Shown: piece after piece, positions 1-64,000 of the stretch | How the letters are laid out: every line of letters begins with the position of its first letter | How positions within the stretch are numbered: position 1 is the stretch's first letter | Assembly: GCA_023666705.1 (NCBI GenBank) | Contig: JAMPBO010000002.1 | Coordinates: 1 to 64,000 of the forward strand | Origin: Bacteroides sp. | GTDB lineage: Bacteria; Bacillota; Clostridia; Lachnospirales; Lachnospiraceae | Direction of reading: 5' to 3' | Length of the DNA stretch: 64,000 nt | The notes under the pieces: model-generated | What the model was told of the DNA's origin: nothing | The model's database searches: none | What the model saw: the letters and a program-made list of their open reading frames with translations, nothing else | Position numbers and translations under genes: made by a program

Positions 1-852
1 GAAAAGGAGCACATGCCATCCGAAGTTTTTGCTGGCAGGCAGCAAAAAGGCATGTGCGAGGGTCCTAAGGAATCTGACTGCTACGCAGCCACCTTAGGAC
101 AAATAGCCACCTTAGGACAAGAAACCGGCACATTCGGAAAATACAATGCCATATCCTTCAACGGAAACAAAATCATCACAGGCTCGTCGGGCGGCATGTT
201 CCTGACAGACGAAAAAGAAGCGGCAGACAGGGTAAGGAAATGGTCCACCCAGTCGAGGGAAAATGCACCGTGGTACCAGCATGAGGAAACAGGGTACAAC
301 TACAGGATGAGCAACGTGGTGGCAGGAATCGTCAGGGGGCAGCTGCCATATCTTGACGGACACATAGCAAGGAAAAAAGAAATCTATGAACGGTACCGGA
401 AAGGCTTTTCCGGTCTGCCCGTAACGATGAACCCATACGATGAAAAACGCTCGGAGCCAAACTACTGGCTGAGCTGTCTGCTGATAGATGAAAAAGCCAT
501 GTGCAGGCAGGTAAGGAGCGGGCATGAGGCACTATACATAAGCGGGGCAGGAAAAAGCTGCCCGACGGAAATACTGGAAACCCTGGCAAAATATAACGCA
601 GAGGGACGCCCAATCTGGAAACCGATGCACATGCAGCCAATCTACAGGATGAACGGCTTTGTAACCAGGGAAGGAGACGGACGGGTCGTCATAAGCACGG
701 ACAAAAACGGAACCGTCATGGGAACGGACGGAAAACCGCTGGATGTGGGAAGCGACATATTCAACCGTGGGCTGTGTCTGCCCAGTGACATAAAGATGAC
801 AGAGGAGCAGCAGGACACTGTAATAGAAATGGTAAGGAGCTGTTTTGACTAA
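1..852 (+). CDS. DegT/DnrJ/EryC1-type sugar aminotransferase, 5' end outside the window or replaced by a repeat
   Basis: C-terminal part of a PLP-dependent nucleotide-sugar aminotransferase. The frame is open from base 1. From about residue 38 of the 13-852 reading the sequence is typical of the family: GTFGKYN, then SFNGNKII, whose Lys forms the PLP Schiff base, then the small domain ending RGLCLPS. The roughly 40 residues before this do not look like the family and are encoded by a hairpin repeat (8-100) also found near 48.0 kb. An AAGGAG lies just before the ATG at 13, so a truncated protein could start there, but it would lack most of the PLP domain. Its stop overlaps the next start (TAATG). 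With the sugar transferase behind it and the dehydratase at 26.4 kb it fits amino-sugar synthesis of the bacillosamine type (inference). Activity is doubtful. Confidence 0.75.
   Translation, partial: EKEHMPSEVFAGRQQKGMCEGPKESDCYAATLGQIATLGQETGTFGKYNAISFNGNKIITGSSGGMFLTDEKEAADRVRKWSTQSRENAPWYQHEETGYNYRMSNVVAGIVRGQLPYLDGHIARKKEIYERYRKGFSGLPVTMNPYDEKRSEPNYWLSCLLIDEKAMCRQVRSGHEALYISGAGKSCPTEILETLAKYNAEGRPIWKPMHMQPIYRMNGFVTREGDGRVVISTDKNGTVMGTDGKPLDVGSDIFNRGLCLPSDIKMTEEQQDTVIEMVRSCFD
8..100. repeat. Two adjacent hairpins inside an ORF; second hairpin repeated at 47976-48015
   Basis: Bases 9-57 form a stem GCACATGCC/GGCATGTGC with an inner stem TTTTTGCTG/CAGCAAAAA. Bases 61-100 form a stem GTCCTAAGG/CCTTAGGAC. 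The 40 bases 61-100 match 47976-48015 at 38 of 40 positions. Part of the right arm (GCCACCTTAGGACAA) is repeated at once, ending near 120. The element keeps the reading frame open, like an in-frame palindromic insertion. Its left end is outside the window. Confidence 0.7.
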
Positions 853-1778
853 TGCAGGGGAAAAGAAACAAAATATTCAGGCTGATAGGGACAGTCAGCG
901 GGCTGCTTGCAGCAGGAGGGCTTATAGCGGCAGCCATGGATGTCATGCAGGAGAAAAAAACAAAAGATGTGAGACCGAAAAATCCTGATGGCAGCAGACA
1001 AAAAGGTGCACATGTGAAGCCTGCTAAGATTCGCATTACAGTATCAAAGGCACTTGGTTCGGAAAAAAAAGGAATATATGAAACATATTTCAAACGGTTT
1101 ATCGATGTATTCCTGTCAGGACTGGCACTGATTATCTTAAGTCCCGTATACCTTGTTGTAGCACTGCTTGTCAGGGTGAAGCTTGGAAGTCCTGTCATAT
1201 TCAGGCAGGAACGTCCGGGGAAAAAAGATACAGTCACGGGAGAAGAAAAAATATTCTGCCTGTACAAGTTCCGCAGTATGACGGATGAGAGGGACGAGGC
1301 AGGAAACCTCCTGCCCGATGAGATAAGACTGACGAAGTTTGGCAAATGGCTGAGGAGTACAAGCCTTGATGAACTGCCTGAGCTGGTGAACATCATCAAG
1401 GGCGACATGAGTATTGTGGGACCAAGACCGCAGCTTGTCAGGGATATGGTGTTTATGACAAAGGAGCAAAGAAGAAGGCATCTTGTGAGACCCGGACTAA
1501 CGGGGCTGGCACAGGTGAATGGAAGAAACGCCATCAGTTGGGAAGATAAGCTTAACTGGGATTTGAAGTATATTGAAAAAATCACATTTTTACGTGATGT
1601 CAAAATTATTTTTCGAACGGTACAAACTGCTCTTATAAAAAGGGATGGTATTACAGAAGAAAATATGGCTACAGCAGAGGATTTTGGAGACTATCTTTTG
1701 GAGATAGGAAAAATTAGTAGTAAGGAATATGCGGATAGGCAGAAAATTGCACAAAAATTGCTAATGAAAATCAATTAG
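852..1778 (+). CDS. Phosphoglycosyl transferase (bacterial sugar transferase, WcaJ/PglC type)
   Basis: Monotopic phosphoglycosyl transferase that moves a sugar-1-phosphate from a UDP-sugar to undecaprenyl phosphate and so starts the lipid-linked glycan. Residues 8-30 form one hydrophobic segment, followed by a polar linker to about 75. The catalytic domain begins at YFKRFIDVFLSG with its membrane re-entrant helix. It contains the YKFRSM and LDELPEL motifs (catalytic Asp-Glu region), SIVGPRP, RPGLTGLAQVNGR and the KLNWDLKYI end. The N-terminal extension is longer than in PglC but the start overlaps the upstream stop and has an AAGGAG, so I keep it. The donor sugar cannot be read; a 4-amino-4,6-dideoxy sugar made by the neighbouring aminotransferase is the likely guess. 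Confidence 0.9.
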   Translation: MQGKRNKIFRLIGTVSGLLAAGGLIAAAMDVMQEKKTKDVRPKNPDGSRQKGAHVKPAKIRITVSKALGSEKKGIYETYFKRFIDVFLSGLALIILSPVYLVVALLVRVKLGSPVIFRQERPGKKDTVTGEEKIFCLYKFRSMTDERDEAGNLLPDEIRLTKFGKWLRSTSLDELPELVNIIKGDMSIVGPRPQLVRDMVFMTKEQRRRHLVRPGLTGLAQVNGRNAISWEDKLNWDLKYIEKITFLRDVKIIFRTVQTALIKRDGITEENMATAEDFGDYLLEIGKISSKEYADRQKIAQKLLMKIN

Positions 1779-1805
1779 ATTTTAAATTAGTGAAAGGATT
1801 AAAAA

Positions 1806-2627
1806 ATGGAAAAGTACAGTGTTTTAATGTCTTTATATATGAAAGAAAAACCAGAATACTTAAAGGAATCTGTTTTAAGCATGGTGGTTCAAACATATAA
1901 ACCTGATGAGATTGTGATTGTCAAAGATGGTCCACTTACAACAGAATTAGAGACTGTTCTTACCGAAATTGATGAGGAATATCCAAATCTATTACATATT
2001 GTTGGTTATAAAACAAACCGTGGGTTGGGTTTTGCTTTAAACTATGGTTTGAAATTTTGTAAAAATGAGCTTGTTGCAAGAATGGATACAGATGACATAT
2101 CAATGCCAGATAGGTGTGAAAAACAGATTAAGTATATAAAAAAACATGCAAAAACAGATATTGTTGGTGGAGATATTGCAGAATTTATTGAAGACATAAA
2201 TAGTCCAATTGCGAAGCGTTTAGTTCCTATCACAAATACAAAGATAAAAAAATATATGAAAACAAGGTGTCCGTTCAATCATGTTACAGTTATGTTTAAA
2301 AAGTCGGCGGTTATAAAAGCAGGGGGATATCGTGACTGTTTTTGGAATGAGGATTATTATCTTTGGATTAGAATGTACGAATGCGGATGTAGATTTGGTA
2401 ATATTGGAAATATATTGGTTAATGTACGAGTGGGAGAAGATATGTACAGACGAAGGGGTGGGTGGAAATATTTTAAAAGCGAAATGATGTTGCAGCATTA
2501 TATGCTGCAAAGAAAAATTATTGACATTGGAACATTTCTATTGAACAGCACAAAAAGATTTATTGTACAGGTTATATTGCCTACCAAGATACGTGGGTGG
2601 TTTTTTAGGATGTTTGCTAGAAATTAA
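1806..2627 (+). CDS. Glycosyltransferase family 2
   Basis: 273-residue GT-A glycosyltransferase. The N-terminus YSVLMSLYMKEKPEYL and VVQTYKPDEIVIVKDG are the nucleotide-binding half. MDTDDIS (about residue 93) supplies the metal-binding DxD. NEDYYLWIRM near residue 180 carries the ED pair typical of the catalytic-base region. It lacks membrane helices and resembles AmsE-type GTs that extend a repeat unit on the cytoplasmic face. Ribosome binding site AAAGGA is 8 bases before the ATG. From about 1600 the DNA becomes more AT-rich than the first two genes. The sugar is unknown. Confidence 0.88.
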   Translation: MEKYSVLMSLYMKEKPEYLKESVLSMVVQTYKPDEIVIVKDGPLTTELETVLTEIDEEYPNLLHIVGYKTNRGLGFALNYGLKFCKNELVARMDTDDISMPDRCEKQIKYIKKHAKTDIVGGDIAEFIEDINSPIAKRLVPITNTKIKKYMKTRCPFNHVTVMFKKSAVIKAGGYRDCFWNEDYYLWIRMYECGCRFGNIGNILVNVRVGEDMYRRRGGWKYFKSEMMLQHYMLQRKIIDIGTFLLNSTKRFIVQVILPTKIRGWFFRMFARN

Positions 2628-2727
2628 TTGTGTATTTTTGATTAAATAACTTTTTAAAGATGCTGTTATAGTGATAGTTGAATGAATCCTTAAAGTATAC
2701 AGAACTACTGTTTAGGAGTACAAATAA

Positions 2728-3834
2728 ATGAATATTTTATATATATCCAGATTAAATGGAGCACAATGGTCAGGTCCATCATATAGTGTTCCTGCTCAAA
2801 TTAAAGCACAAAGTGAAATTGATAATGTATATTGGCTAAATTTAGGTACTGAAGGGAATGAAGAGTGGGAACAATTTCCATTTTATCATAATGAAAAAGA
2901 AATAAAATTTAAAAGTATTAGCAATCTTTGTCCCCCCTTTGATTGTCCGGATATAGTTGTTATAGAGCAATTTTACGGTTTTGCAAAGGATTCATTTTTT
3001 AAGGAACTGAGAACAAGAAGAATACCATATGTAATCGTTCCAAGGGGTGAGTTCACGAATGCTGCACAAAAACAAAAAAAATTAAAAAAACAATTAGCTA
3101 ATGTTATATATTTAAATAATTATATAAAAAATGCAGTAGCTATCCAATACTTGACAAATAGAGAAAAAGAAGAATCTGGCAGATATAAAAATGTTGCAGC
3201 TATTGTTATACCTAATGGAACATATGGTAAAAAAGAAAATAAAGAAAAATACAATAATGATGGGGTGAAATTTACATATATCGGACGTATAGATGTGTAT
3301 CATAAAGGCTTAGATTTGCTTATAGAAGCATGTACAGCCATTAAAGGTTATTTAGATGTAAATAAAGTTAGAATAAGCATATATGGTCCAGATAGAGATG
3401 GGAACTTGAATAAATTAAAGGATAGGGTTAATGATAATGGACTTAATCACATTATTTATTTTTATGATGCGGTTGTTGGTGAAGCGAAAAAAAAGATTTT
3501 ACTGGAAACTGACATTTTTTTAATGACTTCCAGATTTGAAGGGTTACCTATGGCATTGATTGAAGCTATGTCATATGGAGTGCCTTGTGCAGTGACAACA
3601 GGAACGAACATGAAAGATGAGATAATAAAAAATGATGCAGGGTGGGGGTGTGATGGAACGGTGGACGGAATTAAAAATATGCTGATGATGGCTGTGTCAC
3701 ACAGTAAAGATATTGATAAAAAGGGTATTAATGCACGTGATATGTCTATGCAGTATACATGGAATAATATTGCAAAATTAAGTCATTATGAATATGAATC
3801 AATGCTTAAAATGGTTTTGAATAATAAAGGCTAA
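2728..3834 (+). CDS. Glycosyltransferase family 4 (GT-B fold)
   Basis: 368 residues. The N-terminus MNILYISRLNGAQWSGPSYS is the acceptor half. FTYIGRIDVYHKGLDLLIEA begins the donor half, and SRFEGLPMALIEAMSYGVPC is the GT4 signature with the EX7E-type glutamates that bind the nucleotide-sugar diphosphate. It is cytoplasmic or membrane-associated and probably adds one sugar to the repeat unit. AGGAG lies 10 bases before the ATG. A gap of about 100 bp separates it from the previous gene, with no clear terminator. Donor and acceptor cannot be read from sequence. Confidence 0.88.
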   Translation: MNILYISRLNGAQWSGPSYSVPAQIKAQSEIDNVYWLNLGTEGNEEWEQFPFYHNEKEIKFKSISNLCPPFDCPDIVVIEQFYGFAKDSFFKELRTRRIPYVIVPRGEFTNAAQKQKKLKKQLANVIYLNNYIKNAVAIQYLTNREKEESGRYKNVAAIVIPNGTYGKKENKEKYNNDGVKFTYIGRIDVYHKGLDLLIEACTAIKGYLDVNKVRISIYGPDRDGNLNKLKDRVNDNGLNHIIYFYDAVVGEAKKKILLETDIFLMTSRFEGLPMALIEAMSYGVPCAVTTGTNMKDEIIKNDAGWGCDGTVDGIKNMLMMAVSHSKDIDKKGINARDMSMQYTWNNIAKLSHYEYESMLKMVLNNKG

Positions 3835-3925
3835 ATAAAAACTTAAAATTGAGCGTATGCCATATAGATTTTGAAGAAAGAGAATTGGGAGAGGAATCAT
3901 CCCAGACTTTAGGGATTCAATAGAT

Positions 3926-5101
3926 ATGATTACAGTATATATTATAACATTAATTATGCTTGTTTTGTTTAATTTCATTGCAAGTATGTATAAAATAAAA
4001 AATAAAACTACACTTTGGATTTTAGATTATATTTCTATAATTATTTTAGTGTTGATAATGGCTCATTCTAATTATTCTGATTTGATGGCATATGAGAGAC
4101 ATTATTCTTTTTCAAAGGCAAATATGTTATCTTCAAGATTTGAATATGGCTTTAATTTATACATGGTAATTTGTAAATTTATATTTAATTTATCTTTTTA
4201 TCAGTTTAAATTATTAACATTTACGGTGTGTATTTTGCTTATTTATATATCATACAAGAAATTCACATATAATTTTTCGTATTTTATAATGATGTTTATG
4301 TTATATGAAATTTTCTTTGATGGTGTTCAAATGAGAAATTTCATCGCAATTAGTTTAATTATATTTGGTTTACCATACCTTTTTACACGAACAGTAAAAG
4401 GAACCATTGTATATATTGTAACTGTTTTTAGTGCCTTTTTTTTCCATTCATCCTCAGTAGCTTTTATAGTTTTTCTTGTGGTTTTGATTGATTTTAAAAA
4501 ATTATTAAATAATAGGATGGTAAGATTTATTTTAGCGGGTTTGGTAGTAGCATCTGTATTTATAGTTATACATATGGCGAGAACCGACCAACTGACAAGA
4601 TTACTTAGTAATTTTTCTTCTCGATTTATAAGTTTAGATGTAAGTGATAGAATATTATCGCATTCAACTGCTACGTTAGGTACGTCGCAAATTTATTTGA
4701 CGGGTTTGATGTTTTTGTATTGTTTTTGGACAATGTATTTAGTAAAAAGAAACGAAAATACAAAAATTGTTAATGAGTATAATACGCTTAATATCAAAAA
4801 GTTTACTATTATGAAAGAAAAGTTTATTATTGACAAAGCAATATTAAAGTATTTTGTTTATATAAACTTATTTTCATTGTTTTTTACAGCAATGTGTTTT
4901 TTATCAACAACATTTTACAGATTATTAAGAGACACATGCTTGATTGATGTTTTTTTATGGGGAATACTAATTAATAATAGCAAGAAGCGAAAAGGCATAA
5001 TAATTTATATTGTTGGAATAGTTCTTGTCATATGTTGGGTTTATTATGATTTAATTGTACCAGATAGATTTTTAGAACATATTGGCGGTTTTTTGGAATA
5101 A
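3926..5101 (+). CDS. EpsG/Wzy-like polysaccharide polymerase
   Basis: 391-residue multi-spanning membrane protein with about ten hydrophobic segments. MRNFIAISLIIFG and the preceding ILLIYISYKKFT are typical of the EpsG family, which joins repeat units outside the membrane in Wzx/Wzy-type pathways. Polymerases are poorly conserved, so the call rests on topology, the MRNFIA motif, and position in a cluster that also has a flippase and an initiating transferase. The ribosome binding site is weak. It could also be an O-antigen-ligase-like protein, but no other polymerase candidate is present. Confidence 0.78.
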   Translation: MITVYIITLIMLVLFNFIASMYKIKNKTTLWILDYISIIILVLIMAHSNYSDLMAYERHYSFSKANMLSSRFEYGFNLYMVICKFIFNLSFYQFKLLTFTVCILLIYISYKKFTYNFSYFIMMFMLYEIFFDGVQMRNFIAISLIIFGLPYLFTRTVKGTIVYIVTVFSAFFFHSSSVAFIVFLVVLIDFKKLLNNRMVRFILAGLVVASVFIVIHMARTDQLTRLLSNFSSRFISLDVSDRILSHSTATLGTSQIYLTGLMFLYCFWTMYLVKRNENTKIVNEYNTLNIKKFTIMKEKFIIDKAILKYFVYINLFSLFFTAMCFLSTTFYRLLRDTCLIDVFLWGILINNSKKRKGIIIYIVGIVLVICWVYYDLIVPDRFLEHIGGFLE

Positions 5102-5116
5102 TTGGAGTTGTAGAAT

Positions 5117-5683
5117 ATGAAATATAGAAGATTAATAGCACTATTAAGAGGGGTGTTCCGCTTTCGTATACATAAAAATATTGAATTAAATGCATGGAAG
5201 ATATTTCTAGACAGATTTTTCACGTTGGAGCTAGCTAAGGGTTCAAAACTGATTTTTCAAGGAAAAGTTAATATTTCTAAAAATTGCAGAATTTGTGTAA
5301 GGGACGGAGCAACACTGAAGATAGGTGCTGGGATATTTATGAATGATGGATGCCAAATCATATGTAGGGATAAAATCAGTATTGGAAATAATGTTCAGTT
5401 TGGACAAAATGTATTAATTTTTGATCATGATCATGATTATAAGGCGGAAGGTGGAGTTGCTGAGGGGAAATTTAAATGTGGTGAGATAGAAATAGGAAAC
5501 AATGTATGGATAGGTGCAAACTCTGTTATTTTAAGAAATACAAAGATTGGTGATAATTGTGTAATTGCGGCTGGCTCTGTTATAAAGGGAAGTTATGGTG
5601 ATAATGTTTTGATTGTACAAAAAAGAGATGAACGTGTTTGTTTAATAGAAACTGAGGGTAAAGTGCATGATAGTTATATTTAA
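5117..5683 (+). CDS. Hexapeptide-repeat acyltransferase
   Basis: 188-residue left-handed beta-helix acyltransferase. Hexapeptide turns run from about residue 60 (VNISKNCRICVRDGATLKIG) to IAAGSVIKG. The loop DHDHDY contains the His expected to act as base for acetyl-CoA-dependent O- or N-acetylation. It most likely acetylates a sugar of the repeat unit. The end overlaps the next gene by 17 bp, so the two are probably translationally coupled. Its C-terminal 25 residues are not part of the helix. The substrate is unknown. Confidence 0.85.
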   Translation: MKYRRLIALLRGVFRFRIHKNIELNAWKIFLDRFFTLELAKGSKLIFQGKVNISKNCRICVRDGATLKIGAGIFMNDGCQIICRDKISIGNNVQFGQNVLIFDHDHDYKAEGGVAEGKFKCGEIEIGNNVWIGANSVILRNTKIGDNCVIAAGSVIKGSYGDNVLIVQKRDERVCLIETEGKVHDSYI

Positions 5684-6626
5684 AAATGATGCAGAGTATT
5701 TTGATTATATGGTAGATTGTGATGGCATGCTATGTAATAAGGACATGAATAATAATTTTTTACAAAAGATTTGTAATGTTCATAGAAGTGTGAAATTAAA
5801 TAAAGTCTTTAATATGCCATTTAAGAGTATATGGTACAAATATTATTTAGATTACGAAAAAATTGATACAAAAGGGAATCATTTGTTTGTTTTTTTTGAA
5901 GGAAATCAGCTGGCATATGATGCACAATATATAAATTTTTTAAGAAAAAAATATATAAATTCCAAATTTGTTTTTAGGTATACAAATATAACATGCTATT
6001 TGAATGAAGCTACACAAGACTATGTTGATAAAGTGTTCGATTTGGTTATAACAATGGATAAAAGAGAAAGTACTGAGAAGAAGCGGATGTATTTCCATAA
6101 TACCTATAACATGAAAATAGCGGATTCCACGAAAAAAACAATAAAATATGATTTGTTTTTTGTTGGAAGAGATAAGGGAAGACATGATATTCTAATCCAG
6201 ATATGTGAACAATTGTCAAAAGATGGAGTAAAATGTAAGTTTTTAATTAGTGGTGTTGCAGAAAAAAAAAGGAAAAAAGATGTAGAAGGTATACAATACA
6301 TAAATTTAATTGAATATGACGAAGTTGTTAATTACATTAAAGAATCCAGATGCATTTTAGAAATTTTACAAAATAACCAATTTGGAAGTAGTTTGAGACC
6401 GATGGAAGCTATAGCCTATGGATGTAAATTAGTAACAAATGACAAAGGGTTAAAAGATAATGAATATTATGATGAAAATAATATGTTGATTATTGATGAT
6501 TATGCTCATATGGATGCAGATTTTATAAGAACACCCAAACAAAAAGAATATAAAGATAAAAATATTATTGCTTCCGATAAACTTTTTGACACTATAATCC
6601 AGTACTTTGCATCGGATAATGAGTGA
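5667..6626 (+). CDS. Putative GT-B glycosyltransferase (CgeB/Glyco_trans_1_2-like)
   Basis: 319 residues, soluble. YDLFFVGRDKGRHDILIQICEQL (about 155-178) and RCILEILQNNQFGSSLRPMEAIAYGCKLVTND (about 225-257) resemble the nucleotide-sugar half of GT-B enzymes, with SLRPMEAIAYGC in the place of the GT4 EGxP...EAM signature. The N-terminal half is not recognisable. It overlaps the acyltransferase by 17 bp and sits before the flippase. Many capsule clusters carry such weakly conserved GTs that add or decorate a branch sugar. The assignment is by the C-terminal motif and context only. Confidence 0.7.
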   Translation: MIVIFKNDAEYFDYMVDCDGMLCNKDMNNNFLQKICNVHRSVKLNKVFNMPFKSIWYKYYLDYEKIDTKGNHLFVFFEGNQLAYDAQYINFLRKKYINSKFVFRYTNITCYLNEATQDYVDKVFDLVITMDKRESTEKKRMYFHNTYNMKIADSTKKTIKYDLFFVGRDKGRHDILIQICEQLSKDGVKCKFLISGVAEKKRKKDVEGIQYINLIEYDEVVNYIKESRCILEILQNNQFGSSLRPMEAIAYGCKLVTNDKGLKDNEYYDENNMLIIDDYAHMDADFIRTPKQKEYKDKNIIASDKLFDTIIQYFASDNE

Positions 6627-6653
6627 TGTTTGGTGGCAGTGGGGAAAGTATAA

Positions 6654-8081
6654 ATGGAAAAAAAAAATATTAGTGCACCTGTGAAAGCGTCTATTTGGTT
6701 TGCAGTATGCAATATAGTGAGAAAATTAATTGTATATATATCAATGCCATTATTTACAAGAATTATGGATACGGAACAGTATGGAATATATACGATGTAT
6801 TGTTCATGGAGTGAAATAATTTTTTTATTTACAACTTTGAGTATTTCAACGAATGTATATAATAAATGTGTTATCAAATATAAAGAAAAAATATGGGAGT
6901 TTACATCCAGTATATTAGTGCTGACAACTTTAATCTCTGTATTTGTTTGTGGATTGATTTATAATAATTTTTCTTTTATCAGCAATATGATACAAATACC
7001 GAAGGAAGTTGTTTTGTTTATTTTAGTAGATTCCGTTTTTATGCCTGCATTTAATTATTGGGCAATTACACAAAGATATGAGTATAAATATAAGGGAATA
7101 GTTGCCTTGTCTATGTTTCAGACAATTTTGAACCCTATAGTAGGTGTCATATTGGTTTTAAATTTAAATGGGTCAGGGGCTGCAAGATGTTTATCAATTG
7201 TAATTGCCAACTGTATCGTTAATATTCCTGTGTATGTCTGGATATTAATTAAAGGGAAATGTGCAATCAATTTTAAGTATTGGAAATATGCATTATATAG
7301 TACAATACCCCTCTTACCACATTATTTATCGCAAATTCTTTTGAATCAAATGGATAGAATTATGGTGGGAAATATATGTGGAAGCAGTTATGCGGCAATT
7401 TATGGAGTAGCATATTCGGTTTCTATTGCATCATTAATTGTTAATAGGGCAATAAATGACACTTATGCACCTTGGCTATATCAAAGAATTGAGGAGGGAA
7501 AGTTGGAGCGTGTACCCAAAATAACAAATGGATTAGTGTTATTGATTGCTGTTATGGATTATATAGTAATTTTAATTGGACCAGAAATAATATCGATTTT
7601 GGGCTCCAAAGAATATAAAGTTGCAATTTGGATTATTCCACCGGTAGCAATAAGTGGGTTTCTGTTATTTATATATTCATTATTTTGTAATGTGGAGTTT
7701 TATTTCGAGGTACAGAAATATATGACTGTGGTATCAGTTGTAATAGCACTGATAAATTATATTACAAACAAAATATTTATATTACAATATGGATTCATAG
7801 CTGCCGGTTATACAACATTATTATGCTATGTTCTTTTTGCACTTTTCCATTTTATAATAATGAAAAGAACACTTAGAAAACAAAATATGGAAAGTGTTTA
7901 TGATGAGAAAATTATTATAATGATAACAGTTACTTTATTAATAGTAGGGATGGTAACAAGTGTATTATATATTTATACATATGTAAGATATACACTTATG
8001 ATTTTTTTGCTGTTTATTACTTGTATTAAATATAAAGATATTTTAGATTTTGTAAAAAAAATAGTGAGGAAGGAGCTATAA
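6654..8081 (+). CDS. Wzx-type oligosaccharide flippase
   Basis: 475-residue polytopic protein of the MOP/MATE-like polysaccharide transport group, about 12-14 hydrophobic segments. The opening KASIWFAVCNIVRKLIVYIS followed by MPLFTRIMDTEQYGIY is the family's characteristic N-terminus (FTR-x3-xEQYG). It should flip undecaprenyl-diphosphate-linked repeat units to the outer face for the polymerase upstream. A GGGGAAAG precedes the ATG at 6654. Start chosen from the family N-terminus and this site. Confidence 0.9.
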   Translation: MEKKNISAPVKASIWFAVCNIVRKLIVYISMPLFTRIMDTEQYGIYTMYCSWSEIIFLFTTLSISTNVYNKCVIKYKEKIWEFTSSILVLTTLISVFVCGLIYNNFSFISNMIQIPKEVVLFILVDSVFMPAFNYWAITQRYEYKYKGIVALSMFQTILNPIVGVILVLNLNGSGAARCLSIVIANCIVNIPVYVWILIKGKCAINFKYWKYALYSTIPLLPHYLSQILLNQMDRIMVGNICGSSYAAIYGVAYSVSIASLIVNRAINDTYAPWLYQRIEEGKLERVPKITNGLVLLIAVMDYIVILIGPEIISILGSKEYKVAIWIIPPVAISGFLLFIYSLFCNVEFYFEVQKYMTVVSVVIALINYITNKIFILQYGFIAAGYTTLLCYVLFALFHFIIMKRTLRKQNMESVYDEKIIIMITVTLLIVGMVTSVLYIYTYVRYTLMIFLLFITCIKYKDILDFVKKIVRKEL

Positions 8082-8089
8082 ATAATTTT

Positions 8090-8659
8090 ATGTTTGTCAC
8101 AAGAATAAAAAAATATTTATTTAGAATGCAATTAAGATTATGTGGAACTAATCATGAGAAAAAGAATAAATATTTAAGAAAGATTTTTTGGCATATCGGA
8201 GATAACACCGCAATATGCACTGATCATTATGGTGCAGAACCATATTTAGTGTGGATTGGTGATAATGTAATAGTAGCAACAGGTGTAATGTTTATCAACC
8301 ATGACGCAAGTTGTTGGAATATGTATCGTTATTCGAATATTAAATATTCCAAAAAAGATGAAAAAATAGGTCCAATCATTTTAAAAGACAATTGTTTTAT
8401 TGGGGCTAATGCAATTTTGCTTCCTAATTCGGTTGTAGGAAAAAATTCGATAGTTGGGGCAGGTGCGGTTGTGAATAAGGAAATTCCTGATAATGAAGTC
8501 TGGGGAGGAGTACCTGCGAAATTTATTATGACAACAGATGAATATGCTAATAAAATGAAGAAATATTTCCAGAAAATGAAAAATATAACAATGGGAGATA
8601 TTGATGTAAAAAAAGCAAGACAGGAATATTTTAAAATTATGATAAAAAATGAGGATTGA
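8090..8659 (+). CDS. Hexapeptide-repeat acyltransferase (maltose/colanic acid acetyltransferase-like)
   Basis: 189 residues, left-handed beta-helix O-acyltransferase. GDNVIVATGVMFINHDASCWN contains the catalytic-type His, and ILKDNCFIGANAILLPNSVVGKNSIVGAGAVVNKEIPDN covers several hexapeptide turns, ending WGGVPAKFI as in WcaF/NodL relatives. The short spacing from the flippase and the AAGGAG indicate the same transcript. It is a second soluble acyltransferase, so at least two positions of the glycan may be acetylated. Substrate unknown. Confidence 0.87.
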   Translation: MFVTRIKKYLFRMQLRLCGTNHEKKNKYLRKIFWHIGDNTAICTDHYGAEPYLVWIGDNVIVATGVMFINHDASCWNMYRYSNIKYSKKDEKIGPIILKDNCFIGANAILLPNSVVGKNSIVGAGAVVNKEIPDNEVWGGVPAKFIMTTDEYANKMKKYFQKMKNITMGDIDVKKARQEYFKIMIKNED

Positions 8660-8682
8660 ATACATAAAAAGGAAAAGACATA

Positions 8683-9762
8683 ATGAACGACGATAGTAAA
8701 AGAGAGAACAATTATGATATTTTAAAGGCATTTTCGGTGATTGCAGTTATATTATTACATGCAAATGCAACTTATTTTAGGGCAACTGATGATGAGGAGG
8801 GTTTAGTATGGTTTATTGAAAATATTATAAATTATTTTACACAGTTTGCTGTTCCCTGCTTTTTAATGATTTCAGGTGCATTTATGATAAATAAAAAGAA
8901 AACAAATGTTTCTATTTGGCTGTCCATTTTATATAAACTTTTTTTGCCGTTTTTAACTATGACATTGATATGGGTTATAGTATTTTATTTGAACAGAAAT
9001 ACACATAATATGTGGGAAGAATTAATTAAGCCTTTATTACTATGCAACTATGGGGCATTGTGGTTTATACCATGTATAATGTTATTATATATTTTAACAC
9101 CCTTATTTGAGAATTATATCAACTCCGTTGGTAAGAAATGGCTATATATCACTTCTTTTTTAGGCTTTATATGGGCAATGATTTCAGCTATTGTGACAGA
9201 TAATTATGCACCATATTCAATAAGTGTCGTAATTGCATTCGGAATGTATTATCTTGTAGGAGGGGTATTGTATTCCATAAAGTTATCAAAGAAAACAGTT
9301 TGCGTGGGTGTAATTTTGAGTATATTACTGTCAATAGCTGCTTTACTGTTAAGATGCTGGGGATTTGATTATTATGTATTTGGTCCATATAGAAGTTATT
9401 TTAGTCCTGCTGTAGTTGCAATGTCTATATCAATATTTATGATTTTTAAGGTTGGTAGGATACAAGAAGATAAGAGTAACAGGTTGTTTATTAGTATATG
9501 TTCACTGATTGCCCGATATTGTCTATATATATATTTAGTTCATAGATTGATAGTTATAATACTGTCAAAAATATTTGATTATATGTGGGATAATCAATTT
9601 GTAATAGTAAAAATTATTGCTGTAACGGTAATCACAACAATAGTTTGTCTGGTAATTGGAGTGGTATGGGCTTCGCTGAGACGTTGTATTGATGAGAAGA
9701 TTCATCTGCAGAATAAAATAATAAACATGCTTAATTGTATATATGCTAAGATTAAAAATTAA
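8683..9762 (+). CDS. Membrane acyltransferase, family 3
   Basis: 359 residues with about ten membrane helices. The opening YDILKAFSVIAVILLHANA carries the His of the RxxxH-like region in helix 1, and FAVPCFLMISGAFMINKK is the second family signature. These proteins move acyl groups from the cytosol to sugars outside the membrane. A close functional counterpart is encoded on the other strand at 13764-14787 but is frameshifted. Intact here. Start supported by AAAGGAAAAG. Confidence 0.88.
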   Translation: MNDDSKRENNYDILKAFSVIAVILLHANATYFRATDDEEGLVWFIENIINYFTQFAVPCFLMISGAFMINKKKTNVSIWLSILYKLFLPFLTMTLIWVIVFYLNRNTHNMWEELIKPLLLCNYGALWFIPCIMLLYILTPLFENYINSVGKKWLYITSFLGFIWAMISAIVTDNYAPYSISVVIAFGMYYLVGGVLYSIKLSKKTVCVGVILSILLSIAALLLRCWGFDYYVFGPYRSYFSPAVVAMSISIFMIFKVGRIQEDKSNRLFISICSLIARYCLYIYLVHRLIVIILSKIFDYMWDNQFVIVKIIAVTVITTIVCLVIGVVWASLRRCIDEKIHLQNKIINMLNCIYAKIKN

Positions 9763-9864
9763 TTTTTATCGTTAATTAAAGATAATGTTTCATTAAGTAT
9801 ATTGTTCATTTTTAATTTAGATAGGTTCAATGTAAAGGATGAATTTTAAAGAGGAGTGTTTTGG

Positions 9865-10917
9865 GTGGAAAAGGATAAAACAATTTTGATTACGGGTTCA
9901 AGCGGATTTATTGGAGCAAATTTAACAATGAAATTGTTAGAGGAGGGAAGTACTTATAATATAATCGGAATAGATAATATGAATGATTATTATGATGTTT
10001 CATTAAAAGAATTACGGTTGTCACAAGTTGAAAAGAAAGCCAATGAATCAAACAGCTTGTTTAAATTCATTAAAGGAAATATTTCTGATAAAAATAGTGT
10101 GTTGAATATTTTTGAAGAATATAAACCGGATATTGTTGTCAATTTGGCTGCACAGGCGGGCGTACGTTATAGCATTGAAAATCCAGATGCGTATATTGAA
10201 TCTAACTTGATTGGGTTTTATAACATTCTTGAAGCATGCCGCCATAGTTATGACAATGGGGAAAAAGGTGTTGAACATTTTGTTTACGCATCTTCATCAT
10301 CAGTATATGGTGGAAATAAAAAGGTTCCATTTTCTGTAAATGATAAAGTGGATTTTCCTGTTTCTTTATATGCAGCAACAAAAAAATCAAATGAATTGTT
10401 AGCACATTCTTATTCAAAATTATATGAGATTCCTTCAACGGGATTAAGGTTTTTTACTGTTTATGGACCTGCTGGAAGACCTGATATGGCTTATTTTGGA
10501 TTTACAAATAAACTTGTTAATAATGAAACAATAAAAATATTTAATTACGGAAACTGTAAAAGGGATTTCACATATATTGATGATATTGTAACAGGTGTAA
10601 TGAAAGTGATGAAAAAAGCACCAGATAAAAATGAAAATGGAGTTCCGTATAAGGTATACAATATTGGGAATCAAAATCCGGAAAATTTGTTGGACTTTGT
10701 GGCAATCTTGCAAGAAGAGTTAATCGATGCAGGTGTGCTGCCTCCAGATTATGACTTTGAAGCACATAAAGAGTTGGTGCCTATGCAGTCAGGAGATGTA
10801 GAAGTAACATATGCAGATACTTCTGAATTAGAAAAAGATTTTGGATTTAAACCAAGTACAAGCTTGCGTGATGGATTAAGAGCATTTGCAAGATGGTATA
10901 AAGAATATTATAACTAG
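9865..10917 (+). CDS. NAD-dependent epimerase, UDP-glucuronate 4-epimerase-like
   Basis: 350-residue short-chain dehydrogenase/reductase that most likely converts UDP-GlcA to UDP-GalA. It has the NAD-binding GSSGFIGAN motif near the N-terminus, a SSSSVYG Ser region, and YAATKKSNE containing the catalytic Tyr-x3-Lys. [15 protein letters not shown] is characteristic of the glucuronate epimerase group. I choose GTG at 9865 because GAGGAG ends 9 bases before it; the longer reading from GTG 9856 leaves no room for the ribosome binding site. It directly precedes the UDP-glucose dehydrogenase, giving the two-step path UDP-Glc to UDP-GlcA to UDP-GalA. Confidence 0.88.
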
Positions 10918-10931
10918 AGAGGACGGATAAA

Positions 10932-12164
10932 GTGAAGATTGCGGTAGCGGGAACAGGGTATGTAGGATTGTCTATAGCAACGTTGTTGGCACAGCATAAT
11001 GAAGTAATAGCTGTTGATATTATTCCTCAAAAAGTTGATTTAATCAATAATCGGACATCACCTATACAAGATGAATATATTGAAAAATTTTTAGCGGAGA
11101 AAGATTTGAAATTAACAGCAACCTTGGATGCAGAGAAAGCTTATGAGGATGCAGATTTTGTAATTATCTCCGCACCAACCAATTATGATAGTAAGAGAAA
11201 TTACTTTGACACGTCAGCGGTTGAGGCAGTAATTAAGTTAGTATTAAAGTGTAATCCAAATGCAATTATGGTTATTAAGTCAACGGTTCCAGTGGGATTT
11301 ACTAAGTCCATTCGAGAGCAGTATATGTGTAACAATATAATTTTCAGTCCTGAATTTTTGCGTGAATCTAAAGCATTATATGATAATCTTTTTCCGTCCC
11401 GTATTATTGTGGGAACTGATTTAGCGGACGAAAAATTAGTTGATTCCGCTAATACATTTGCGGGTCTTCTTCAAGAAGGTGCAATTAAGAAAAATATTGA
11501 TACTTTAATAATGGGATTCACAGAAGCCGAGGCAGTTAAATTGTTTGCAAATACATATCTTGCACTTAGAGTGTCATATTTTAATGAACTGGATACATAT
11601 GCGGAACTCAGAGGACTGGACACACGGCAGATTATCGGCGGCGTATGTCTTGATCCTCGTATTGGAAGTCATTATAATAATCCTTCGTTTGGGTATGGGG
11701 GATATTGTTTGCCAAAGGATTCGAAACAATTACTGGCAAATTATGAGGATGTACCTCAGGATATGATGACTGCCATCGTGAAGAGTAATTCCACACGTAA
11801 AGATTTTATTGCTGACCGAGTTCTTGAAAAAGCAGGGTATTATACAGCAAATAGCTCTTGGAAATCCACGGATGAGAAAGAGGTTGTTATTGGTGTATAT
11901 CGCCTTACAATGAAGAGTAATTCAGATAATTTTCGGCAGTCTTCTATTCAAGGTGTTATGAAGCGTATTAAAGCAAAAGGTGCGACAGTTATTGTGTATG
12001 AACCGACGCTTGAGGATGGGGATACATTTTTTGGAAGTAAAATCATAAATGATTTGGAAATGTTTAAAAAAATGAGTAATTGTATTATTGCTAACCGTTA
12101 TGATAATTGTTTAGATGATGTAATTGATAAAGTTTATACAAGAGATTTATTTCGGTGTGATTAA
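10932..12164 (+). CDS. ugd: UDP-glucose 6-dehydrogenase
   Basis: 410 residues, GTG start after GAGAGGAC. It oxidises UDP-glucose twice to UDP-glucuronate using NAD. The N-terminus has GTGYVGLS (Rossmann loop), then [23 protein letters not shown] and [10 protein letters not shown] with the catalytic Cys. This is the compact enterobacterial/Streptococcus-type form rather than the 450-residue form. It supplies the substrate of the epimerase 14 bp upstream. A GDP-mannose dehydrogenase is less likely because the [16 protein letters not shown] pattern fits Ugd. Confidence 0.92.
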
Positions 12165-12298
12165 AATAAATGTCATTTTCTCTAATACATATTATGAAGG
12201 TGGAGCATTTGATTGCGGTAGAAGTAAGTGAGTATTATGGCATGAAAACGGTTAAATGTAATACGCATGTTTGTAGGGAAGGAGTGTATTTTAATTTT

Positions 12299-13192
12299 AT
12301 GAAACAGGAATTGAAATATGTCAGAAACAATTTAAAGAATGAATATGGAATACTTGAGCTTCAGGATAAGATACTTGAAATTATGGTATACATAGATGAT
12401 TTTTGTAAAAAATATAAAATTGACTATTGTTTAATGGCGGGTTCTGCATTGGGAGCAAGAAGACACAATGGTTTTATTCCATGGGATGATGATATTGATA
12501 TCTACATGACGGCAAGAGATTACATGAAATTTCGGAAACGGTTTAATCAATATGGTGATAAAAACGGCTATTATCTTCAGGAATGGGGTAAGACAAATTG
12601 GCATGGCAGACACATGGTTACGATGGCAAAGCTTAGGATGAATGATACGGAGATACAGGAAAGGGCATTCATAGGATGGAAAATGCACCAAGGAATTTTT
12701 GTGGATATTTTTATTATACATGGCTGTCCTGATAATGTTATAAGTCAAAAAGTACAATATTTATGGGCGGAAGCGGTAGTTCTTAAGGGTTTATGTGAAA
12801 AGGGGTATGTAAGCAAGGGCATTAAGGATTCTATTTTGCTGGGGATTGCAAAGCTTGTGCCTAAGAAATGGTTACTTAGACATGGATTATATAATGTTTA
12901 TAAATATGACATCCAAAAAACAAAATTTGGATCAGGATTTATGGATACACGAAAATTTGATAGGGCGGTATATCCGAAAAATGTAATTTTCCCAACAAAG
13001 TATGTTCCGTTCGAAAACGTACAGCTTAAGGTTCCGGCAAATAATGATGAATATTTGAGAATTCAGTTTGGAGATGATTATATGACAATTCCTGATGAGG
13101 ACAAGAGAGAGGTGAATAAGCACGCATTAACATGGTCGTGTTATAAAAAAAGTAAAGGAACGGATTATTCAGATGAACAAAAGTTGATATAA
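12299..13192 (+). CDS. LicD-family phosphotransferase
   Basis: About 297 residues. The hallmark is GSALGARRHNGFIPWDDDID (about 60-80 in this reading), whose Asp cluster binds metal in the nucleotidyltransferase-like LicD fold. LicD proteins attach phosphocholine or other phospho-substituents (glycerol phosphate, ribitol phosphate) to surface glycans. The frame is open from 12170, but the first 43 residues are unlike the family and have no ribosome binding site. ATG 12299 follows an AGGAG at a rather long 14-base spacing, so the start is uncertain. The next gene, a cytidylyltransferase, could make its CDP-activated donor. Confidence 0.82.
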   Translation: MKQELKYVRNNLKNEYGILELQDKILEIMVYIDDFCKKYKIDYCLMAGSALGARRHNGFIPWDDDIDIYMTARDYMKFRKRFNQYGDKNGYYLQEWGKTNWHGRHMVTMAKLRMNDTEIQERAFIGWKMHQGIFVDIFIIHGCPDNVISQKVQYLWAEAVVLKGLCEKGYVSKGIKDSILLGIAKLVPKKWLLRHGLYNVYKYDIQKTKFGSGFMDTRKFDRAVYPKNVIFPTKYVPFENVQLKVPANNDEYLRIQFGDDYMTIPDEDKREVNKHALTWSCYKKSKGTDYSDEQKLI

Positions 13193-13282
13193 AATTAGCA
13201 TCGTATTATTTTGTTTAAAAATTAAATATGTAGTTGAAAGAAAAATATAATAAGATTTATAAAGCATTTATGAGGAGCGAAA

Positions 13283-13684
13283 ATGAGTAAAATATTGACA
13301 TTTGGAGTATATGATTATTTTCATCTTGGACATCTGCGGTTATTTAAACAGTGTAAGGAACATGCAGATTATTTAATTGTTGCGGTCCAGGATGGGGATT
13401 ACATTCTTAAGTTTAAGCCCGATGCACATGTATTATATTCAACGGATGAACGTGTTGAAATGTTAAGTGCACTACGCATAGTTGATGAGGTTGTGATCTA
13501 TGAAACAGTAGGTGTGGCTGCATTGGAAAAGATTGATTTTGATATTTTAGCACTTGGTGAAGACCATATAGGAGAAAGGTTTGATATTATCGAAGAATGG
13601 TGTAGGAAAAATGGAAAAAGTGTGGTCCGATTAAAAAGAACACCTGGTATCTGTTCATCGGATATAAAGACTATTAGGGAGTAA
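13283..13684 (+). CDS. Cytidylyltransferase, TagD/glycerol-3-phosphate type
   Basis: 133 residues, close to the length of glycerol-3-phosphate cytidylyltransferase. The HLGH motif (HxGH, about residue 16-19) binds the CTP phosphates, and RTPGICSSDIK near the end corresponds to the RTxGISTTxI loop. GEDHIGERFD is also typical. It should activate a phospho-alcohol, most simply glycerol 3-phosphate to CDP-glycerol. Its place after the LicD gene suggests it makes the donor for that protein (inference). AGGAG lies before the ATG. Last + strand gene of the cluster. Confidence 0.85.
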   Translation: MSKILTFGVYDYFHLGHLRLFKQCKEHADYLIVAVQDGDYILKFKPDAHVLYSTDERVEMLSALRIVDEVVIYETVGVAALEKIDFDILALGEDHIGERFDIIEEWCRKNGKSVVRLKRTPGICSSDIKTIRE

Positions 13685-13763
13685 TTATGGAATATAGTCG
13701 CTATATAACTTTTAATAATATTATTGAAATAATGTATTTGAACATAAAAATATGAGTTTTGAT

Positions 13764-14787
13764 TTAATTTACTAATTGATTTAAAAATTTATTGTCTAGT
13801 TTGTAGATAATAAATCCAATCACAAATGTTGAAATTACAGTTAAAAAGAATATTGGTGTTGCAGTAATATTTATATGAAAGAGACGGTTCCCAATTAATG
13901 GATAGGCGGAAATAAAGAGTGGATGTGCATAATAGGTGAAGTTTGCCAGGGTTTTGCATCCATTTGAAAAAGTATAGTATTTTTTAAATGGATCCTCAAG
14001 TAATATTAATAATGTTACAATAACGAGAAAATATAGCCCAAATGTAATAATAATATTATTCTCCCATCCTAATATGCGGACAATGGTAATCTCTGCTAAC
14101 CAAATTGCAACTGCCAGTGTTTCCCCCCAACATTTTATTTATGGCAACATAGCGAATTTTTATTTTATATACCAGATATCCACTTATAAAAAATGGTACC
14201 CCCATCAGCAAAACTCTTCTAATTAAGTTAAAATGTGAAGATAAGAATAAATTTTGTAAAATAGGTATTTTAGTTCCTATTTCATAGTATGAACAACCTA
14301 AACAACCAATAATATATAAAAAGATACTTAAAGGAATGCATAGTTTGTTACATTTAAATTTAAAAAGTAATGTAGTAAAGCAAACAGCAAAAATAAGTGC
14401 TGGAAAAAACCAGAAGTGATAGTGGCTTCCTGTAACAATAAACTGATATATGCTTTTAATAAGAAAATCTTTTAAATCTAAGTGCCCATTTCTGATAAAA
14501 GCCACGAAATAATAAAAAATGCTCCAAATAAAATAAGTAGATAACAATCTTGTAAAATAAGGGAAAAAGGGATTTTTATCATTTTCTAATTTGGGGATAT
14601 AGAAATATCCTGATACGGCAAAAAAGAATGGAACGGCTATTCGGGGAATAATTTCAGTAAATATATAACCTAATTCTTTATTAACATCTGAAAATGGATG
14701 AGCATGGATTGCAACTACCATTATAGCACACGCATATTTAAAAATATCTATTGAACAAATTCGGGTTTTGGTGGTATCTTTTATCAT
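13764..14787 (-). pseudogene. Membrane acyltransferase family 3, frameshifted at a six-G tract
   Basis: The first 215 or so residues are a normal acyltransferase-3 N-terminus (DIFKYACAIMVVAIHAHPFS, then RIAVPFFFAVSGYFY) with several membrane helices. After KMLGG the frame runs into a short unrelated tail and a stop at 14056. In the next frame the protein continues as further helices (ETLAVAIWLAEITIVRILGW, later FTYYAHPLFISAYPL) to a stop at 13764. The two frames join exactly at six G on the coding strand (14123-14128, C on +). Five G would restore one ORF of about 340 residues. It could be phase variable, decayed, or a sequencing error. Confidence 0.82.
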
Positions 14788-15019
14788 TAGTATTTTTCCC
14801 TGCCTATTTTTTGAATGTTTATTGTTAATACCTTAAAAATTTATTTAAGACTGATATACTATCATATTGTATTGCAAAAAGCAAGGATGTACTTCCATCC
14901 GAAAAGAGGAAAAGTATAGAGAGAAAACTGAAATCCACCTATGTCCACGTATATACGAATTGTACAGATGTTTTTTCATAATGTAAGAAATAGAGTATTA
15001 TGTCGCTGGCACAGAAGGT

Positions 15020-15298
15020 ATGGATTGGGAAAAATTTGAAGCACAACAAAATAGGAATGAGATATCCTATTATTCAAATCCAAATGCACAGGAAAAAGCA
15101 TCCATTCTTTTAGTGGGAGATTCGTTTCGGGCAGCTATGATACCCGTATTGCGTGAAACATTTTTAGAGGTTTATGTTGTGCATAGATCGTATTATACAG
15201 CGGATTTACTAGATGAAATAAATCCAGAGTATTTACTCGCAGAATATGTTGAAAGGTATTCGGCTGACATGGAGGATATTGAGTTTCTTATAAGGTGA
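15020..15298 (+). pseudogene. C-terminal remnant of an SGNH-type (DltD/AlgX-like) O-acyltransferase
   Basis: 92 residues with ILLVGDSFRAAMIPVLRETF, the GDSF block of SGNH-fold acyltransferases, followed by INPEYLLAEYVERYSADM near the end. Full-length relatives are several times longer, and nothing coding for the N-terminal part lies upstream. The last third (from 15212) is repeated at 17034-17123 as a second, shorter remnant. No convincing ribosome binding site. Probably debris of a sugar-acetylating gene broken by the insertions that follow. Confidence 0.6.
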
Positions 15299-15486
15299 TG
15301 TCAGAAAACTCTTAAAAGATATTGCGAGCAGAATGGCGATACGGTTGTTGAGTGGGTAATGGATGGTGAAAAAAATGCAAAATTGGTACAAGGACCTGCT
15401 TTTCTTTTTTACACAAAAAGGGAGCCGCTGCTTTATAGACGAGTAATCATCTATTTTGCAACAGCTCCTTTGGTTAGTTTATTTGT
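15212..15486. repeat. Direct repeat copy 1 (about 275 bp), 3' flank of rpn copy 1
   Basis: Nearly identical to 17034-17306. It contains the end of the SGNH remnant, a spacer, and the transcription terminator of the minus-strand rpn gene: on the minus strand AAGGGGCTGTTGC-like and GCAGCGGCTCC arms, an inner ATAGA/TCTAT stem, then a T run. The similarity stops 7-8 bases inside the rpn stop end (common TTTGTC), after which the two genes differ. Confidence 0.85.
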
Positions 15487-16531
15487 CAGCTTCCATATAT
15501 TTTTCAGCTTCTTCCTTTGTCATATGATAGGTGTTGCATAACTGGCTGGCTATGGATTCCTGTGAGTCACCATGCTCCATACGGTCTTTAATTATTTCCT
15601 TGATAAGCGTATTTATCAGCTCAGCCTGCCTGTCAATTTCTGCCTGCTGTTCATCAATCATAAGCTGAACCGTATTCCTGTCCATCAGTCTTAACTCCTC
15701 GGAAAACATATTCATCACCCTTTCCACATTCTGGCATATGTAATAGGCGTCCTCATACAGCTTCTTGAACTCCGGATATTCCCCAATCAGCTTTGCGATT
15801 ATTGCAGGGTCATCGCAGGCAAGAAATGAGAGCCATGCGTCTAATTTGCTTTCTATTCCTTTAAGATACAGTTTTCCCTTAAATATGTCAAGCGGTATGA
15901 ATATATATTTCTGCAAAAGGTCAATCTCAAGTCCCGTGTCCGTCTGCTGCATGGACTTATGTATGTAATGGTCAGGATATCCGTGAAACAGCTCTGTGCT
16001 CTTTTCAAAAAGAACAATCGTGTATACCGTTTTGATATCTTTGTAATTGAAAAAGCGGTTTCCCTTTTCATCACGGATTCTTTTGTACTGGCGGAGCAGA
16101 AGGTCGGCGGAATAACATGCACTTCTCTGTCCAGGAAACTTGTAACCGTGCTTTTGTATCTCTACATTTACAATCTGTCCGTCCTCAAGTTCAACAACAA
16201 TGTCCATAATTACAAGGGAACTTTCGTCTGCAATCCGCGATGAATCGTTGGGGATGACACGGAGTATCCTTACGGGTCCCTCTCCCAGTATGCAGGACAG
16301 AAAGTCCTCCAACCGTTCCGGGTGGATTTCAGGATTCATAATCTCCTTGAAAAAGCCGTCGTAGGTCAGCTTCATTCCGCTTACGCCGGAGCAGAAGTCA
16401 AGAAATTCCTTCTGCCGTTCCTCCCGCCAGCCATCATAAATCAATTTCAGCTCCTGCCTTGCAGTAATGTAGTCAATCAGTTCCTGTCGTTCCCGAATCA
16501 TGGGAAACTGTTTTTGTAGAATATTTGCCAT
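15479..16531 (-). CDS. Rpn/PD-(D/E)XK nuclease family transposase-like protein (copy 1)
   Basis: 350 residues. The core around SLVIMDIVVELEDGQIVNVEIQK fits the D...ExQ/K catalytic pattern of the PDDEXK_2 family, which includes E. coli Rpn (YhgA-like) recombination-promoting nucleases. RSACYSADLLLRQY and YTIVLFEKS follow as in the family. The C-terminus carries a charged helix. ATG 16531 has AGGAGG 7 bases upstream; the longer reading to 16687 only translates the leader hairpin. The protein is a different branch from copies 2 and 3, yet ends in the same DK-stop and 3' flank. Rpn proteins are thought to act as Mg-dependent endonucleases and to raise recombination; whether they move DNA is unproven. 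Confidence 0.85.
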   Translation of the reverse strand: MANILQKQFPMIRERQELIDYITARQELKLIYDGWREERQKEFLDFCSGVSGMKLTYDGFFKEIMNPEIHPERLEDFLSCILGEGPVRILRVIPNDSSRIADESSLVIMDIVVELEDGQIVNVEIQKHGYKFPGQRSACYSADLLLRQYKRIRDEKGNRFFNYKDIKTVYTIVLFEKSTELFHGYPDHYIHKSMQQTDTGLEIDLLQKYIFIPLDIFKGKLYLKGIESKLDAWLSFLACDDPAIIAKLIGEYPEFKKLYEDAYYICQNVERVMNMFSEELRLMDRNTVQLMIDEQQAEIDRQAELINTLIKEIIKDRMEHGDSQESIASQLCNTYHMTKEEAEKYMEADK

Positions 16532-16548
16532 ATGCGACCTCCTATCTT

Positions 16549-16628
16549 GAACATCAGCCATTCCGAATTTGCTTTCAGCAAATGGGCTGATGCTACATGT
16601 CAAGTTTTCACAGAAAACTTGACACAAC
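16549..16628 (-). repeat. 80-bp double-hairpin leader, also at 45051-45131
   Basis: Read on the minus strand: a perfect 11-bp stem GTCAAGTTTTC/GAAAACTTGAC with a TGT loop, then a second hairpin ATCAGCC...GGCTGAT with inner ATTTGCT/AGCAAAT. It ends 17 bases before the rpn start. The flgJ leader holds the same sequence with four transitions and one extra G, in the same position relative to the start codon. Confidence 0.85.
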
Positions 16629-17033
16629 CTAAAAAATAATCTTCTGCTTAAAAAACAGAAGATTATTACTGCATATGGTGTATACATATATTATAAGTGT
16701 GAAAAAGGAAGCCTGTCAACGTCCAAATTGTATAGTTTGGTGTACAATTTGTATAATTTGCAGTTCCTTTTGTTAATTCATACGGTGTTTGCATCTTTAC
16801 ATTTGAGGCAGTATCATTACTCTGTAACATTCGTGCCAATAAGATTAAAAATAAAATATCGTGGTTAAATGTTTGGTCATATTTAACATTTTTTCAACCG
16901 TAATTTTCGGCCCAATTATCACAATTATCAGGTATATGGATTTTGAGATGGGACATTTCCTTGAGTCAATGATACATTATTGTGCTATTGATGATTTGGC
17001 GAAAATGATTGAACTGAGAAATAGTGATTTAAT
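16629..17033. other. Gene-free stretch, AT-rich
   Basis: No gene that I can support. A 60-residue reading at 16861-17043 has no ribosome binding site and runs into the second SGNH remnant in another frame; it may be debris. Two similar TTGTATA blocks occur near 16733-16758 but I cannot assign them. Confidence 0.4.
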
Positions 17034-17306
17034 GATGAAGTAAATCCGGAGTATTTACTCGCAGAATATGTTGAAGGGTATTCGGCTGACATGGAGGATA
17101 TTGATTTTTTAATAAAGTAATGTCAGAAACCTCTTAAAGGATATTGCGAGCAGAATGGTGATACGGTTGTTGGGTGGGCAATAGATGGTGAAAAAATGCG
17201 GAACTGATACAATGACCTGCTTTTCTTTTTTACACAAAAAGGAGCCGCTGCTTTATAGACGAGTAATCATCTATTTTGCAACAGCCCCTTTGGTTAGTTT
17301 ATTTGT
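17034..17306. repeat. Direct repeat copy 2 (about 273 bp), 3' flank of rpn copy 2
   Basis: Second copy of 15212-15486. It carries a shorter remnant of the SGNH-type gene (DEVNPEYLLAEYV..., ending at about 17119) and the same minus-strand terminator hairpin behind the rpn stop. The terminator's right part (CTGCTTTATAGACGAGTAATCA) also appears, reversed, near 21531-21556 beside copy 3. Confidence 0.85.
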
Positions 17307-18369
17307 CCGTTTGGGTAAGGTAATTTTGTGCATCCTCAGGGGATAAGGCAAAATTATTGATAAGGGCTTCTGTGATTTTGTCGTTGGAGAAGCCGTTTTC
17401 TTTCAGGAGAGATATTGTTGCCATAATGCCTTGCTTGCGTCCAATGTCAATACCTTCACTGCGACCCTGTTCGCGTCCGATGCCGATGCCTTCGTTGCGA
17501 CCTTGTCCGTATCCATCAGCATGCCCTTCCTCATATCCGATTTCCTTCAAGGTTTTCTCGTGAAGCTCTGCATCATATTCAAATATACTCATGGCGATTA
17601 CCTCCCGCTTGTTCTTTCTTAAAAATTCAGACAGGATATTTTCCCTGATGCAGTCATCAACGGCATTGGTTACGGCTGTGCTGATATCCGTAGTCCGGCT
17701 GTATTTCCGTATCATATCCACAAACAGCATGTATTCCCGTAAAGTAGGGCAGGCTTTCATCAGCTCGTCATTGTAACCGGGATTGATATTCAGCTGGAGA
17801 ACCACAAGCTCGAGGCTTGGGTTTTCTTCCCTGTGTGTATAGGCATCAGAAAGCCTGAATTCTTTCCGCTCCGGCTGTCTGGTTACACCGTTGTAGAATA
17901 CGACAAACTTCGGATTGGGAAGTGGTACCAGCCTTGCGGAATAGATGTCATTGTCCGCATAATAGTGACTGAAAATGTGTGTCACATATTCCAAATTCCG
18001 GAGTGGCATATTCGGGTTTACGGTTGACTGGTGCTCGTATAAGTTAAGCCTCATGTCAATGACACAGGATAAGTCATTTTTTACCGTCATGTATATGGCA
18101 TTTTCCAAAGTAGTGATTTCCAGCTCCTCGGGATTGTCGTAGCTTGTTTTGTTTACTGCATTGTAGAGCGTAAGTAACTCTTTTTTGTCGGAAAACAGCC
18201 TCCTGAATACGGTATCCTTGTGGTGCATGTTGGCAGTTAATGTATCAGCATGGTTTCTACGGCGTTCATTTGTGGTATTGCTGTTATCTATAGTGTTTTT
18301 ATAATAGGTTATGTTGTGTATGTTACTGTTGTTGTCTGCATTTTCTGCATAGTTTTCGTGTTTTTCCAT
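17299..18369 (-). CDS. Rpn family recombination-promoting nuclease / putative transposase (copy 2)
   Basis: 356 residues. The start region NMHHKDTVFRRLFSDKKELL is the family signature, followed by LYNAVNKTSY and LSCVIDMRLNLYEHQSTVNPNMPLR, where the DxRLxLYEHQS motif supplies the Asp and Glu-x-Gln of the PD-(D/E)XK site. Near the C-terminus are Gly-Arg/Glu repeats (GREQGRSEGIDIGRKQG) whose number differs between copies. ATG 18369 has AGGGGGA upstream. Intact, in contrast to copy 3, which is its close relative in inverted orientation. Likely function: Mg-dependent DNA endonuclease that promotes recombination (family knowledge). Confidence 0.87.
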   Translation of the reverse strand: MEKHENYAENADNNSNIHNITYYKNTIDNSNTTNERRRNHADTLTANMHHKDTVFRRLFSDKKELLTLYNAVNKTSYDNPEELEITTLENAIYMTVKNDLSCVIDMRLNLYEHQSTVNPNMPLRNLEYVTHIFSHYYADNDIYSARLVPLPNPKFVVFYNGVTRQPERKEFRLSDAYTHREENPSLELVVLQLNINPGYNDELMKACPTLREYMLFVDMIRKYSRTTDISTAVTNAVDDCIRENILSEFLRKNKREVIAMSIFEYDAELHEKTLKEIGYEEGHADGYGQGRNEGIGIGREQGRSEGIDIGRKQGIMATISLLKENGFSNDKITEALINNFALSPEDAQNYLTQTDK

Positions 18370-18805
18370 TTTCTTTTCCCCCTTTTGTTTGAACATCAGC
18401 CCTTTGCTTAGCCAATTTTTATAAAACCCGTATTTGCTTTCGGCATATGTTCCGATTTGCTTTGTGAATCGGGAACATATAGGCTGACCTGTGTTTCGGC
18501 AGGAAAAGAGTGGAAATTTTATTTCGTCTTGGTTGCCAAATAAGACATATATTACATGATGGTATCATGCAATATATCTTCTCGTATCCAGAACAAACGT
18601 ATTTTCAAAACAGCTCCTTCGCTGCCAGTGTTATGTGATATTAAGCATCGAAGTAGCTTGTTTATTAGACTCGAATCAAGCAGTAGATGTGCCCTTTTCT
18701 TTGAATGTCTGAACTGGTTTTACCCGTGAATGAATTACTATATTAATGCTTTAACTAGATACTACCATATGCGTGTTGTGATTGCAAGTGATTTTTCAAT
18801 ATTTA
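17299..18805. repeat. Left arm of a large inverted repeat (rpn copy 2 plus about 430-bp leader)
   Basis: The sequence from the rpn stop through its leader to about 18805 is repeated in reverse at about 21567-22960. The leader (18370-18805) has no gene; it contains several short stems, for example CATC...CTTG/CAAG...GATG around 18650-18690 and a CCGATT...AATCGG stem near 18450. Similarity fades at GATTTTTCAATATTT, about 160 bp before the cargo operon ends. Confidence 0.8.
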
Positions 18806-18902
18806 TATTGAAACTCCCACCCATTTCGTTAATTATAAACCTTTCAATTCACAAACAAAGGACCTATATTCACTAAAATTTACCATTTCAAAAAATTCGA
18901 AA

Positions 18903-18938
18903 GCACCATGCAACCAATACACTATAGTCACATGGTGC
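18903..18938 (-). terminator. Terminator of the cargo operon
   Basis: GCACCATG at 18903-18910 pairs with CATGGTGC at 18931-18938. On the minus strand the second arm is followed by TTTCGAATTTTTT. It lies just past the last gene of the three-gene operon. Confidence 0.6.
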
Positions 18939-18967
18939 AATATTTTCTTTAATCTACGCCTCAATAT

Positions 18968-20014
18968 CTATTTAATTTCTCTCATTCCGAACCCATCAAA
19001 TTCTAAAACAATATCGGCCATCCTTATTAAATCGTTTTTAAGATCATCTTTTAGAGAATGTGGTTCCAATATAACAGAAATCATGCCATGTGACTTTTCT
19101 GAAGAAATTACATGTCGCAAAAACAAAAAATAAAGTTCTTCGCTAGAAAATCGAATAAGGGATGACAATGTATCATATATTGTTCTATGCGGAATTCTAA
19201 ACTGATTTTCTTCTGCCTGACATACTTTCCGAAATCTATACCAAGAACTATTTGCAGCTGTATGTATTTCAGCAAATGAATCAGCATCATAAAATTTATA
19301 CCCTTTTTGAGCATATTCTTCCTTGGCAAACTTTACGACTTTATCATCAAATCCATAATGAGATGTAAAACAATCTATAATAGAGAGATGTTTGACTATA
19401 TTTAACATTTGTCTATCAGTAAAAGATTTACATAATTCAACTGGCGATTTATAGGTCATCACATAGTCTACGGTTTCTCCATCATCAACTGTTTCAACAA
19501 TATAATCAGCTGCAATTTTACTATAGTCTGTGTTATCTTTGTATAAAATTAATATTGTTCCCCCCTCTTTAATCTTTTGCAATTCTTGATTATCAAAATT
19601 TAAAAATGAATCTATTTTTAGAATATCACGTTTACGATAATTTTTTTCGTAAAATGTCTTATGAAAAAATTTCTCATAAAACCACCCAAAAACTTTAGTA
19701 TACTTCAAAAATCTTTTCTTTCTCAAATGATATAAACTTCCATATATTGTATAAAAAGTTTTACTAAGGTATAACCAACTTAATAAAAAAAATATAATAC
19801 AAATACAAAGAAGCACTTGTCCAACTTTGTTAATGACAATGTTATTCTGAAATAAAATCTTTTGCAAAAGATTTGTAAATAATGCAAGGGAACATGCAAT
19901 GACAGCTATTAATTGAAGCATTACGGTTGTCCAAAATTTTGCACTAAACTCTCTAAATTTAGGATTATTTGATAAAAAAGTATATAAGGCTATGCACAGA
20001 GTTAAACTTGGCAA
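18968..20014 (-). CDS. Two-helix membrane protein with a soluble C-terminal domain, unknown
   Basis: 348 residues from a TTG at 20014. Hydrophobic segments lie at about 27-48 and 63-85, and the rest is soluble. The C-terminal 200 residues faintly resemble a RecA/KaiC-like fold lacking a Walker A motif: GGTILILYKDN, then VDYVMTYKSP, RTIYDTLSSLIRF and DIVLEFDGFGM in family-like order. This is pattern impression only. No ATG exists in frame after the upstream stop; 7 upstream residues (VKDYFSI) read as part of the first helix, so an ATT or other rare start about 20 bases earlier is possible. It is the last gene of the cargo operon, 31 bp after the Nudix gene, and probably its membrane effector or anchor (inference). 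Confidence 0.65.
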   Translation of the reverse strand: MPSLTLCIALYTFLSNNPKFREFSAKFWTTVMLQLIAVIACSLALFTNLLQKILFQNNIVINKVGQVLLCICIIFFLLSWLYLSKTFYTIYGSLYHLRKKRFLKYTKVFGWFYEKFFHKTFYEKNYRKRDILKIDSFLNFDNQELQKIKEGGTILILYKDNTDYSKIAADYIVETVDDGETVDYVMTYKSPVELCKSFTDRQMLNIVKHLSIIDCFTSHYGFDDKVVKFAKEEYAQKGYKFYDADSFAEIHTAANSSWYRFRKVCQAEENQFRIPHRTIYDTLSSLIRFSSEELYFLFLRHVISSEKSHGMISVILEPHSLKDDLKNDLIRMADIVLEFDGFGMREIK

Positions 20015-20045
20015 AATAATTGAAAAATAATCTTTTACTGTAATA

Positions 20046-20450
20046 TTACATCAACCCCATTTCAATTAATTTTGGTATCACAAATTTAGATAAAACACTT
20101 CCTAATTTTATTCCTTCCTTTTCATAATCTTTGTCAATCCAAACCAACTCCTTTATTTCACTATCACAAGCAGGTGTTCCAACAATGGTAGAAAAATATA
20201 CTTCTATATGAATCGGAATATTTTCAAAAATTGCAATATCATCGAAGCCACCAAAAGTCCTTGTTTCAACCAAATCAACTTGTATTTCTTCTGCCAGTTC
20301 TCTTTTTAACGTTTCAAAGTCTGTTTCATTACCTTCTCTTTTTCCACCAGGAATAATATATTCTTGCCGATTATCCTTTGTGTGCTTTTTAACAACTAAC
20401 AATTTTTTTCCTTGTAAAATAATTCCTCCAACTTTATCGATTTTTTTCAT
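20046..20450 (-). CDS. Nudix hydrolase
   Basis: 134 residues. The Nudix box G-x5-E-x7-REL-x-EE spans residues 36-58 (GKREGNE..., RELAEEIQV), with Gln in place of the usual Gly at position 57. The metal-binding Glu residues are all present, so it should hydrolyse a nucleoside diphosphate linked to another group. Its start lies inside the end of the PP-loop gene (17-bp overlap), which implies coupled translation and a joint function. The substrate is unknown; it could be a product or by-product of the PP-loop enzyme. Confidence 0.88.
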   Translation of the reverse strand: MKKIDKVGGIILQGKKLLVVKKHTKDNRQEYIIPGGKREGNETDFETLKRELAEEIQVDLVETRTFGGFDDIAIFENIPIHIEVYFSTIVGTPACDSEIKELVWIDKDYEKEGIKLGSVLSKFVIPKLIEMGLM

Positions 20451-21090
20451 GTAACATCCCTCTTTCTATTAATTCATTACACAACTGCTTCTTTGAAGCT
20501 AAATATTTACCAATAGCATCATTAGATGCTATTGAAAACGTATTGCTAAATAAACATGTATCCTCTAAAGGTTGAATTGTAATTCCTCTATCAAACAAAC
20601 CATATTTAATTTCTTTTTTATCAAAATTATACACTGGATTCTCATATATGATTTCATATTGACTATACAAATCTCGTATAAAATCCAATGCAACCTCTCT
20701 TTGCTCACCATACCTTTTCTGACGCTCAGTAGATCCATCTGCCATAACACTGATATCGTTCTTCTCACAAAAAACAATACTTTGCACATGCATCGCTAGT
20801 TTACATCCGAGACACACTAAACTTACATTATATTTCTTAATATCTTCTTCCAATGGCACTAACGCAATTCTTCGGAACAATCCACTAACATTAAAAAAGT
20901 GCATATCCCCCAAATAATCAGCGTATACTGCCTTAAGTTCGTTATATCTTATTGATACTAAATTATTGGAAATCAAAGCTCCCTGATCAAAATGTAAGAG
21001 TTCTGGTACATACCCTTTTTCAACCATGCTACAAACTGCTAAACTTGAATCAAGACCACCAGAAAAAAGAACAGCACATCTTTTTCCCAT
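20434..21090 (-). CDS. PP-loop ATPase (QueC/MnmA/ThiI-like superfamily)
   Basis: 218 residues. SGGLDSS at 10-16 is the PP-loop that adenylates a substrate with ATP. CLGCK at 93-97 and DTC at 177-179 give three cysteines in a C-x2-C ... C layout, as in Fe-S or sulfur-handling PP-loop enzymes. The four-cysteine zinc site at the C-terminus of true QueC is absent, and no queuosine genes are nearby. ADGSTERQKRYGEQREVA is likely a substrate loop. First gene of a three-gene minus-strand operon with an AGGAGGAAAA site. It may thiolate or otherwise modify a nucleotide, RNA or protein (inference). QueC-like proteins do occur in known defence operons such as qatABCD, but the partners here differ. Confidence 0.75.
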   Translation of the reverse strand: MGKRCAVLFSGGLDSSLAVCSMVEKGYVPELLHFDQGALISNNLVSIRYNELKAVYADYLGDMHFFNVSGLFRRIALVPLEEDIKKYNVSLVCLGCKLAMHVQSIVFCEKNDISVMADGSTERQKRYGEQREVALDFIRDLYSQYEIIYENPVYNFDKKEIKYGLFDRGITIQPLEDTCLFSNTFSIASNDAIGKYLASKKQLCNELIERGMLHEKNR

Positions 21091-21225
21091 ACATTTTCCT
21101 CCTCATTAGAATAATCTGATGGCATTCTACATTGAATTTGTTTTTTTAAAATAATTTTTTATTATCCTTTACTTAATGCAAGACGGCTTCTCACTCAACC
21201 ATTTATCACATTAACCCACAAATCG

Positions 21226-21253
21226 ATTATACTAGACATTTTCCAAAAAGTCA
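21226..21253 (-). promoter_or_regulatory. Promoter of the PP-loop/Nudix/membrane operon
   Basis: Minus strand: TATAAT (21231-21226) with TGACTT (21253-21248) 16 bases upstream. The TATAAT is perfect and the -35 is partial. Transcription would begin near 21218, leaving a leader of about 125 bases. Confidence 0.55.
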
Positions 21254-21261
21254 CTAGGCTC

Positions 21262-21292
21262 ATTGTACCAGTACTAAGTGTATTGTACCAGT
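21262..21292 (-). promoter_or_regulatory. Two direct repeats just upstream of the operon promoter
   Basis: ATTGTACCAGT occurs at 21262-21272 and again at 21282-21292, exactly 20 bp apart (two helical turns), 9 bases beyond the -35 box. This is the position expected for an activator or repressor site. No regulator gene is seen in the operon. Confidence 0.5.
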
Positions 21293-21394
21293 TCGGTATC
21301 TCTTCACCATATATTTCCCTCTCTACAAAAAATTTGATTTTTTATTATCCTGCCAAAAGCACTATTACACAACTATCTATCCAGACAAAAAGAA

Positions 21395-21418
21395 CGGTAA
21401 AACCGACTTGTTTTACCG
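21395..21418 (-). terminator. Possible minus-strand terminator hairpin
   Basis: CGGTAAAA and TTTTACCG form a perfect 8-bp stem. On the minus strand it is followed by TTCTTTTTG. It would shield the cargo promoter from read-through. Confidence 0.4.
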
Positions 21419-21566
21419 CACCTCAAGCACTTCTTTACTTTTCCCTTCGTTCAAATTCTTCTTACATCGTTACGATTACTGTCACACCTAAAAACTTTTT
21501 CAGCAGAATTCCCGCATAAAATTACTGATTACTCGTCTATAAAGCAGTGGCTTCCTTTTTAGTGAA

Positions 21567-22960
21567 AAATATAAAAAACCACTTGCAATCACAACACGCA
21601 TATGGCAGTATCCATTTAAAGCATTAATATAGTAATTCATTCACGGGGGAAACCAGTTCAGACATTCAAAGAAAAGGGCACATCTACTGCTTGATTCGAG
21701 TCTAATAAACAAGCTACTTCGATGCTTAATATCACATAACACTGGCAGCGAAGGAGCTGTGTTGAAAAATTGTCTGTTCTGGATATGAAAAAGATATCTT
21801 GCATGATACCGTCATGTAATATATGTCTTATTTGGCAACCAAGACGAAATAAATTTTCCACTCTTTTCCTGCCGAAACATGGGTCAGCCCATATGTTCCT
21901 GATTTACAAAGCAAACCGGAATATATGCCAAAAGCAAATTCGGGTTTTATAGGCACGTTTCTGACAGAACCTGCTAAGTAATGGGCTGATGTTCAAACAA
22001 AAGGGGGGAAAAGAAAATGAAAAAACACAAAAGTTATGCGGAAAATGCGACAAATGAATACCGTCTTAAAAACCATGCTGAAACATTAACCGCCAATATG
22101 CACCACAAGGATACCGTATTCAGGCGGGTATTCTCGGACAAAAAAGAGCTGCTGACACTCTACAATGCGGTAAACAAAACAAGCTACGACAATCCTGAGG
22201 AGCTGGAAATCACTACCCTGGAAAATGCCATATACATGACGGTAAAAAATGACCTGTCCTGTGTCATAGACATGAGGCTTAACTTATATGAGCAACCGTA
22301 AACCCGAACATGCCGCTCCGGAATCTGGAATATGTGACACACATTTTCAGTCACTATTATGCGGACAATGACATCTATTCCGCAAGGCTGGTACCACTTC
22401 CCAATCCGAAGTTTGTCGTATTCTACAACGGTGTAACCAGACAGCCGGAGCGGAAAGAATTCAGGCTTTCTGATGCCTATACACACAGGGAAGAAAACCC
22501 AAGCCTCGAGCTTGTGGTTCTCCAGCTGAATATCAATCCCGGTTACAATGACGAGCTGATGAAAGCCTGCCCTACTTTACGGGAATACATGCTGTTTGTG
22601 GATATGATACGGAAATACAGCCGGACTACGGATATCAGCACAGCCGTAACCAATGCCGTTGATGACTGCATCAGGGAAAATATCCTGTCTGAATTTTTAA
22701 GAAAGAACAAGCGGGAGGTAATCGCCATGAGTATATTTGAATATGATGCCGAACTCCATGAGAAAACCCTGAAGGAAATCGGATATGAGGAAGGTCACGC
22801 TGATGGATATGGACAAGGACGCAGTGAAGGTATTATGGCAACAATTTCTCTCCTGAAAGAAAACGGCTTCTCCAACGACAAAATCACAGAAGCCCTTATA
22901 AGTAAATTTGCCCTATCACCTGAGGATGCACAAAAATACCTTACCCAAACGGACAAATAA
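21567..22960. repeat. Right arm of the large inverted repeat (leader plus rpn copy 3)
   Basis: Reverse complement of about 17299-18805. The leader part 21567-22016 runs into an rpn gene that is nearly identical to copy 2 but carries a 7-bp and a 60-bp deletion and a shortened N-terminal region. The arms enclose about 2.8 kb that hold only the three-gene operon. Both rpn genes point away from the cargo. Confidence 0.8.
22017..22960 (+). pseudogene. Rpn family nuclease, frameshifted (copy 3)
   Basis: Very close to copy 2 at 17299-18369. After DMRLNLYE seven bases are missing (the CACCAGT of copy 2), which shifts the frame and gives an immediate TAA at 22299-22301. The remaining 216 residues continue in another frame from MPLRNLEYV to the TDK end. 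The lost bases fall in the HQS part of the catalytic motif. The Gly-Arg repeat near the C-terminus is 20 residues shorter than in copy 2. Upstream GGGGGG-AAAAG site is kept. Almost certainly inactive as a full nuclease. Confidence 0.85.
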
Positions 22961-22972
22961 ACTAACCCAAAG

Positions 22973-22999
22973 AGGCTGTGCAGGTCGTACAGCCTTTTT
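22973..22999 (+). terminator. Terminator after rpn copy 3
   Basis: AGGCTGT (22973-22979) and ACAGCCT (22989-22995) form a 7-bp stem followed by TTTTTC. Unlike the terminators of copies 1 and 2 it lacks the ATAGA/TCTAT inner stem. Confidence 0.7.
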
Positions 23000-23075
23000 C
23001 TTTTAGTGCAAAATCACAAAAGATAAGTATATCAATCGTTAAATTGGGAATGCTTCAAAGTAAATTAAAATTTGT

Positions 23076-23127
23076 TTGAAGTTGTTTTGAAGTTGACTTT
23101 GAAGTTGCTTTGAAGTATTATTGAAGT
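23076..23127 (+). promoter_or_regulatory. Five helically phased TTGAAGT repeats before an AlbA_2 gene
   Basis: TTGAAGT begins at 23076, 23087, 23099, 23110 and 23121, so spacings are 11, 12, 11 and 11 bases. An inverted CTTCAA lies at 23053. The block ends 23 bases before the ATG and overlaps the leader or promoter. It looks like an operator array for cooperative binding, possibly by the gene's own product. Confidence 0.55.
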
Positions 23128-23150
23128 AGTTCAAAAAGAGGTGATGGCAT

Positions 23151-24593
23151 ATGTATTTAGAGGAGATAATTGAAGATATACAGCTTGAAAGTGATAAGTT
23201 TGAAGGCAAGGCAATTCTAAATCGTGAGGATATTGTTGGCTGGCTTAAAAGTATTGCGGGATTTGCTAATGCCTCTGGTGGAGATTTTTATATTGGGGTG
23301 GAAGATAAGACGAATAAATTGATTGGCTTTGATAGAAAAGATGCTGACAACGAAAGAAATTATTTCAATAATCAGGTTAATGAGCATTTGACGCCCAGAC
23401 CTCAAATGAAGATTTCTTTTATCAGATACGAAATAAATGGAGATGAGCGTTTTGTAATTAAGGTAAGCATAGAAGAATCACCAGTAAAACCAGTGATTTT
23501 ACAATACAAAAATATTCCATCTATTTTTATGAGGCGGGATGGATTTACAAACGGTGCAACCTATGAAGAAATCATCGAGATGAGCGTGAAAAGCAAAAAT
23601 ACACAGTATGATATTCTGGTATCAGATATAAAGTATGTTCCGGAAAAATTATCGGATCTTCGTGCGTTTTATGAAAAACATAATGACGGAGCAGCACTTA
23701 AGGAAAAGGCGTTGCAATCCTTAGGCTTTGTAAATAAAGATGGTTTTTTGTTAAATGGTGCAGTTTTGTTTCTGGATGATTATAAAGAAAAGAAAACAGA
23801 AGTACAATGTTCAGTTTTTTCTGGCTTCAATAAGGGAAGCGAGAGAATTGTCACCATAAATCGGTTTAACGGTAATATCACATCAACGATTAATTACGTT
23901 ATGGACTTTGTGAATCAAAGAATGAATCATTCCGTGATAAAGCTCGATGATACCCGAATTAATATAGATTCTTATCCAGCTAGAGCTTTGTTTGAAGGTG
24001 TAATAAATGCGGTTGCTCATCGTGACTATTATTTAGATGGAACGCAGATTCAGGTTGATATATTTAAGGATCGGTTGGAAATTTCATCACCGGGAGGATT
24101 TTACAGGGGTGAAAAACTTGGAAAAACATATGATTTATCCAATGTGATTTCCAAGAGAAGAAATGAGCTCATTGCTGGTGTTTTGGTTACGTGTAATGTA
24201 ATGGAGGCAGCAGGTACAGGATTTGATAAGATTATGGAAGAATATGCATCTGCTGATGAGGCACATAAGCCATACATTTATTCAACATCTGACCATTTTA
24301 CATTAGTACTTCCGGATTTGACTTATGATAGGGGTGTTGAAGATGAAAAGACACCTGTTCTTAATTTCGCACCAGTTCCAGGAGGAACGGAGATGGATGG
24401 AAAAGTTTTGTCATTTTGCTATTTAAAAGCACATAAGGTTTCGGAGATAGCTGAATATCTCGGAATAAGTGACTCGACCTATTTTAGAAAGCAGGTTCTT
24501 GACAATCTTGAAAAGCATGGATATCTGGAAAAGAGTAAAGTTTCAAGAGCGGCATTTTATAAAACAAATCTGGATATGGTTGATGTTGAATAA
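23151..24593 (+). CDS. AlbA_2/Schlafen-type ATP-binding protein with winged-helix C-terminus
   Basis: 480 residues. The N-terminal AlbA_2 domain runs to about 130, with EGKAILNREDIVGWLKSIAGFANASGGDFYIGV (about 18-50; residues around FANASGG are the family signature). The middle holds a histidine-kinase-like ATP site: EGVINAVAHRDY (about 286) and EAAGTGFDKIMEE (about 352). The last 60 residues (HKVSEIAEYLGISDSTYFRKQVLDNL) form a winged helix. Such proteins are annotated as putative transcriptional regulators and some belong to defence islands. Ribosome binding site AGAGGTG. Repeats in front of the gene suggest autoregulation. Function unproven. Confidence 0.82.
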   Translation: MYLEEIIEDIQLESDKFEGKAILNREDIVGWLKSIAGFANASGGDFYIGVEDKTNKLIGFDRKDADNERNYFNNQVNEHLTPRPQMKISFIRYEINGDERFVIKVSIEESPVKPVILQYKNIPSIFMRRDGFTNGATYEEIIEMSVKSKNTQYDILVSDIKYVPEKLSDLRAFYEKHNDGAALKEKALQSLGFVNKDGFLLNGAVLFLDDYKEKKTEVQCSVFSGFNKGSERIVTINRFNGNITSTINYVMDFVNQRMNHSVIKLDDTRINIDSYPARALFEGVINAVAHRDYYLDGTQIQVDIFKDRLEISSPGGFYRGEKLGKTYDLSNVISKRRNELIAGVLVTCNVMEAAGTGFDKIMEEYASADEAHKPYIYSTSDHFTLVLPDLTYDRGVEDEKTPVLNFAPVPGGTEMDGKVLSFCYLKAHKVSEIAEYLGISDSTYFRKQVLDNLEKHGYLEKSKVSRAAFYKTNLDMVDVE

Positions 24594-24629
24594 ACAAGGG
24601 ATAAAATGCCTTGGTCCGAATGTCTCAAA

Positions 24630-26081
24630 TTACTCTTTTGTTTTATACATTTGCAGCCTGCTTTTCGGTTTTTCCGGTATCGTATATTCCAGCATCTTAC
24701 TTTCCAGTAATGGTTTAAGAAATGTGCGGGTCATATATGTCAAATTTTTATAGCCTATATATGTGGCAATTTCTTTTTTGGTTCTGGCAACCGTGCAATA
24801 TTCGAGTATTTTTTCTGAAATTGTATTTGATGTGACTTGGTCACTGACTTGGTCACTGACTTGGTCACTGACTTGGTCACTATATATTGGACCGGATTTC
24901 ATGGTTGCCATATCATTTAATGGAATAATAGTTTTAAAAATATCTCCTTCAAAAAACTGTGGTGTACCACCAGAGTACAGTTTTGTATATTTGTAAGTAT
25001 TACGCATTCCGGAACCCAATTCGTCTGCCAGTCCTATTTCCCTAAATATTTTGGATATTGGAGGGTTTTTGGGAAAAGGTTCAAACGTGGTCAAATCCAA
25101 GTTGCCATAACCGTGTGTTCGGTTACTGTTCTCAGTAAATATCCGTTCTTTTTCGATTACCATTTTTGCAACATAGCCACTGGAATAATCGCGGTGTGCC
25201 AAGCTGTTAGAAATAATTTCCCTCAAAATGGCATCTCTGACACTAATTGATTGCATACCATCTAAAATAAAAGGATCGTTTAAGTGTTTTTTTGCAAATT
25301 CACTCATCCTGTCATAGCTATCCAGTAAATTTGTAATAATTACATCTCTGTCATCATATCTGTCCAAATTTTGTACTCTGAAAATCATATCTGTTTTATG
25401 CTGTGGCAATGCGGACATAATTGTTGAGTCTTTGCCAAATAATAAGATTGCCGCAAGGGTAATACCTTCTTTTCTATGTTCGTGATCCAGTAAAATAAGA
25501 CCTGCACTCCGCAATAATTCTTCATCATCCATAGTCAACCACGGATGATTGTTGCTTTTAACACGGGTCATCTTCCGTACCCGTTCAATTAGGTCAGGAC
25601 GAAGAACATCTATGTCCCATCCGATAAATACTTTATTAACAAAATATGTTCCTTGTTTTCTTGCATACAGCTTATAAACAAGCTCTTCATTATCTGTTAT
25701 ATCAATATCGGAATCGTTATTTCTGTCATAAATTCGTCCGCAGCATCTACTGACTTGCGTTCCTACAGGTACATGAATGTATAAAATTTTCTTGCCTTGA
25801 ATTTCATATTCTGTTGGCGTTAAAAATAAAGGTGGGTACATTTTATTAGCATTATTAATTGATGTTACAAAGTCTTTTTTTATTTTATCAATGTAATTTG
25901 GTTCTATACCTGCGATTTCTCCGTTATCTTTAACACCAAGGAAAACATGTCCGCCGTCCCGATTAGAAAATGCACAGATACTTTCATAAACATCTTTTGT
26001 AATATCTGTTGTGGATTTTTTAAATTCTGTTGTATGGCATTCGCTTTTTGTAATAATTTCAAGCAATGATTTTTGGTCCAA
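24630..26081 (-). CDS. AlbA_2/Schlafen-type ATP-binding protein with DQVS repeats
   Basis: About 483 residues. N-terminal AlbA_2 domain with TEFKKSTTDITKDVYESICAFSNRDGG and HVFLGVKDNGEIAGI; ATP-site part with LREIISNSLAHRDY and RSxx-like GLADELGSGMRNTYKY; then a SDQVSDQVSDQVSDQV stretch and a winged helix with ARTKKEIATYIGYKN. Convergent with the previous gene, 36 bp apart at the stops. The frame is also open from GTG 26090, but AGGGAG lies directly against it; TTG 26081 has an 8-base spacing. Related in architecture to 23151-24593 but clearly diverged. Likely DNA-binding regulator or stress/defence factor (inference). Confidence 0.8.
   Translation of the reverse strand: MDQKSLLEIITKSECHTTEFKKSTTDITKDVYESICAFSNRDGGHVFLGVKDNGEIAGIEPNYIDKIKKDFVTSINNANKMYPPLFLTPTEYEIQGKKILYIHVPVGTQVSRCCGRIYDRNNDSDIDITDNEELVYKLYARKQGTYFVNKVFIGWDIDVLRPDLIERVRKMTRVKSNNHPWLTMDDEELLRSAGLILLDHEHRKEGITLAAILLFGKDSTIMSALPQHKTDMIFRVQNLDRYDDRDVIITNLLDSYDRMSEFAKKHLNDPFILDGMQSISVRDAILREIISNSLAHRDYSSGYVAKMVIEKERIFTENSNRTHGYGNLDLTTFEPFPKNPPISKIFREIGLADELGSGMRNTYKYTKLYSGGTPQFFEGDIFKTIIPLNDMATMKSGPIYSDQVSDQVSDQVSDQVTSNTISEKILEYCTVARTKKEIATYIGYKNLTYMTRTFLKPLLESKMLEYTIPEKPKSRLQMYKTKE
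24834..24881 (-). repeat. Four perfect 12-bp tandem repeats inside a coding region
   Basis: The unit GACTTGGTCACT occurs four times without change and encodes DQVS on the minus strand. Being 12 bp, gain or loss keeps the frame and only changes linker length between the ATPase part and the winged helix. Confidence 0.9.
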
Positions 26082-26430
26082 AATGGTCACTCCCTACTGC
26101 ATTTTCTTCTGAAATTAATAACCTGATTTTATCATATCATGCACAAAAATTCTACTGAGTAATCCATAAGGATATAGATTTTATTATATTTCCTTGGGCG
26201 AAGTACAGATGTTGGAGGAATTTGCTGGAGTTCTTATGTGAATTATGGAGGCTTAACATTGTAATTGCACGAAAAATCATGCAAAAATTACCTGTAGATA
26301 TGTAGAAATCAGTTGTTGACATTACAATGCAACAGTAGTTAAAATATAAAGGATTGCTTTTGAAGAATATATGGTTTTGATGCGTCAAAATGATGTTGTT
26401 TTTCGGCATCACTGGGAGGAATTGGATATC
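26082..26430. other. Intergenic region between the AlbA_2 gene and the dehydratase
   Basis: No gene supported. It holds the promoter at 26316-26345. An inverted pair CATTGTAAT (about 26259) and ATTACAATG (about 26320) overlaps the -35 box and could be an operator or hairpin. Confidence 0.45.
26316..26345 (+). promoter_or_regulatory. Promoter of the sugar dehydratase gene
   Basis: Perfect TTGACA at 26316-26321 and TAAAAT at 26340-26345 with an 18-base spacer. It lies about 85 bases before the chosen start. Confidence 0.5.
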
Positions 26431-28353
26431 ATGAACAGAAGAATGGTGTCATTATATATTATAGACACGGTAATATTTATCAGCATATATGGAATGCTTG
26501 CAATTTCGGCATTATATGGTGTGAGCTCCATTACGGCAAATGGAGAATTTACGCTTCTTAAGCTTGCAGTCTTATATACGTGTACCATGCTTTTAAGACT
26601 ATTGTTCAAGGTGTATTCCAACGTGTGGCGATATGCAAATACGTCCACTTACTTAAGGCTTGTTTTTGCAGATTTGATTGCAGGTGTTCTCTACATTGCC
26701 ATAGGACGTATCGTGCACGGTGCAAATCTTGGAGCTGCATACAGTATTGTCCTTGTGTTTACCATACTGCTTATCACGCTTATGAGCCGCTTGATTTACC
26801 AGTATATATATTCGAAATCAGCACAGAGAAGTGATGTAGACCTTAGTGGAACAGGGGATGAATTACATAAAATAAATATTGCGATTGTAGGTGCGGGAAA
26901 TGTTGGCGCATCCTTAGCGGACGAATTGATAAGAAATCCACTTTCCCATTATATACCATATTGCTTTATTGATAAGGATTTACAAAAGGTAGGAAAGCAG
27001 ATAAACGGTATTAAGGTTTATTGTGAGGATGATGACATAACGAATGTTATAAAGTCAATGCCGATACAGGAAATTGTAATTGCCCTGCCTGACGCAACCT
27101 CGGAGGACAAAACCAAGCTGTATAATCTTTATAAAACAACAGGATGTAAGGTCAAATTGTATGATTACCCATTGGGTGATAAAGAAAATAATGCAACAAA
27201 GCGTGGCGTGCGGGAGTTCCAGATAGAGGATTTGCTGTTCCGTGACAGTGTTTCAGTCAAAGGAGAGCTTGCCCGTACCTATTATACGGATAAGGTTGTC
27301 ATGGTTACAGGCGGAGGCGGCTCCATAGGGTCTGAGCTTTGCAGGCAGATAGCAAAAAGGCAGCCGAAAAAGCTTGTGATTATAGATATATATGAAAATA
27401 ATGCGTATGAAATACAGCAGGAGCTTGTAAACCGGTATGGCGATAAGCTGAAACTGGAAGTATACATTGCTTCCGTGCGTGATTATAAACGTCTGGAAGA
27501 AATATTTAGGAAAACCATGCCGCAGATTGTATTTCATGCGGCGGCCCACAAGCATGTGCCGCTTATGGAAAACAGTGCATGTGAGGCAATCAAAAATAAT
27601 GTGCAGGGTACATATAATGTTGCTAATCTGGCAGAGCAGTACAACGTGGAAAAGTTCCTTCTTATCTCTACGGACAAGGCGGTTAATCCTACAAATGTGA
27701 TGGGAGCCAGCAAACGTGTCTGTGAAATGGTGATACAGTGCAGGCAGGACAGCAACACAGATTTTACAGCAGTGCGGTTTGGAAATGTTTTGGGCAGCAA
27801 CGGCAGTGTTATTCCGCTGTTTAAAAAGCAGATAGAGGCAGGCGGACCAATCACATTGACTGATAAAAGAATTATCCGCTATTTTATGACCATACCTGAG
27901 GCGGTAGGACTTGTCATGGAAACCTGTGCAATGGCAAAAAACGGCGAGCTTTTCGTGCTGGATATGGGTAAGCCTGTCAAAATACTTGACTTGGCGGAAA
28001 ACATGATACAGCTTTCGGGACTAAAGCCATATGAGGATATCGATATTGTTGAAATCGGATTAAGACCGGGTGAAAAGCTTTACGAGGAGCTTCTTATGAA
28101 ATCTGAGGAGCTTGACAAGACTTCAAATGAAATGATTTTCATAGAACGTGATAAGCCGCTTAGCAGGGATGAGGTGGACAATAAACTTGCCATATTATTA
28201 CAGGCAGTCGAGGAGGAGGGCTACGACGTAATTGTCCAGGCAATCAAGGATACCGTACCGACCTATCACAGCCCTGAGGAGGTAAACAAAAGGGCAGATG
28301 AGTCCAGGGAAATGGCACTGGCATTTCATGAGGTGGCAGTGGCGGCAGAATAA
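26431..28353 (+). CDS. UDP-sugar 4,6-dehydratase, WbpM/CapD/PglF type
   Basis: 640 residues. Four N-terminal membrane helices (to about 130) are followed by a first Rossmann domain (VGAGNVGASLADEL) and a catalytic SDR domain with VTGGGGSIGSELCRQI, STDKAVNPTNVMGASKR and RFGNVLGSNGSVIPLFK. The STDKAVNPTNxMGxxKR segment is the active-site motif in which Met replaces Tyr, typical of UDP-GlcNAc 4,6-dehydratases. It would provide the 4-keto sugar for the aminotransferase at the start of the window. The frame is open from 26371, but ATG 26431 has GGGAGG upstream and starts with the helix MNRRMVSLYIID. Confidence 0.9.
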   Translation: MNRRMVSLYIIDTVIFISIYGMLAISALYGVSSITANGEFTLLKLAVLYTCTMLLRLLFKVYSNVWRYANTSTYLRLVFADLIAGVLYIAIGRIVHGANLGAAYSIVLVFTILLITLMSRLIYQYIYSKSAQRSDVDLSGTGDELHKINIAIVGAGNVGASLADELIRNPLSHYIPYCFIDKDLQKVGKQINGIKVYCEDDDITNVIKSMPIQEIVIALPDATSEDKTKLYNLYKTTGCKVKLYDYPLGDKENNATKRGVREFQIEDLLFRDSVSVKGELARTYYTDKVVMVTGGGGSIGSELCRQIAKRQPKKLVIIDIYENNAYEIQQELVNRYGDKLKLEVYIASVRDYKRLEEIFRKTMPQIVFHAAAHKHVPLMENSACEAIKNNVQGTYNVANLAEQYNVEKFLLISTDKAVNPTNVMGASKRVCEMVIQCRQDSNTDFTAVRFGNVLGSNGSVIPLFKKQIEAGGPITLTDKRIIRYFMTIPEAVGLVMETCAMAKNGELFVLDMGKPVKILDLAENMIQLSGLKPYEDIDIVEIGLRPGEKLYEELLMKSEELDKTSNEMIFIERDKPLSRDEVDNKLAILLQAVEEEGYDVIVQAIKDTVPTYHSPEEVNKRADESREMALAFHEVAVAAE

Positions 28354-28379
28354 TTGGACAAAAACATATAAATTTAATA

Positions 28380-28408
28380 TTGACAATAGGGTTACAAAAG
28401 AGTATTGT
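28380..28408 (+). promoter_or_regulatory. metK promoter
   Basis: Perfect TTGACA at 28380-28385, 17-base spacer, TATTGT at 28403-28408. Transcription would start about 12 bases before the riboswitch aptamer. Confidence 0.75.
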
Positions 28409-28427
28409 TAATTCTACAATAGTGTAT

Positions 28428-28515
28428 TTCTCTTATTCAGAACGGTGGAGTCATAAGGGACTGCGAAGCCGTGGCAACCCCGCTTTTTTGTGGAAGGTGC
28501 CAACCAGAGCGAGAA
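28428..28515 (+). promoter_or_regulatory. SAM-I (S-box) riboswitch aptamer
   Basis: Core elements in order: P1 arm TTCTC, AGAACGGTGGAG, GGGACTGCGAAGCCGTGGCAACC, GTGGAAGGTGCCAACCAGAGCGAGAA, where GAGAA closes P1. This is the standard S-box arrangement. It senses S-adenosylmethionine and controls metK by transcription termination. The antiterminator is probably GGATTTGAA/TTCAAATCC (28566-28590), which overlaps the terminator arm. Confidence 0.93.
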
Positions 28516-28585
28516 TCATAACCAATTGTATTTCATATACAGGATTTGACTATCGAGCAATAAGAGGATTTGAATAGTGACCTTC

Positions 28586-28613
28586 AAATCCGGTTGTTGT
28601 GACCGGATTTTTT
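28586..28613 (+). terminator. Riboswitch-controlled terminator
   Basis: AAATCCGGT (28586-28594) pairs with ACCGGATTT (28602-28610), followed by a T run. Its left arm is shared with the antiterminator stem, so SAM binding should favour termination before metK. Confidence 0.88.
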
Positions 28614-28663
28614 AGTTATTTTAAATTAATTTTTCAATTTCAAAAACATAGGAGGAAAAACAC

Positions 28664-29854
28664 ATGGAAAAGTTATTATTTACTTCAGAATCAGTTACAG
28701 AAGGACATCCGGACAAAATATGCGATCAGGTTTCAGATGCAATTCTTGATGCTTTGCTTGAGCAGGATCCCATGAGCCGTGTGGCATGCGAGACGGCGGT
28801 AACAACGGGTCTCGTGCTCGTTATGGGTGAAATTACAACGAAAGCACAGATAGATATTCAGAGCATCGTCAGGGAAACAATCAGAGGCATAGGATACGAC
28901 AGGGCAAAGTATGGCTTTGACTGCGATACATGCGGCGTGATTACGACACTTGATAAGCAGTCTGCTGATATAGCCATGGGTGTTGATAAGGCACTTGAGC
29001 TTAGGGAAAACACCATGAGCGACGAGGAAATCGAAGCAATTGGTGCAGGGGATCAGGGAATGATGTTTGGCTTTGCAACAAACGAGACGCCTGAGCTAAT
29101 GCCATATCCAATTGCACTTGCCCACAAGCTGTCTTTCAGGCTGGCACAGGTCAGAAAAAATGGTACACTCCCATATTTAAGACCAGATGGCAAAACGCAG
29201 GTATCCGTGGAGTACGATGAGAACGGCAAGCCAAGCAGACTTGACGCAGTTGTCCTTTCCACACAGCACAGTGAAAGTGTTTCACAGGAGCAGATACATG
29301 CGGACATTAAAAAATATGTATTTGATGAGATATTACCGGCAAATATGATAGATGAGAACACGAAGTTCTTTATTAATCCGACAGGAAGATTCGTCATCGG
29401 CGGACCGAACGGAGACAGTGGTCTTACGGGACGAAAGATTATAGTGGATACATACGGCGGATATGCACGTCACGGCGGCGGTGCTTTCTCGGGAAAGGAT
29501 TGCACCAAGGTTGACCGTTCCGCAGCATATGCTGCAAGATATGTTGCAAAAAATATCGTTGCTGCAGGACTGGCTGATAAGTGTGAAATCCAGCTTTCCT
29601 ATGCGATAGGAGTCGCAAAGCCGACATCGATTATGGTTGATACATTTGGTACGGGAAAGCTGAGTGATACAAGGCTGGTTGACATTATCAGGGAAAACTT
29701 TGATTTAAGACCTGCAGGTATCATCAAGATGCTGGATTTGAGAAGACCAATATACAAAAAGACGGCTGCCTACGGACATTTCGGACGTACCGATGTGGAG
29801 CTTCCTTGGGAGAAAACCGATATGGCAGATAAGCTTGCATCCTACAACAACTAA
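28664..29854 (+). CDS. metK: S-adenosylmethionine synthetase
   Basis: 396 residues, full length. Makes SAM from methionine and [22 protein letters not shown] opens the protein with the ATP-binding His and Asp; [12 protein letters not shown] is the central signature; [16 protein letters not shown] is the C-terminal signature with the phosphate-binding Lys. Ribosome binding site AGGAGG. Under a SAM-I riboswitch, so expression rises when SAM is low. The following transcarbamylase gene starts 21 bp downstream and may share the transcript. Confidence 0.98.
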
Positions 29855-29875
29855 TAGAAATGAGGACTATGCATT

Positions 29876-30808
29876 ATGAAAAACATGTTGAATTTTAAGA
29901 ATTTTTCTGCGGAGGAGCTGACGGATATTTTAAACCTTGCCCTGGATATGAAAAAAAATCCTGCAAAGTACAGTGAGGCTCTTAAGGGAAAAAAGCTTTA
30001 TACTCTTTTTGAAAAGACGTCAACGAGGACATTTTTATCATTTACAACGGGTATAACAGAGCTTGGAGGCACATACTACAACCAGCTTTGGAGAGACTCA
30101 AACTTTGTTCTTGGTGAGCCTGTTTCCGAGATAAAGTATGTTTGCAGAAATGTAGATATTATCATGGCACGTCTGATAAAGAATGAGACAGTAGAGCTTT
30201 TTGGAAAAAATGTTACGGTTCCGTTTATAAATGGCTGTGACAACTCCTATCATCCGTGCCAGATTCTCGCAGATGCACTGACCCTCATTGAGAGATTTGG
30301 AAGTCTTGATGTAAAGCTTATGTACATCGGTGCAAAAAATAATGTATTCAATTCATTGGTAGAGTTTTTCTCAAAAATGAAAAAGGGAACACTCTATGGA
30401 CTTACGCCGCTTGTAAATGACACGGTTTGTGGGGAAGATTTCTTCGAGGAGGCAAAGGCAACAGGACACTATGTGGAGCTTGATCCTGCCATGTCCATGG
30501 AGGAGGCAAAAAAGTATGTTAAGGAAATGGATGTGCTTTACACGGACACATGGGTAGATATGGAATTTTTCAACAATCCGGAATATGCTGACAAAAAAAC
30601 GGAAATTATGGCAAAAATGATGCCATATCAGATAAATGACAGCTTCCTTGAAGGAAGTAAAGCAATTGTCATGCATGATATGCCGATGCATGAAGGATAT
30701 GAAATATCCCAGAGTGTAATTGACAAAAATCTTGATGTCATACTCAATCAGGCTGAGAACAGAAGACATGCAGAAAAGGCAGTCATGGTTACTCTTTTAG
30801 GAGATTAA
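29876..30808 (+). CDS. Transcarbamylase of the ornithine carbamoyltransferase type, atypical substrate motif
   Basis: 310 residues, the normal length. The carbamoyl phosphate motif is TSTRTF (family STRTR) at about 48-53, and HPCQILAD near 122 is the second one. The C-terminal amino-acid-binding motif, HCLP in ornithine and related enzymes, reads HDMP here (MHDMPMHEGYEIS, about 275). Loss of the Cys that contacts ornithine argues against a standard OTC, so it may be one of the uncharacterised transcarbamylases. It lies between metK and pyrBI and no arginine genes are near. Annotating it as argF would be risky. Confidence 0.8.
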   Translation: MKNMLNFKNFSAEELTDILNLALDMKKNPAKYSEALKGKKLYTLFEKTSTRTFLSFTTGITELGGTYYNQLWRDSNFVLGEPVSEIKYVCRNVDIIMARLIKNETVELFGKNVTVPFINGCDNSYHPCQILADALTLIERFGSLDVKLMYIGAKNNVFNSLVEFFSKMKKGTLYGLTPLVNDTVCGEDFFEEAKATGHYVELDPAMSMEEAKKYVKEMDVLYTDTWVDMEFFNNPEYADKKTEIMAKMMPYQINDSFLEGSKAIVMHDMPMHEGYEISQSVIDKNLDVILNQAENRRHAEKAVMVTLLGD

Positions 30809-30810
30809 AA

Positions 30811-31347
30811 ATGGATATTTGGAGAGGGGTATTGGGCTTTGTCCTGTTCCTTGGCTTTGGGACTGCCGTTTTGGTGTGTATATCCGCCATTAAGCGGCAG
30901 CCTGACATAATAATTAAAAGCAGACTGCACCACAAATTGAACCGTTCCGAGGTGATTTACGCAAATCTGGGGCTGGTTCTTTTTGCGGTGTTTGCTTATT
31001 TTCATTATTATGTATTTGCACCTGCTGTTCTGGCGTTTGTACTGTTTATCGTTTTATCTGCACGTGTGCAGAGCGGGCTTACCGATAAGGGTGCGGTTGT
31101 GGGAACCTCTTACCTTGAGTGGGAGTTTATTCAAAGCTACAAGCTTGTGGATGACCCGGAGGACAGCAATATCATTATTCTGAAGCTTCGGGCAAACAGA
31201 AGGCAGTATGTTATGGTGTGTGAGAGACGGGACCGGTTTGCCATTGCAGATTTGATGAAAGAAAATGAGGTTGCGGTCACGCATACCATTTATAATCCAG
31301 AGGTTGAAGAGGAGGATGGGGAGCAACCGGATGCAAACAACACTTGA
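30811..31347 (+). CDS. Membrane protein, unknown, DUF5673-like
   Basis: 178 residues. Hydrophobic segments lie at about 5-25 and 52-82, followed by a soluble tail with GTSYLEWEFIQSYKL and IIILKLRANRRQYVMVC. This WxxIxxY...LxL pattern resembles DUF5673/YcxB-like PH-type domains attached to membrane helices. The last residues are acidic. It starts 2 bp after the transcarbamylase stop and is probably cotranscribed. The pyrBI promoter overlaps its stop codon. Confidence 0.7.
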   Translation: MDIWRGVLGFVLFLGFGTAVLVCISAIKRQPDIIIKSRLHHKLNRSEVIYANLGLVLFAVFAYFHYYVFAPAVLAFVLFIVLSARVQSGLTDKGAVVGTSYLEWEFIQSYKLVDDPEDSNIIILKLRANRRQYVMVCERRDRFAIADLMKENEVAVTHTIYNPEVEEEDGEQPDANNT

Positions 31348-31373
31348 CAAACAAACATATGGAAGCTTATAGT
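31344..31373 (+). promoter_or_regulatory. pyrBI promoter
   Basis: TTGACA (31344-31349), 18-base spacer, TATAGT (31368-31373). It begins in the stop codon of the preceding gene. No attenuator hairpin with a T run is seen before pyrB. Confidence 0.55.
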
Positions 31374-31427
31374 TGATATAGTCAATTCGTTTTTATGTAT
31401 GTTCAAATTGATAGTGGGAGGTGCATC

Positions 31428-32351
31428 ATGAAACATCTGATCGATTCGACGGATTTAAGTGTTGAAGAAATTGACAACATTTTGAATCTTGCACAGGATA
31501 TTATAGACAACAAAGAAAAGTATAGTGAGGTATGCAAGGGAAAAAAGCTTGCTACATTATTTTTTGAACCAAGTACGAGAACCCGGCTTAGCTTTGAAGC
31601 GGCAATGATGGAGTTGGGAGGTAATGTACTTGGTTTTTCTTCTGCCGACTCCTCGTCAGCAACAAAGGGAGAAAGCGTTGGAGATACAATCAGGGTGGTA
31701 GGCTGCTACGCAGACATTATCGCCATGAGACATCCGAAGGAAGGTGCACCGATGTTTGGAGCCATGGTATCAACCGTCCCAATCATAAATGCAGGTGACG
31801 GCGGACACAACCATCCGACACAGACGCTTACGGATTTGCTGACAATTAAAAGGGAAAAGGGACGTCTCGACAATTTTACGATTGGTCTTTGCGGTGACCT
31901 CAAGTTTGGAAGAACTGTCCATTCACTTATCAAGGCACTGTCAAGGTATGAAAATATAAAATATGTCCTGATTTCACCAAAAGAGCTCAAGGTTCCCGAT
32001 TATATTATCACAGAGGTGTTTGAGAAGAATAATATAGAATATAGGGAGGTTTCAACCATGGAGGAGGTCATGGAGGAGCTTGACATTATCTACATGACCA
32101 GAGTTCAGAAGGAACGGTTTTTCAATGAAGCCGACTACGTGAGATTGAAGGATACCTATATCCTTGATGAGACCAAGCTGAAATATGCAAAAAAGGATTT
32201 GTCGATTCTTCATCCGCTTCCTAGGGTAAATGAGATATCAATTAAGGTGGATGATGATCCGCGTGCATGCTATTTCAGGCAGGCACTGAACGGTAAATAT
32301 GTCAGAATGGCATTGATTATGACACTTTTGGAACATGCGGGGAGGGAATAG
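31428..32351 (+). CDS. pyrB: Aspartate carbamoyltransferase catalytic subunit
   Basis: 307 residues. First committed step of pyrimidine synthesis: carbamoyl phosphate plus aspartate. [16 protein letters not shown] carries the STRTR phosphate site, [12 protein letters not shown] the second, and [10 protein letters not shown] the aspartate-binding loop. Start ATG 31428 follows GGGAGG at 7 bases; the longer reading from 31395 has no site. The regulatory subunit gene starts 2 bp after its stop, so this is the two-subunit (PyrBI) class. Confidence 0.97.
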
Positions 32352-32353
32352 GA

Positions 32354-32770
32354 ATGAAGATAGACAGTATTCAAAACGGAATTGTTTTAGACCATATAAC
32401 TGCGGGAAAAGCATTGCAGGTATACCGGGACTTGAAGCTTGACAGACTGGATTGCAGCGTTGCCATACTCCAAAACGTAAAAAGCAATAAAATGGGCAAA
32501 AAAGACATTCTAAAAATTGACAAGGATGAATATGATATTAATTTAGATGTACTTGGTTATATTGACCCGGGAATTACCGTCAGTATCATAAAGGATGGGC
32601 AGACCATCGAGAAGAAAAAACTGGCACTTCCGGAAAAACTTGTCAATATTAAGAAGTGCAAGAACCCCCGCTGTATCACGTCCACGGAGCAGGAAATACC
32701 GCATATTTTCAAGCTTACGGATAAGGAGAACCGGGTGTACAGGTGCGTCTATTGTGAGGCGGATAAATAA
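32354..32770 (+). CDS. pyrI: Aspartate carbamoyltransferase regulatory subunit
   Basis: 138 residues. N-terminal nucleotide-binding domain (IQNGIVLDHITAGKALQVY) and C-terminal zinc domain with CKNPRC and CVYC, giving the four cysteines Cx4C...Cx2C. It binds ATP or CTP and adjusts PyrB activity; both subunits form the dodecamer (family knowledge). Tightly coupled to pyrB. Confidence 0.96.
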   Translation: MKIDSIQNGIVLDHITAGKALQVYRDLKLDRLDCSVAILQNVKSNKMGKKDILKIDKDEYDINLDVLGYIDPGITVSIIKDGQTIEKKKLALPEKLVNIKKCKNPRCITSTEQEIPHIFKLTDKENRVYRCVYCEADK

Positions 32771-32789
32771 TTGTGCGGGAATATTTGGG

Positions 32790-32817
32790 TTTACTTTTCC
32801 GCTCAATGTGATATAAT
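32790..32817 (+). promoter_or_regulatory. murA promoter
   Basis: TTTACT (32790-32795), 16-base spacer, perfect TATAAT (32812-32817) preceded by TGTGA. It lies 37 bases before the murA start. Confidence 0.6.
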
Positions 32818-32854
32818 CTATAAGACTATGTATAATAGGACGTAGAGGTGTGTA

Positions 32855-34159
32855 ATGGAAAAGTATGTTATAAAAGGTGGTCAGGCTTTGGAAGGTGAGG
32901 TTACCATAGCGGGAGCAAAAAATGCTGCCCTTGGAATTCTTGCTGCAGCCGTACTTACTGATGAGGAGTGCATCATTGAAAATGTGCCATATGTGGATGA
33001 CACAAAGGTGCTGCTCCGTGCTATAGAAAATATCGGTGCAAAGGTTAAATATATAGATACGCACACGGTTTCCATATGTGGCGGAACAATACGCAACGAG
33101 GAAGATTTGTGTGTTGACGATGAATACATAAGAAAAATAAGAGCTTCCTATTATCTCCTGGGAGCGTTGCTTGGCAAGTTTAATTATGCACAGGTTGCCC
33201 TTCCGGGTGGTTGCGAGATTGGGTTAAGACCGATAGACCAGCATATCAAGGGCTTTGAGGCGTTAGGTGCCACGGTAAATATAGATAACGGCGGAAAAGT
33301 TATCGCAAAAGCGGAAAATCTTGTAGGAAACCATGTGTACCTCGATGTCGTAACAGTGGGTGCAACGATTAATATTATGATGGCAGCAGTTCTGGCAGAG
33401 GGCAAGACAACGATTGAAAATGCGGCTAAGGAGCCTCACATCGTAGACGTAGCCAACTTCCTGAACAGTATGGGTGCAAACATAAAGGGAGCAGGAACGG
33501 ACGTTATCAGAATTCGCGGCGTCCAGAAGCTGAAAGGAACAGAATATTCCATTATTCCTGACCAGATTGAGGCAGGAACATTTATGGCGATGGCAGTTGC
33601 CACAAAGGGCAATATCCTGATAAAAAATGTAATTCCAAAGCATTTAGAGGCAATTACGTCAAAGTTAAATGAAATTGGTGCACGTGTGATTGAATATGAT
33701 GATTCTGTCAGGGTTATGGCGGATGGCAGGATGAAATCCACACAGATAAAAACATTGCCGTATCCTGGATTTCCTACGGATATGCAGCCGCAGATGGCGA
33801 CCACACTTGCACTTTCACAGGGAACAAGCGTGATTACGGAGAGTATATTTGAGAACAGATTCCGTTATGTAAGCGAGCTTGCCCGCATGGGCGCCAAGAT
33901 AAAGGTTGAGGGAAACTCAGCAGTTATTACGGGGGTTGATGGTTACAAGGGTGCAAATCTTGTGGCACCGGATTTGAGGGCAGGAGCTGCACTGGTGATT
34001 GCAGGACTTGCTGCAGAGGGCTTTTCCACGGTTGAGGATATAAAATATATTCTCAGGGGTTATGAAGATTTTGACGGAAAAATAAGAGCGTTGGGCGGAC
34101 AAATCGAAGTGGTTGACTCCGATAAAGAGCTCCAGAAGTTCAAGCTCAGAGTAGGATAA
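32855..34159 (+). CDS. murA: UDP-N-acetylglucosamine 1-carboxyvinyltransferase
   Basis: 434 residues. Transfers enolpyruvate from PEP to UDP-GlcNAc, the first step of peptidoglycan precursor synthesis. GAKNAALGILAA contains the Lys-Asn pair, and LPGGCEIGLRP the catalytic Cys targeted by fosfomycin. FPTDMQPQ and the SVFENRF-like IFENRFRYV are also family marks. Own promoter after pyrI. Bacillota often carry two murA copies; which one this is cannot be told from here. Confidence 0.96.
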   Translation: MEKYVIKGGQALEGEVTIAGAKNAALGILAAAVLTDEECIIENVPYVDDTKVLLRAIENIGAKVKYIDTHTVSICGGTIRNEEDLCVDDEYIRKIRASYYLLGALLGKFNYAQVALPGGCEIGLRPIDQHIKGFEALGATVNIDNGGKVIAKAENLVGNHVYLDVVTVGATINIMMAAVLAEGKTTIENAAKEPHIVDVANFLNSMGANIKGAGTDVIRIRGVQKLKGTEYSIIPDQIEAGTFMAMAVATKGNILIKNVIPKHLEAITSKLNEIGARVIEYDDSVRVMADGRMKSTQIKTLPYPGFPTDMQPQMATTLALSQGTSVITESIFENRFRYVSELARMGAKIKVEGNSAVITGVDGYKGANLVAPDLRAGAALVIAGLAAEGFSTVEDIKYILRGYEDFDGKIRALGGQIEVVDSDKELQKFKLRVG

Positions 34160-34183
34160 AGAAGCGAGGAGGAATTTAGGAGA

Positions 34184-36169
34184 ATGGCAAAGAAACCATA
34201 TTACATTACAACAGCGATTGCGTACACATCAGGAAAGCCTCATATTGGTAATACTTATGAGGTTGTTCTTGCGGATAGTATTGCAAGATACAAAAGATTC
34301 GTCGGATACGACGTCAGATTTCAGACGGGTACCGACGAGCATGGACAAAAAATAGAGACAAAGGCATTTGAAAGCCTGTCCACACCAAAGGAATTCGTTG
34401 ATGAGGTGTCGTCCCAGGTTAAGAGTATTTGGGATTTGATGAATACTTCATATGATAAGTTCATAAGAACCACGGACGAAGACCACGAGAAGCAGGTGCA
34501 GAAAATCTTTAAAAAGCTTTATGACAAGGGGGACATCTACAAGGGAGAGTACGAGGGTATGTACTGTACTCCATGTGAGTCTTTCTTTACACCATCACAG
34601 CTTGTAGACGGAAAGTGTCCTGATTGTGGAAGAGAGTGCCAGCCTGCAAAGGAGGAGGCATATTTCTTCAAGCTCAGCAAATATGCAAATAAGCTGATTG
34701 ACCATATCAATTCACACCCTGAATTTATTCAGCCGGAATCAAGAAAAAATGAAATGATGAACAATTTCCTTCTTCCGGGGCTTCAGGATTTATGTGTTTC
34801 GAGAACCTCGTTTAAGTGGGGTATCCCTGTAGACTTTGACCCGGGACATGTGGTTTATGTATGGATTGACGCACTTTCAAACTATATAACGGGACTTGGC
34901 TACGATGCAGATGGGGCAAGCAGTCAGCTTTACAGCAGATATTGGCCTGCAGATTTGCACTTGATAGGAAAAGACATATTAAGATTTCATACCATATATT
35001 GGCCGATTATGCTTATGGCACTTGGCGAGCCACTTCCAAAGCAGATATTCGGTCATCCGTGGCTGTTACAGAGCAGCGGAAAAATGAGCAAGTCACGTGG
35101 AAATGTGCTTTATGCGGATGACATGGTTGATTTATTTGGTGTTGATGCAGTGAGATTTTTCCTTCTGCATGAAATGCCATTTGAAAATGATGGTGTTATC
35201 TCATGGGAGCTTGTGATTGAGAGAATCAATTCCGAGCTTGCAAACACACTTGGCAATCTTGTCAGCAGAACAATTTCCATGGTAAATAAATATTTCGACG
35301 GAGTTGTCACAAACACAAACGAGACAACACCGCTTGATGAGGAGCTTAAAAATCAGGTTCTTGAGACAAGATTTAAGGTCAACGACTGTATGGACAAGCT
35401 CAAGGTTGCAGATGCCATAACTGAAATATTTGCACTCTTTAAGAGATGCAACAAGTACATTGATGAGACAACTCCATGGGTGCTTGGAAAGGATGCAGAA
35501 AATGCCGACAGGTTAAATACCGTACTTTACAATCTGATTGAAAGCATTGTAATAGGTGCTACGCTCCTTGAGCCATTTATGCCGGAGACGTCAGAGAAGA
35601 TATTGGCACAGCTTTGCACGGAAAAGAGAAAGGTTACCGAGCTTGTAAGATTCGGGCTTTATCCGTCAGGAAATAAGGTTGTTGCAGAGCCGGAAATGCT
35701 TTTTGCAAGAATTGATGCTACCGCTATGCTTGACGAAATTGAAAGAAGATTCCCGTCCAAGGTAGAGGAGCCTGAGGAAGAAAAACCGAAGAAGTCAAAG
35801 AAAGCACCAGTTGAAATACCAACCATAGATGCAAAGGTGAAGGAAGAAATAACGATTGAGGAGTTTAACAGAATGCAGCTCCAGATGGGCGAGATTATCG
35901 CCTGTGAGGAGGTTCAAAAGTCAAAGAAGCTTCTTTGCTCACAGGTTCAGGTGAACGGAAGGACACTTCAAATCGTTTCAGGCATAAAGAATTACTATAC
36001 GCCTGAGGAAATGGTAGGTAAAAAGGTTGTCGTGATTACGAACCTGAAGCCGACAGAGCTTGCGGGTGTGTTATCAGAGGGAATGTTGCTTTGTGCAGAA
36101 GATTTTGAGGGAAATCTTGCACTTCTCACTGCAGAAATTGATATGCCTGCAGGAGCTATGATAAGCTGA
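34184..36169 (+). CDS. metG: Methionyl-tRNA synthetase
   Basis: 661 residues. Class I synthetase charging tRNA-Met. HIGN near the N-terminus is the HIGH motif, CTPCE and CPDCGREC form the zinc-knuckle cysteines, KMSKSRGN is the KMSKS loop. After an acidic, Lys-rich linker (EEPEEEKPKKSKKAP) the last 110 residues are an EMAP-II-like tRNA-binding/dimerisation domain (MQLQMGEIIACEEV). AGGAGG upstream. A terminator follows. Confidence 0.97.
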   Translation: MAKKPYYITTAIAYTSGKPHIGNTYEVVLADSIARYKRFVGYDVRFQTGTDEHGQKIETKAFESLSTPKEFVDEVSSQVKSIWDLMNTSYDKFIRTTDEDHEKQVQKIFKKLYDKGDIYKGEYEGMYCTPCESFFTPSQLVDGKCPDCGRECQPAKEEAYFFKLSKYANKLIDHINSHPEFIQPESRKNEMMNNFLLPGLQDLCVSRTSFKWGIPVDFDPGHVVYVWIDALSNYITGLGYDADGASSQLYSRYWPADLHLIGKDILRFHTIYWPIMLMALGEPLPKQIFGHPWLLQSSGKMSKSRGNVLYADDMVDLFGVDAVRFFLLHEMPFENDGVISWELVIERINSELANTLGNLVSRTISMVNKYFDGVVTNTNETTPLDEELKNQVLETRFKVNDCMDKLKVADAITEIFALFKRCNKYIDETTPWVLGKDAENADRLNTVLYNLIESIVIGATLLEPFMPETSEKILAQLCTEKRKVTELVRFGLYPSGNKVVAEPEMLFARIDATAMLDEIERRFPSKVEEPEEEKPKKSKKAPVEIPTIDAKVKEEITIEEFNRMQLQMGEIIACEEVQKSKKLLCSQVQVNGRTLQIVSGIKNYYTPEEMVGKKVVVITNLKPTELAGVLSEGMLLCAEDFEGNLALLTAEIDMPAGAMIS

Positions 36170-36188
36170 TTTAAATATTGAAATAAGG

Positions 36189-36217
36189 ACAGGGACGCAA
36201 AAGCCGTCCCTGTTTTT
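36189..36217 (+). terminator. metG terminator
   Basis: ACAGGGACG (36189-36197) and CGTCCCTGT (36205-36213) form a perfect 9-bp stem followed by TTTTG. Confidence 0.9.
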
Positions 36218-36363
36218 GATTTTTACAAATCTGCATCCCTTTGTGTAAAAAATGACAAGAATATAGAAACATAAGTGTGCATAAGCTATGTTAAATTTGA
36301 TTTTGCACTGCACCTATGATAAAATGAAAAATATTATAACAAATTCAAAAAACGGAGGAGTAT

Positions 36364-38178
36364 ATGTGCGGAATAATTGGATTTACAGGTAACATGCCGG
36401 CGAAGGACATCATAATAGATGGGCTTGAGCAGCTGGAATACAGAGGATATGACAGTGCAGGCATTGCTTTGCTGGGAGCTGGAGAAATAAGCATAAAAAA
36501 GAGAACGGGAAAGGTTGCAGAGCTTAGGAGGCTGTGTGAGTCAGATGACAACAAGGCAACGTGCGGAATCGGACACACAAGATGGGCGACGCACGGCGGT
36601 GTTACGGATATCAATGCACATCCGCACAGATGCGGGCAGGTTGTACTGATACACAACGGAATTATTGAAAATTATAAACAGCTTATCACGGAGTATGGGC
36701 TTGCGGGAAAGCTTGTGTCCGAGACGGATACCGAGGTTGTTGCTGCACTGATGGATACCTTTTACAGTGGTGACCCTGTGGAAGCCATCAGAAAAACCAT
36801 AAAAGCATTATCAGGTGCATTTGCACTTTGCATTATGTTTCAGGATATACCTGACACAATATATTCCATAAGAAATGTAAGTCCGCTTGTTGCAACCTCA
36901 TGTGAGCAGGGCTCCATTATTGCCTCCGATTTAACGGCAGTCATATCATTTTCAAAGGAATATTTTGTAGTGCCGGAGTATCATATACTTACTTTGAAAA
37001 AGGATGGAATTGATGTCAGGGATTTGAAGGGAAATCAGATTAAGCCGGAAATGCTTTCGGTGAATTGGGATATTGCCAGTGCCAAGAAGGGCGGTTATCC
37101 GTTTTTCATGCTGAAGGAAATTTATGAGCAACCGGATGCCATCAGAAATACGGTTGCCCCAAGAGCAGGCTTGGGCTTGCCTGATTTTACGGACGATGGG
37201 ATAGACGATGCAGTCCTCAAAAACTGTAAACGGATAACGGTTGTTGCCTGCGGAACTGCCATGCATGCAGGAATGGTAGGAAAGCATATTATTGAAAGCC
37301 GCTTAAGGATACCTGTGCAGGTGGAAATTGCATCCGAGTTCAGATACAAAAATCCGATTATTGATGAGGATACATTAACGATAGTGCTTTCCCAGTCAGG
37401 GGAGACGATTGATACACTTGAGGCATTAAAGCTTGCAAAGAAAAATGGCTCAAAGGTTATCTCGATTGTAAATGTAAAAGGCTCCACGATTGCCCGTGAA
37501 AGCGACTATGTTCTTTATACCCATGCAGGACCTGAGATTGCAGTAGCAAGCACAAAGGCATATACGGTTCAGGTTGCCGCCATGTACCTTCTTACGTGCA
37601 GGATGGGACTGGTAAAAGAAATTTGGACAGAAGCTGAGGCAAAGCACTTTATGGGCAAGCTGATAAATGCATCAAATATTATAGAGTCCACATTGGAAAT
37701 GGCAAATAACATTAAACGAATTGCCAACCATATCAAGCTGGCTCCTGATGCCTTCTACATTGGCAGGGGCTTAGACTATACCATGAGTCTTGAGGCGGCG
37801 TTAAAGCTTAAGGAAATTTCATATGTACATGCGGAGGCATATGCAGCAGGAGAGCTTAAGCACGGAACGATAGCACTTATTACTGAAAATGTTCCTGTCA
37901 TTGCATTTGCAACCCAGGAAGATGTATATGGGAAAGTGATATCAAACATAAGAGAGGTAAAGGCGAGAGGAGCGTACGTTGTGCTTGTCAGCATGGACGA
38001 TTCGGTGGAAGACCCTGCCATCTGTGATAAACATATCAGAATACCGAAGCTGGAGCCTGAATTTACGGCATTTGCGACAGCAGTCATATTGCAGCTTATT
38101 GCATATTATACATCTGAGGCGAAAGGACTGGATGTAGATAAGCCTAGAAACCTTGCAAAATCCGTAACGGTGGAATAA
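36364..38178 (+). CDS. glmS: Glutamine-fructose-6-phosphate aminotransferase (isomerising)
   Basis: 604 residues. Makes glucosamine 6-phosphate, precursor of UDP-GlcNAc. The Met is followed at once by the nucleophile Cys (MCGIIGFTGN). GHTRWATHG is in the glutaminase half; SQSGETIDT and the KSVTVE end belong to the SIS isomerase half. GGAGGAG site. No glmS ribozyme is recognisable in the 190 bp upstream. The long palindrome begins 3 bp after the stop and may serve as terminator. Confidence 0.97.
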   Translation: MCGIIGFTGNMPAKDIIIDGLEQLEYRGYDSAGIALLGAGEISIKKRTGKVAELRRLCESDDNKATCGIGHTRWATHGGVTDINAHPHRCGQVVLIHNGIIENYKQLITEYGLAGKLVSETDTEVVAALMDTFYSGDPVEAIRKTIKALSGAFALCIMFQDIPDTIYSIRNVSPLVATSCEQGSIIASDLTAVISFSKEYFVVPEYHILTLKKDGIDVRDLKGNQIKPEMLSVNWDIASAKKGGYPFFMLKEIYEQPDAIRNTVAPRAGLGLPDFTDDGIDDAVLKNCKRITVVACGTAMHAGMVGKHIIESRLRIPVQVEIASEFRYKNPIIDEDTLTIVLSQSGETIDTLEALKLAKKNGSKVISIVNVKGSTIARESDYVLYTHAGPEIAVASTKAYTVQVAAMYLLTCRMGLVKEIWTEAEAKHFMGKLINASNIIESTLEMANNIKRIANHIKLAPDAFYIGRGLDYTMSLEAALKLKEISYVHAEAYAAGELKHGTIALITENVPVIAFATQEDVYGKVISNIREVKARGAYVVLVSMDDSVEDPAICDKHIRIPKLEPEFTAFATAVILQLIAYYTSEAKGLDVDKPRNLAKSVTVE

Positions 38179-38181
38179 ACA

Positions 38182-38714
38182 AAAGGGGGCTGTCGCAGTA
38201 AGGATTTAAGGCACACTTAAAATTACACTGACAAGCCTTCTTTTATTTTGTATTTTTATAGTTACCGGCTATCTTTAGCATATTGATATTTTGCTTTTCT
38301 ATTATGTGGGGCACGAACTGCTGTCTGAGTGCACAGCCTTATGTTGCCAACCAGTATGTGTATTTTGAATGGCAACTTTTAAGACCGCAAGAATACCTCA
38401 CATTTGAAATTTGCGATGTATGATTACATGCTGCTTAAGCGAAACTCGCTCCGCTCAAACAACGCTACGCAGCATGTTTCATCGCAAATTTCAAATGTGG
38501 GTATTCTAAACGGTCTTGTTGTCAAATTCAAAATACACATACCGATTGGCAACATGGCTGTGTACGAGTTTAAGGGAGTGCCCCACAAGCCATAATAGAA
38601 AAGAAAAATATCTTAATATGCTTAGATAGCACAGGTTGTAAAAATACAAAATAAAAGAAGGCTTGTCACGGATAAACAACTATGTGCCTTAAATCCTCGT
38701 GACAGCCCCTTTGT
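38182..38714. repeat. Long imperfect palindrome of about 530 bp (MITE-like)
   Basis: The two halves are reverse complements over almost their whole length, centre near 38450. Outer arms: GGGGGCTGTCGCAGTAAGGA... against ...TCCTCGTGACAGCCCC. Middle arms: TGTTGCCAA, GTATGTGTATTTTGAAT and AAGACCG recur reversed near 38510-38560. Inner arms: CATTTGAAATTTGCGATG against CATCGCAAATTTCAAATG and CATGCTGC/GCAGCATG. No transposase gene inside; a 63-residue reading is spurious. It fills the gap between convergent glmS and a lipoprotein gene, so it could also end transcription from both sides. Confidence 0.9.
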
Positions 38715-38716
38715 TT

Positions 38717-39433
38717 TTATTCTTCGTCTGTATTTTCCATGGTTTCTGTGCTTTCCTTTACGGAGGAAGCAGCAATCATTGCTGAGTCGATTGCCATAAA
38801 GTCGTGGTCACCGATATAATAGGTGTTTTCGTCCCTGATGATGGTGACGGTTACGGTGACAGGCTCAGCATAGCTGACATTTAAGCACCCATCGTTTAAA
38901 ATTTCCAGCATACCGGTAGAAAATTCTGTCTGGTACTGCTCCATGGAGTAGTTGTTGTAATCCCCATTTGCAACCTTTTCATTAAAATGCTCCACATAGG
39001 CGGTAACATCATCCGCAGTCTGGGCAAATATATCAATCGGATATATGGTGACATCAACGCAGTATTGTGTGCCTGATTTGTATGCCTTGGAAACCTTGTA
39101 GTTGACTTTCCGGTAAATTTCCTTGGCAAGCTTCACATATTCGGCACGCATGTCAGGAGCCTCGGATATCTGTATGCTGTAGTAAGAAAGAATGTTGTCA
39201 GCGAGGTACTCGGCGTTCGCCTCGTAAAGTGCATCGGCATCATCCTTGTTGGCACCTGTTGATTCTATATAATCCTTTGTAGCTCCAAGGTAATTTATGG
39301 CAATCAGGCTTTTTATGTAGCTTTGGTATCTTTTTTCATATTTATCCGAACAGCCCGTAAGCGATACAAGAAGGATTACGGCGGTAAGAGCTAAGGCAAG
39401 CTTTTGGGTTTTAAAATTAAGTCTGGTTTTCAT
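38717..39433 (-). CDS. Lipoprotein, unknown function
   Basis: 238 residues. N-terminal signal with hydrophobic segment LALALTAVILLVSLTGC; LTGC is the lipobox, so Cys28 would be lipidated and the protein held on the outer face of the membrane. The mature part is acidic with no motif I recognise; EIYRKVNYKVSKAYKSGTQYCVDVTIYPID and DENTYYIGDHDFMAID suggest a DUF5105-like lipoprotein fold. GGAGGAA lies upstream. Transcribed alone, convergent to glmS. Confidence 0.8.
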   Translation of the reverse strand: MKTRLNFKTQKLALALTAVILLVSLTGCSDKYEKRYQSYIKSLIAINYLGATKDYIESTGANKDDADALYEANAEYLADNILSYYSIQISEAPDMRAEYVKLAKEIYRKVNYKVSKAYKSGTQYCVDVTIYPIDIFAQTADDVTAYVEHFNEKVANGDYNNYSMEQYQTEFSTGMLEILNDGCLNVSYAEPVTVTVTIIRDENTYYIGDHDFMAIDSAMIAASSVKESTETMENTDEE

Positions 39434-39607
39434 ATAAAAGATTCCTCCAAAAAACGAATAACAAAGTTGCTAAACAAAATAAATATAACATATATCATTT
39501 ACAAATGCGATAGAAAAATAAAAAAATAAGTGCATTGTACATTTATATGTGGTATACTTATGCTAGTTTATAATGGTTTGATGTTCAAAAGAGAAAGGGG
39601 ATAAAAA

Positions 39608-40456
39608 ATGGAACCACAATTTAAGACAGCTTCATTTGGTGGATACGACAAAAAGGCAGTTGATACATATATAGAGGAGACCCGGGTAGCACATAAGAGG
39701 GAAGTAGACGAGCTCAAGGCAAATGTATTAAAGCTCAGTGAAACCGTAAAAAATCTCCATACGATGCGGGAGGTAAATCTCAATGAATCATCAAGCACGA
39801 TTGATAACCTGAAAAAGGTAAATGATGAGCTCCAGGACGAGATTACCCAGCTGAAAAATCAGCTTGTAACCTACAAAAACAGGGATGAGGAGTCGGCAAG
39901 CAGGTATGAGTCCATTTCAAGAACCCTGTTAGAGGCAAGGGAAAGTGCAGATACCCTTTTAAAGGAGACAACAGATAGATGTGAGGCAATCGCCGCAGAA
40001 AATCAGGCAGAGTGTGAGAGGCTTAAGAATGAGACGGAGGCAAACTGTGAGAGACTTACAAATGAAACTGTTGCCAGCTGTGAAAAGCTCCGTGCAGAAA
40101 CGACAAGTTCTTGTCAGGAAATGAAGGAGTCCACATATGCAAATTGTGATGACTTAAGAAGACGCACAAAGGAAGAGACAGACAATCTGAGAACAGAAAC
40201 AGAAAATAGCTGCAGAGAGGCAAACCGTCAAACGCAGGAGTATTGTGCAGCCCTTAGGGTAGAGACAGAATCGGAGTGTGAGGAGCTTCGGAATCAGGCG
40301 AGGACAGATGCGTACAATGCAAGGATGGCAGTTAAGAGAGAATGTGAGAATCTGGGAATCTTTATGTCAGAATTGATGGGTGCTGTTGACAACGTAGTAA
40401 AAGCGTGTGATGATACAAAGACAATAGCAGCACAGCAGTTTCCGGATTTACAGTAA
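39608..40456 (+). CDS. DivIVA-like coiled-coil protein with a cysteine every 11 residues
   Basis: 282 residues. The N-terminus FKTASFGGYDKKAVDTYIEE is the membrane-binding start of DivIVA/GpsB-type proteins. Nearly all the rest is coiled coil. From 125 to 246 the pattern is an 11-residue repeat (for example CERLKNETEAN, CERLTNETVAS, CEKLRAETTSS) with Cys at 125, 136, 147, 158, 169, 180, 202, 213, 224 and 246. Only 191 and 235 break the series. Such hendecads form a gently right-handed coil. DivIVA proteins mark curved or polar membrane and recruit partners; the role of the cysteines is unknown. Preceded by an extended -10 box TGGTATACT. Confidence 0.85.
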   Translation: MEPQFKTASFGGYDKKAVDTYIEETRVAHKREVDELKANVLKLSETVKNLHTMREVNLNESSSTIDNLKKVNDELQDEITQLKNQLVTYKNRDEESASRYESISRTLLEARESADTLLKETTDRCEAIAAENQAECERLKNETEANCERLTNETVASCEKLRAETTSSCQEMKESTYANCDDLRRRTKEETDNLRTETENSCREANRQTQEYCAALRVETESECEELRNQARTDAYNARMAVKRECENLGIFMSELMGAVDNVVKACDDTKTIAAQQFPDLQ

Positions 40457-40467
40457 TCAGAAATCGG

Positions 40468-40506
40468 ATAGGGCTGTTGCGTGACCTGCGACAGCCCTAT
40501 TATTGT
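40468..40506 (+). terminator. Terminator after the DivIVA-like gene
   Basis: ATAGGGCTGT (40468-40477) and ACAGCCCTAT (40491-40500) pair, with inner TGC/GCG-rich bases, then TATTGT. The arm GGGCTGTYGC resembles the ends of the 530-bp palindrome and the rpn terminators. Confidence 0.75.
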
Positions 40507-40558
40507 TATATAGGAAGCGTAAACAAACATTTCATTATTTGTACAGGAGGGAAAGCGT

Positions 40559-42316
40559 ATGGTATTAGAGAACTTATATCTGAGAAAAGCAATTGCCAAG
40601 GCAGGATATGTTGTCATAGTCAAAACCTGTCAGAAAAATGACAAAACCAGCAAAGTTGATTACATTTCTCCAAATGCATCTATGCTTGGTATGAATATTG
40701 AAATGATTAATAAGGGCTTGAAGCTGGTGGAGGATTACATTTTCCCTGAGGACAGGGAGCAGGTTGCAAGAACCGTGATGAATGCCTTAAGGTCAAATGT
40801 TGAAAGTTACGTCCATGAATACAGAATGGTTGGTGATGACGGTACACTTTACAACGTGTCAAATGAAATTGTGATTGTGGACGAAAATGAGGAGACCTTT
40901 AAGGTTGAAATGTACATTAGTCTTGCCAAAGGCAAAAGTAATCATGCCGTAGAACCACGCAAGAGCTACGATGGAACGACGGCATCCTATGAACATATTC
41001 TTGAAAATGACTGGTTTCCTATGATGATGAAAAGTTTTTCGGAATTTTCCATGCTGTATTCTGCATTTGTTGATATGGATGGCAAGGTTGTATTTGAGCC
41101 TATTGGTCCTGCAACCAATTTAGGGGATTTTTATGATTTGTTTGAAAAACCGGAATATAAGGAATACTACAAATTCATTGTGAGCACGGCGTTAGATTCG
41201 GATGAACCGGTTATCATTGACCGTGAAGAGGGCGGAATTGGCAAAATATGTGCAGCACCGATTGTGGTAAATGGGGAGACAAGAGGTCTTTGGATTCTTG
41301 GTTCCTACACGGAGGAGGAAACGAACCGTCTGAAGGAAATATGTGAATACCATCGTACTATAGCTGCCATAATGTCAGATTACCTTTACAAAAATGAGCT
41401 TGCCTCTGTTGAGGCTGCAAAATCGAAGGGGGCAGGCATTAAGCTTCGCGAGGAGCTTGCCAAGCAGAGTATAATCAATGATGCACTCTCCAAGGTAAAC
41501 AGCAGGCTGATTGATTCCGTGGAACAGGTGGTAGGTGAGCTGTTAAGGGATGTAGGAATCAACATGGATGTTGAAAAAATGATGCTTTATACCATTGCCA
41601 AAACTCCGAAAGCGGATTTGGTACTTAAAAATTATTGGGATGTAGGAGGAAATGTTCCGGGGGAGGAGATCCTAAGGCTGCTTCCACAAAATAAATATAT
41701 ATTTGCACACCAGTTTGAAAAAAATGACGGGCGTTATATTGTGGACAGTAATAATATGACTGCTGAGGGCAAGCTTAATATTATGCGGTATGGCTTTAAG
41801 GCGGCGATGGCACAGGCTGTCTATATGAATGATGAGCTGTATGGCATGCTTGTGTTTGCCGAGTGCAAGTCGGACAGGGCATGGACGGTGGAGGAGCTTA
41901 GGTTTGCAAAGAGCATTACGCTTGTTATTCAAAATATACTTGAAAATGCATATGGTGATGATAATATCAGAAATGTGAATAATCATTTGATAGAGACATA
42001 CAATAACTTCGATGTGGGAATATTTGTTAGAGACGCCTACACGGGGGAAGTGCTTTTCTCAAATAAGAAAATGGATGATATGCTTGGATATGATTTTAAA
42101 TATGGGGATAGCTGTGAGCTGATTACGGATCTTCGTGACAGATATGACAATATTTCAGGTATGAGAAAATCATTTATTACAAAAAATAAAGTGACAAAAT
42201 GGAGGAGCTACATTCAGAAGCTTGACGCAATTATGGATATTACGGAGATAAACATGGAGTGGCTCAGCGGCCAGCCGGCATCCCTTATTATTCTTAGAGA
42301 AGCAGGAGATTCTTAG
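40559..42316 (+). CDS. PAS-PocR-GAF-PAS sensor protein without output domain
   Basis: 585 residues, soluble. Residues about 10-120 look like a PAS domain (YISPNASMLGM, FPEDREQV, HEYRMVGDDGTLY). About 140-280 resembles a PocR-type ligand domain (FSEFSMLYSAFVDMDGKVVFEP ... KICAAPIVVNGETRGLWILG). About 300-470 is GAF-like. The end (FDVGIFVRDAYTGEVLFSNKKMDDMLGYD) is a second PAS-like domain. No kinase, cyclase or EAL/GGDEF domain is seen, so it must signal by protein contact. It sits between the DivIVA-like gene and mbl/flagellar genes, but a link is not shown. AGGAGG upstream. Confidence 0.72.
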   Translation: MVLENLYLRKAIAKAGYVVIVKTCQKNDKTSKVDYISPNASMLGMNIEMINKGLKLVEDYIFPEDREQVARTVMNALRSNVESYVHEYRMVGDDGTLYNVSNEIVIVDENEETFKVEMYISLAKGKSNHAVEPRKSYDGTTASYEHILENDWFPMMMKSFSEFSMLYSAFVDMDGKVVFEPIGPATNLGDFYDLFEKPEYKEYYKFIVSTALDSDEPVIIDREEGGIGKICAAPIVVNGETRGLWILGSYTEEETNRLKEICEYHRTIAAIMSDYLYKNELASVEAAKSKGAGIKLREELAKQSIINDALSKVNSRLIDSVEQVVGELLRDVGINMDVEKMMLYTIAKTPKADLVLKNYWDVGGNVPGEEILRLLPQNKYIFAHQFEKNDGRYIVDSNNMTAEGKLNIMRYGFKAAMAQAVYMNDELYGMLVFAECKSDRAWTVEELRFAKSITLVIQNILENAYGDDNIRNVNNHLIETYNNFDVGIFVRDAYTGEVLFSNKKMDDMLGYDFKYGDSCELITDLRDRYDNISGMRKSFITKNKVTKWRSYIQKLDAIMDITEINMEWLSGQPASLIILREAGDS

Positions 42317-42334
42317 AACAGCACTTCTACAGTT

Positions 42335-42360
42335 AATAAAAAAGAAAGTTTTGACGATAT
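42335..42360 (+). promoter_or_regulatory. Possible sigma-28 promoter before the mbl-flagellar operon
   Basis: TAAT (42335-42338), 15-base spacer, ACGATAT (42354-42360). Compared with TAAA-N15-CCGATAT this has two mismatches. It lies 26 bases before mreB/mbl. Confidence 0.35.
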
Positions 42361-42385
42361 ATTTGTTAACGGGAAAGGAGACACT

Positions 42386-43375
42386 ATGGCAGGTTCAGAT
42401 GTTGGTATAGATTTAGGAACAGCCAGTATTTTAGTATATGTAAAAGGTAAAGGAGTTGTATTGAAGGAACCGTCCGTTGTGGCATACGACAGGGACACGA
42501 ATTCCATTAAGGCGATAGGCGAGGAAGCAAGGCTTATGCTGGGAAGAACACCGGGTAACATCGTTGCCGTAAGACCACTGAGACAGGGCGTTATTTCAGA
42601 CTACAAAATTACCGAAAAAATGCTTAAATATTTTATTGAGAAGGCAGTTGGAAAAAGCTTTTTCGGAAGAAGACCGAGAATAAGTGTATGCGTGCCTTCG
42701 GGTGCTACCGAGGTGGAGAAGAAGGCAGTTGAGGATGCCACCTATCAGGCAGGAGCAAGGGATGTTTATATCATTGAGGAGCCGGTTGCAGCAGCAATTG
42801 GAGCAGGCATAGATATTTCAAGACCATGTGGAAACATGATTGTGGATATTGGCGGAGGAACAACGGATATTGCAGTTATTTCCCTTGACGGAATCGTTGT
42901 AAACTCATCCCTCAAGATTGCGGGAGACGATTTTGATGATGCAATCGTCAGATTTATGCGGAAAAGGCACAATCTTCTCATAGGCGAACGGACGGCCGAG
43001 GACATTAAGATAAATATTGGAACCTGTTATAAAAGACCGGAAAATATTACAATGGATATACGGGGACGTAATCTGGTAACCGGACTTCCGAAAACCGTTA
43101 CGGTATCTTCCGATGAGACGGAGGAGGCACTGAGAGAAGTTACTGCACAGATTGTCGATGCAGTGCATTCGGTGCTTGAACGTACACCGCCTGAGCTTTC
43201 TGCCGACATTGCAGACAGAGGTATTGTGCTGACAGGTGGAGGTGCATTGCTTCATGGCTTGGAGGACCTTATCGAGGAAAATACCGGAATTACAACGATG
43301 ACTGCGGAGCAGCCGCTTACGGCAGTTGCAATTGGAACAGGAAAATATATAGAATTTTCAAGTGAAAAGAATTAG
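42386..43375 (+). CDS. mbl: MreB/Mbl-family actin homologue
   Basis: 329 residues. Forms membrane-bound filaments that direct cell-wall growth. DLGTASILVYVKGKGVV is phosphate loop 1, VDIGGGTTDIAVISL phosphate loop 2, and LTGGGALLHGLEDLI the adenosine motif. In many Bacillota an mbl gene directly precedes the flhO-flhP rod genes, as here, so I prefer mbl to mreB; the mreCD genes are absent. Only 11 bp separate it from the next gene. Confidence 0.9.
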   Translation: MAGSDVGIDLGTASILVYVKGKGVVLKEPSVVAYDRDTNSIKAIGEEARLMLGRTPGNIVAVRPLRQGVISDYKITEKMLKYFIEKAVGKSFFGRRPRISVCVPSGATEVEKKAVEDATYQAGARDVYIIEEPVAAAIGAGIDISRPCGNMIVDIGGGTTDIAVISLDGIVVNSSLKIAGDDFDDAIVRFMRKRHNLLIGERTAEDIKINIGTCYKRPENITMDIRGRNLVTGLPKTVTVSSDETEEALREVTAQIVDAVHSVLERTPPELSADIADRGIVLTGGGALLHGLEDLIEENTGITTMTAEQPLTAVAIGTGKYIEFSSEKN

Positions 43376-43386
43376 GAGTTGAAAAA

Positions 43387-44169
43387 ATGGTAAGAGCTCT
43401 ATTTACAGCATGGACGGGCATGCGTAACGAACAAAGGCGTATGGACGTTGTGACAAACAACATGGCAAATGCAGATACCACGGGATTTAAAAAGATTGAT
43501 GCCACGGCACAGTCCTTTGACAGACAGCTTGCAGTTAAAATCAACGATTCCACAGAGGGTGTCAATGTGATACGTGGTATAGGCGGCATGACCTTAGGTG
43601 TCAAAATAGGTGAGACCTATTACGACATGTCACAGGGCAATTTCAGGGAGACCGGAAGCCAGTACAATTTTGCATTGGACGGCAGAGGATTTTTTACCAT
43701 TAGCATGACAGACAAGAGTGGGACCGAGCATATCAGATACACAAGAGATGGCGATTTCACTGTAACCAGGGACGGTTATCTTGTTACCAAGGATGGAGAT
43801 TATGTGTTAGGTGATGGCGGAAACCGTATTCAGATTCCGGGAGCAAATCTGGTAGATATCAGTGTCAATGAAAACGGAGAAATTTACGTTGACAACAATT
43901 ACATTTCTACCCTGCAGATAGTTGATTTTGACAATTATGATGCACTTTCAAGCTACGGCGAAAACATGTATGAGCCTGTGGAAGGGGCAAACATCATCCA
44001 GTCAAATGCAACGGTCACCCAGCGATATCTTGAGATGTCAAATGTCAACATGGTAACGGAAATGGTTGATATGATAGCCGTAACACGGGCATACGAAACA
44101 AACCAGAAAATGATTCAGACAGTTGATAAGACGCTTGAAAAGGCAACGACGGAAATCGGTCGTGTTTAA
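43387..44169 (+). CDS. Flagellar distal rod protein, FlgF/FlhO type
   Basis: 260 residues. N-terminus MVRALFTAWTGMRNEQRRMDVVTNNMANADTTGFK is the rod/hook family start; the C-terminus EMSNVNMVTEMVDMIAVTRAYETNQKMIQTVD is the matching helix. Both helices pack into the rod tube. Middle part ALDGRGFFTI as in the FlgF/FlgG group. Exported by the flagellar type III apparatus, not by Sec. First of a pair with 44197-45036; in B. subtilis terms flhO. Confidence 0.88.
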   Translation: MVRALFTAWTGMRNEQRRMDVVTNNMANADTTGFKKIDATAQSFDRQLAVKINDSTEGVNVIRGIGGMTLGVKIGETYYDMSQGNFRETGSQYNFALDGRGFFTISMTDKSGTEHIRYTRDGDFTVTRDGYLVTKDGDYVLGDGGNRIQIPGANLVDISVNENGEIYVDNNYISTLQIVDFDNYDALSSYGENMYEPVEGANIIQSNATVTQRYLEMSNVNMVTEMVDMIAVTRAYETNQKMIQTVDKTLEKATTEIGRV

Positions 44170-44196
44170 AGTGAAAGCTTGAGGAGGTAATACAAT

Positions 44197-45036
44197 ATGA
44201 TGCGTTCATTATGGACTGCGGCATCAGGAATGAGAGCCCAGCAGACAAATGTAGATAATATAGCAAACAATCTTGCAAATGTTAATACAATCGGATATAA
44301 GGCACAGGAGGCTACATTCAAGTCCCTGCTTTACCAGAACCTGCAATCAACATCTACCAACAATGCAGGTGAAAACAAGCCTGTTGCGGCAGAGGTAGGA
44401 CTTGGTACAAGAACCGCAGCAATCACGGCAATGTTTACACAGGGAAACATTACGGATACGGAAAGTCCGTTTTGTATGGCAATTGAGGGAGACGGATTTT
44501 TCCAGGTAAGAAATCCGGCTGGAGAGATTTTATATACAAGAGACGGAAGCTTTAACATATCACCGACAGATGAAGGAAATTATTTATGTACATCTGACGG
44601 ATATTATGTGTTAGACCAGAATGGAAACAACATTATACTTCCAAACACATATATGGCTTCTGACCTTCAGGTTTCCAAGGAGGGTGCTCTTGGATTTCCA
44701 GGTGAAGATGGAAATTTTGTTCCACTCACGGGAACAAATGCACAGGGGCAGGCATATCAGGTAACCTTTGGACTTGTGCAGTTTAACAACCCTGCAGGAC
44801 TTACCAAGGAGGGTGGCAACAACTACGCAGCAAGCGTTGCATCGGGAGACCCTGTAGCGGAGGGGACTGGAAATGCAACACCGAGCAAGGTACATCAGAA
44901 GCATATGGAGTCGTCAAACGTAGATGTTGCAAACGAAATGGTAGATCTTATCGTAGCACAAAGAGCGTACGAAATGAATTCAAAAGCAATACAGGCAACA
45001 GACGACATGATGCAGCAGGCAAACAATCTGCGATAG
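44197..45036 (+). CDS. flgG: Flagellar distal rod protein FlgG/FlhP type
   Basis: 279 residues. MMRSLWTAASGMRAQQTNVDNIANNLANVNTIGYK is the FlgG signature N-terminus, and VDVANEMVDLIVAQRAYEMNSKAIQATDDMMQQANNLR the C-terminal one. Length is close to the usual 260. It forms the straight distal rod that passes the peptidoglycan. Ribosome binding site GAGGAGG 10 bases before ATG. Followed by the flgJ gene after a 112-bp gap that holds a hairpin repeat. Confidence 0.93.
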   Translation: MMRSLWTAASGMRAQQTNVDNIANNLANVNTIGYKAQEATFKSLLYQNLQSTSTNNAGENKPVAAEVGLGTRTAAITAMFTQGNITDTESPFCMAIEGDGFFQVRNPAGEILYTRDGSFNISPTDEGNYLCTSDGYYVLDQNGNNIILPNTYMASDLQVSKEGALGFPGEDGNFVPLTGTNAQGQAYQVTFGLVQFNNPAGLTKEGGNNYAASVASGDPVAEGTGNATPSKVHQKHMESSNVDVANEMVDLIVAQRAYEMNSKAIQATDDMMQQANNLR

Positions 45037-45050
45037 TACATATGTTGATG

Positions 45051-45131
45051 GTTGTGTTAAGTTTTCTATGAAAACTTGACATGTAGCGTCAGCCCATTTG
45101 CTGAAAGCAAATTTGGAATGGGCTGATGTTC
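45051..45131 (+). repeat. 81-bp double-hairpin leader before flgJ, shared with rpn copy 1
   Basis: Same element as 16549-16628 (minus strand) with four transitions and one extra G. First stem GTTAAGTTTTC/GAAAACTTGAC, second stem TCAGCCCATTTGCT/AGCAAAT...GGCTGA. In both places GATGTTCA ends the element and the start codon follows after 16 bases that include AGGAGG. Confidence 0.85.
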
Positions 45132-45148
45132 AATAAGGAGGTAAAATT

Positions 45149-45493
45149 ATGGATATGTCAGTCAATGCAAGTGATTACGCATCTGTATATAGTGATACAC
45201 AGACATCAGGGCTTGAAAACAAACTGAAAACTTCAAATTCTGACAAAATAACCGACAAGGAAGCAATGGAAGCATGCAAGGAATTTGAGAAATATATGCT
45301 TGAGCAGATATATAAATCCATGGAAAAAACAGTAATGCGTGCTGAAGAAAAAAGCGATTACGAGGAATACTTTGGAGATATGCTTACGCAGGAGTATGCA
45401 AATATCGCAATGGAGCAGGGCGGTATAGGGCTTGCACGTCAGCTTTATGAATCCATGCAAAGAAATAATCAGCTAAATATAACCAGTGAGTAA
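45149..45493 (+). CDS. flgJ: Flagellar rod-binding protein, FlgJ N-terminal type
   Basis: 114 residues, matching only the N-terminal rod-binding domain of FlgJ; no muramidase domain, as usual in Clostridia. EACKEFEKYMLEQIYKSMEKTV is the Rod-binding motif, followed by MLTQEYANIAMEQGGIGLARQLYESM. It acts as the rod cap during assembly. AAGGAGG 8 bases before ATG. Its leader carries the double-hairpin repeat. Confidence 0.9.
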   Translation: MDMSVNASDYASVYSDTQTSGLENKLKTSNSDKITDKEAMEACKEFEKYMLEQIYKSMEKTVMRAEEKSDYEEYFGDMLTQEYANIAMEQGGIGLARQLYESMQRNNQLNITSE

Positions 45494-45498
45494 CAGGT

Positions 45499-47820
45499 AT
45501 GACCAGAGAAGGATACATAGAAAAGATAATATACAAAAACGATGAAAACGGATATACCGTTTTCTCGGTAGAAAATGATGATGGAGAAGAGATTTTTGTC
45601 GGCAACCTGTTTGGTGCCGGCGAAGGTCTTTATATCATTGCAGAGGGAGAGTATGTCAATCATCCCCAATATGATGTTCAATTTAAATTCACCTCCTGTT
45701 CTGTCAGGATGCCGGATGACGTGATGGGTATCGAACGATACCTTGCATCAGGTATTATCAAGGGAATAGGCGAGGTTCTCGCAAAAAAAATTGTTAAAAA
45801 ATTCAAATCGGATACCCTGGGAATAATTGAAAATGAACCGGAACGGCTTGCGGAAATCAGTGGAATTTCTGAGAGAAAGGCAAGGGCAATCGCAGCATCC
45901 TACGCTGAAAAAAGAGAGTTTCAGGAGGTTGTTATATTTTTGTCGGAATACGGCATTTCCGTTAATCTTGCACTGAAAATATATGCAGAATACGGCGACA
46001 GGGTATATGAAATATTAAAGGGCAACCCTTATAAGATAGCAGAGGACATAACGGGAATTGGATTTCGGATTGCAGATGATATTGCAAGGAAAATGGGAAT
46101 CAGCCCTGATTCTGAATACAGGATGCGGTCTGTGATTATTTATGTGCTTTCGGGTGCAACTGCTGAGGGACATATGTATTTGCCCCAGGACATGCTGATA
46201 AAAAAATCTGTGGAGCTTATCAGGGGAGGCAGTGACAGTCAGGACGGGGCATATTACGGCTATGCGGAATATGAGGATGCATACAGTGCAAGCACGGTGT
46301 ATGAGCAATATACGGAACGGCTTGCGGAGCAGCTCATGGAGTTGTCTATAGAAGGGAAATGCATCATAAAGGAGTTGGATGGACAGCCTATCGTGTACAA
46401 TGCCGTCAATTATTTCACAGAGCTGAATTCTGCAAGAATGTTGACGGATTTGCAGCTTCGGTATGAAATGCCGGAACATGAACTTGAGGCGGCACTTGCC
46501 AATATTGAGAGAGAGGGAGCCTTTACCCTTGACCTGCTTCAAAGACAGGCGGTAAAATCAGCCATCACAGCAGGGGTTGCTGTTGTAACAGGCGGTCCGG
46601 GAACGGGAAAAACGACAATCATAGATACAATAATCAAATATTTTTCCACGCAGGGGATGGAGATAAAGCTCTGTGCACCTACGGGAAGGGCGGCAAAAAG
46701 AATGACGGAACAGACAGGCTGGCCTGCACAGACGATACACCGTCTGCTGGAGTTTAATGGAGCACCAACGGATGACGGTGGAACCCAGACCCTCAGGTTT
46801 GGAAGAAATCAGGAAAATCCATTGGAGTGTGATGCCATAATCGTTGATGAGATGTCAATGGTGGACAGTTTTATCTTCCACTCACTGCTTCAGGCTGTTG
46901 TATATGGCACAAGGCTGATACTTGTGGGTGATGTGAACCAGCTTCCATCCGTGGGGGCAGGGAATGTGCTAAAGGATATTATAGCGTCAGGCTGTTTTCC
47001 TGTTGCCACGTTAACACAGATTTACAGGCAGGAGGATGGCAGTGATATTGTGATGAATGCCCATACGATAAACAGGGGCGAACATCTGGAAATCATGAAC
47101 AGGAGTAAGGACTTTTTCTTTATACCGAGACAGGGAGCAGCAAACATCATTACGGAGGTTAAGGAGCTTGTGTCGGATAATCTTCCCAAATACCTCGGCA
47201 TTCATCCGCTGGATATACAGGTTCTTACCCCGATGCGGAAATATGAAACAGGCGTTGAAAGCATGAATAAAAAGCTACAGGATTTATTGAACCCACGAAG
47301 ACCTGAGTATGATGAAAAACAGAAAAATGATGTAATATTTCGGGTTGGCGACAAGGTTATGCAGGTTAAAAACAATTACAGACAGGAATGGAAAATATAT
47401 TCGGACTATGAAAAGGCGAAGGAAGGCAAGGGGTATGTGATTGACGAAGGCGTCGGTGTATTTAACGGTGACGTGGGGGTCATAACGGATATCAGTAATT
47501 ATGATGAGGAGCTTACAGTGCTGTTTGACGATGGCAGGGTGACAGTCTATTCCTTTGCAAGTATAGATGAGTTAGAACATGCATTTGCAATTACCATACA
47601 CAAATCGCAGGGAAGCGAGTATCCTGCGGTAGTGATTCCGCTGCTGACGGGAACCAGAAAGCTGCTCAACCGAAATTTGCTTTACACGGCAATCACGAGA
47701 GCAAAGCAGATGGTTGTAATTGTCGGCAATATCAATCTTGTAAATCAAATGATTGACAATACGGAGGAGCAAAAGCGGTATACAACCTTTGCGGAGCGGA
47801 TTGGAGAGCTGTACACATAA
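45499..47820 (+). CDS. recD2: RecD2-type ATP-dependent DNA helicase
   Basis: 773 residues. N-terminal OB-like and helix-hairpin-helix region (SGIIKGIGEVLAKKIVKKF, ISERKARAIAASY) is specific to RecD2, which works without RecBC. The motor has GGPGTGKTT (Walker A), DEMSMVD (Walker B), GDVNQLPSVGAGNVL and the C-terminal ITIHKSQGSEYP and YTAITRAK motifs. A 5'-3' helicase for DNA repair. It lies 5 bp after flgJ, inside the flagellar cluster, likely as a passenger in the same transcript. Confidence 0.95.
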   Translation: MTREGYIEKIIYKNDENGYTVFSVENDDGEEIFVGNLFGAGEGLYIIAEGEYVNHPQYDVQFKFTSCSVRMPDDVMGIERYLASGIIKGIGEVLAKKIVKKFKSDTLGIIENEPERLAEISGISERKARAIAASYAEKREFQEVVIFLSEYGISVNLALKIYAEYGDRVYEILKGNPYKIAEDITGIGFRIADDIARKMGISPDSEYRMRSVIIYVLSGATAEGHMYLPQDMLIKKSVELIRGGSDSQDGAYYGYAEYEDAYSASTVYEQYTERLAEQLMELSIEGKCIIKELDGQPIVYNAVNYFTELNSARMLTDLQLRYEMPEHELEAALANIEREGAFTLDLLQRQAVKSAITAGVAVVTGGPGTGKTTIIDTIIKYFSTQGMEIKLCAPTGRAAKRMTEQTGWPAQTIHRLLEFNGAPTDDGGTQTLRFGRNQENPLECDAIIVDEMSMVDSFIFHSLLQAVVYGTRLILVGDVNQLPSVGAGNVLKDIIASGCFPVATLTQIYRQEDGSDIVMNAHTINRGEHLEIMNRSKDFFFIPRQGAANIITEVKELVSDNLPKYLGIHPLDIQVLTPMRKYETGVESMNKKLQDLLNPRRPEYDEKQKNDVIFRVGDKVMQVKNNYRQEWKIYSDYEKAKEGKGYVIDEGVGVFNGDVGVITDISNYDEELTVLFDDGRVTVYSFASIDELEHAFAITIHKSQGSEYPAVVIPLLTGTRKLLNRNLLYTAITRAKQMVVIVGNINLVNQMIDNTEEQKRYTTFAERIGELYT

Positions 47821-47873
47821 ATCATTCAGTAGTGAATTGTCACACTCAGTCCTCATCCTTTTGAAACCGTACA

Positions 47874-48054
47874 TTGTACAATATAGACAATATTACCGCA
47901 AGGCACACTTTCGCTATGTGTCGCACGTAACGGTACTAAGCTCGAAAAAACCTCGCTAAGTACCGACGGCTTTATGGTCCTAAGGAATCTGTCTGCTTCG
48001 CAGCCACCTTAGGACATTCAATGCCTTGCTTGTGATATTGTCTATATTGTACAA
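47874..48054. repeat. MITE-like multi-hairpin element of about 180 bp
   Basis: Terminal inverted arms 47874-47904 and 48022-48054 (TTGTACAATATAGACAATAT and its complement, then GCAAGGCA/TGCCTTGC). Between them lie CGGTACTAAGC/GCTAAGTACCG (47931-47965) and the GTCCTAAGG/CCTTAGGAC hairpin (47976-48015) also found at 61-100. No coding capacity. Sits between recD2 and comF. Confidence 0.85.
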
Positions 48055-48116
48055 CTACTTTTCGATAATTTGACATTTCGCAATTGTCAATATCATACCA
48101 TAATAAAAAGGAAAGC

Positions 48117-48905
48117 GTGAAAAAAATAGGAGAAACAAAATTTATAAGTAAAATTGTGAAAAATATAATAAAATATATAACGGCACTCATGTATCCGCCT
48201 GAATGTCCGTTTTGCGGCAACCTGCTTGAACATGGAGAACAGAATATATGCAGCAGCTGCGTGCCGCTTGTTCCAAGAATAAGTGGACCTGTGTGCATGA
48301 AATGCGGGAAAGAAATTGTTGACGATGAGGCAGAGCTGTGTGCGGACTGCAACAGACAGCAAAGAAGCTATGTCCGTGGTTTTCCTGCAATGAATTATGT
48401 GTCACCGCTGAAGGAAAGCATTGGCAGGTTTAAATATCATAACAAAAGGGAATATTCAGATTTCTATGCTTCCGAGATTGTGCGTGCCCACGGCAAAACT
48501 ATACTGGCAGTATCACCTGATGTGCTTGTTCCAATCCCGCTTCACAAAAAGAAAATGCAAAAAAGAGGATATAATCAGGCAGCGGTGCTTGCAGACAGTC
48601 TCAGCCGGAAATTGGGCATACCGACAGACGAAAATATGATTGCGAGAACAATAAATACATTGCCTCAAAAGCTGTTGTCAGATTACGAAAGAGAGAATAA
48701 TATAAAAAAAGCTTTTCTTTCGTGCAAAAAATGTGTAGAATATAAGAGTGTAATGTTGGTTGATGACATATATACAACCGGTGCCACCGTGGAGGCCTGC
48801 ACAAGGCTTTTACATGATATGGGGGTTGAAGATGTTTTTTACACAAGTATAAGCATAGGAAGGGGTATCGATTTATATGGAATTAAGAAATTGCCGAAAT
48901 TGTAA
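48117..48905 (+). CDS. comF: ComF family phosphoribosyltransferase-like protein
   Basis: About 262 residues. Two zinc-ribbon pairs at the N-terminus (CPFCG, CSSC, CMKCGKE, CADC) and a type I PRT domain with MLVDDIYTTGATVEACTRLL. KKMQKRGYNQAAVLADSLS is also typical. ComF proteins take part in DNA uptake or recombination in competent bacteria; the reaction is unknown. GTG 48117 follows AAAGGA; a TTG at 48084 would extend it into non-conserved sequence. Its end overlaps the next gene by 29 bp. Confidence 0.88.
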   Translation: MKKIGETKFISKIVKNIIKYITALMYPPECPFCGNLLEHGEQNICSSCVPLVPRISGPVCMKCGKEIVDDEAELCADCNRQQRSYVRGFPAMNYVSPLKESIGRFKYHNKREYSDFYASEIVRAHGKTILAVSPDVLVPIPLHKKKMQKRGYNQAAVLADSLSRKLGIPTDENMIARTINTLPQKLLSDYERENNIKKAFLSCKKCVEYKSVMLVDDIYTTGATVEACTRLLHDMGVEDVFYTSISIGRGIDLYGIKKLPKL

Positions 48906-49278
48906 AAGGTTATTCAATTACATAAGCGGAGATGCGATTTGTCCTGCGTGTAAACAGGTGTTGGAGGATAAGTTCCAGCAGGTTAAGGAATACATAAGGG
49001 AAAATCCGGGAGTCAATGCCAACAGTGTGGCGGAGGAGTGTGATATCTCCCTCAAGCAGATTAAAAAATGGGTCCGTGAGGAACGGCTTACCTTTGCAGA
49101 TGATTCGCTTATTGGACTTGAATGTGAGCGGTGCGGAAAAATGATTCACAGCGGAAGATTTTGCAGTGTCTGTGCAGGCGGACTTTCAGATGCACTTGGC
49201 AATGCGTACAAGAAAGAGGTTGTATCCGTCAGAAAGCCTGATGCGAGAAGCAGTGGAAAGATGCGGTTCCTCGAGTAG
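48877..49278 (+). CDS. yvyF: Flagellar-operon protein, YvyF type
   Basis: 133 residues. Zinc-ribbon-like start CRNCKRLFNY ... CPACKQV, a helix-turn-helix-like middle (NANSVAEECDISLKQIKKWVREERL), and a second ribbon CERCGKMIHSGRFCSVC. This matches the small protein found between comF and flgM in Bacillus and Clostridia (YvyF). A regulatory role is suspected. Starts inside comF, so coupled. Confidence 0.87.
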   Translation: MELRNCRNCKRLFNYISGDAICPACKQVLEDKFQQVKEYIRENPGVNANSVAEECDISLKQIKKWVREERLTFADDSLIGLECERCGKMIHSGRFCSVCAGGLSDALGNAYKKEVVSVRKPDARSSGKMRFLE

Positions 49279-49306
49279 ACATGACAATATATCAATGATA
49301 TTTTAA

Positions 49307-49377
49307 AATAAGCTGTAATACCGGGACGGCTTGCAGGGTAATATAAGCCTGTAACCCTTTTGGTATGACAGCTTATT
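49307..49377 (+). terminator. Hairpin between yvyF and flgM
   Basis: AATAAGCTGT (49307-49316) pairs with ACAGCTTATT (49368-49377); inner AATACC/GGTAT and AGGGT/ACCCT stems extend it. T-rich bases follow. Likely ends the upstream transcript; flgM then needs its own promoter. A CCGATAA box at 49419 resembles a sigma-28 -10 but its -35 is poor. Confidence 0.65.
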
Positions 49378-49460
49378 TCTTTTATTTCTTCTTAAGGGTT
49401 ATGTTATTTGGATTTGTTCCGATAAACTTATTGAGAGAATATTTTCAAGGAGGGATTATT

Positions 49461-49751
49461 ATGCGGATTGGTACATATAACATGATTAGCCAACTGTATG
49501 GAAACGGACCGGCTAAAAAGTCAAACTCAGCAAACGGTACCAGCTATGCAAGCTTCAAGGATGAAGTTTCTTTTTCCAACACTGGAAAGGACATGCAGGT
49601 TGCAAAGAATGCACTTGCAGCAACTCCGGATGTAAGAGAGTCTCTTGTCAACGATATTAAGGCAAGACTTGAGAATGGAACTTATGAAGTGAGTAGTGAG
49701 GATTTTGCATCAAAAATTATGGAAGCTTTTTCTGCCAGAAAAGTATTTTAG
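49461..49751 (+). CDS. flgM: Anti-sigma-28 factor FlgM
   Basis: 96 residues. RIGTYNMISQLYGN start and a C-terminal helix region VRESLVNDIKARLENGTYEVSSEDFASKIMEAF, the sigma-binding part of FlgM. It holds sigma-28 inactive until exported through the finished hook. ATG 49461 after CAAGGAGGGATTATT, almost the same ribosome site as flagellin. The longer reading from 49365 has no site. Confidence 0.92.
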   Translation: MRIGTYNMISQLYGNGPAKKSNSANGTSYASFKDEVSFSNTGKDMQVAKNALAATPDVRESLVNDIKARLENGTYEVSSEDFASKIMEAFSARKVF

Positions 49752-49760
49752 GAGTGTATT

Positions 49761-50294
49761 ATGGCAAGTTTGATTGAGAATTTAATTACCCAGATGAATG
49801 AGGAGTATGCTGTGTATGAAAAGCTTCTTGAAGCATCTTCCGAAAAAACATCAGCAATTGTTGCCAACAATCTTGACCGTTTGAAGGAAGCCACGGATAA
49901 AGAACAGCTTCTTGCAGACACCATAGCAGGGCTTGCGGCATCAAGACGGGAAACCATGGACAATATTGCCACGGTGTTGAATAAGAGTAAGGAAGATTTA
50001 AAGGTTACGGACATCATTCAGTTTTTGGATGCACAGCCTGAATTTCGGGATCCTTTGGCGGCTATCAACGAAAAGCTTGCAAAACTTGCCAGAAGGCTTA
50101 AGGAAATAAACAGCCATAATCAAAATCTTATCATTGAGTCACTTTCTATGATAGAGTATAACATTAATTTGTTGCAGAATTTGAACAGGGCACCGGAGAC
50201 GGCTGAGTATTCGAAGGATATGTTTAAGGGACACGACGGCTATACCGGCAGTGCAGCTGTGCCGGGTGCAGGTAAATTTGATGCAAAACAGTAA
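49761..50294 (+). CDS. flgN: FlgN-type flagellar chaperone
   Basis: 177 residues, mostly helical. SLIENLITQMNEEYAVYEKLLEASSEKTSAIVANNLDRLKEATDKEQ is the FlgN pattern (long amphipathic helices). In its usual place between flgM and flgK, it escorts FlgK and FlgL to the export gate. The Ala/Gly-rich tail after 160 is probably disordered. Starts 9 bp after flgM. Confidence 0.88.
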   Translation: MASLIENLITQMNEEYAVYEKLLEASSEKTSAIVANNLDRLKEATDKEQLLADTIAGLAASRRETMDNIATVLNKSKEDLKVTDIIQFLDAQPEFRDPLAAINEKLAKLARRLKEINSHNQNLIIESLSMIEYNINLLQNLNRAPETAEYSKDMFKGHDGYTGSAAVPGAGKFDAKQ

Positions 50295-50308
50295 GGAGCA
50301 GTGAGTAA

Positions 50309-52126
50309 ATGGGCGGAACTATGGGAAGGTTGTCTGTCGGAGTTACAGGCTTACAGACGAATCAGTATGCACTGAACACGACAGCACACAACCTGATGAA
50401 TACACAGACAAAAGGATATGGCAGACAGCAGGTTATGCTTACGGATAGGACCTACAATGTAGTAGGCAGGGATGGAACGATTATCCAAAAAGCAGGACTT
50501 GGAGTAGTTACCGCAGAGCTTAAGCATGTGAGAAACAATTTTGCGGACATGGCATATAGGACTGAGTCTGGAAGATTGGATTATTATAAGGCTCAGTATG
50601 AGACGGTTGAGGAGATTGAGGGCTATTTTGGAGAGCTTCAGGGACAGACCTTTAACGATACCTTAGATGCTTTTTGGAAGGCATTGCAGGAGATGCAGAA
50701 GGAAACAAGCAGTATCGTTACAAGAAGCTCATTCATAGCAACCGCACAGACTTTCCTTGACAGAGCTCAGATTATCAAAAATAGTCTTGTTACTTATCAA
50801 AGTAATCTAAATGTGGAAATCGAGGGTCATGTATCACGTATCAATGAGCTTGCAAAAGAAATATATGAGTTGAATGACAAAATTCTTGCGGGTGAGGCAG
50901 CCAATATTGAAAATGCCAATGACTACCGTGATGCAAGAGACCTTGCAATAGATGAGTTGTCGTCGCTTGTAAATACAGAAATCGTTACTAACAAGGATGC
51001 TACGGTTGAGGTATTTATCGAGGGAAAATGTCTTGTTACAAAAGGCCGTATTTATGAGCTTACCACGATGAGAGTCAGCGACAACGAGGTATATAAAAGA
51101 GATTATGATTTTACCAGCGATGCGGTAGATTTCATTATGCCTGTATGGGCGGATGACGAGTCGGCATTGTTTAACATAAAGAAGATTCCATCTGCAGAGA
51201 CGGAGTCTGATATAGGTGTCCTGAAAGGACTGATGATGTCAAGGGGATATTTTGTAAGCAACTATACGGATGTTCCCGTAAAGCCGAAGCGTCCTGTATC
51301 GGAGGATTTTGAAAATGATGCGGATTATCAGGCGGCAATGGCACAGTATATGACGGATTCTGACCAGTACAGTAAGGATTTGGAATACTTTAATCAATTG
51401 GTGGAGCCATATACCATTACCAATCTGCTGGCACAGTTTGATGTGCTTGTGCACGGCATGGTAACAGGTATGAATGATGTGCTTTGTCCAAATAAGGAAG
51501 TTGAGCTTTCAGATGGAACCAAAATAAAGATTCTTGATGAGGAAGCAGCGGGAATCGGTATGGGCGAAGGAAACGAATATGCAGGAACGGAGCTGTTCGT
51601 AAGAAAGAATACACCGAGATATACAAAACAGACCATTACGCTTGCGGACGGAACTACTATGGAGGCACAGGTTTATAACGAGGAAGACCCTGACGATTAC
51701 TATTCCCTGTATTCGGTTGGAAACATATCCGTAAACATAGAGCTTACACAAGACCCGTCGCTGTTACCGCTTTCCAGACAGTCAGGCGAGGAGGCACAGG
51801 TGGTTGCAGATAAGCTTCTTGATTTGTGGAACAGCAAGTTTGCAACTGTAAGCCCGAATTCACTGGTTGACTGTAATTTTAAGGATTATTACGCAGGTAT
51901 GATGGATGACTTGTCTGACAGGGGCTATACAAATAAGAGCATGATGGAAACCCAACAGCAGGCGGTCATTGATATAGACAATTATAGGCAGGAGGTTGTG
52001 GGAGTATCCTCGGATGAGGAGCTTTCCAATATGATAAAATTCCAGCATGCATACAATGCTGCATCAAGATATATCAATACCGTTTCGGAAATGATAGAAC
52101 ACCTGATAAACAGATTAGGTGCTTAA
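50309..52126 (+). CDS. flgK: Hook-associated protein 1 (first copy)
   Basis: 605 residues. N-terminus LSVGVTGLQTNQYALNTTAHNLMNTQTKGYGRQQVMLTDR is the FlgK start, and the end EELSNMIKFQHAYNAASRYINTVSEMIEHLINRLG the matching C-terminal helix. Forms the hook-filament junction with FlgL. AAGGAG lies 10 bases upstream of ATG 50309. A second full-length FlgK-like gene follows 25 bp later. Confidence 0.93.
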   Translation: MGGTMGRLSVGVTGLQTNQYALNTTAHNLMNTQTKGYGRQQVMLTDRTYNVVGRDGTIIQKAGLGVVTAELKHVRNNFADMAYRTESGRLDYYKAQYETVEEIEGYFGELQGQTFNDTLDAFWKALQEMQKETSSIVTRSSFIATAQTFLDRAQIIKNSLVTYQSNLNVEIEGHVSRINELAKEIYELNDKILAGEAANIENANDYRDARDLAIDELSSLVNTEIVTNKDATVEVFIEGKCLVTKGRIYELTTMRVSDNEVYKRDYDFTSDAVDFIMPVWADDESALFNIKKIPSAETESDIGVLKGLMMSRGYFVSNYTDVPVKPKRPVSEDFENDADYQAAMAQYMTDSDQYSKDLEYFNQLVEPYTITNLLAQFDVLVHGMVTGMNDVLCPNKEVELSDGTKIKILDEEAAGIGMGEGNEYAGTELFVRKNTPRYTKQTITLADGTTMEAQVYNEEDPDDYYSLYSVGNISVNIELTQDPSLLPLSRQSGEEAQVVADKLLDLWNSKFATVSPNSLVDCNFKDYYAGMMDDLSDRGYTNKSMMETQQQAVIDIDNYRQEVVGVSSDEELSNMIKFQHAYNAASRYINTVSEMIEHLINRLGA

Positions 52127-52151
52127 TGAAAACTGAGAAAGGAGTGGTTCG

Positions 52152-54041
52152 ATGCCATCAACATTTTTAGGATTAAATACGGGACTTTCAGGACTGAATT
52201 ATTTTCAAAATGCAATCAATACAACTTCGCACAATATATCAAATGCCAATACAACAGGGTATTCCAGACAACAGATTTTGGCTACCGCTTCCGAACCGTT
52301 AAGCTATCACCAGCGTTACGGCATGATGGGAACAGGCGTTACGGCAGTTTCCATAGACCGGCTGCGGGAGGTCTTTTATGACAATAAATATTGGAATGTA
52401 AGTGCAAAGCAGTCACAGTACGAGATACAGTATGACAAACTTTACAGCCTTGAGACATACATGAATGAAATTGGAAGTGATGCAGGCTACACCAAGTGGA
52501 TGTCAAACTTGTCTGCAGGACTTCAGGATTTGGCGGATAATCCGTCGGATTACACGACGAGAATATCCTTTACATTAGGTGCAGATTCCTTTACGGATGT
52601 AATCAATGAGCTTGCGAATAATTTCCAGAATGAGCAAAAATCCATAAATGATGAGATAGAGCTTATCGTAAGCGACATAAATTCTCTTTCCCAGCAGATT
52701 TATGAGCTTACCCAGCAGATTATTAATGTCGAGCTTCAGGGTGGAACGGCAAATGATTTAAGAGATAAAAGAGACGTATGCATAGACAGACTTTCTACAT
52801 ATGTTACTGTTGAGGTGGAGGAACATTCCCTCATGTTTGGCGTGGGAAAAGACTCTGTTCCGTCGAATGCAACGACAATGTCGGTCAGAATAAACGGAGA
52901 GCTTTTGGTCGACGAAATGGAGTACAAGGAGCTAAAGATATCTCCGAGGGAGCAAAAAATAAATCAGAACGATGTGGACGGACTTGTGGATATATATTGG
53001 AAGTGTGCTGATGGAACAGCAGGAGACAGCTTCAATGTAACGAAGTATTCGGGACGCCTCACGGGTCTTATGAATATCAGGGATGGAAACAACGGAGAGC
53101 TGTTCACAGGAACAATTACGGAAGTCAGTGAGAATCCGCCAACCGCAAAGATTGAACTTCCAAAGGATATTCACATAAATGTGCTTAATATACCGGAGCA
53201 GGGCACAATTACATTAAATGGCAGGGATTATCTGTATGACGGCTGGACTGCAGACTATGACGAAAACGGATATTTGAACAATTTTGTGTTCCAGAACATG
53301 ACGATGATGAATGAGAATAATGTTGAGGTTTCCGCATTGTTCCCAAGCAACATGGAGGGATATACAGGAAAAATTGGAGAGAGCAACCGTTTCAAGGGAA
53401 TTCCTTATTATATGGCAAGACTGAATGAGCTTGTAAGGACATTTTCCAATTATATGAATGATATTACGACCAAGCCATTGGAGGATGGAAGGTATCCTGT
53501 TGATGAAAATGGAGACCCGGGACTTGATATGTTTACGGCAGTACAGCCTACTGGCGAGGATTATGTGCTGGCGGGTACATTAAGCGGAACAGGAACATTT
53601 TCCGCAACTGACTCCAGCTACTATAAGCTTACGGCACTGAACTGGGAGTTGAACAGTGAATGGAAAAAAGATCCGAGCAAGGTTGTCGTAAATTATAACG
53701 ACGATTACGAACAGGGAAATATAGACCATAGACCGGTTGTAGACAAAATAATATATGGTATGACAGATATGGTCATGTTTGAAAAGGGAAGTGTAACCCA
53801 TTTCCTGCAGTCGATAACGACCAACCTTGGTGTAGACCTTAAGAAAATGGAAGTATTCGAGGCAAATCAAAGTGATATTAAGTACACAATAGACAGCCAG
53901 AGAAAATCCGTTTCAGGTGTGGATGAAAACGAGGAAGCATCAGACCTTGTAAAGTTCCAAAATCTTTATGATTTGGCTTCAAAGGTAATATCTGTTTTGA
54001 ATGAGGTGTACGACAAGCTTATTAACCAGACCGGAGTATAG
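52152..54041 (+). CDS. Hook-associated protein 1 (second copy)
   Basis: 629 residues. LGLNTGLSGLNYFQNAINTTSHNISNANTTGYSRQQI is a classic FlgK N-terminus, closer to the textbook form than the first copy. The end EEASDLVKFQNLYDLASKVISVLNEVYDKLINQTGV keeps the terminal helix. The two copies are clearly diverged in the middle, so both are probably used, perhaps as two junction layers or for alternative filaments (inference). AAAGGAG upstream. Confidence 0.92.
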   Translation: MPSTFLGLNTGLSGLNYFQNAINTTSHNISNANTTGYSRQQILATASEPLSYHQRYGMMGTGVTAVSIDRLREVFYDNKYWNVSAKQSQYEIQYDKLYSLETYMNEIGSDAGYTKWMSNLSAGLQDLADNPSDYTTRISFTLGADSFTDVINELANNFQNEQKSINDEIELIVSDINSLSQQIYELTQQIINVELQGGTANDLRDKRDVCIDRLSTYVTVEVEEHSLMFGVGKDSVPSNATTMSVRINGELLVDEMEYKELKISPREQKINQNDVDGLVDIYWKCADGTAGDSFNVTKYSGRLTGLMNIRDGNNGELFTGTITEVSENPPTAKIELPKDIHINVLNIPEQGTITLNGRDYLYDGWTADYDENGYLNNFVFQNMTMMNENNVEVSALFPSNMEGYTGKIGESNRFKGIPYYMARLNELVRTFSNYMNDITTKPLEDGRYPVDENGDPGLDMFTAVQPTGEDYVLAGTLSGTGTFSATDSSYYKLTALNWELNSEWKKDPSKVVVNYNDDYEQGNIDHRPVVDKIIYGMTDMVMFEKGSVTHFLQSITTNLGVDLKKMEVFEANQSDIKYTIDSQRKSVSGVDENEEASDLVKFQNLYDLASKVISVLNEVYDKLINQTGV

Positions 54042-54058
54042 AAGGAGGTAACCTTAAA

Positions 54059-55588
54059 ATGAGAATAACGAATCAGATGATAACAGGAAACTCCCTCAGA
54101 AATATGCAAAAAAGCATGGCTGAGGTTAATAAAAGAACCGAGCAGCTGACAAGTGGAAAGAAAATATCAAGGGCATCAGAGGATCCTGTCATTGCAATAA
54201 GGGCACTTAAGCTCAGAACAACAGTTGAACAGCTTACTCAGTATAAGGGAAAGAATATCCCTGATGCAGAATCATGGTTCAAGATTACTAATACGTCCCT
54301 TGACAACATCACAAGCAGAATAAAGGGAATCAACGATTACTGTGTGCAGGGCTCGACTGATTCTTTCAGCACGTCGGACAGAAGTGCCATTATTGACGGC
54401 TTAAAGCAGCTGAAGGATATGATATACAGCGAGGGAAATTCAACCTACGCAGGAAGATATATATTCTCAGGCTACAAGACAGACCGGAGCCTTGCCTTTA
54501 CGAACACCGAGGATGTCACAAAATATTCTTACGACATCACGCAGCATATTGACCCTGCTTCTTTGGATACCAAAACCGTAGTGTGGTCAGAGGTTGATTA
54601 TACAAAGATTGATGCGTACATTAGTGGTACGGAAACCTATAAACAGCCAAATCCTGAAATGGTATACAGGATGAATCTTGCATATGAGAATATCGATGAT
54701 AAAAACAATGCAGACGAGACAGTGCTTGATATCAAGGTGCTTGACGCTGACGGAGCTGAAATGCCACTCACGGGCTTTGCATTCAACGTAAAAGAGCCTA
54801 CTGACATCAAAACATATTATGAGGTAGGACCGGATGATATCAATGTCATCAAGGAAACAGGTGAGATTATATTCGGAGAAAATGTATATAATAAGCTGAA
54901 AATGGCGTCTGACATTCAGGTTTCCTATGCAAAGAAAAAATTTCAGGCGGATGAACTCAGACCGGAGCACTATTTTGATTGTACCCAGTATACGGTAAGG
55001 TCTGATGGCTCAATCAAGGAGACAGAGTACAAAACATACGAGGAAGGTCAGCCGATATACTATGAGGTAAACTTTAACCAAAGTATTCAGGTAAATACAG
55101 AGGGAAACAAAATCATAAATGCTGATGTGGGCAATGACATCAATGATTTGATTTATGCACTTCAGGATTTGATGGATGCGGAGACTGCCAAAACAAGACT
55201 GGAGAACATGCTGAAGGATGTTCAGTATGCGTCTGATGAGGCTTCGGTTGCAAAAATCAACCAGTTGCTTTCAGATGTTGATGTAGAAATTGCCGTAAAA
55301 AGAGAAACCATGCAGAAGACATTCTCTGCCAATATAACAAATTTCCAGGATTATATGTCAGTGGTTGCAGCAATGGAATCAGATGTAGGAAGCCGCATGA
55401 CGAAGCTCGACATGATTAAAACAAGAGTGACAGAGCAGTACGAGGCATTTAAGGAGCTCAAGAGTGTCAATGAGGATACGGAGACAGACGCAACGATTAT
55501 CGATTTCGAGGAGGCGAATCTCGTATACGAATCAGCACTTGCCGCAACCGGTAGCATTATGAATAAGACGTTACTTGACTATATTTAA
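54059..55588 (+). CDS. flgL: Hook-associated protein 3
   Basis: 509 residues, longer than the 300 of B. subtilis because of a large insertion between about 140 and 370. N-terminus MRITNQMITGNSLRNMQKSMAEVNKRTEQLTSGKKISRASEDP and C-terminus VYESALAATGSIMNKTLLDYI are the flagellin-like D0/D1 pieces. Joins FlgK to the flagellin filament. GAAGGAGG site. 18 bp after flgK copy 2. Confidence 0.92.
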   Translation: MRITNQMITGNSLRNMQKSMAEVNKRTEQLTSGKKISRASEDPVIAIRALKLRTTVEQLTQYKGKNIPDAESWFKITNTSLDNITSRIKGINDYCVQGSTDSFSTSDRSAIIDGLKQLKDMIYSEGNSTYAGRYIFSGYKTDRSLAFTNTEDVTKYSYDITQHIDPASLDTKTVVWSEVDYTKIDAYISGTETYKQPNPEMVYRMNLAYENIDDKNNADETVLDIKVLDADGAEMPLTGFAFNVKEPTDIKTYYEVGPDDINVIKETGEIIFGENVYNKLKMASDIQVSYAKKKFQADELRPEHYFDCTQYTVRSDGSIKETEYKTYEEGQPIYYEVNFNQSIQVNTEGNKIINADVGNDINDLIYALQDLMDAETAKTRLENMLKDVQYASDEASVAKINQLLSDVDVEIAVKRETMQKTFSANITNFQDYMSVVAAMESDVGSRMTKLDMIKTRVTEQYEAFKELKSVNEDTETDATIIDFEEANLVYESALAATGSIMNKTLLDYI

Positions 55589-55603
55589 AAGGAAGGTGCA
55601 TAT

Positions 55604-56068
55604 ATGAAGGCGGAAACAAAATTTTTTGGAACAATAGACATTGACGATGATAAGATAATACATTTTCCAAATGGTATCATAGGATTTGATTATCTGAAAA
55701 ACTTTGCCCTTATATTTGATTCGGAGCGGGAGGAACCGTCAAAAATCAGCTGGCTGCAGTCTATGGAGGAGCCGCTGATGGTATTGCCGGTTATCAATCC
55801 AATTGACATTACGGAAAGCTACAATCCACTCGTTGAAGATGAACTGATGAAAAATATCGGAGATCCTGCGGATGAAGATATCCTGATTCTTGTGTCCATG
55901 TCGATTCCGTCCGACCTTACGAAGATGACGGCAAATCTGAAGGGACCTTTCATCATCAACACTGTAAACAGGAATGCCATGCAGGTGATTGTTGAAAATG
56001 AAGATTATGAAGTGAAGTATAACGTATATGATGCCATAGAGAGACTTAAGGCAAAGGAGAGTGAGTAA
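55604..56068 (+). CDS. fliW: Flagellar assembly factor FliW
   Basis: 154 residues, standard length. FFGTIDIDDDKIIHFPNGIIGFDYLKNFALI is the family start, and ITANLKGP-like MTANLKGPFIINTVNRNAMQVI the end. FliW binds CsrA and blocks its RNA binding, and free flagellin displaces it, giving a homeostatic loop (known in B. subtilis). csrA starts 1 bp after its stop. Confidence 0.95.
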   Translation: MKAETKFFGTIDIDDDKIIHFPNGIIGFDYLKNFALIFDSEREEPSKISWLQSMEEPLMVLPVINPIDITESYNPLVEDELMKNIGDPADEDILILVSMSIPSDLTKMTANLKGPFIINTVNRNAMQVIVENEDYEVKYNVYDAIERLKAKESE

Positions 56069-56069
56069 T

Positions 56070-56285
56070 ATGCTGGCACTATCAAGAAAACAGGGTGAAT
56101 CCATTATGGTAGGAAACGATATTGAGCTCACAATCCTTGAGGTAAAGGGCGAACAGGTGAAGGTTGGCATATCTGCACCGAAAACCGTTCCCGTGTACAG
56201 AAAGGAAATATATATGCAGATTCGTGAGGCAAATAAAGAAACTGCAGAAAATATTGACATAGAAAGCTTGAAGAAATTGTTTTAA
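56070..56285 (+). CDS. csrA: Carbon storage regulator CsrA
   Basis: 71 residues. MLALSRKQGESIMVGNDIELTIL and the VGISAPKTVPVYRKEIY segment, with the RNA-binding Arg near residue 44, are complete. Dimeric RNA-binding protein that represses flagellin translation by covering GGA sites. ATG 56070 follows AAGGAG at 10 bases; a GTG at 56061 would overlap fliW. The likely target is the flagellin leader at 59.9 kb. Confidence 0.96.
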   Translation: MLALSRKQGESIMVGNDIELTILEVKGEQVKVGISAPKTVPVYRKEIYMQIREANKETAENIDIESLKKLF

Positions 56286-56340
56286 TGGTGTAAACTATTT
56301 GTATCGATTTGACGATACACTAAATAGAGTATAAGCATTT

Positions 56341-56384
56341 AGCGTCCATAAAGTTAGTGTAGCGATATACTCGGACGCTTTTTG
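56341..56384 (+). terminator. csrA terminator
   Basis: AGCGTCC (56341-56347) pairs with GGACGCT (56373-56379), then TTTTTG. An overlapping GAGTATA (about 56327)/TATACTC pair could form a competing stem, and GTATCG/CGATAC lies upstream at about 56301. Confidence 0.75.
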
Positions 56385-56429
56385 TTGTTGTTTACTAAAT
56401 GTTTTAAAATCACATGGAGGTGTATGAAC

Positions 56430-56873
56430 ATGGCAAGAATTGATGGAATTTCTGGCAGTGCGGCAGGCACCGTGAGCCAGACAACAAGCAGACCACAGAA
56501 TAAGGAGATTCGTGTGTCTGATGCAGTACCAAGGGAGCAGATTAAGCTGGAAACTCCTGTTGTTACTGCGACAGAAGGAAAAGGCGATTCCCAGACAAAT
56601 GATAAGGAACAGGAAGAACTTTTCGGCAAAAACGTCTCTCCGGAACAGGCGAGAGCTGCGGTTGAGGATTTGAACAGGCAGGTGAAACAGCCGAGTATCA
56701 TCAAGCACACGCAGTTAAGCTTCAAGTATCACGAGGAAACAAACAGAATTTGCATTACTGTTACAGACAGTGATACAGATGAAGTTATCAGGGAGATACC
56801 ACCTGAGAAGGCACTTGACATGCTGGCAAAGGCATGGGAGATTGCAGGACTTCTGGTGGACGAAAAGAGATAG
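56430..56873 (+). CDS. flaG: FlaG family protein
   Basis: 147 residues. The N-terminal 80 residues are low-complexity and polar. The C-terminus LSFKYHEETNRICITVTDSDTDEVIREIPPEKALDMLAK is the FlaG domain. FlaG affects filament length in other bacteria, and its gene normally precedes fliD. ATG 56430 has GGAGG 9 bases upstream; ATG 56424 is also possible. Confidence 0.9.
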   Translation: MARIDGISGSAAGTVSQTTSRPQNKEIRVSDAVPREQIKLETPVVTATEGKGDSQTNDKEQEELFGKNVSPEQARAAVEDLNRQVKQPSIIKHTQLSFKYHEETNRICITVTDSDTDEVIREIPPEKALDMLAKAWEIAGLLVDEKR

Positions 56874-56885
56874 GAGGGAAATCAA

Positions 56886-58844
56886 ATGGGAATGAGAATG
56901 ACAGGTCTTATATCCGGTATGGATACAGAGAGCATGGTAAAGGAATTGGTTTCTGCCAGTTCAACTAAGGTAGATAAAGTTAAAAAGGAAAAGCAGATTC
57001 TTCAGTGGAAGCAGGAGGCATGGCAGGGTTTAAATACGAAGCTGTATAACTTTTTTAAGACAGAGGTTTCATCCCTTCGTCTTGCAACTTCTTTCAAAGC
57101 AAAGAAAGCGACGTCCAATGATGAGACTAAGGTAACGGTTAAGGCAGGAAGTGCATCCGCAAGCGGATCACATCGCGTATCTGTGAAGCAGCTTGCTTCA
57201 TCTGCATATCTTACGGGAGCAAATATTAAGGCTCGTGGAAACAACTATACTACATATGCAGAGGCTTCAGCAAATACAAAATTTGAGGATATGACGGATG
57301 AGTTTGGTACAAATCTCGGACTTAAGGGACAGACCATAACAATTAAGGCTGGTAATGATACTATTGGTGATTTGACCTTTGAACTTGGCGGAACCGGGGA
57401 CAACGGTGTTGCAAGTCTTGAGGAGCTTAACAAAAAGCTTGCAGCTACAACAGGTTACGAGAAGCTCTCTGCATCATTTTCAGAGGGCAAGCTTACATTT
57501 ACTAACGCATCTGCAACGAAAAATGAGGATGGCGTTACCGTTGGCGAGATTTATACGATAGAAGGTTCCGTATTTGGCATTACGGGTGATGTTGGCTATG
57601 AGTCTGACGAGGCTTCCGGTAAGAAAAATACGCTTGGTGGAACTACAGACCTCCGCTATAGGAAGGACTTTACAAGCGATGACATTACCAAGTATACAAA
57701 GCTTGCAGATGTTGGCATCAATGTAGGAACAAGCTTTACAATAAACGGAAAGGATTTTGTTGTAGATAAGGACACAACGATTACTGATTTTACGGAAGGA
57801 CTTTCAAAGCTTGGTGTTTCCGCAAGCTTCGATGACAAGCAGGGAAGATTTTACATCAACTCTGCTGAGACTGGTGAGGAATACAATTTTGACCTTACTT
57901 CCTCGGACAGCAATGCCCTTGACATACTTGGACTTAGCACTGCAGCAGGTGCAACAAAGGTTGAGGCACAGAATGCCATTATTGATTACAATGGTGTTGA
58001 ATATATCGGAAGCAGCAATACCTTTGAGCTGAATGGTCTTACGATCACGGCAAGAGGTGTTACAGGTACTTATGACAAGGCGACAGGAAAGCTTACAAAT
58101 GATACACCGATTAATATTGAGGTTGAGGCTGATGTAGACGGTATGTATGATACAATCAAGAACTTTGTAAAGAAGTACAATGAACTGATTGATGAAATGA
58201 ATACCCTTTACAATGAGAAAAAGGCTGAGTATGAGCCTCTTACGGAGGATGAGAAGAGCCAGCTTTCAGATACCGAGATTGAGAAATGGGAAAAGAAAGC
58301 TAAGGTAGGTCTTTTGAGAAGGGATGACACAATAAACAGCCTCCTTTCATCTATGAGGACGATATTGAATAAGGCTATTACCGTTACTGATAAGGATGGT
58401 AATGAGAAGACATATACCCTTGCTGCCCTTGGAATCGTGACAGGTGATTATACAGAAAATGGCAAGCTTCATATTATGGGAGATGAAGATGACGCTGAGT
58501 ATGCAGCAGAGGAAAATAAGCTTAAGGCAGCTCTTTCCGCGAACCCTGAAATATTCTCACAGGTATTTGTAGGTGATAAGGAAAATCCGGGCATTGGCAC
58601 GCAGCTTTACAGCTCTCTCCAGACAGCCATGAAGCGTACAGAGAACAGCCGTTCCTTGACGTTTTACAATGATATTACACTTGAAGAGCAGATAGATGAC
58701 AAGGATGATGAAATTGACAAGTGGGAAGAGAAGCTTCAGGCATTGGAGGACAAATATTATGACCAGTTTACAGCCATGGAGAAAGCGATGGCGGAGCTTC
58801 AGCAGCAACAGTCATACCTTGCTCAGCTTATGGGCACTGCTTAA
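56886..58844 (+). CDS. fliD: Flagellar filament cap protein
   Basis: 652 residues. MTGLISGMDTESMVKELVSASSTKVDKVKKEKQILQWKQEAW is the FliD N-terminus. ITARGVTGTYDKA and IKNFVKKYNELIDEMNTLYNEKKAEYEPLTEDEKSQLSDTEIEKWEKKAKVGLLRRD are the conserved C-terminal part. It ends in a coiled coil (EKAMAELQQQQSYLAQLMG). Caps the filament and folds flagellin subunits. GGAGGG site, 12 bp after flaG. Confidence 0.95.
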   Translation: MGMRMTGLISGMDTESMVKELVSASSTKVDKVKKEKQILQWKQEAWQGLNTKLYNFFKTEVSSLRLATSFKAKKATSNDETKVTVKAGSASASGSHRVSVKQLASSAYLTGANIKARGNNYTTYAEASANTKFEDMTDEFGTNLGLKGQTITIKAGNDTIGDLTFELGGTGDNGVASLEELNKKLAATTGYEKLSASFSEGKLTFTNASATKNEDGVTVGEIYTIEGSVFGITGDVGYESDEASGKKNTLGGTTDLRYRKDFTSDDITKYTKLADVGINVGTSFTINGKDFVVDKDTTITDFTEGLSKLGVSASFDDKQGRFYINSAETGEEYNFDLTSSDSNALDILGLSTAAGATKVEAQNAIIDYNGVEYIGSSNTFELNGLTITARGVTGTYDKATGKLTNDTPINIEVEADVDGMYDTIKNFVKKYNELIDEMNTLYNEKKAEYEPLTEDEKSQLSDTEIEKWEKKAKVGLLRRDDTINSLLSSMRTILNKAITVTDKDGNEKTYTLAALGIVTGDYTENGKLHIMGDEDDAEYAAEENKLKAALSANPEIFSQVFVGDKENPGIGTQLYSSLQTAMKRTENSRSLTFYNDITLEEQIDDKDDEIDKWEEKLQALEDKYYDQFTAMEKAMAELQQQQSYLAQLMGTA

Positions 58845-58873
58845 TAGACAAGAAATTAGGAGGCTAATTTGTT

Positions 58874-59254
58874 ATGGCATATAATAATGCAGCAAAGACA
58901 TATGGCACCAACAAGATTACAACGGCAACACCTGCTGAGCTTACCCTTATGCTTTATGATGGGGCGGTAAAATTCTGTAATATAGCGGTTGCTTCTCTGG
59001 AAAAACAGGATTTTGAAACAACAAATACCAATATTCAAAAAAGCCGTAATATTATTGTGGAATTAAATACGACATTGGATCATAAGTATGCTGTGGCAGA
59101 AGACTTTCAACGTATGTACGATTATATTTATGCCCTTCTTGTGGAAGCGAACATGAATAAGGACATGGAGCTTCTGCAGAGGGCACTTGATGAGATTCGT
59201 GGTATGCGTGACGTGTGGAAGGAAGTTATGGCAAAATCGAAGGAACAGCAGTAG
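58874..59254 (+). CDS. fliS: Flagellin export chaperone FliS
   Basis: 126 residues. Pattern YGTNKITTATPAELTLMLYDGAVKFCNIA is the family signature. Binds the C-terminal end of flagellin and stops early polymerisation. In FliW-CsrA systems it also modulates free flagellin. Ribosome site TTAGGAGG, 30 bp after fliD. Confidence 0.95.
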   Translation: MAYNNAAKTYGTNKITTATPAELTLMLYDGAVKFCNIAVASLEKQDFETTNTNIQKSRNIIVELNTTLDHKYAVAEDFQRMYDYIYALLVEANMNKDMELLQRALDEIRGMRDVWKEVMAKSKEQQ

Positions 59255-59275
59255 GGTTGCAAGGATGTATAGAGA

Positions 59276-59770
59276 ATGGGGGACAATATGGATCAAACCG
59301 GTACGTATGTAACGATTATGCAGGAGTCATTGGCCCGGAAGAAAAAATATCTTCTGGAAATTTTGGAACTGACACAGAAGCAGGAGCAGCTCGCAAAGGC
59401 AAAGAAGTTTGATGAGAATGCTTTTGGTGAAACGATTGACAGAAAAGAAGTTCTTATAAATAACGTTGAGGAGATTGACAAGGGCTTTACTTCCGTGTAT
59501 GATAGGGTCAGGGTTGAAATTATGGAGGATAAGGAGCTTTATCAGAATGAGCTTCTTGGTATGCAGTCCCTCATTAAAGCGTGTGTTGACTTGGGGATGC
59601 AGATAGAGGCTATGGAGGAGAGAAACAGGGCAAGCTTAGAGCACGCCTTTTCTACTGGCTTCAAGGGCATCAAACGTGCCAAACAGTCAAAACAGGTAGC
59701 CAATAAGTATTATAAATCCATGGCAAATGGTACGGTTAACGACTCTATGTTATATGATCGAAAAAAATAA
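59276..59770 (+). CDS. FliT/FlgN-like helical chaperone, probable
   Basis: 164 residues, nearly all helix and charged. QESLARKKKYLLEILELTQKQEQLAKAKKFDENAFGETIDRKEVLINNVEEIDKGF has the layout of FlgN/FliT chaperones; AsFliT-like genes lie after fliS in many flagellar operons. The substrate could be FliD or flagellin. Start may be ATG 59276 (AAGGA 10 bases upstream) or ATG 59288 (GGGGGA close by). Confidence 0.68.
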   Translation: MGDNMDQTGTYVTIMQESLARKKKYLLEILELTQKQEQLAKAKKFDENAFGETIDRKEVLINNVEEIDKGFTSVYDRVRVEIMEDKELYQNELLGMQSLIKACVDLGMQIEAMEERNRASLEHAFSTGFKGIKRAKQSKQVANKYYKSMANGTVNDSMLYDRKK

Positions 59771-59792
59771 TAAAAAAATTTAAAAACAGGGT

Positions 59793-59818
59793 TAAGTATC
59801 GGAAATGAAATCCGATAT
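59793..59818 (+). promoter_or_regulatory. Sigma-28 (SigD) promoter of flagellin
   Basis: TAAG (59793-59796), exactly 15 bases, CCGATAT (59812-59818). This matches TAAA-N15-CCGATAT in all but one base. FlgM from this window would control it. Predicted leader of about 130 bases. Confidence 0.88.
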
Positions 59819-59917
59819 ATAAAATGTAAGCAAGAAAGAAAGCTTACAAAGTAAAAATGGTAATATCTCTTCGGAGGATTACATAAATCAAAATCACGCC
59901 GGCAAGACCGGTAGTAC

Positions 59918-59952
59918 ATCTTGCAAGGATGCAAGATTATATTCAAGGAGGA
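59918..59952 (+). promoter_or_regulatory. Probable CsrA target in the flagellin leader
   Basis: A perfect 8-bp stem ATCTTGCA/TGCAAGAT (59918-59925 and 59930-59937) shows AGGA in its four-base loop. The ribosome site AAGGAGGA follows at 59945-59952. A GGA in a hairpin loop plus a GGA in the Shine-Dalgarno is the two-site design of the hag leader bound by CsrA in B. subtilis. Confidence 0.7.
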
Positions 59953-59958
59953 ATTATT

Positions 59959-60771
59959 ATGGTAGTACAACACAACATGCAGTCCATCAACACTAACAGA
60001 ATGTTAGGACAGAACGTTAAGGCAGTAAGAAAGTCAGTAGAAAAGTTATCATCTGGATACGGTGTAAACCGTGCAGCAGATGATGCAGCAGGACTTTCTA
60101 TCAGTGAGAAGATGAGAAACCAGATCAGAGGACTTAACCAGGCTGTTAAGAACTCAGAGGATGGTGTATCACTTATCCAGACAGCAGAAGGTAACATGAA
60201 CGAGATTCACAGCATCCTTCAGCGTATGGGCGAGCTTGCTACTAAGGCAGCTAACGACCCTAATGCAGTTGAGGATCGTACAACAATCAGCGATGAGATT
60301 ACTCAGCTCGTAGAAGAGATTGATTCTATCGCTAAGAAGGCAGCGTTCAATGGTACTAAGCTTTTAACTGGTTCATTCACTGGAAAGAATCTTCAGGTTG
60401 GTGCTGTTGCAGGTGAGAACATGGTAATCAGTATTCAGAGTATGTCAGCTTCAACTCTTGGTGTTAGCAACCTTGTAGTTAGCTCACACTCCGCTGCATC
60501 AAATGCAATGTCTCTCATTACTTCAGCTGTTAAGCAGGTATCAGCAGCAAGATCACTTCTTGGTGCTAAGCAGAACAGACTTGGTTACACAATCAACAAC
60601 CTTGAGAATTATTCAGAGAACTTGACTTCTGCTGAGTCACAGATCAGAGACACTAACATGGCTACTGAGATGACGAACTACACTAAGAATAACATTCTTC
60701 AGCAGGCTGCACAGTCAATGCTTGCACAGGCTAACCAGTCTACTCAGGCTGTACTTTCATTACTTCAGTAA
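59959..60771 (+). CDS. hag: Flagellin
   Basis: 270 residues, a short flagellin with D0/D1 domains and almost no variable region. MVVQHNMQSINTNRMLGQN start, KLSSGYGVNRAADDAAGLSISEKMRNQIRGL, and the C-terminal DTNMATEMTNYTKNNILQQAAQSMLAQANQ end. TLR5-type residues around QIRGLNQA are conserved. Very regular codon use suggests high expression. ATG 59959 with AAGGAGGA 6 bases before; longer reading from 59929 lies in the leader. The two Maf genes downstream suggest it is glycosylated. Confidence 0.96.
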   Translation: MVVQHNMQSINTNRMLGQNVKAVRKSVEKLSSGYGVNRAADDAAGLSISEKMRNQIRGLNQAVKNSEDGVSLIQTAEGNMNEIHSILQRMGELATKAANDPNAVEDRTTISDEITQLVEEIDSIAKKAAFNGTKLLTGSFTGKNLQVGAVAGENMVISIQSMSASTLGVSNLVVSSHSAASNAMSLITSAVKQVSAARSLLGAKQNRLGYTINNLENYSENLTSAESQIRDTNMATEMTNYTKNNILQQAAQSMLAQANQSTQAVLSLLQ

Positions 60772-60787
60772 TCTAATTATTGACAAG

Positions 60788-60821
60788 ATAAGTCGGTTCC
60801 ATTGCGGACCGGCTTATTTTG
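60788..60821 (+). terminator. Flagellin terminator
   Basis: AAGTCGGT (60790-60797) pairs with ACCGGCTT (60808-60815) with one G-T pair, followed by ATTTTG. Confidence 0.82.
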
Positions 60822-60859
60822 TTTAATAGGGAAATTGAATTTTGAAAAGAGAAAATTTA

Positions 60860-60888
60860 TTGTATAACATTGCAAATTTTGATATTAT
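60860..60888 (+). promoter_or_regulatory. Promoter of the small protein-Maf operon
   Basis: TTGTAT (60860-60865), 17-base spacer, TATTAT (60883-60888). Sigma-A-like rather than sigma-28. Confidence 0.5.
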
Positions 60889-60932
60889 ATATTTAATAAA
60901 AATTGCTGTTATTTTGTTGAAGGAGGATAAAG

Positions 60933-61199
60933 ATGGATAAGGAAAAATTAGATGATATTAAAACAAGATTAAATGACATTGCAGACATTCTCTACAAAGG
61001 AGATACTATGGATGGTATGGCACATATGAGTAATGTGATTCCTGATATAGCAGATGTTGCATCGAATATGCCCAATGAGGAAACGAGACAAGGATTAATT
61101 GATAATGCACTTACGCCGCTTCTTGATGCTATGGAGCAGGGAGACGGAACTCTTATGGCGGATATTATCAATTATGAGCTGGTTCCATTGTTAAATTAG
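60933..61199 (+). CDS. Small acidic protein, unknown
   Basis: 88 residues, acidic, probably helical, no membrane segment. DKEKLDDIKTRLNDIADILYKGD and a tail NALTPLLDAMEQGDGTLMADIINYEL show no family I know. Strong site GAAGGAGG. Placed between flagellin and two Maf genes and 40 bp before the first, so it may be a partner in flagellin modification (inference). Confidence 0.75.
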   Translation: MDKEKLDDIKTRLNDIADILYKGDTMDGMAHMSNVIPDIADVASNMPNEETRQGLIDNALTPLLDAMEQGDGTLMADIINYELVPLLN

Positions 61200-61239
61200 G
61201 TTTATCAATTTGTCACATATGGTATTTGGGAGTAAATAA

Positions 61240-63069
61240 ATGAGTATATACGATAAGAATTTAGAAGCCCTTTTTATAAACAATCAAATGATATATGAAT
61301 ATTTATATAGTGACATGATAACAGATGAGAAACATGTAAAGATTGAAGCTGCTAAAAATGGTGAGCTTATAGTAGTCTCACAGGGAATATATCTGAATTC
61401 CAGATATAATCCGACGGGGGAAGCTGAAAAATATATGCAGGATGTAGCAAAGCTTCCTGAGGAGGCTGTTCTTGTTATGTTTGGCTTGGCAAATGGTGCG
61501 TTTGTCAGGGCTTTTTTGAATATGAACCAAAAAGATATTCACTGTTTGGTTGTAGAGCCGGATATTGAAATTTTTACACAGGTCATGAAAAATATTGATA
61601 TATCAGATTTACTGTCAGATAACAGATTTCAGCTTGTCGTATATGGAATCAATGACAATAAGCTCGAATTACTTATATCCGGGCTTCTCAAATCTTATAA
61701 CAAAAATACGAATCAACATATTGCACTGCCCAAGTATGGGCAATTATATCCAAGGGAACTAAATGCAATGGTTACTGTTTTGAATGAACGGTATAACAGG
61801 CAAAAAATAGAATATAATACGGCGGTTCACGCAGGAGTAACGGCGAGCAAAAATAGCCTGCATAATGCGAAGTTTTTTAAAAACTGTAAAAGCTCCGATG
61901 ATTTGATTGGGAAATTTCCTATAGATATGCCGGCTATTGTTGTGTCAGCGGGACCGTCACTGGCTAAGAATGTTCATTTATTAAAACAGGCAAAGGGGAA
62001 GGCGTTTATTATATGTACGGATACGGCAATTAACGCAGTATGGGATACAGGTATAAAACCGGACATTGTTGTTGGTGTCGATTATGAAAAACCATTAGAG
62101 CTGTTTATGTCACGGGATTTAAGTAATGTCCCTTTTTTGGCAGATACAGAATTCAATACACAGATTTTGGAGTATTTACAGCCGAAAAACTTATTTTTTT
62201 CTACCTGTGATGAGAGGACATGGCGTAAGCTTTTTATAAAAGCAGGTAGTAATCTTACAAGTATTGATTCGGGAGGCTCTGTGGCTACGGTTGCCATTGG
62301 CTGTCTTGTGAAATGGGGATTTAAAAAAATAATATTGATAGGACAGGACCTGGCACTTACAGGAAACAAAGAGCATGTTGGAGATACAGAGGAAGTGACA
62401 GAGTTTGATGAAAGATGCTATAAATTTCTCGAGGGTATAGATGGGGATTTGTTACCGGTAAGATTTGATTTTTTAATTTATCTCAGATGGATAGAAGACC
62501 TTGCTGTTAAAAATGAAGATATAGAGATAATTGATGCAACTGAAGGCGGTATCAAAAAGAAAAACACATCTGTTATGACGCTTCAGGCTGCTATTGATAA
62601 ATTTTGTAAAAAAACTTACGATATCGATGCGATATTAGAGTCTGTTCCCAGATTGTTTACAGGTAAATCAGAAGGTCTTATTGTCGATGAAATAAAGCAA
62701 ATGAGCAGTGAATTAAGGGCGGTTAAAGATGATTTTGATAAAGCAGCGGAATACTGTAAGGACGGAAGCCGTATTCTCGTCAGTGGTTGCTATGACATAA
62801 AGCGATTAAAAGAAATTAATGCTTTTATTGGGAATGTGGATGATACTTTTGTAAATTCCAATGTGGCGTTTTTGGTCAATAAATTCATGGCACAGGCAGA
62901 AGAAGAAATGGCGGATGACTTTTATCTTGAGGAGGAAAATGATATTGACGAGGCTGTCCGAATGTACAATAAATCGGAATCTTATTATAAAATGTTATCC
63001 GATGCAATACCTGAGCTTGTAAGTATACTGGATGAAGTTGAAAAAAATTTGACAGATGGGCAGAGGTAA
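61240..63069 (+). CDS. Motility-associated factor (Maf) glycosyltransferase family protein
   Basis: 609 residues. Central DUF115/Maf domain: AIVVSAGPSLAKNVHLLKQAKGKAFIICTDTAINAVWDTGIKPDIVVGVDYEKP (about 225-285), with SAGPSL as the nucleotide-binding hallmark; also GSVATVAIGCLVKWGFKKIILIGQDLALTGNKEHV. Flanking parts are N- and C-terminal accessory domains. Maf proteins add nonulosonic acids or related sugars to flagellin Ser/Thr in the cytoplasm before export (known in Campylobacter, Helicobacter, Aeromonas). No pseudaminic or legionaminic acid genes are seen in this window. Confidence 0.9.
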   Translation: MSIYDKNLEALFINNQMIYEYLYSDMITDEKHVKIEAAKNGELIVVSQGIYLNSRYNPTGEAEKYMQDVAKLPEEAVLVMFGLANGAFVRAFLNMNQKDIHCLVVEPDIEIFTQVMKNIDISDLLSDNRFQLVVYGINDNKLELLISGLLKSYNKNTNQHIALPKYGQLYPRELNAMVTVLNERYNRQKIEYNTAVHAGVTASKNSLHNAKFFKNCKSSDDLIGKFPIDMPAIVVSAGPSLAKNVHLLKQAKGKAFIICTDTAINAVWDTGIKPDIVVGVDYEKPLELFMSRDLSNVPFLADTEFNTQILEYLQPKNLFFSTCDERTWRKLFIKAGSNLTSIDSGGSVATVAIGCLVKWGFKKIILIGQDLALTGNKEHVGDTEEVTEFDERCYKFLEGIDGDLLPVRFDFLIYLRWIEDLAVKNEDIEIIDATEGGIKKKNTSVMTLQAAIDKFCKKTYDIDAILESVPRLFTGKSEGLIVDEIKQMSSELRAVKDDFDKAAEYCKDGSRILVSGCYDIKRLKEINAFIGNVDDTFVNSNVAFLVNKFMAQAEEEMADDFYLEEENDIDEAVRMYNKSESYYKMLSDAIPELVSILDEVEKNLTDGQR

Positions 63070-63076
63070 TTTTCAC

Positions 63077-64000
63077 ATGGTGTATGAAGAAAATTTAGAG
63101 GTACTAAAAAGTAAATATCATAAGATTTTTGAATGGATAAATACAGGATTAGATGCGGATGTGATGTATGACATATCAATTGAGTCAGGACGTAAAGACG
63201 GACAGGTAGTTGTGTGCCACATGCCGGAAAGGGATATTTACCTAAATTCCAAGTATGATCCCATTCATGAAGCAAATCAATATATGTCCGGGTATTTTGA
63301 TATGCCTGATGAATCGGTACTTTTTATGTATGGACTTTCAAATACAAATTATGTGAGAACATTTATTCAAAATACAAAAAAGAGCGTTAAGTGTATTGTA
63401 TATGAACCAAGCATTGATGTTTTCATGCAAGTAATTCAAAATATAGATATGAAAGATATACTGGAGTCTGATAGAGTAAATCTTGTTGTTTGTGGTGTGA
63501 ATGACGAAGATTTTTCCTTTGCTGTAGGAAGCTGGCTGCAGATTTATAATAAAGATACAAATAAGATTATGGCGGCACCGAAATACATAGACCTATTTCA
63601 TGACAGCTATCTATTATTTACACAAAGCATAAATGATTCATATGAAAAATTTTATATCTGTGTCAATACCGATTTGATGAATGGAAAGGATTTTGTAATC
63701 AATGGTGTGAATAATATGGTATTTCTTAAGGGGTGTCGAAGCGGTTTTGATTTATGTGGAAAATTCCCAAAAGAAATGCCTGCCGTTGTTGTATCAGCAG
63801 GTCCCTCGCTTGAAAAAAATATCAATTTTTTAAAAGAAATAAAGGGAAAGGCGTTTATATTTGCTACAGATTCATCCTTGAGAAAAGTATTGGAGATTGG
63901 AATAAAACCGGATGCCATGATAACAATTGACCCGAATAAATCAGTAGAGAGATTTAAAGCTGATGATATAGATGATATACCATTTTTTGTGGAAATGTAT
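63077..64000 (+). CDS. Second Maf-type glycosyltransferase, cut by the window end
   Basis: Open from ATG 63077 to the last base (308 residues so far). Homologous to the previous gene along its length: start ENLEVLKSKYHKIFEWI, then RDIYLNSKYDPIHEANQYM parallel to SRYNPTGEAEKYM, and VVVSAGPSLEKN parallel to VVSAGPSLAKN. It begins 8 bp after the first Maf stop with AGAGGTAA upstream, so a tandem duplication in one operon. The two are well diverged, which suggests different acceptor sites or sugars (inference). Confidence 0.9.
   Translation, partial: MVYEENLEVLKSKYHKIFEWINTGLDADVMYDISIESGRKDGQVVVCHMPERDIYLNSKYDPIHEANQYMSGYFDMPDESVLFMYGLSNTNYVRTFIQNTKKSVKCIVYEPSIDVFMQVIQNIDMKDILESDRVNLVVCGVNDEDFSFAVGSWLQIYNKDTNKIMAAPKYIDLFHDSYLLFTQSINDSYEKFYICVNTDLMNGKDFVINGVNNMVFLKGCRSGFDLCGKFPKEMPAVVVSAGPSLEKNINFLKEIKGKAFIFATDSSLRKVLEIGIKPDAMITIDPNKSVERFKADDIDDIPFFVEMY

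Follow-up and report, generated by a model that had tools for sequence, protein, structure and literature searches.

A long palindrome separating glmS from a convergent lipoprotein-like gene belongs to a patchy, multicopy class of repeats with a conserved 20-base tip

Almost the entire interval between glmS and the convergent gene downstream of it folds back on itself in the 64,000-nucleotide stretch of DNA analysed here (the window), which raises the question of what such a palindrome is and how it came to lie there. The initial annotation described a near-perfect palindrome of 530 bp, for which a MITE with very long arms, an inverted duplication or a source of double-stranded RNA were the options. 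The explanation preferred here, with a probability of roughly 0.6 on the sequence evidence, is that the palindrome represents one complete copy of a hairpin element, non-coding and non-autonomous, which spreads between the 3' ends of genes, is kept up at the level of DNA and acts as a bidirectional terminator.

Structure, copies and genomic sites

The arms of the palindrome join near 38450, their outer limits being 38173 and 38722, and the inverted repeat contains nested 20-30-nt blocks that are 93-100% complementary as well as some internal loops (Table 1). The minimum free energy of the single strand is -289 kcal/mol for the plus strand and -284 kcal/mol for the minus strand, against -125 kcal/mol (sd 6.4) for shuffled sequences (z of -25.7 and -25.1). 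The inverted repeat is hence found where the initial annotation had put it, with a fold z of about -25, while the term 'near-perfect' proves loose: the two arms are approximately 74% identical from end to end, with approximately 90% of the alignable columns paired, and because of this non-identity the copy is a quasi-palindrome whose internal loops are fixed. It is flanked by an A-tract on the left and a T-tract on the right, and its placement between glmS and a convergent lipoprotein gene is borne out by the coordinates of both. A Pfam search with the 238-aa lipoprotein-like protein returned no matches. No Rfam covariance model scored above its gathering threshold at the element or its relatives, the one hit at the element being a sub-threshold chance match to an miRNA model.

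Table 1. Coordinates of the palindromic element, its parts and the adjoining genes in the window
Feature	Coordinates	Strand	Remarks
Full-length palindromic element, ~530 bp	38182..38714	.	longest ORF <=63 aa; dispersed copies
Left-end terminator-like hairpin	38181..38258	+	A-tract, GGGGGCTGTC...GACAAGCCTTC stem, U-rich tail; faces glmS transcription; fold -23.6 kcal/mol, z -4.4
Right-end terminator-like hairpin	38639..38712	-	GGGGCTGTC...GACAAGCC stem, U-rich tail; faces transcription of the lipoprotein gene; fold -20.5 kcal/mol, z -3.0
Inner core stem at apex	38399..38499	.	20-nt arms, 100% complementary; DNA fold z ~-9
Apex motif TGTTTGAGCGGAGCGAGTTT (class consensus TGTYTGAGCGNAGCGAGTTT)	38442..38461	-	contains d(GCGNAGC), N = G
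glmS	36364..38178	+	SIS and GATase domains; stop codon a few bases from the element
Lipoprotein-like gene, 238 aa	38717..39433	-	convergent with glmS; stop codon at the right T-tract of the element

The genome is not simply full of long palindromes, a notion that was rejected since the window copy is the sole strong one in a 452-kb sample. The element itself is dispersed, long and self-complementary, and lies almost only where transcripts end. Five full-length copies are present in the same assembly, namely C22, C1:39803, C28:61392 and C6:71657 (89-95% identical) plus the degenerate C2:24160, together with numerous short derivatives of 55-200 bp; the ends of six contigs also fall inside further copies. 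A 21-base pattern for the tip of the hairpin has 51 matches (33 + 18) in this genome, and the reversed-pattern control has none. Among 61 genomes the element occurs in five, all of one genus: the genome of the window (G000), G001, G015, G036 and, weakly, G033. Most genomes of that genus lack the 530-bp element, which three close relatives have, and the unit is preserved whole among copies of four genomes. A collection of plasmids contained no match to the element. Deletion derivatives include a 200-bp form on C27 and a 151-bp copy in G001 (C8) that stands opposite a 529-bp copy at the orthologous site of G015 (C48), and their junctions exhibit homologies of 2-5 bp. As the same 530 bp are found elsewhere, an inverted duplication does not account for the origin of the window copy. 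An assembly or chimera artefact, in which one arm was folded back on itself, has a negligible probability: several contigs do end within copies, showing these to be hard for assemblers, but the arms are diverged and non-identical, the copies each have unique flanks, and the element recurs in three separate assemblies from related species.

Two other structures lie in the window. A second, shorter palindrome at 47874-48054 has TTGTACAATATAGACAATATTAC arms that are 96% complementary, with 135 nt between them; it probably represents another dispersed palindrome family, because related arms occur elsewhere in the genome (G000:C29, approximately 86764-86990, locus L110). A hairpin at 30905-31013 has 39-nt arms, 74% complementary and 31 nt apart.

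All 31 of the sites surveyed for gene orientation are at gene 3' ends, 21 between convergent and ten between tandem genes, against a baseline of 5.8% convergent gene pairs in the 452-kb sample. None is divergent, an absence that taken alone is not significant (p = 0.14) since divergent gene pairs are rare too. The element is absent from orthologous sites in relatives: at the glmS site G011 and G022 carry unrelated, ordinary terminator hairpins in its place, at the C28 and C1 sites the relatives carry ordinary short terminators, and in G036 a site that the element occupies in G015 is a bare junction, GAGTAAATTATATCC.

Each end of the element folds by itself into a terminator-like hairpin whose U-rich tail lies approximately 65-80 nt in, so that folding finds a G+C-rich stem-loop with a U-rich tract at the 3' end of a gene on both sides. 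A strict consensus terminator scan flagged neither end hairpin, since it accepts loops of no more than 8 nt. Judged from its sequence, each end would be an intrinsic terminator, so that the insert would serve glmS and the lipoprotein gene as a bidirectional terminator. Since both ends fold in this way, the predicted output is a pair of short convergent transcripts rather than a 530-nt double-stranded RNA; the dsRNA-like transcript from both genes that had been proposed is not favoured, given the terminator hairpin at each end and the strand-symmetric mismatches of the arms described below. At another locus, L122 (G000:C31:66400-66800), a terminator contains the inner A/T block of the element (AAAATACAAAATAAAAGA) with a different hairpin.

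The apex and its arms

The 20-base tip is the sole sequence common to the wider class to which the element belongs, and the arms differ by lineage. Its consensus, TGTYTGAGCGNAGCGAGTTT, occurs, usually as several copies, in 13 of the 37 genomes searched in the genus and in 6 of 196 in the order. With Y and N allowed, the apex has exact matches in 12 of 398 phylum genomes (9 of 266 genera; reversed-pattern control, zero), a patchy distribution in which a single genome often has many (36 in G435). It is central in a palindrome, judged against shuffles, at 73 of 76 loci, comprising 47 of 48 in the genus and order and 26 of 28 in the phylum, and the arms around it are unrelated between different genomes. 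At the orthologous glmS site of G016 the apex, as TGTTTGAGCGAAGCGAGTTT, is also in the loop of a different palindrome.

Stable DNA mini-hairpins obey a GNA-loop rule. The apex contains d(GCGNAGC) with all four bases found at N, and this middle base is the most variable of the motif (approximately 42 variants against 12 at the other six positions, in a hand tally of the single-mismatch variants listed by the genus scan). The form d(GCGAAGC) is an extraordinarily stable DNA mini-hairpin (PMC10527192). The variable middle base would therefore fit an ultra-stable GNA-loop mini-hairpin at the apex, a reading that stays tentative because folding of the bare 20-mer with the DNA parameters of ViennaRNA does not yield the d(GCGNAGC) mini-hairpin. 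In the open-access literature the core of the apex is printed only in papers on unrelated subjects, presumably as primers, and no description could be found of a shared 20-base tip with varying self-complementary arms.

The apex occurs in further arrangements. In G008, two apex palindromes stand head-to-head, approximately 330-350 bp apart, at L246, L247 and L252 and enclose a third hairpin, CCACAGCTTAAAAC...GTTTTAAGCTACAGG; similar inverted pairs are seen in G259 and G498. In G190 (L270, L272 and L273) a separate repeat block of up to 268 bp, 99% identical across two contigs, ends in the apex hairpin; the DNA past this hairpin is unrelated, which could mark the true boundary of an element. 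Six viral contigs contain the 20-base apex, two of them as palindromes that clearly exceed shuffles, the others being marginal or non-palindromic; the tip plus the first arm had no match among viral contigs. At L314 and L317, both on viral contigs, a further hairpin, for example GTACTTTTTCTTTTGTATCAAGACAAAAGAAAAAAGTAC, comes after the apex motif, and this hints at carriers beyond the phylum of the window.

The arms covary strongly in the G008 family. Among 16 copies in G008, 46 of 69 pairs are doubly changed, with 219 such cells; shuffles give 73 and slid controls 24-41, and the covariation score of 0.534 compares with 0.194 and at most 0.111, respectively. The 207 double Watson-Crick cells far exceed variable G-U pairs, most of the 60 G-U cells being at a few constant pairs. 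The clade of the window shows less covariation (22 of 209 pairs), and its mismatches are roughly strand-symmetric (G-U to A-C, 61:57), as expected if pairing is held at the DNA level. The ratio for the whole class, 246:200 (p = 0.03, with cells that are not independent), leaves room for some RNA-level role alongside DNA-level pairing. At the L253 site the elements of G008 and G020 are mutually inverted, and nine pairs differ between them at both positions yet are Watson-Crick in either genome. Template switching yields compensatory changes and loop inversion (PMC8794818), to which the differences at L253 correspond. Strong covariation, few G-U intermediates and roughly strand-symmetric mismatches together mean that the pattern of the arms points to DNA-level correction by this route. 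At L257 the elements of G008 and G024 are nearly identical despite flanks that are only 88% identical, which suggests recent transfer or conversion of the element.

Mobility and competing explanations

The first origin to be weighed is a conventional MITE, derived by internal deletion from a DDE transposon, whose terminal inverted repeats are very long and whose transposase, acting in trans, has since been lost or escaped detection. Of the options in the initial annotation this comes closest, as the element is a dispersed, non-coding palindrome with inverted-repeat ends, internal deletion derivatives exist and G036 has an empty junction. The suggested search for other copies with target duplications did recover the copies, but in 20 of them no duplication of 2-9 bp was better than in controls with re-paired flanks. 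The A/T-tract flanks blur the ends of the insertion and lower the power at 2 bp, such that a very short duplication, for instance TA, could hide; TA is seen at one site, in the comparison of G036 with G015, and is not general across copies. Two transposase profiles were searched. PF13751 (DDE_Tnp_1_6, IS1182-type) has no match in seven genomes, carriers included, and on this ground an IS1182 origin was rejected for a tip that was presumed to resemble IS1182 ends. PF01797 (Y1_Tnp, RAYT) is absent from G000, G001, G015 and G036 and from the tip-rich G008, G020 and G024, and mobilisation by Y1/RAYT enzymes was rejected accordingly. Among the tip matches of the window's own genome no pair 1-3 kb apart encloses a transposase. 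An inverted apex pair in G094 was rejected as an autonomous unit, its two copies, 1.6 kb apart, flanking an aminopeptidase-like gene and no transposase. With the class conserving its loop while the arms and ends vary, a conventional MITE is considered unlikely.

Somewhat less probable again is a succession of nested terminator hairpins, in which palindromic repeats were inserted one after another into the loops of short terminator repeats and there is no element as such. Each end is by itself a hairpin, solo tip hairpins are common, and at L253 a solo hairpin in G024 corresponds to that hairpin plus a palindrome plus its exact reverse complement in G008 and G020. Yet the 530-bp unit is whole in copies of four genomes, and the short forms are explained equally well as deletion products with junction homologies. 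The last alternative, which has the poorest prospects of these three, is a functional structured RNA, or a long double-stranded RNA cut by RNase III, transcribed from either or both of the convergent genes, with covariation reflecting selection on RNA pairing. The very strong covariation of the arms and the very stable predicted RNA fold would suit it; the early terminator-like hairpins at both ends, the near equality of G-U and A-C mismatches in the clade of the window, the excess of double changes over G-U intermediates in G008 and the lack of any Rfam match above the gathering threshold, both at the element and at its relatives, all argue against it.

Under the preferred explanation, a mobile hairpin element, the hairpin would act as single-stranded or extruded DNA, with the tip as a recognition or nucleation cap for a putative mobilising enzyme that leaves no target duplication. 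Complementarity of the arms would be maintained by template switching during replication (quasipalindrome correction), and the instability of palindromes would trim copies, via short-homology deletions, into short solo terminator hairpins. A wider proposal is made more tentatively, as a possibility that falls short of being probable: these repeats may constitute an undescribed class of mobile DNA hairpins in the Bacillota, and possibly beyond given the few viral contigs with the apex, having an invariant mini-hairpin apex and freely varying, self-templated arms, with mobility provided by an enzyme, either dedicated or of the host, for which the apex in single-stranded DNA is the recognition site.

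What appeared to be a lone palindrome is a member of a patchy, multicopy class with one invariant 20-base tip. That tip offers a specific bait with which the putative mobilising enzyme could be caught, and the class is a natural test bed both for template switching that keeps long palindromes self-complementary and for the conversion of mobile repeats into transcription terminators.

Comparison with known systems

The element resembles REP-type and MITE-type repeats, yet it counts as a variant and as a member of neither, because the defining features differ: the target duplication in the case of MITEs, and the size, tag and RAYT in the case of REPs. Like the element, REPs and REPINs, with their RAYT, are dispersed extragenic palindromes mainly located downstream of genes or between convergent genes (PMC3116915, PMC3733652). 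REPs are thought to move through recognition of the hairpin, and CGTC REPs are likewise without a known transposase (PMC3116915, PMC3733652). REPs are 20-40 bp long with a conserved unpaired tag, GTAG or CGTC, at one end, whereas the element reaches 530 bp and conserves its apex rather than its foot, the feet being A/T tracts with GGGGCTGTC and no such tag; Y1 transposases are also missing from the window clade and from the tip-rich G008, G020 and G024. MITEs such as ERIC and RUP are similarly short, non-coding, non-autonomous intergenic elements with inverted repeats (reviewed in PMC10969869), but neither a target duplication nor a matching IS was found for the element, and conservation across its class is in the loop instead of the terminal repeats. 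SPRITE of Streptococcus pneumoniae is a repeat resembling an intrinsic terminator (PMC10969869), and the short derivatives of the element look similar in kind; the element has a long palindrome and a conserved apex besides.

Two likenesses concern folded DNA. The mini-hairpin d(GCGAAGC) is shared in the form of GCGNAGC at the apex, with the middle loop base the most variable; it is familiar as a motif of DNA chemistry, and no report was found of it as the tip of a bacterial repeat. The attC sites of integrons are folded hairpins of single-stranded DNA that are kept by structure more than by sequence, with conserved boxes at the foot of the stem and a loop that varies. In the element the arrangement is the opposite, the loop being kept while the foot varies, and no integron array was seen.
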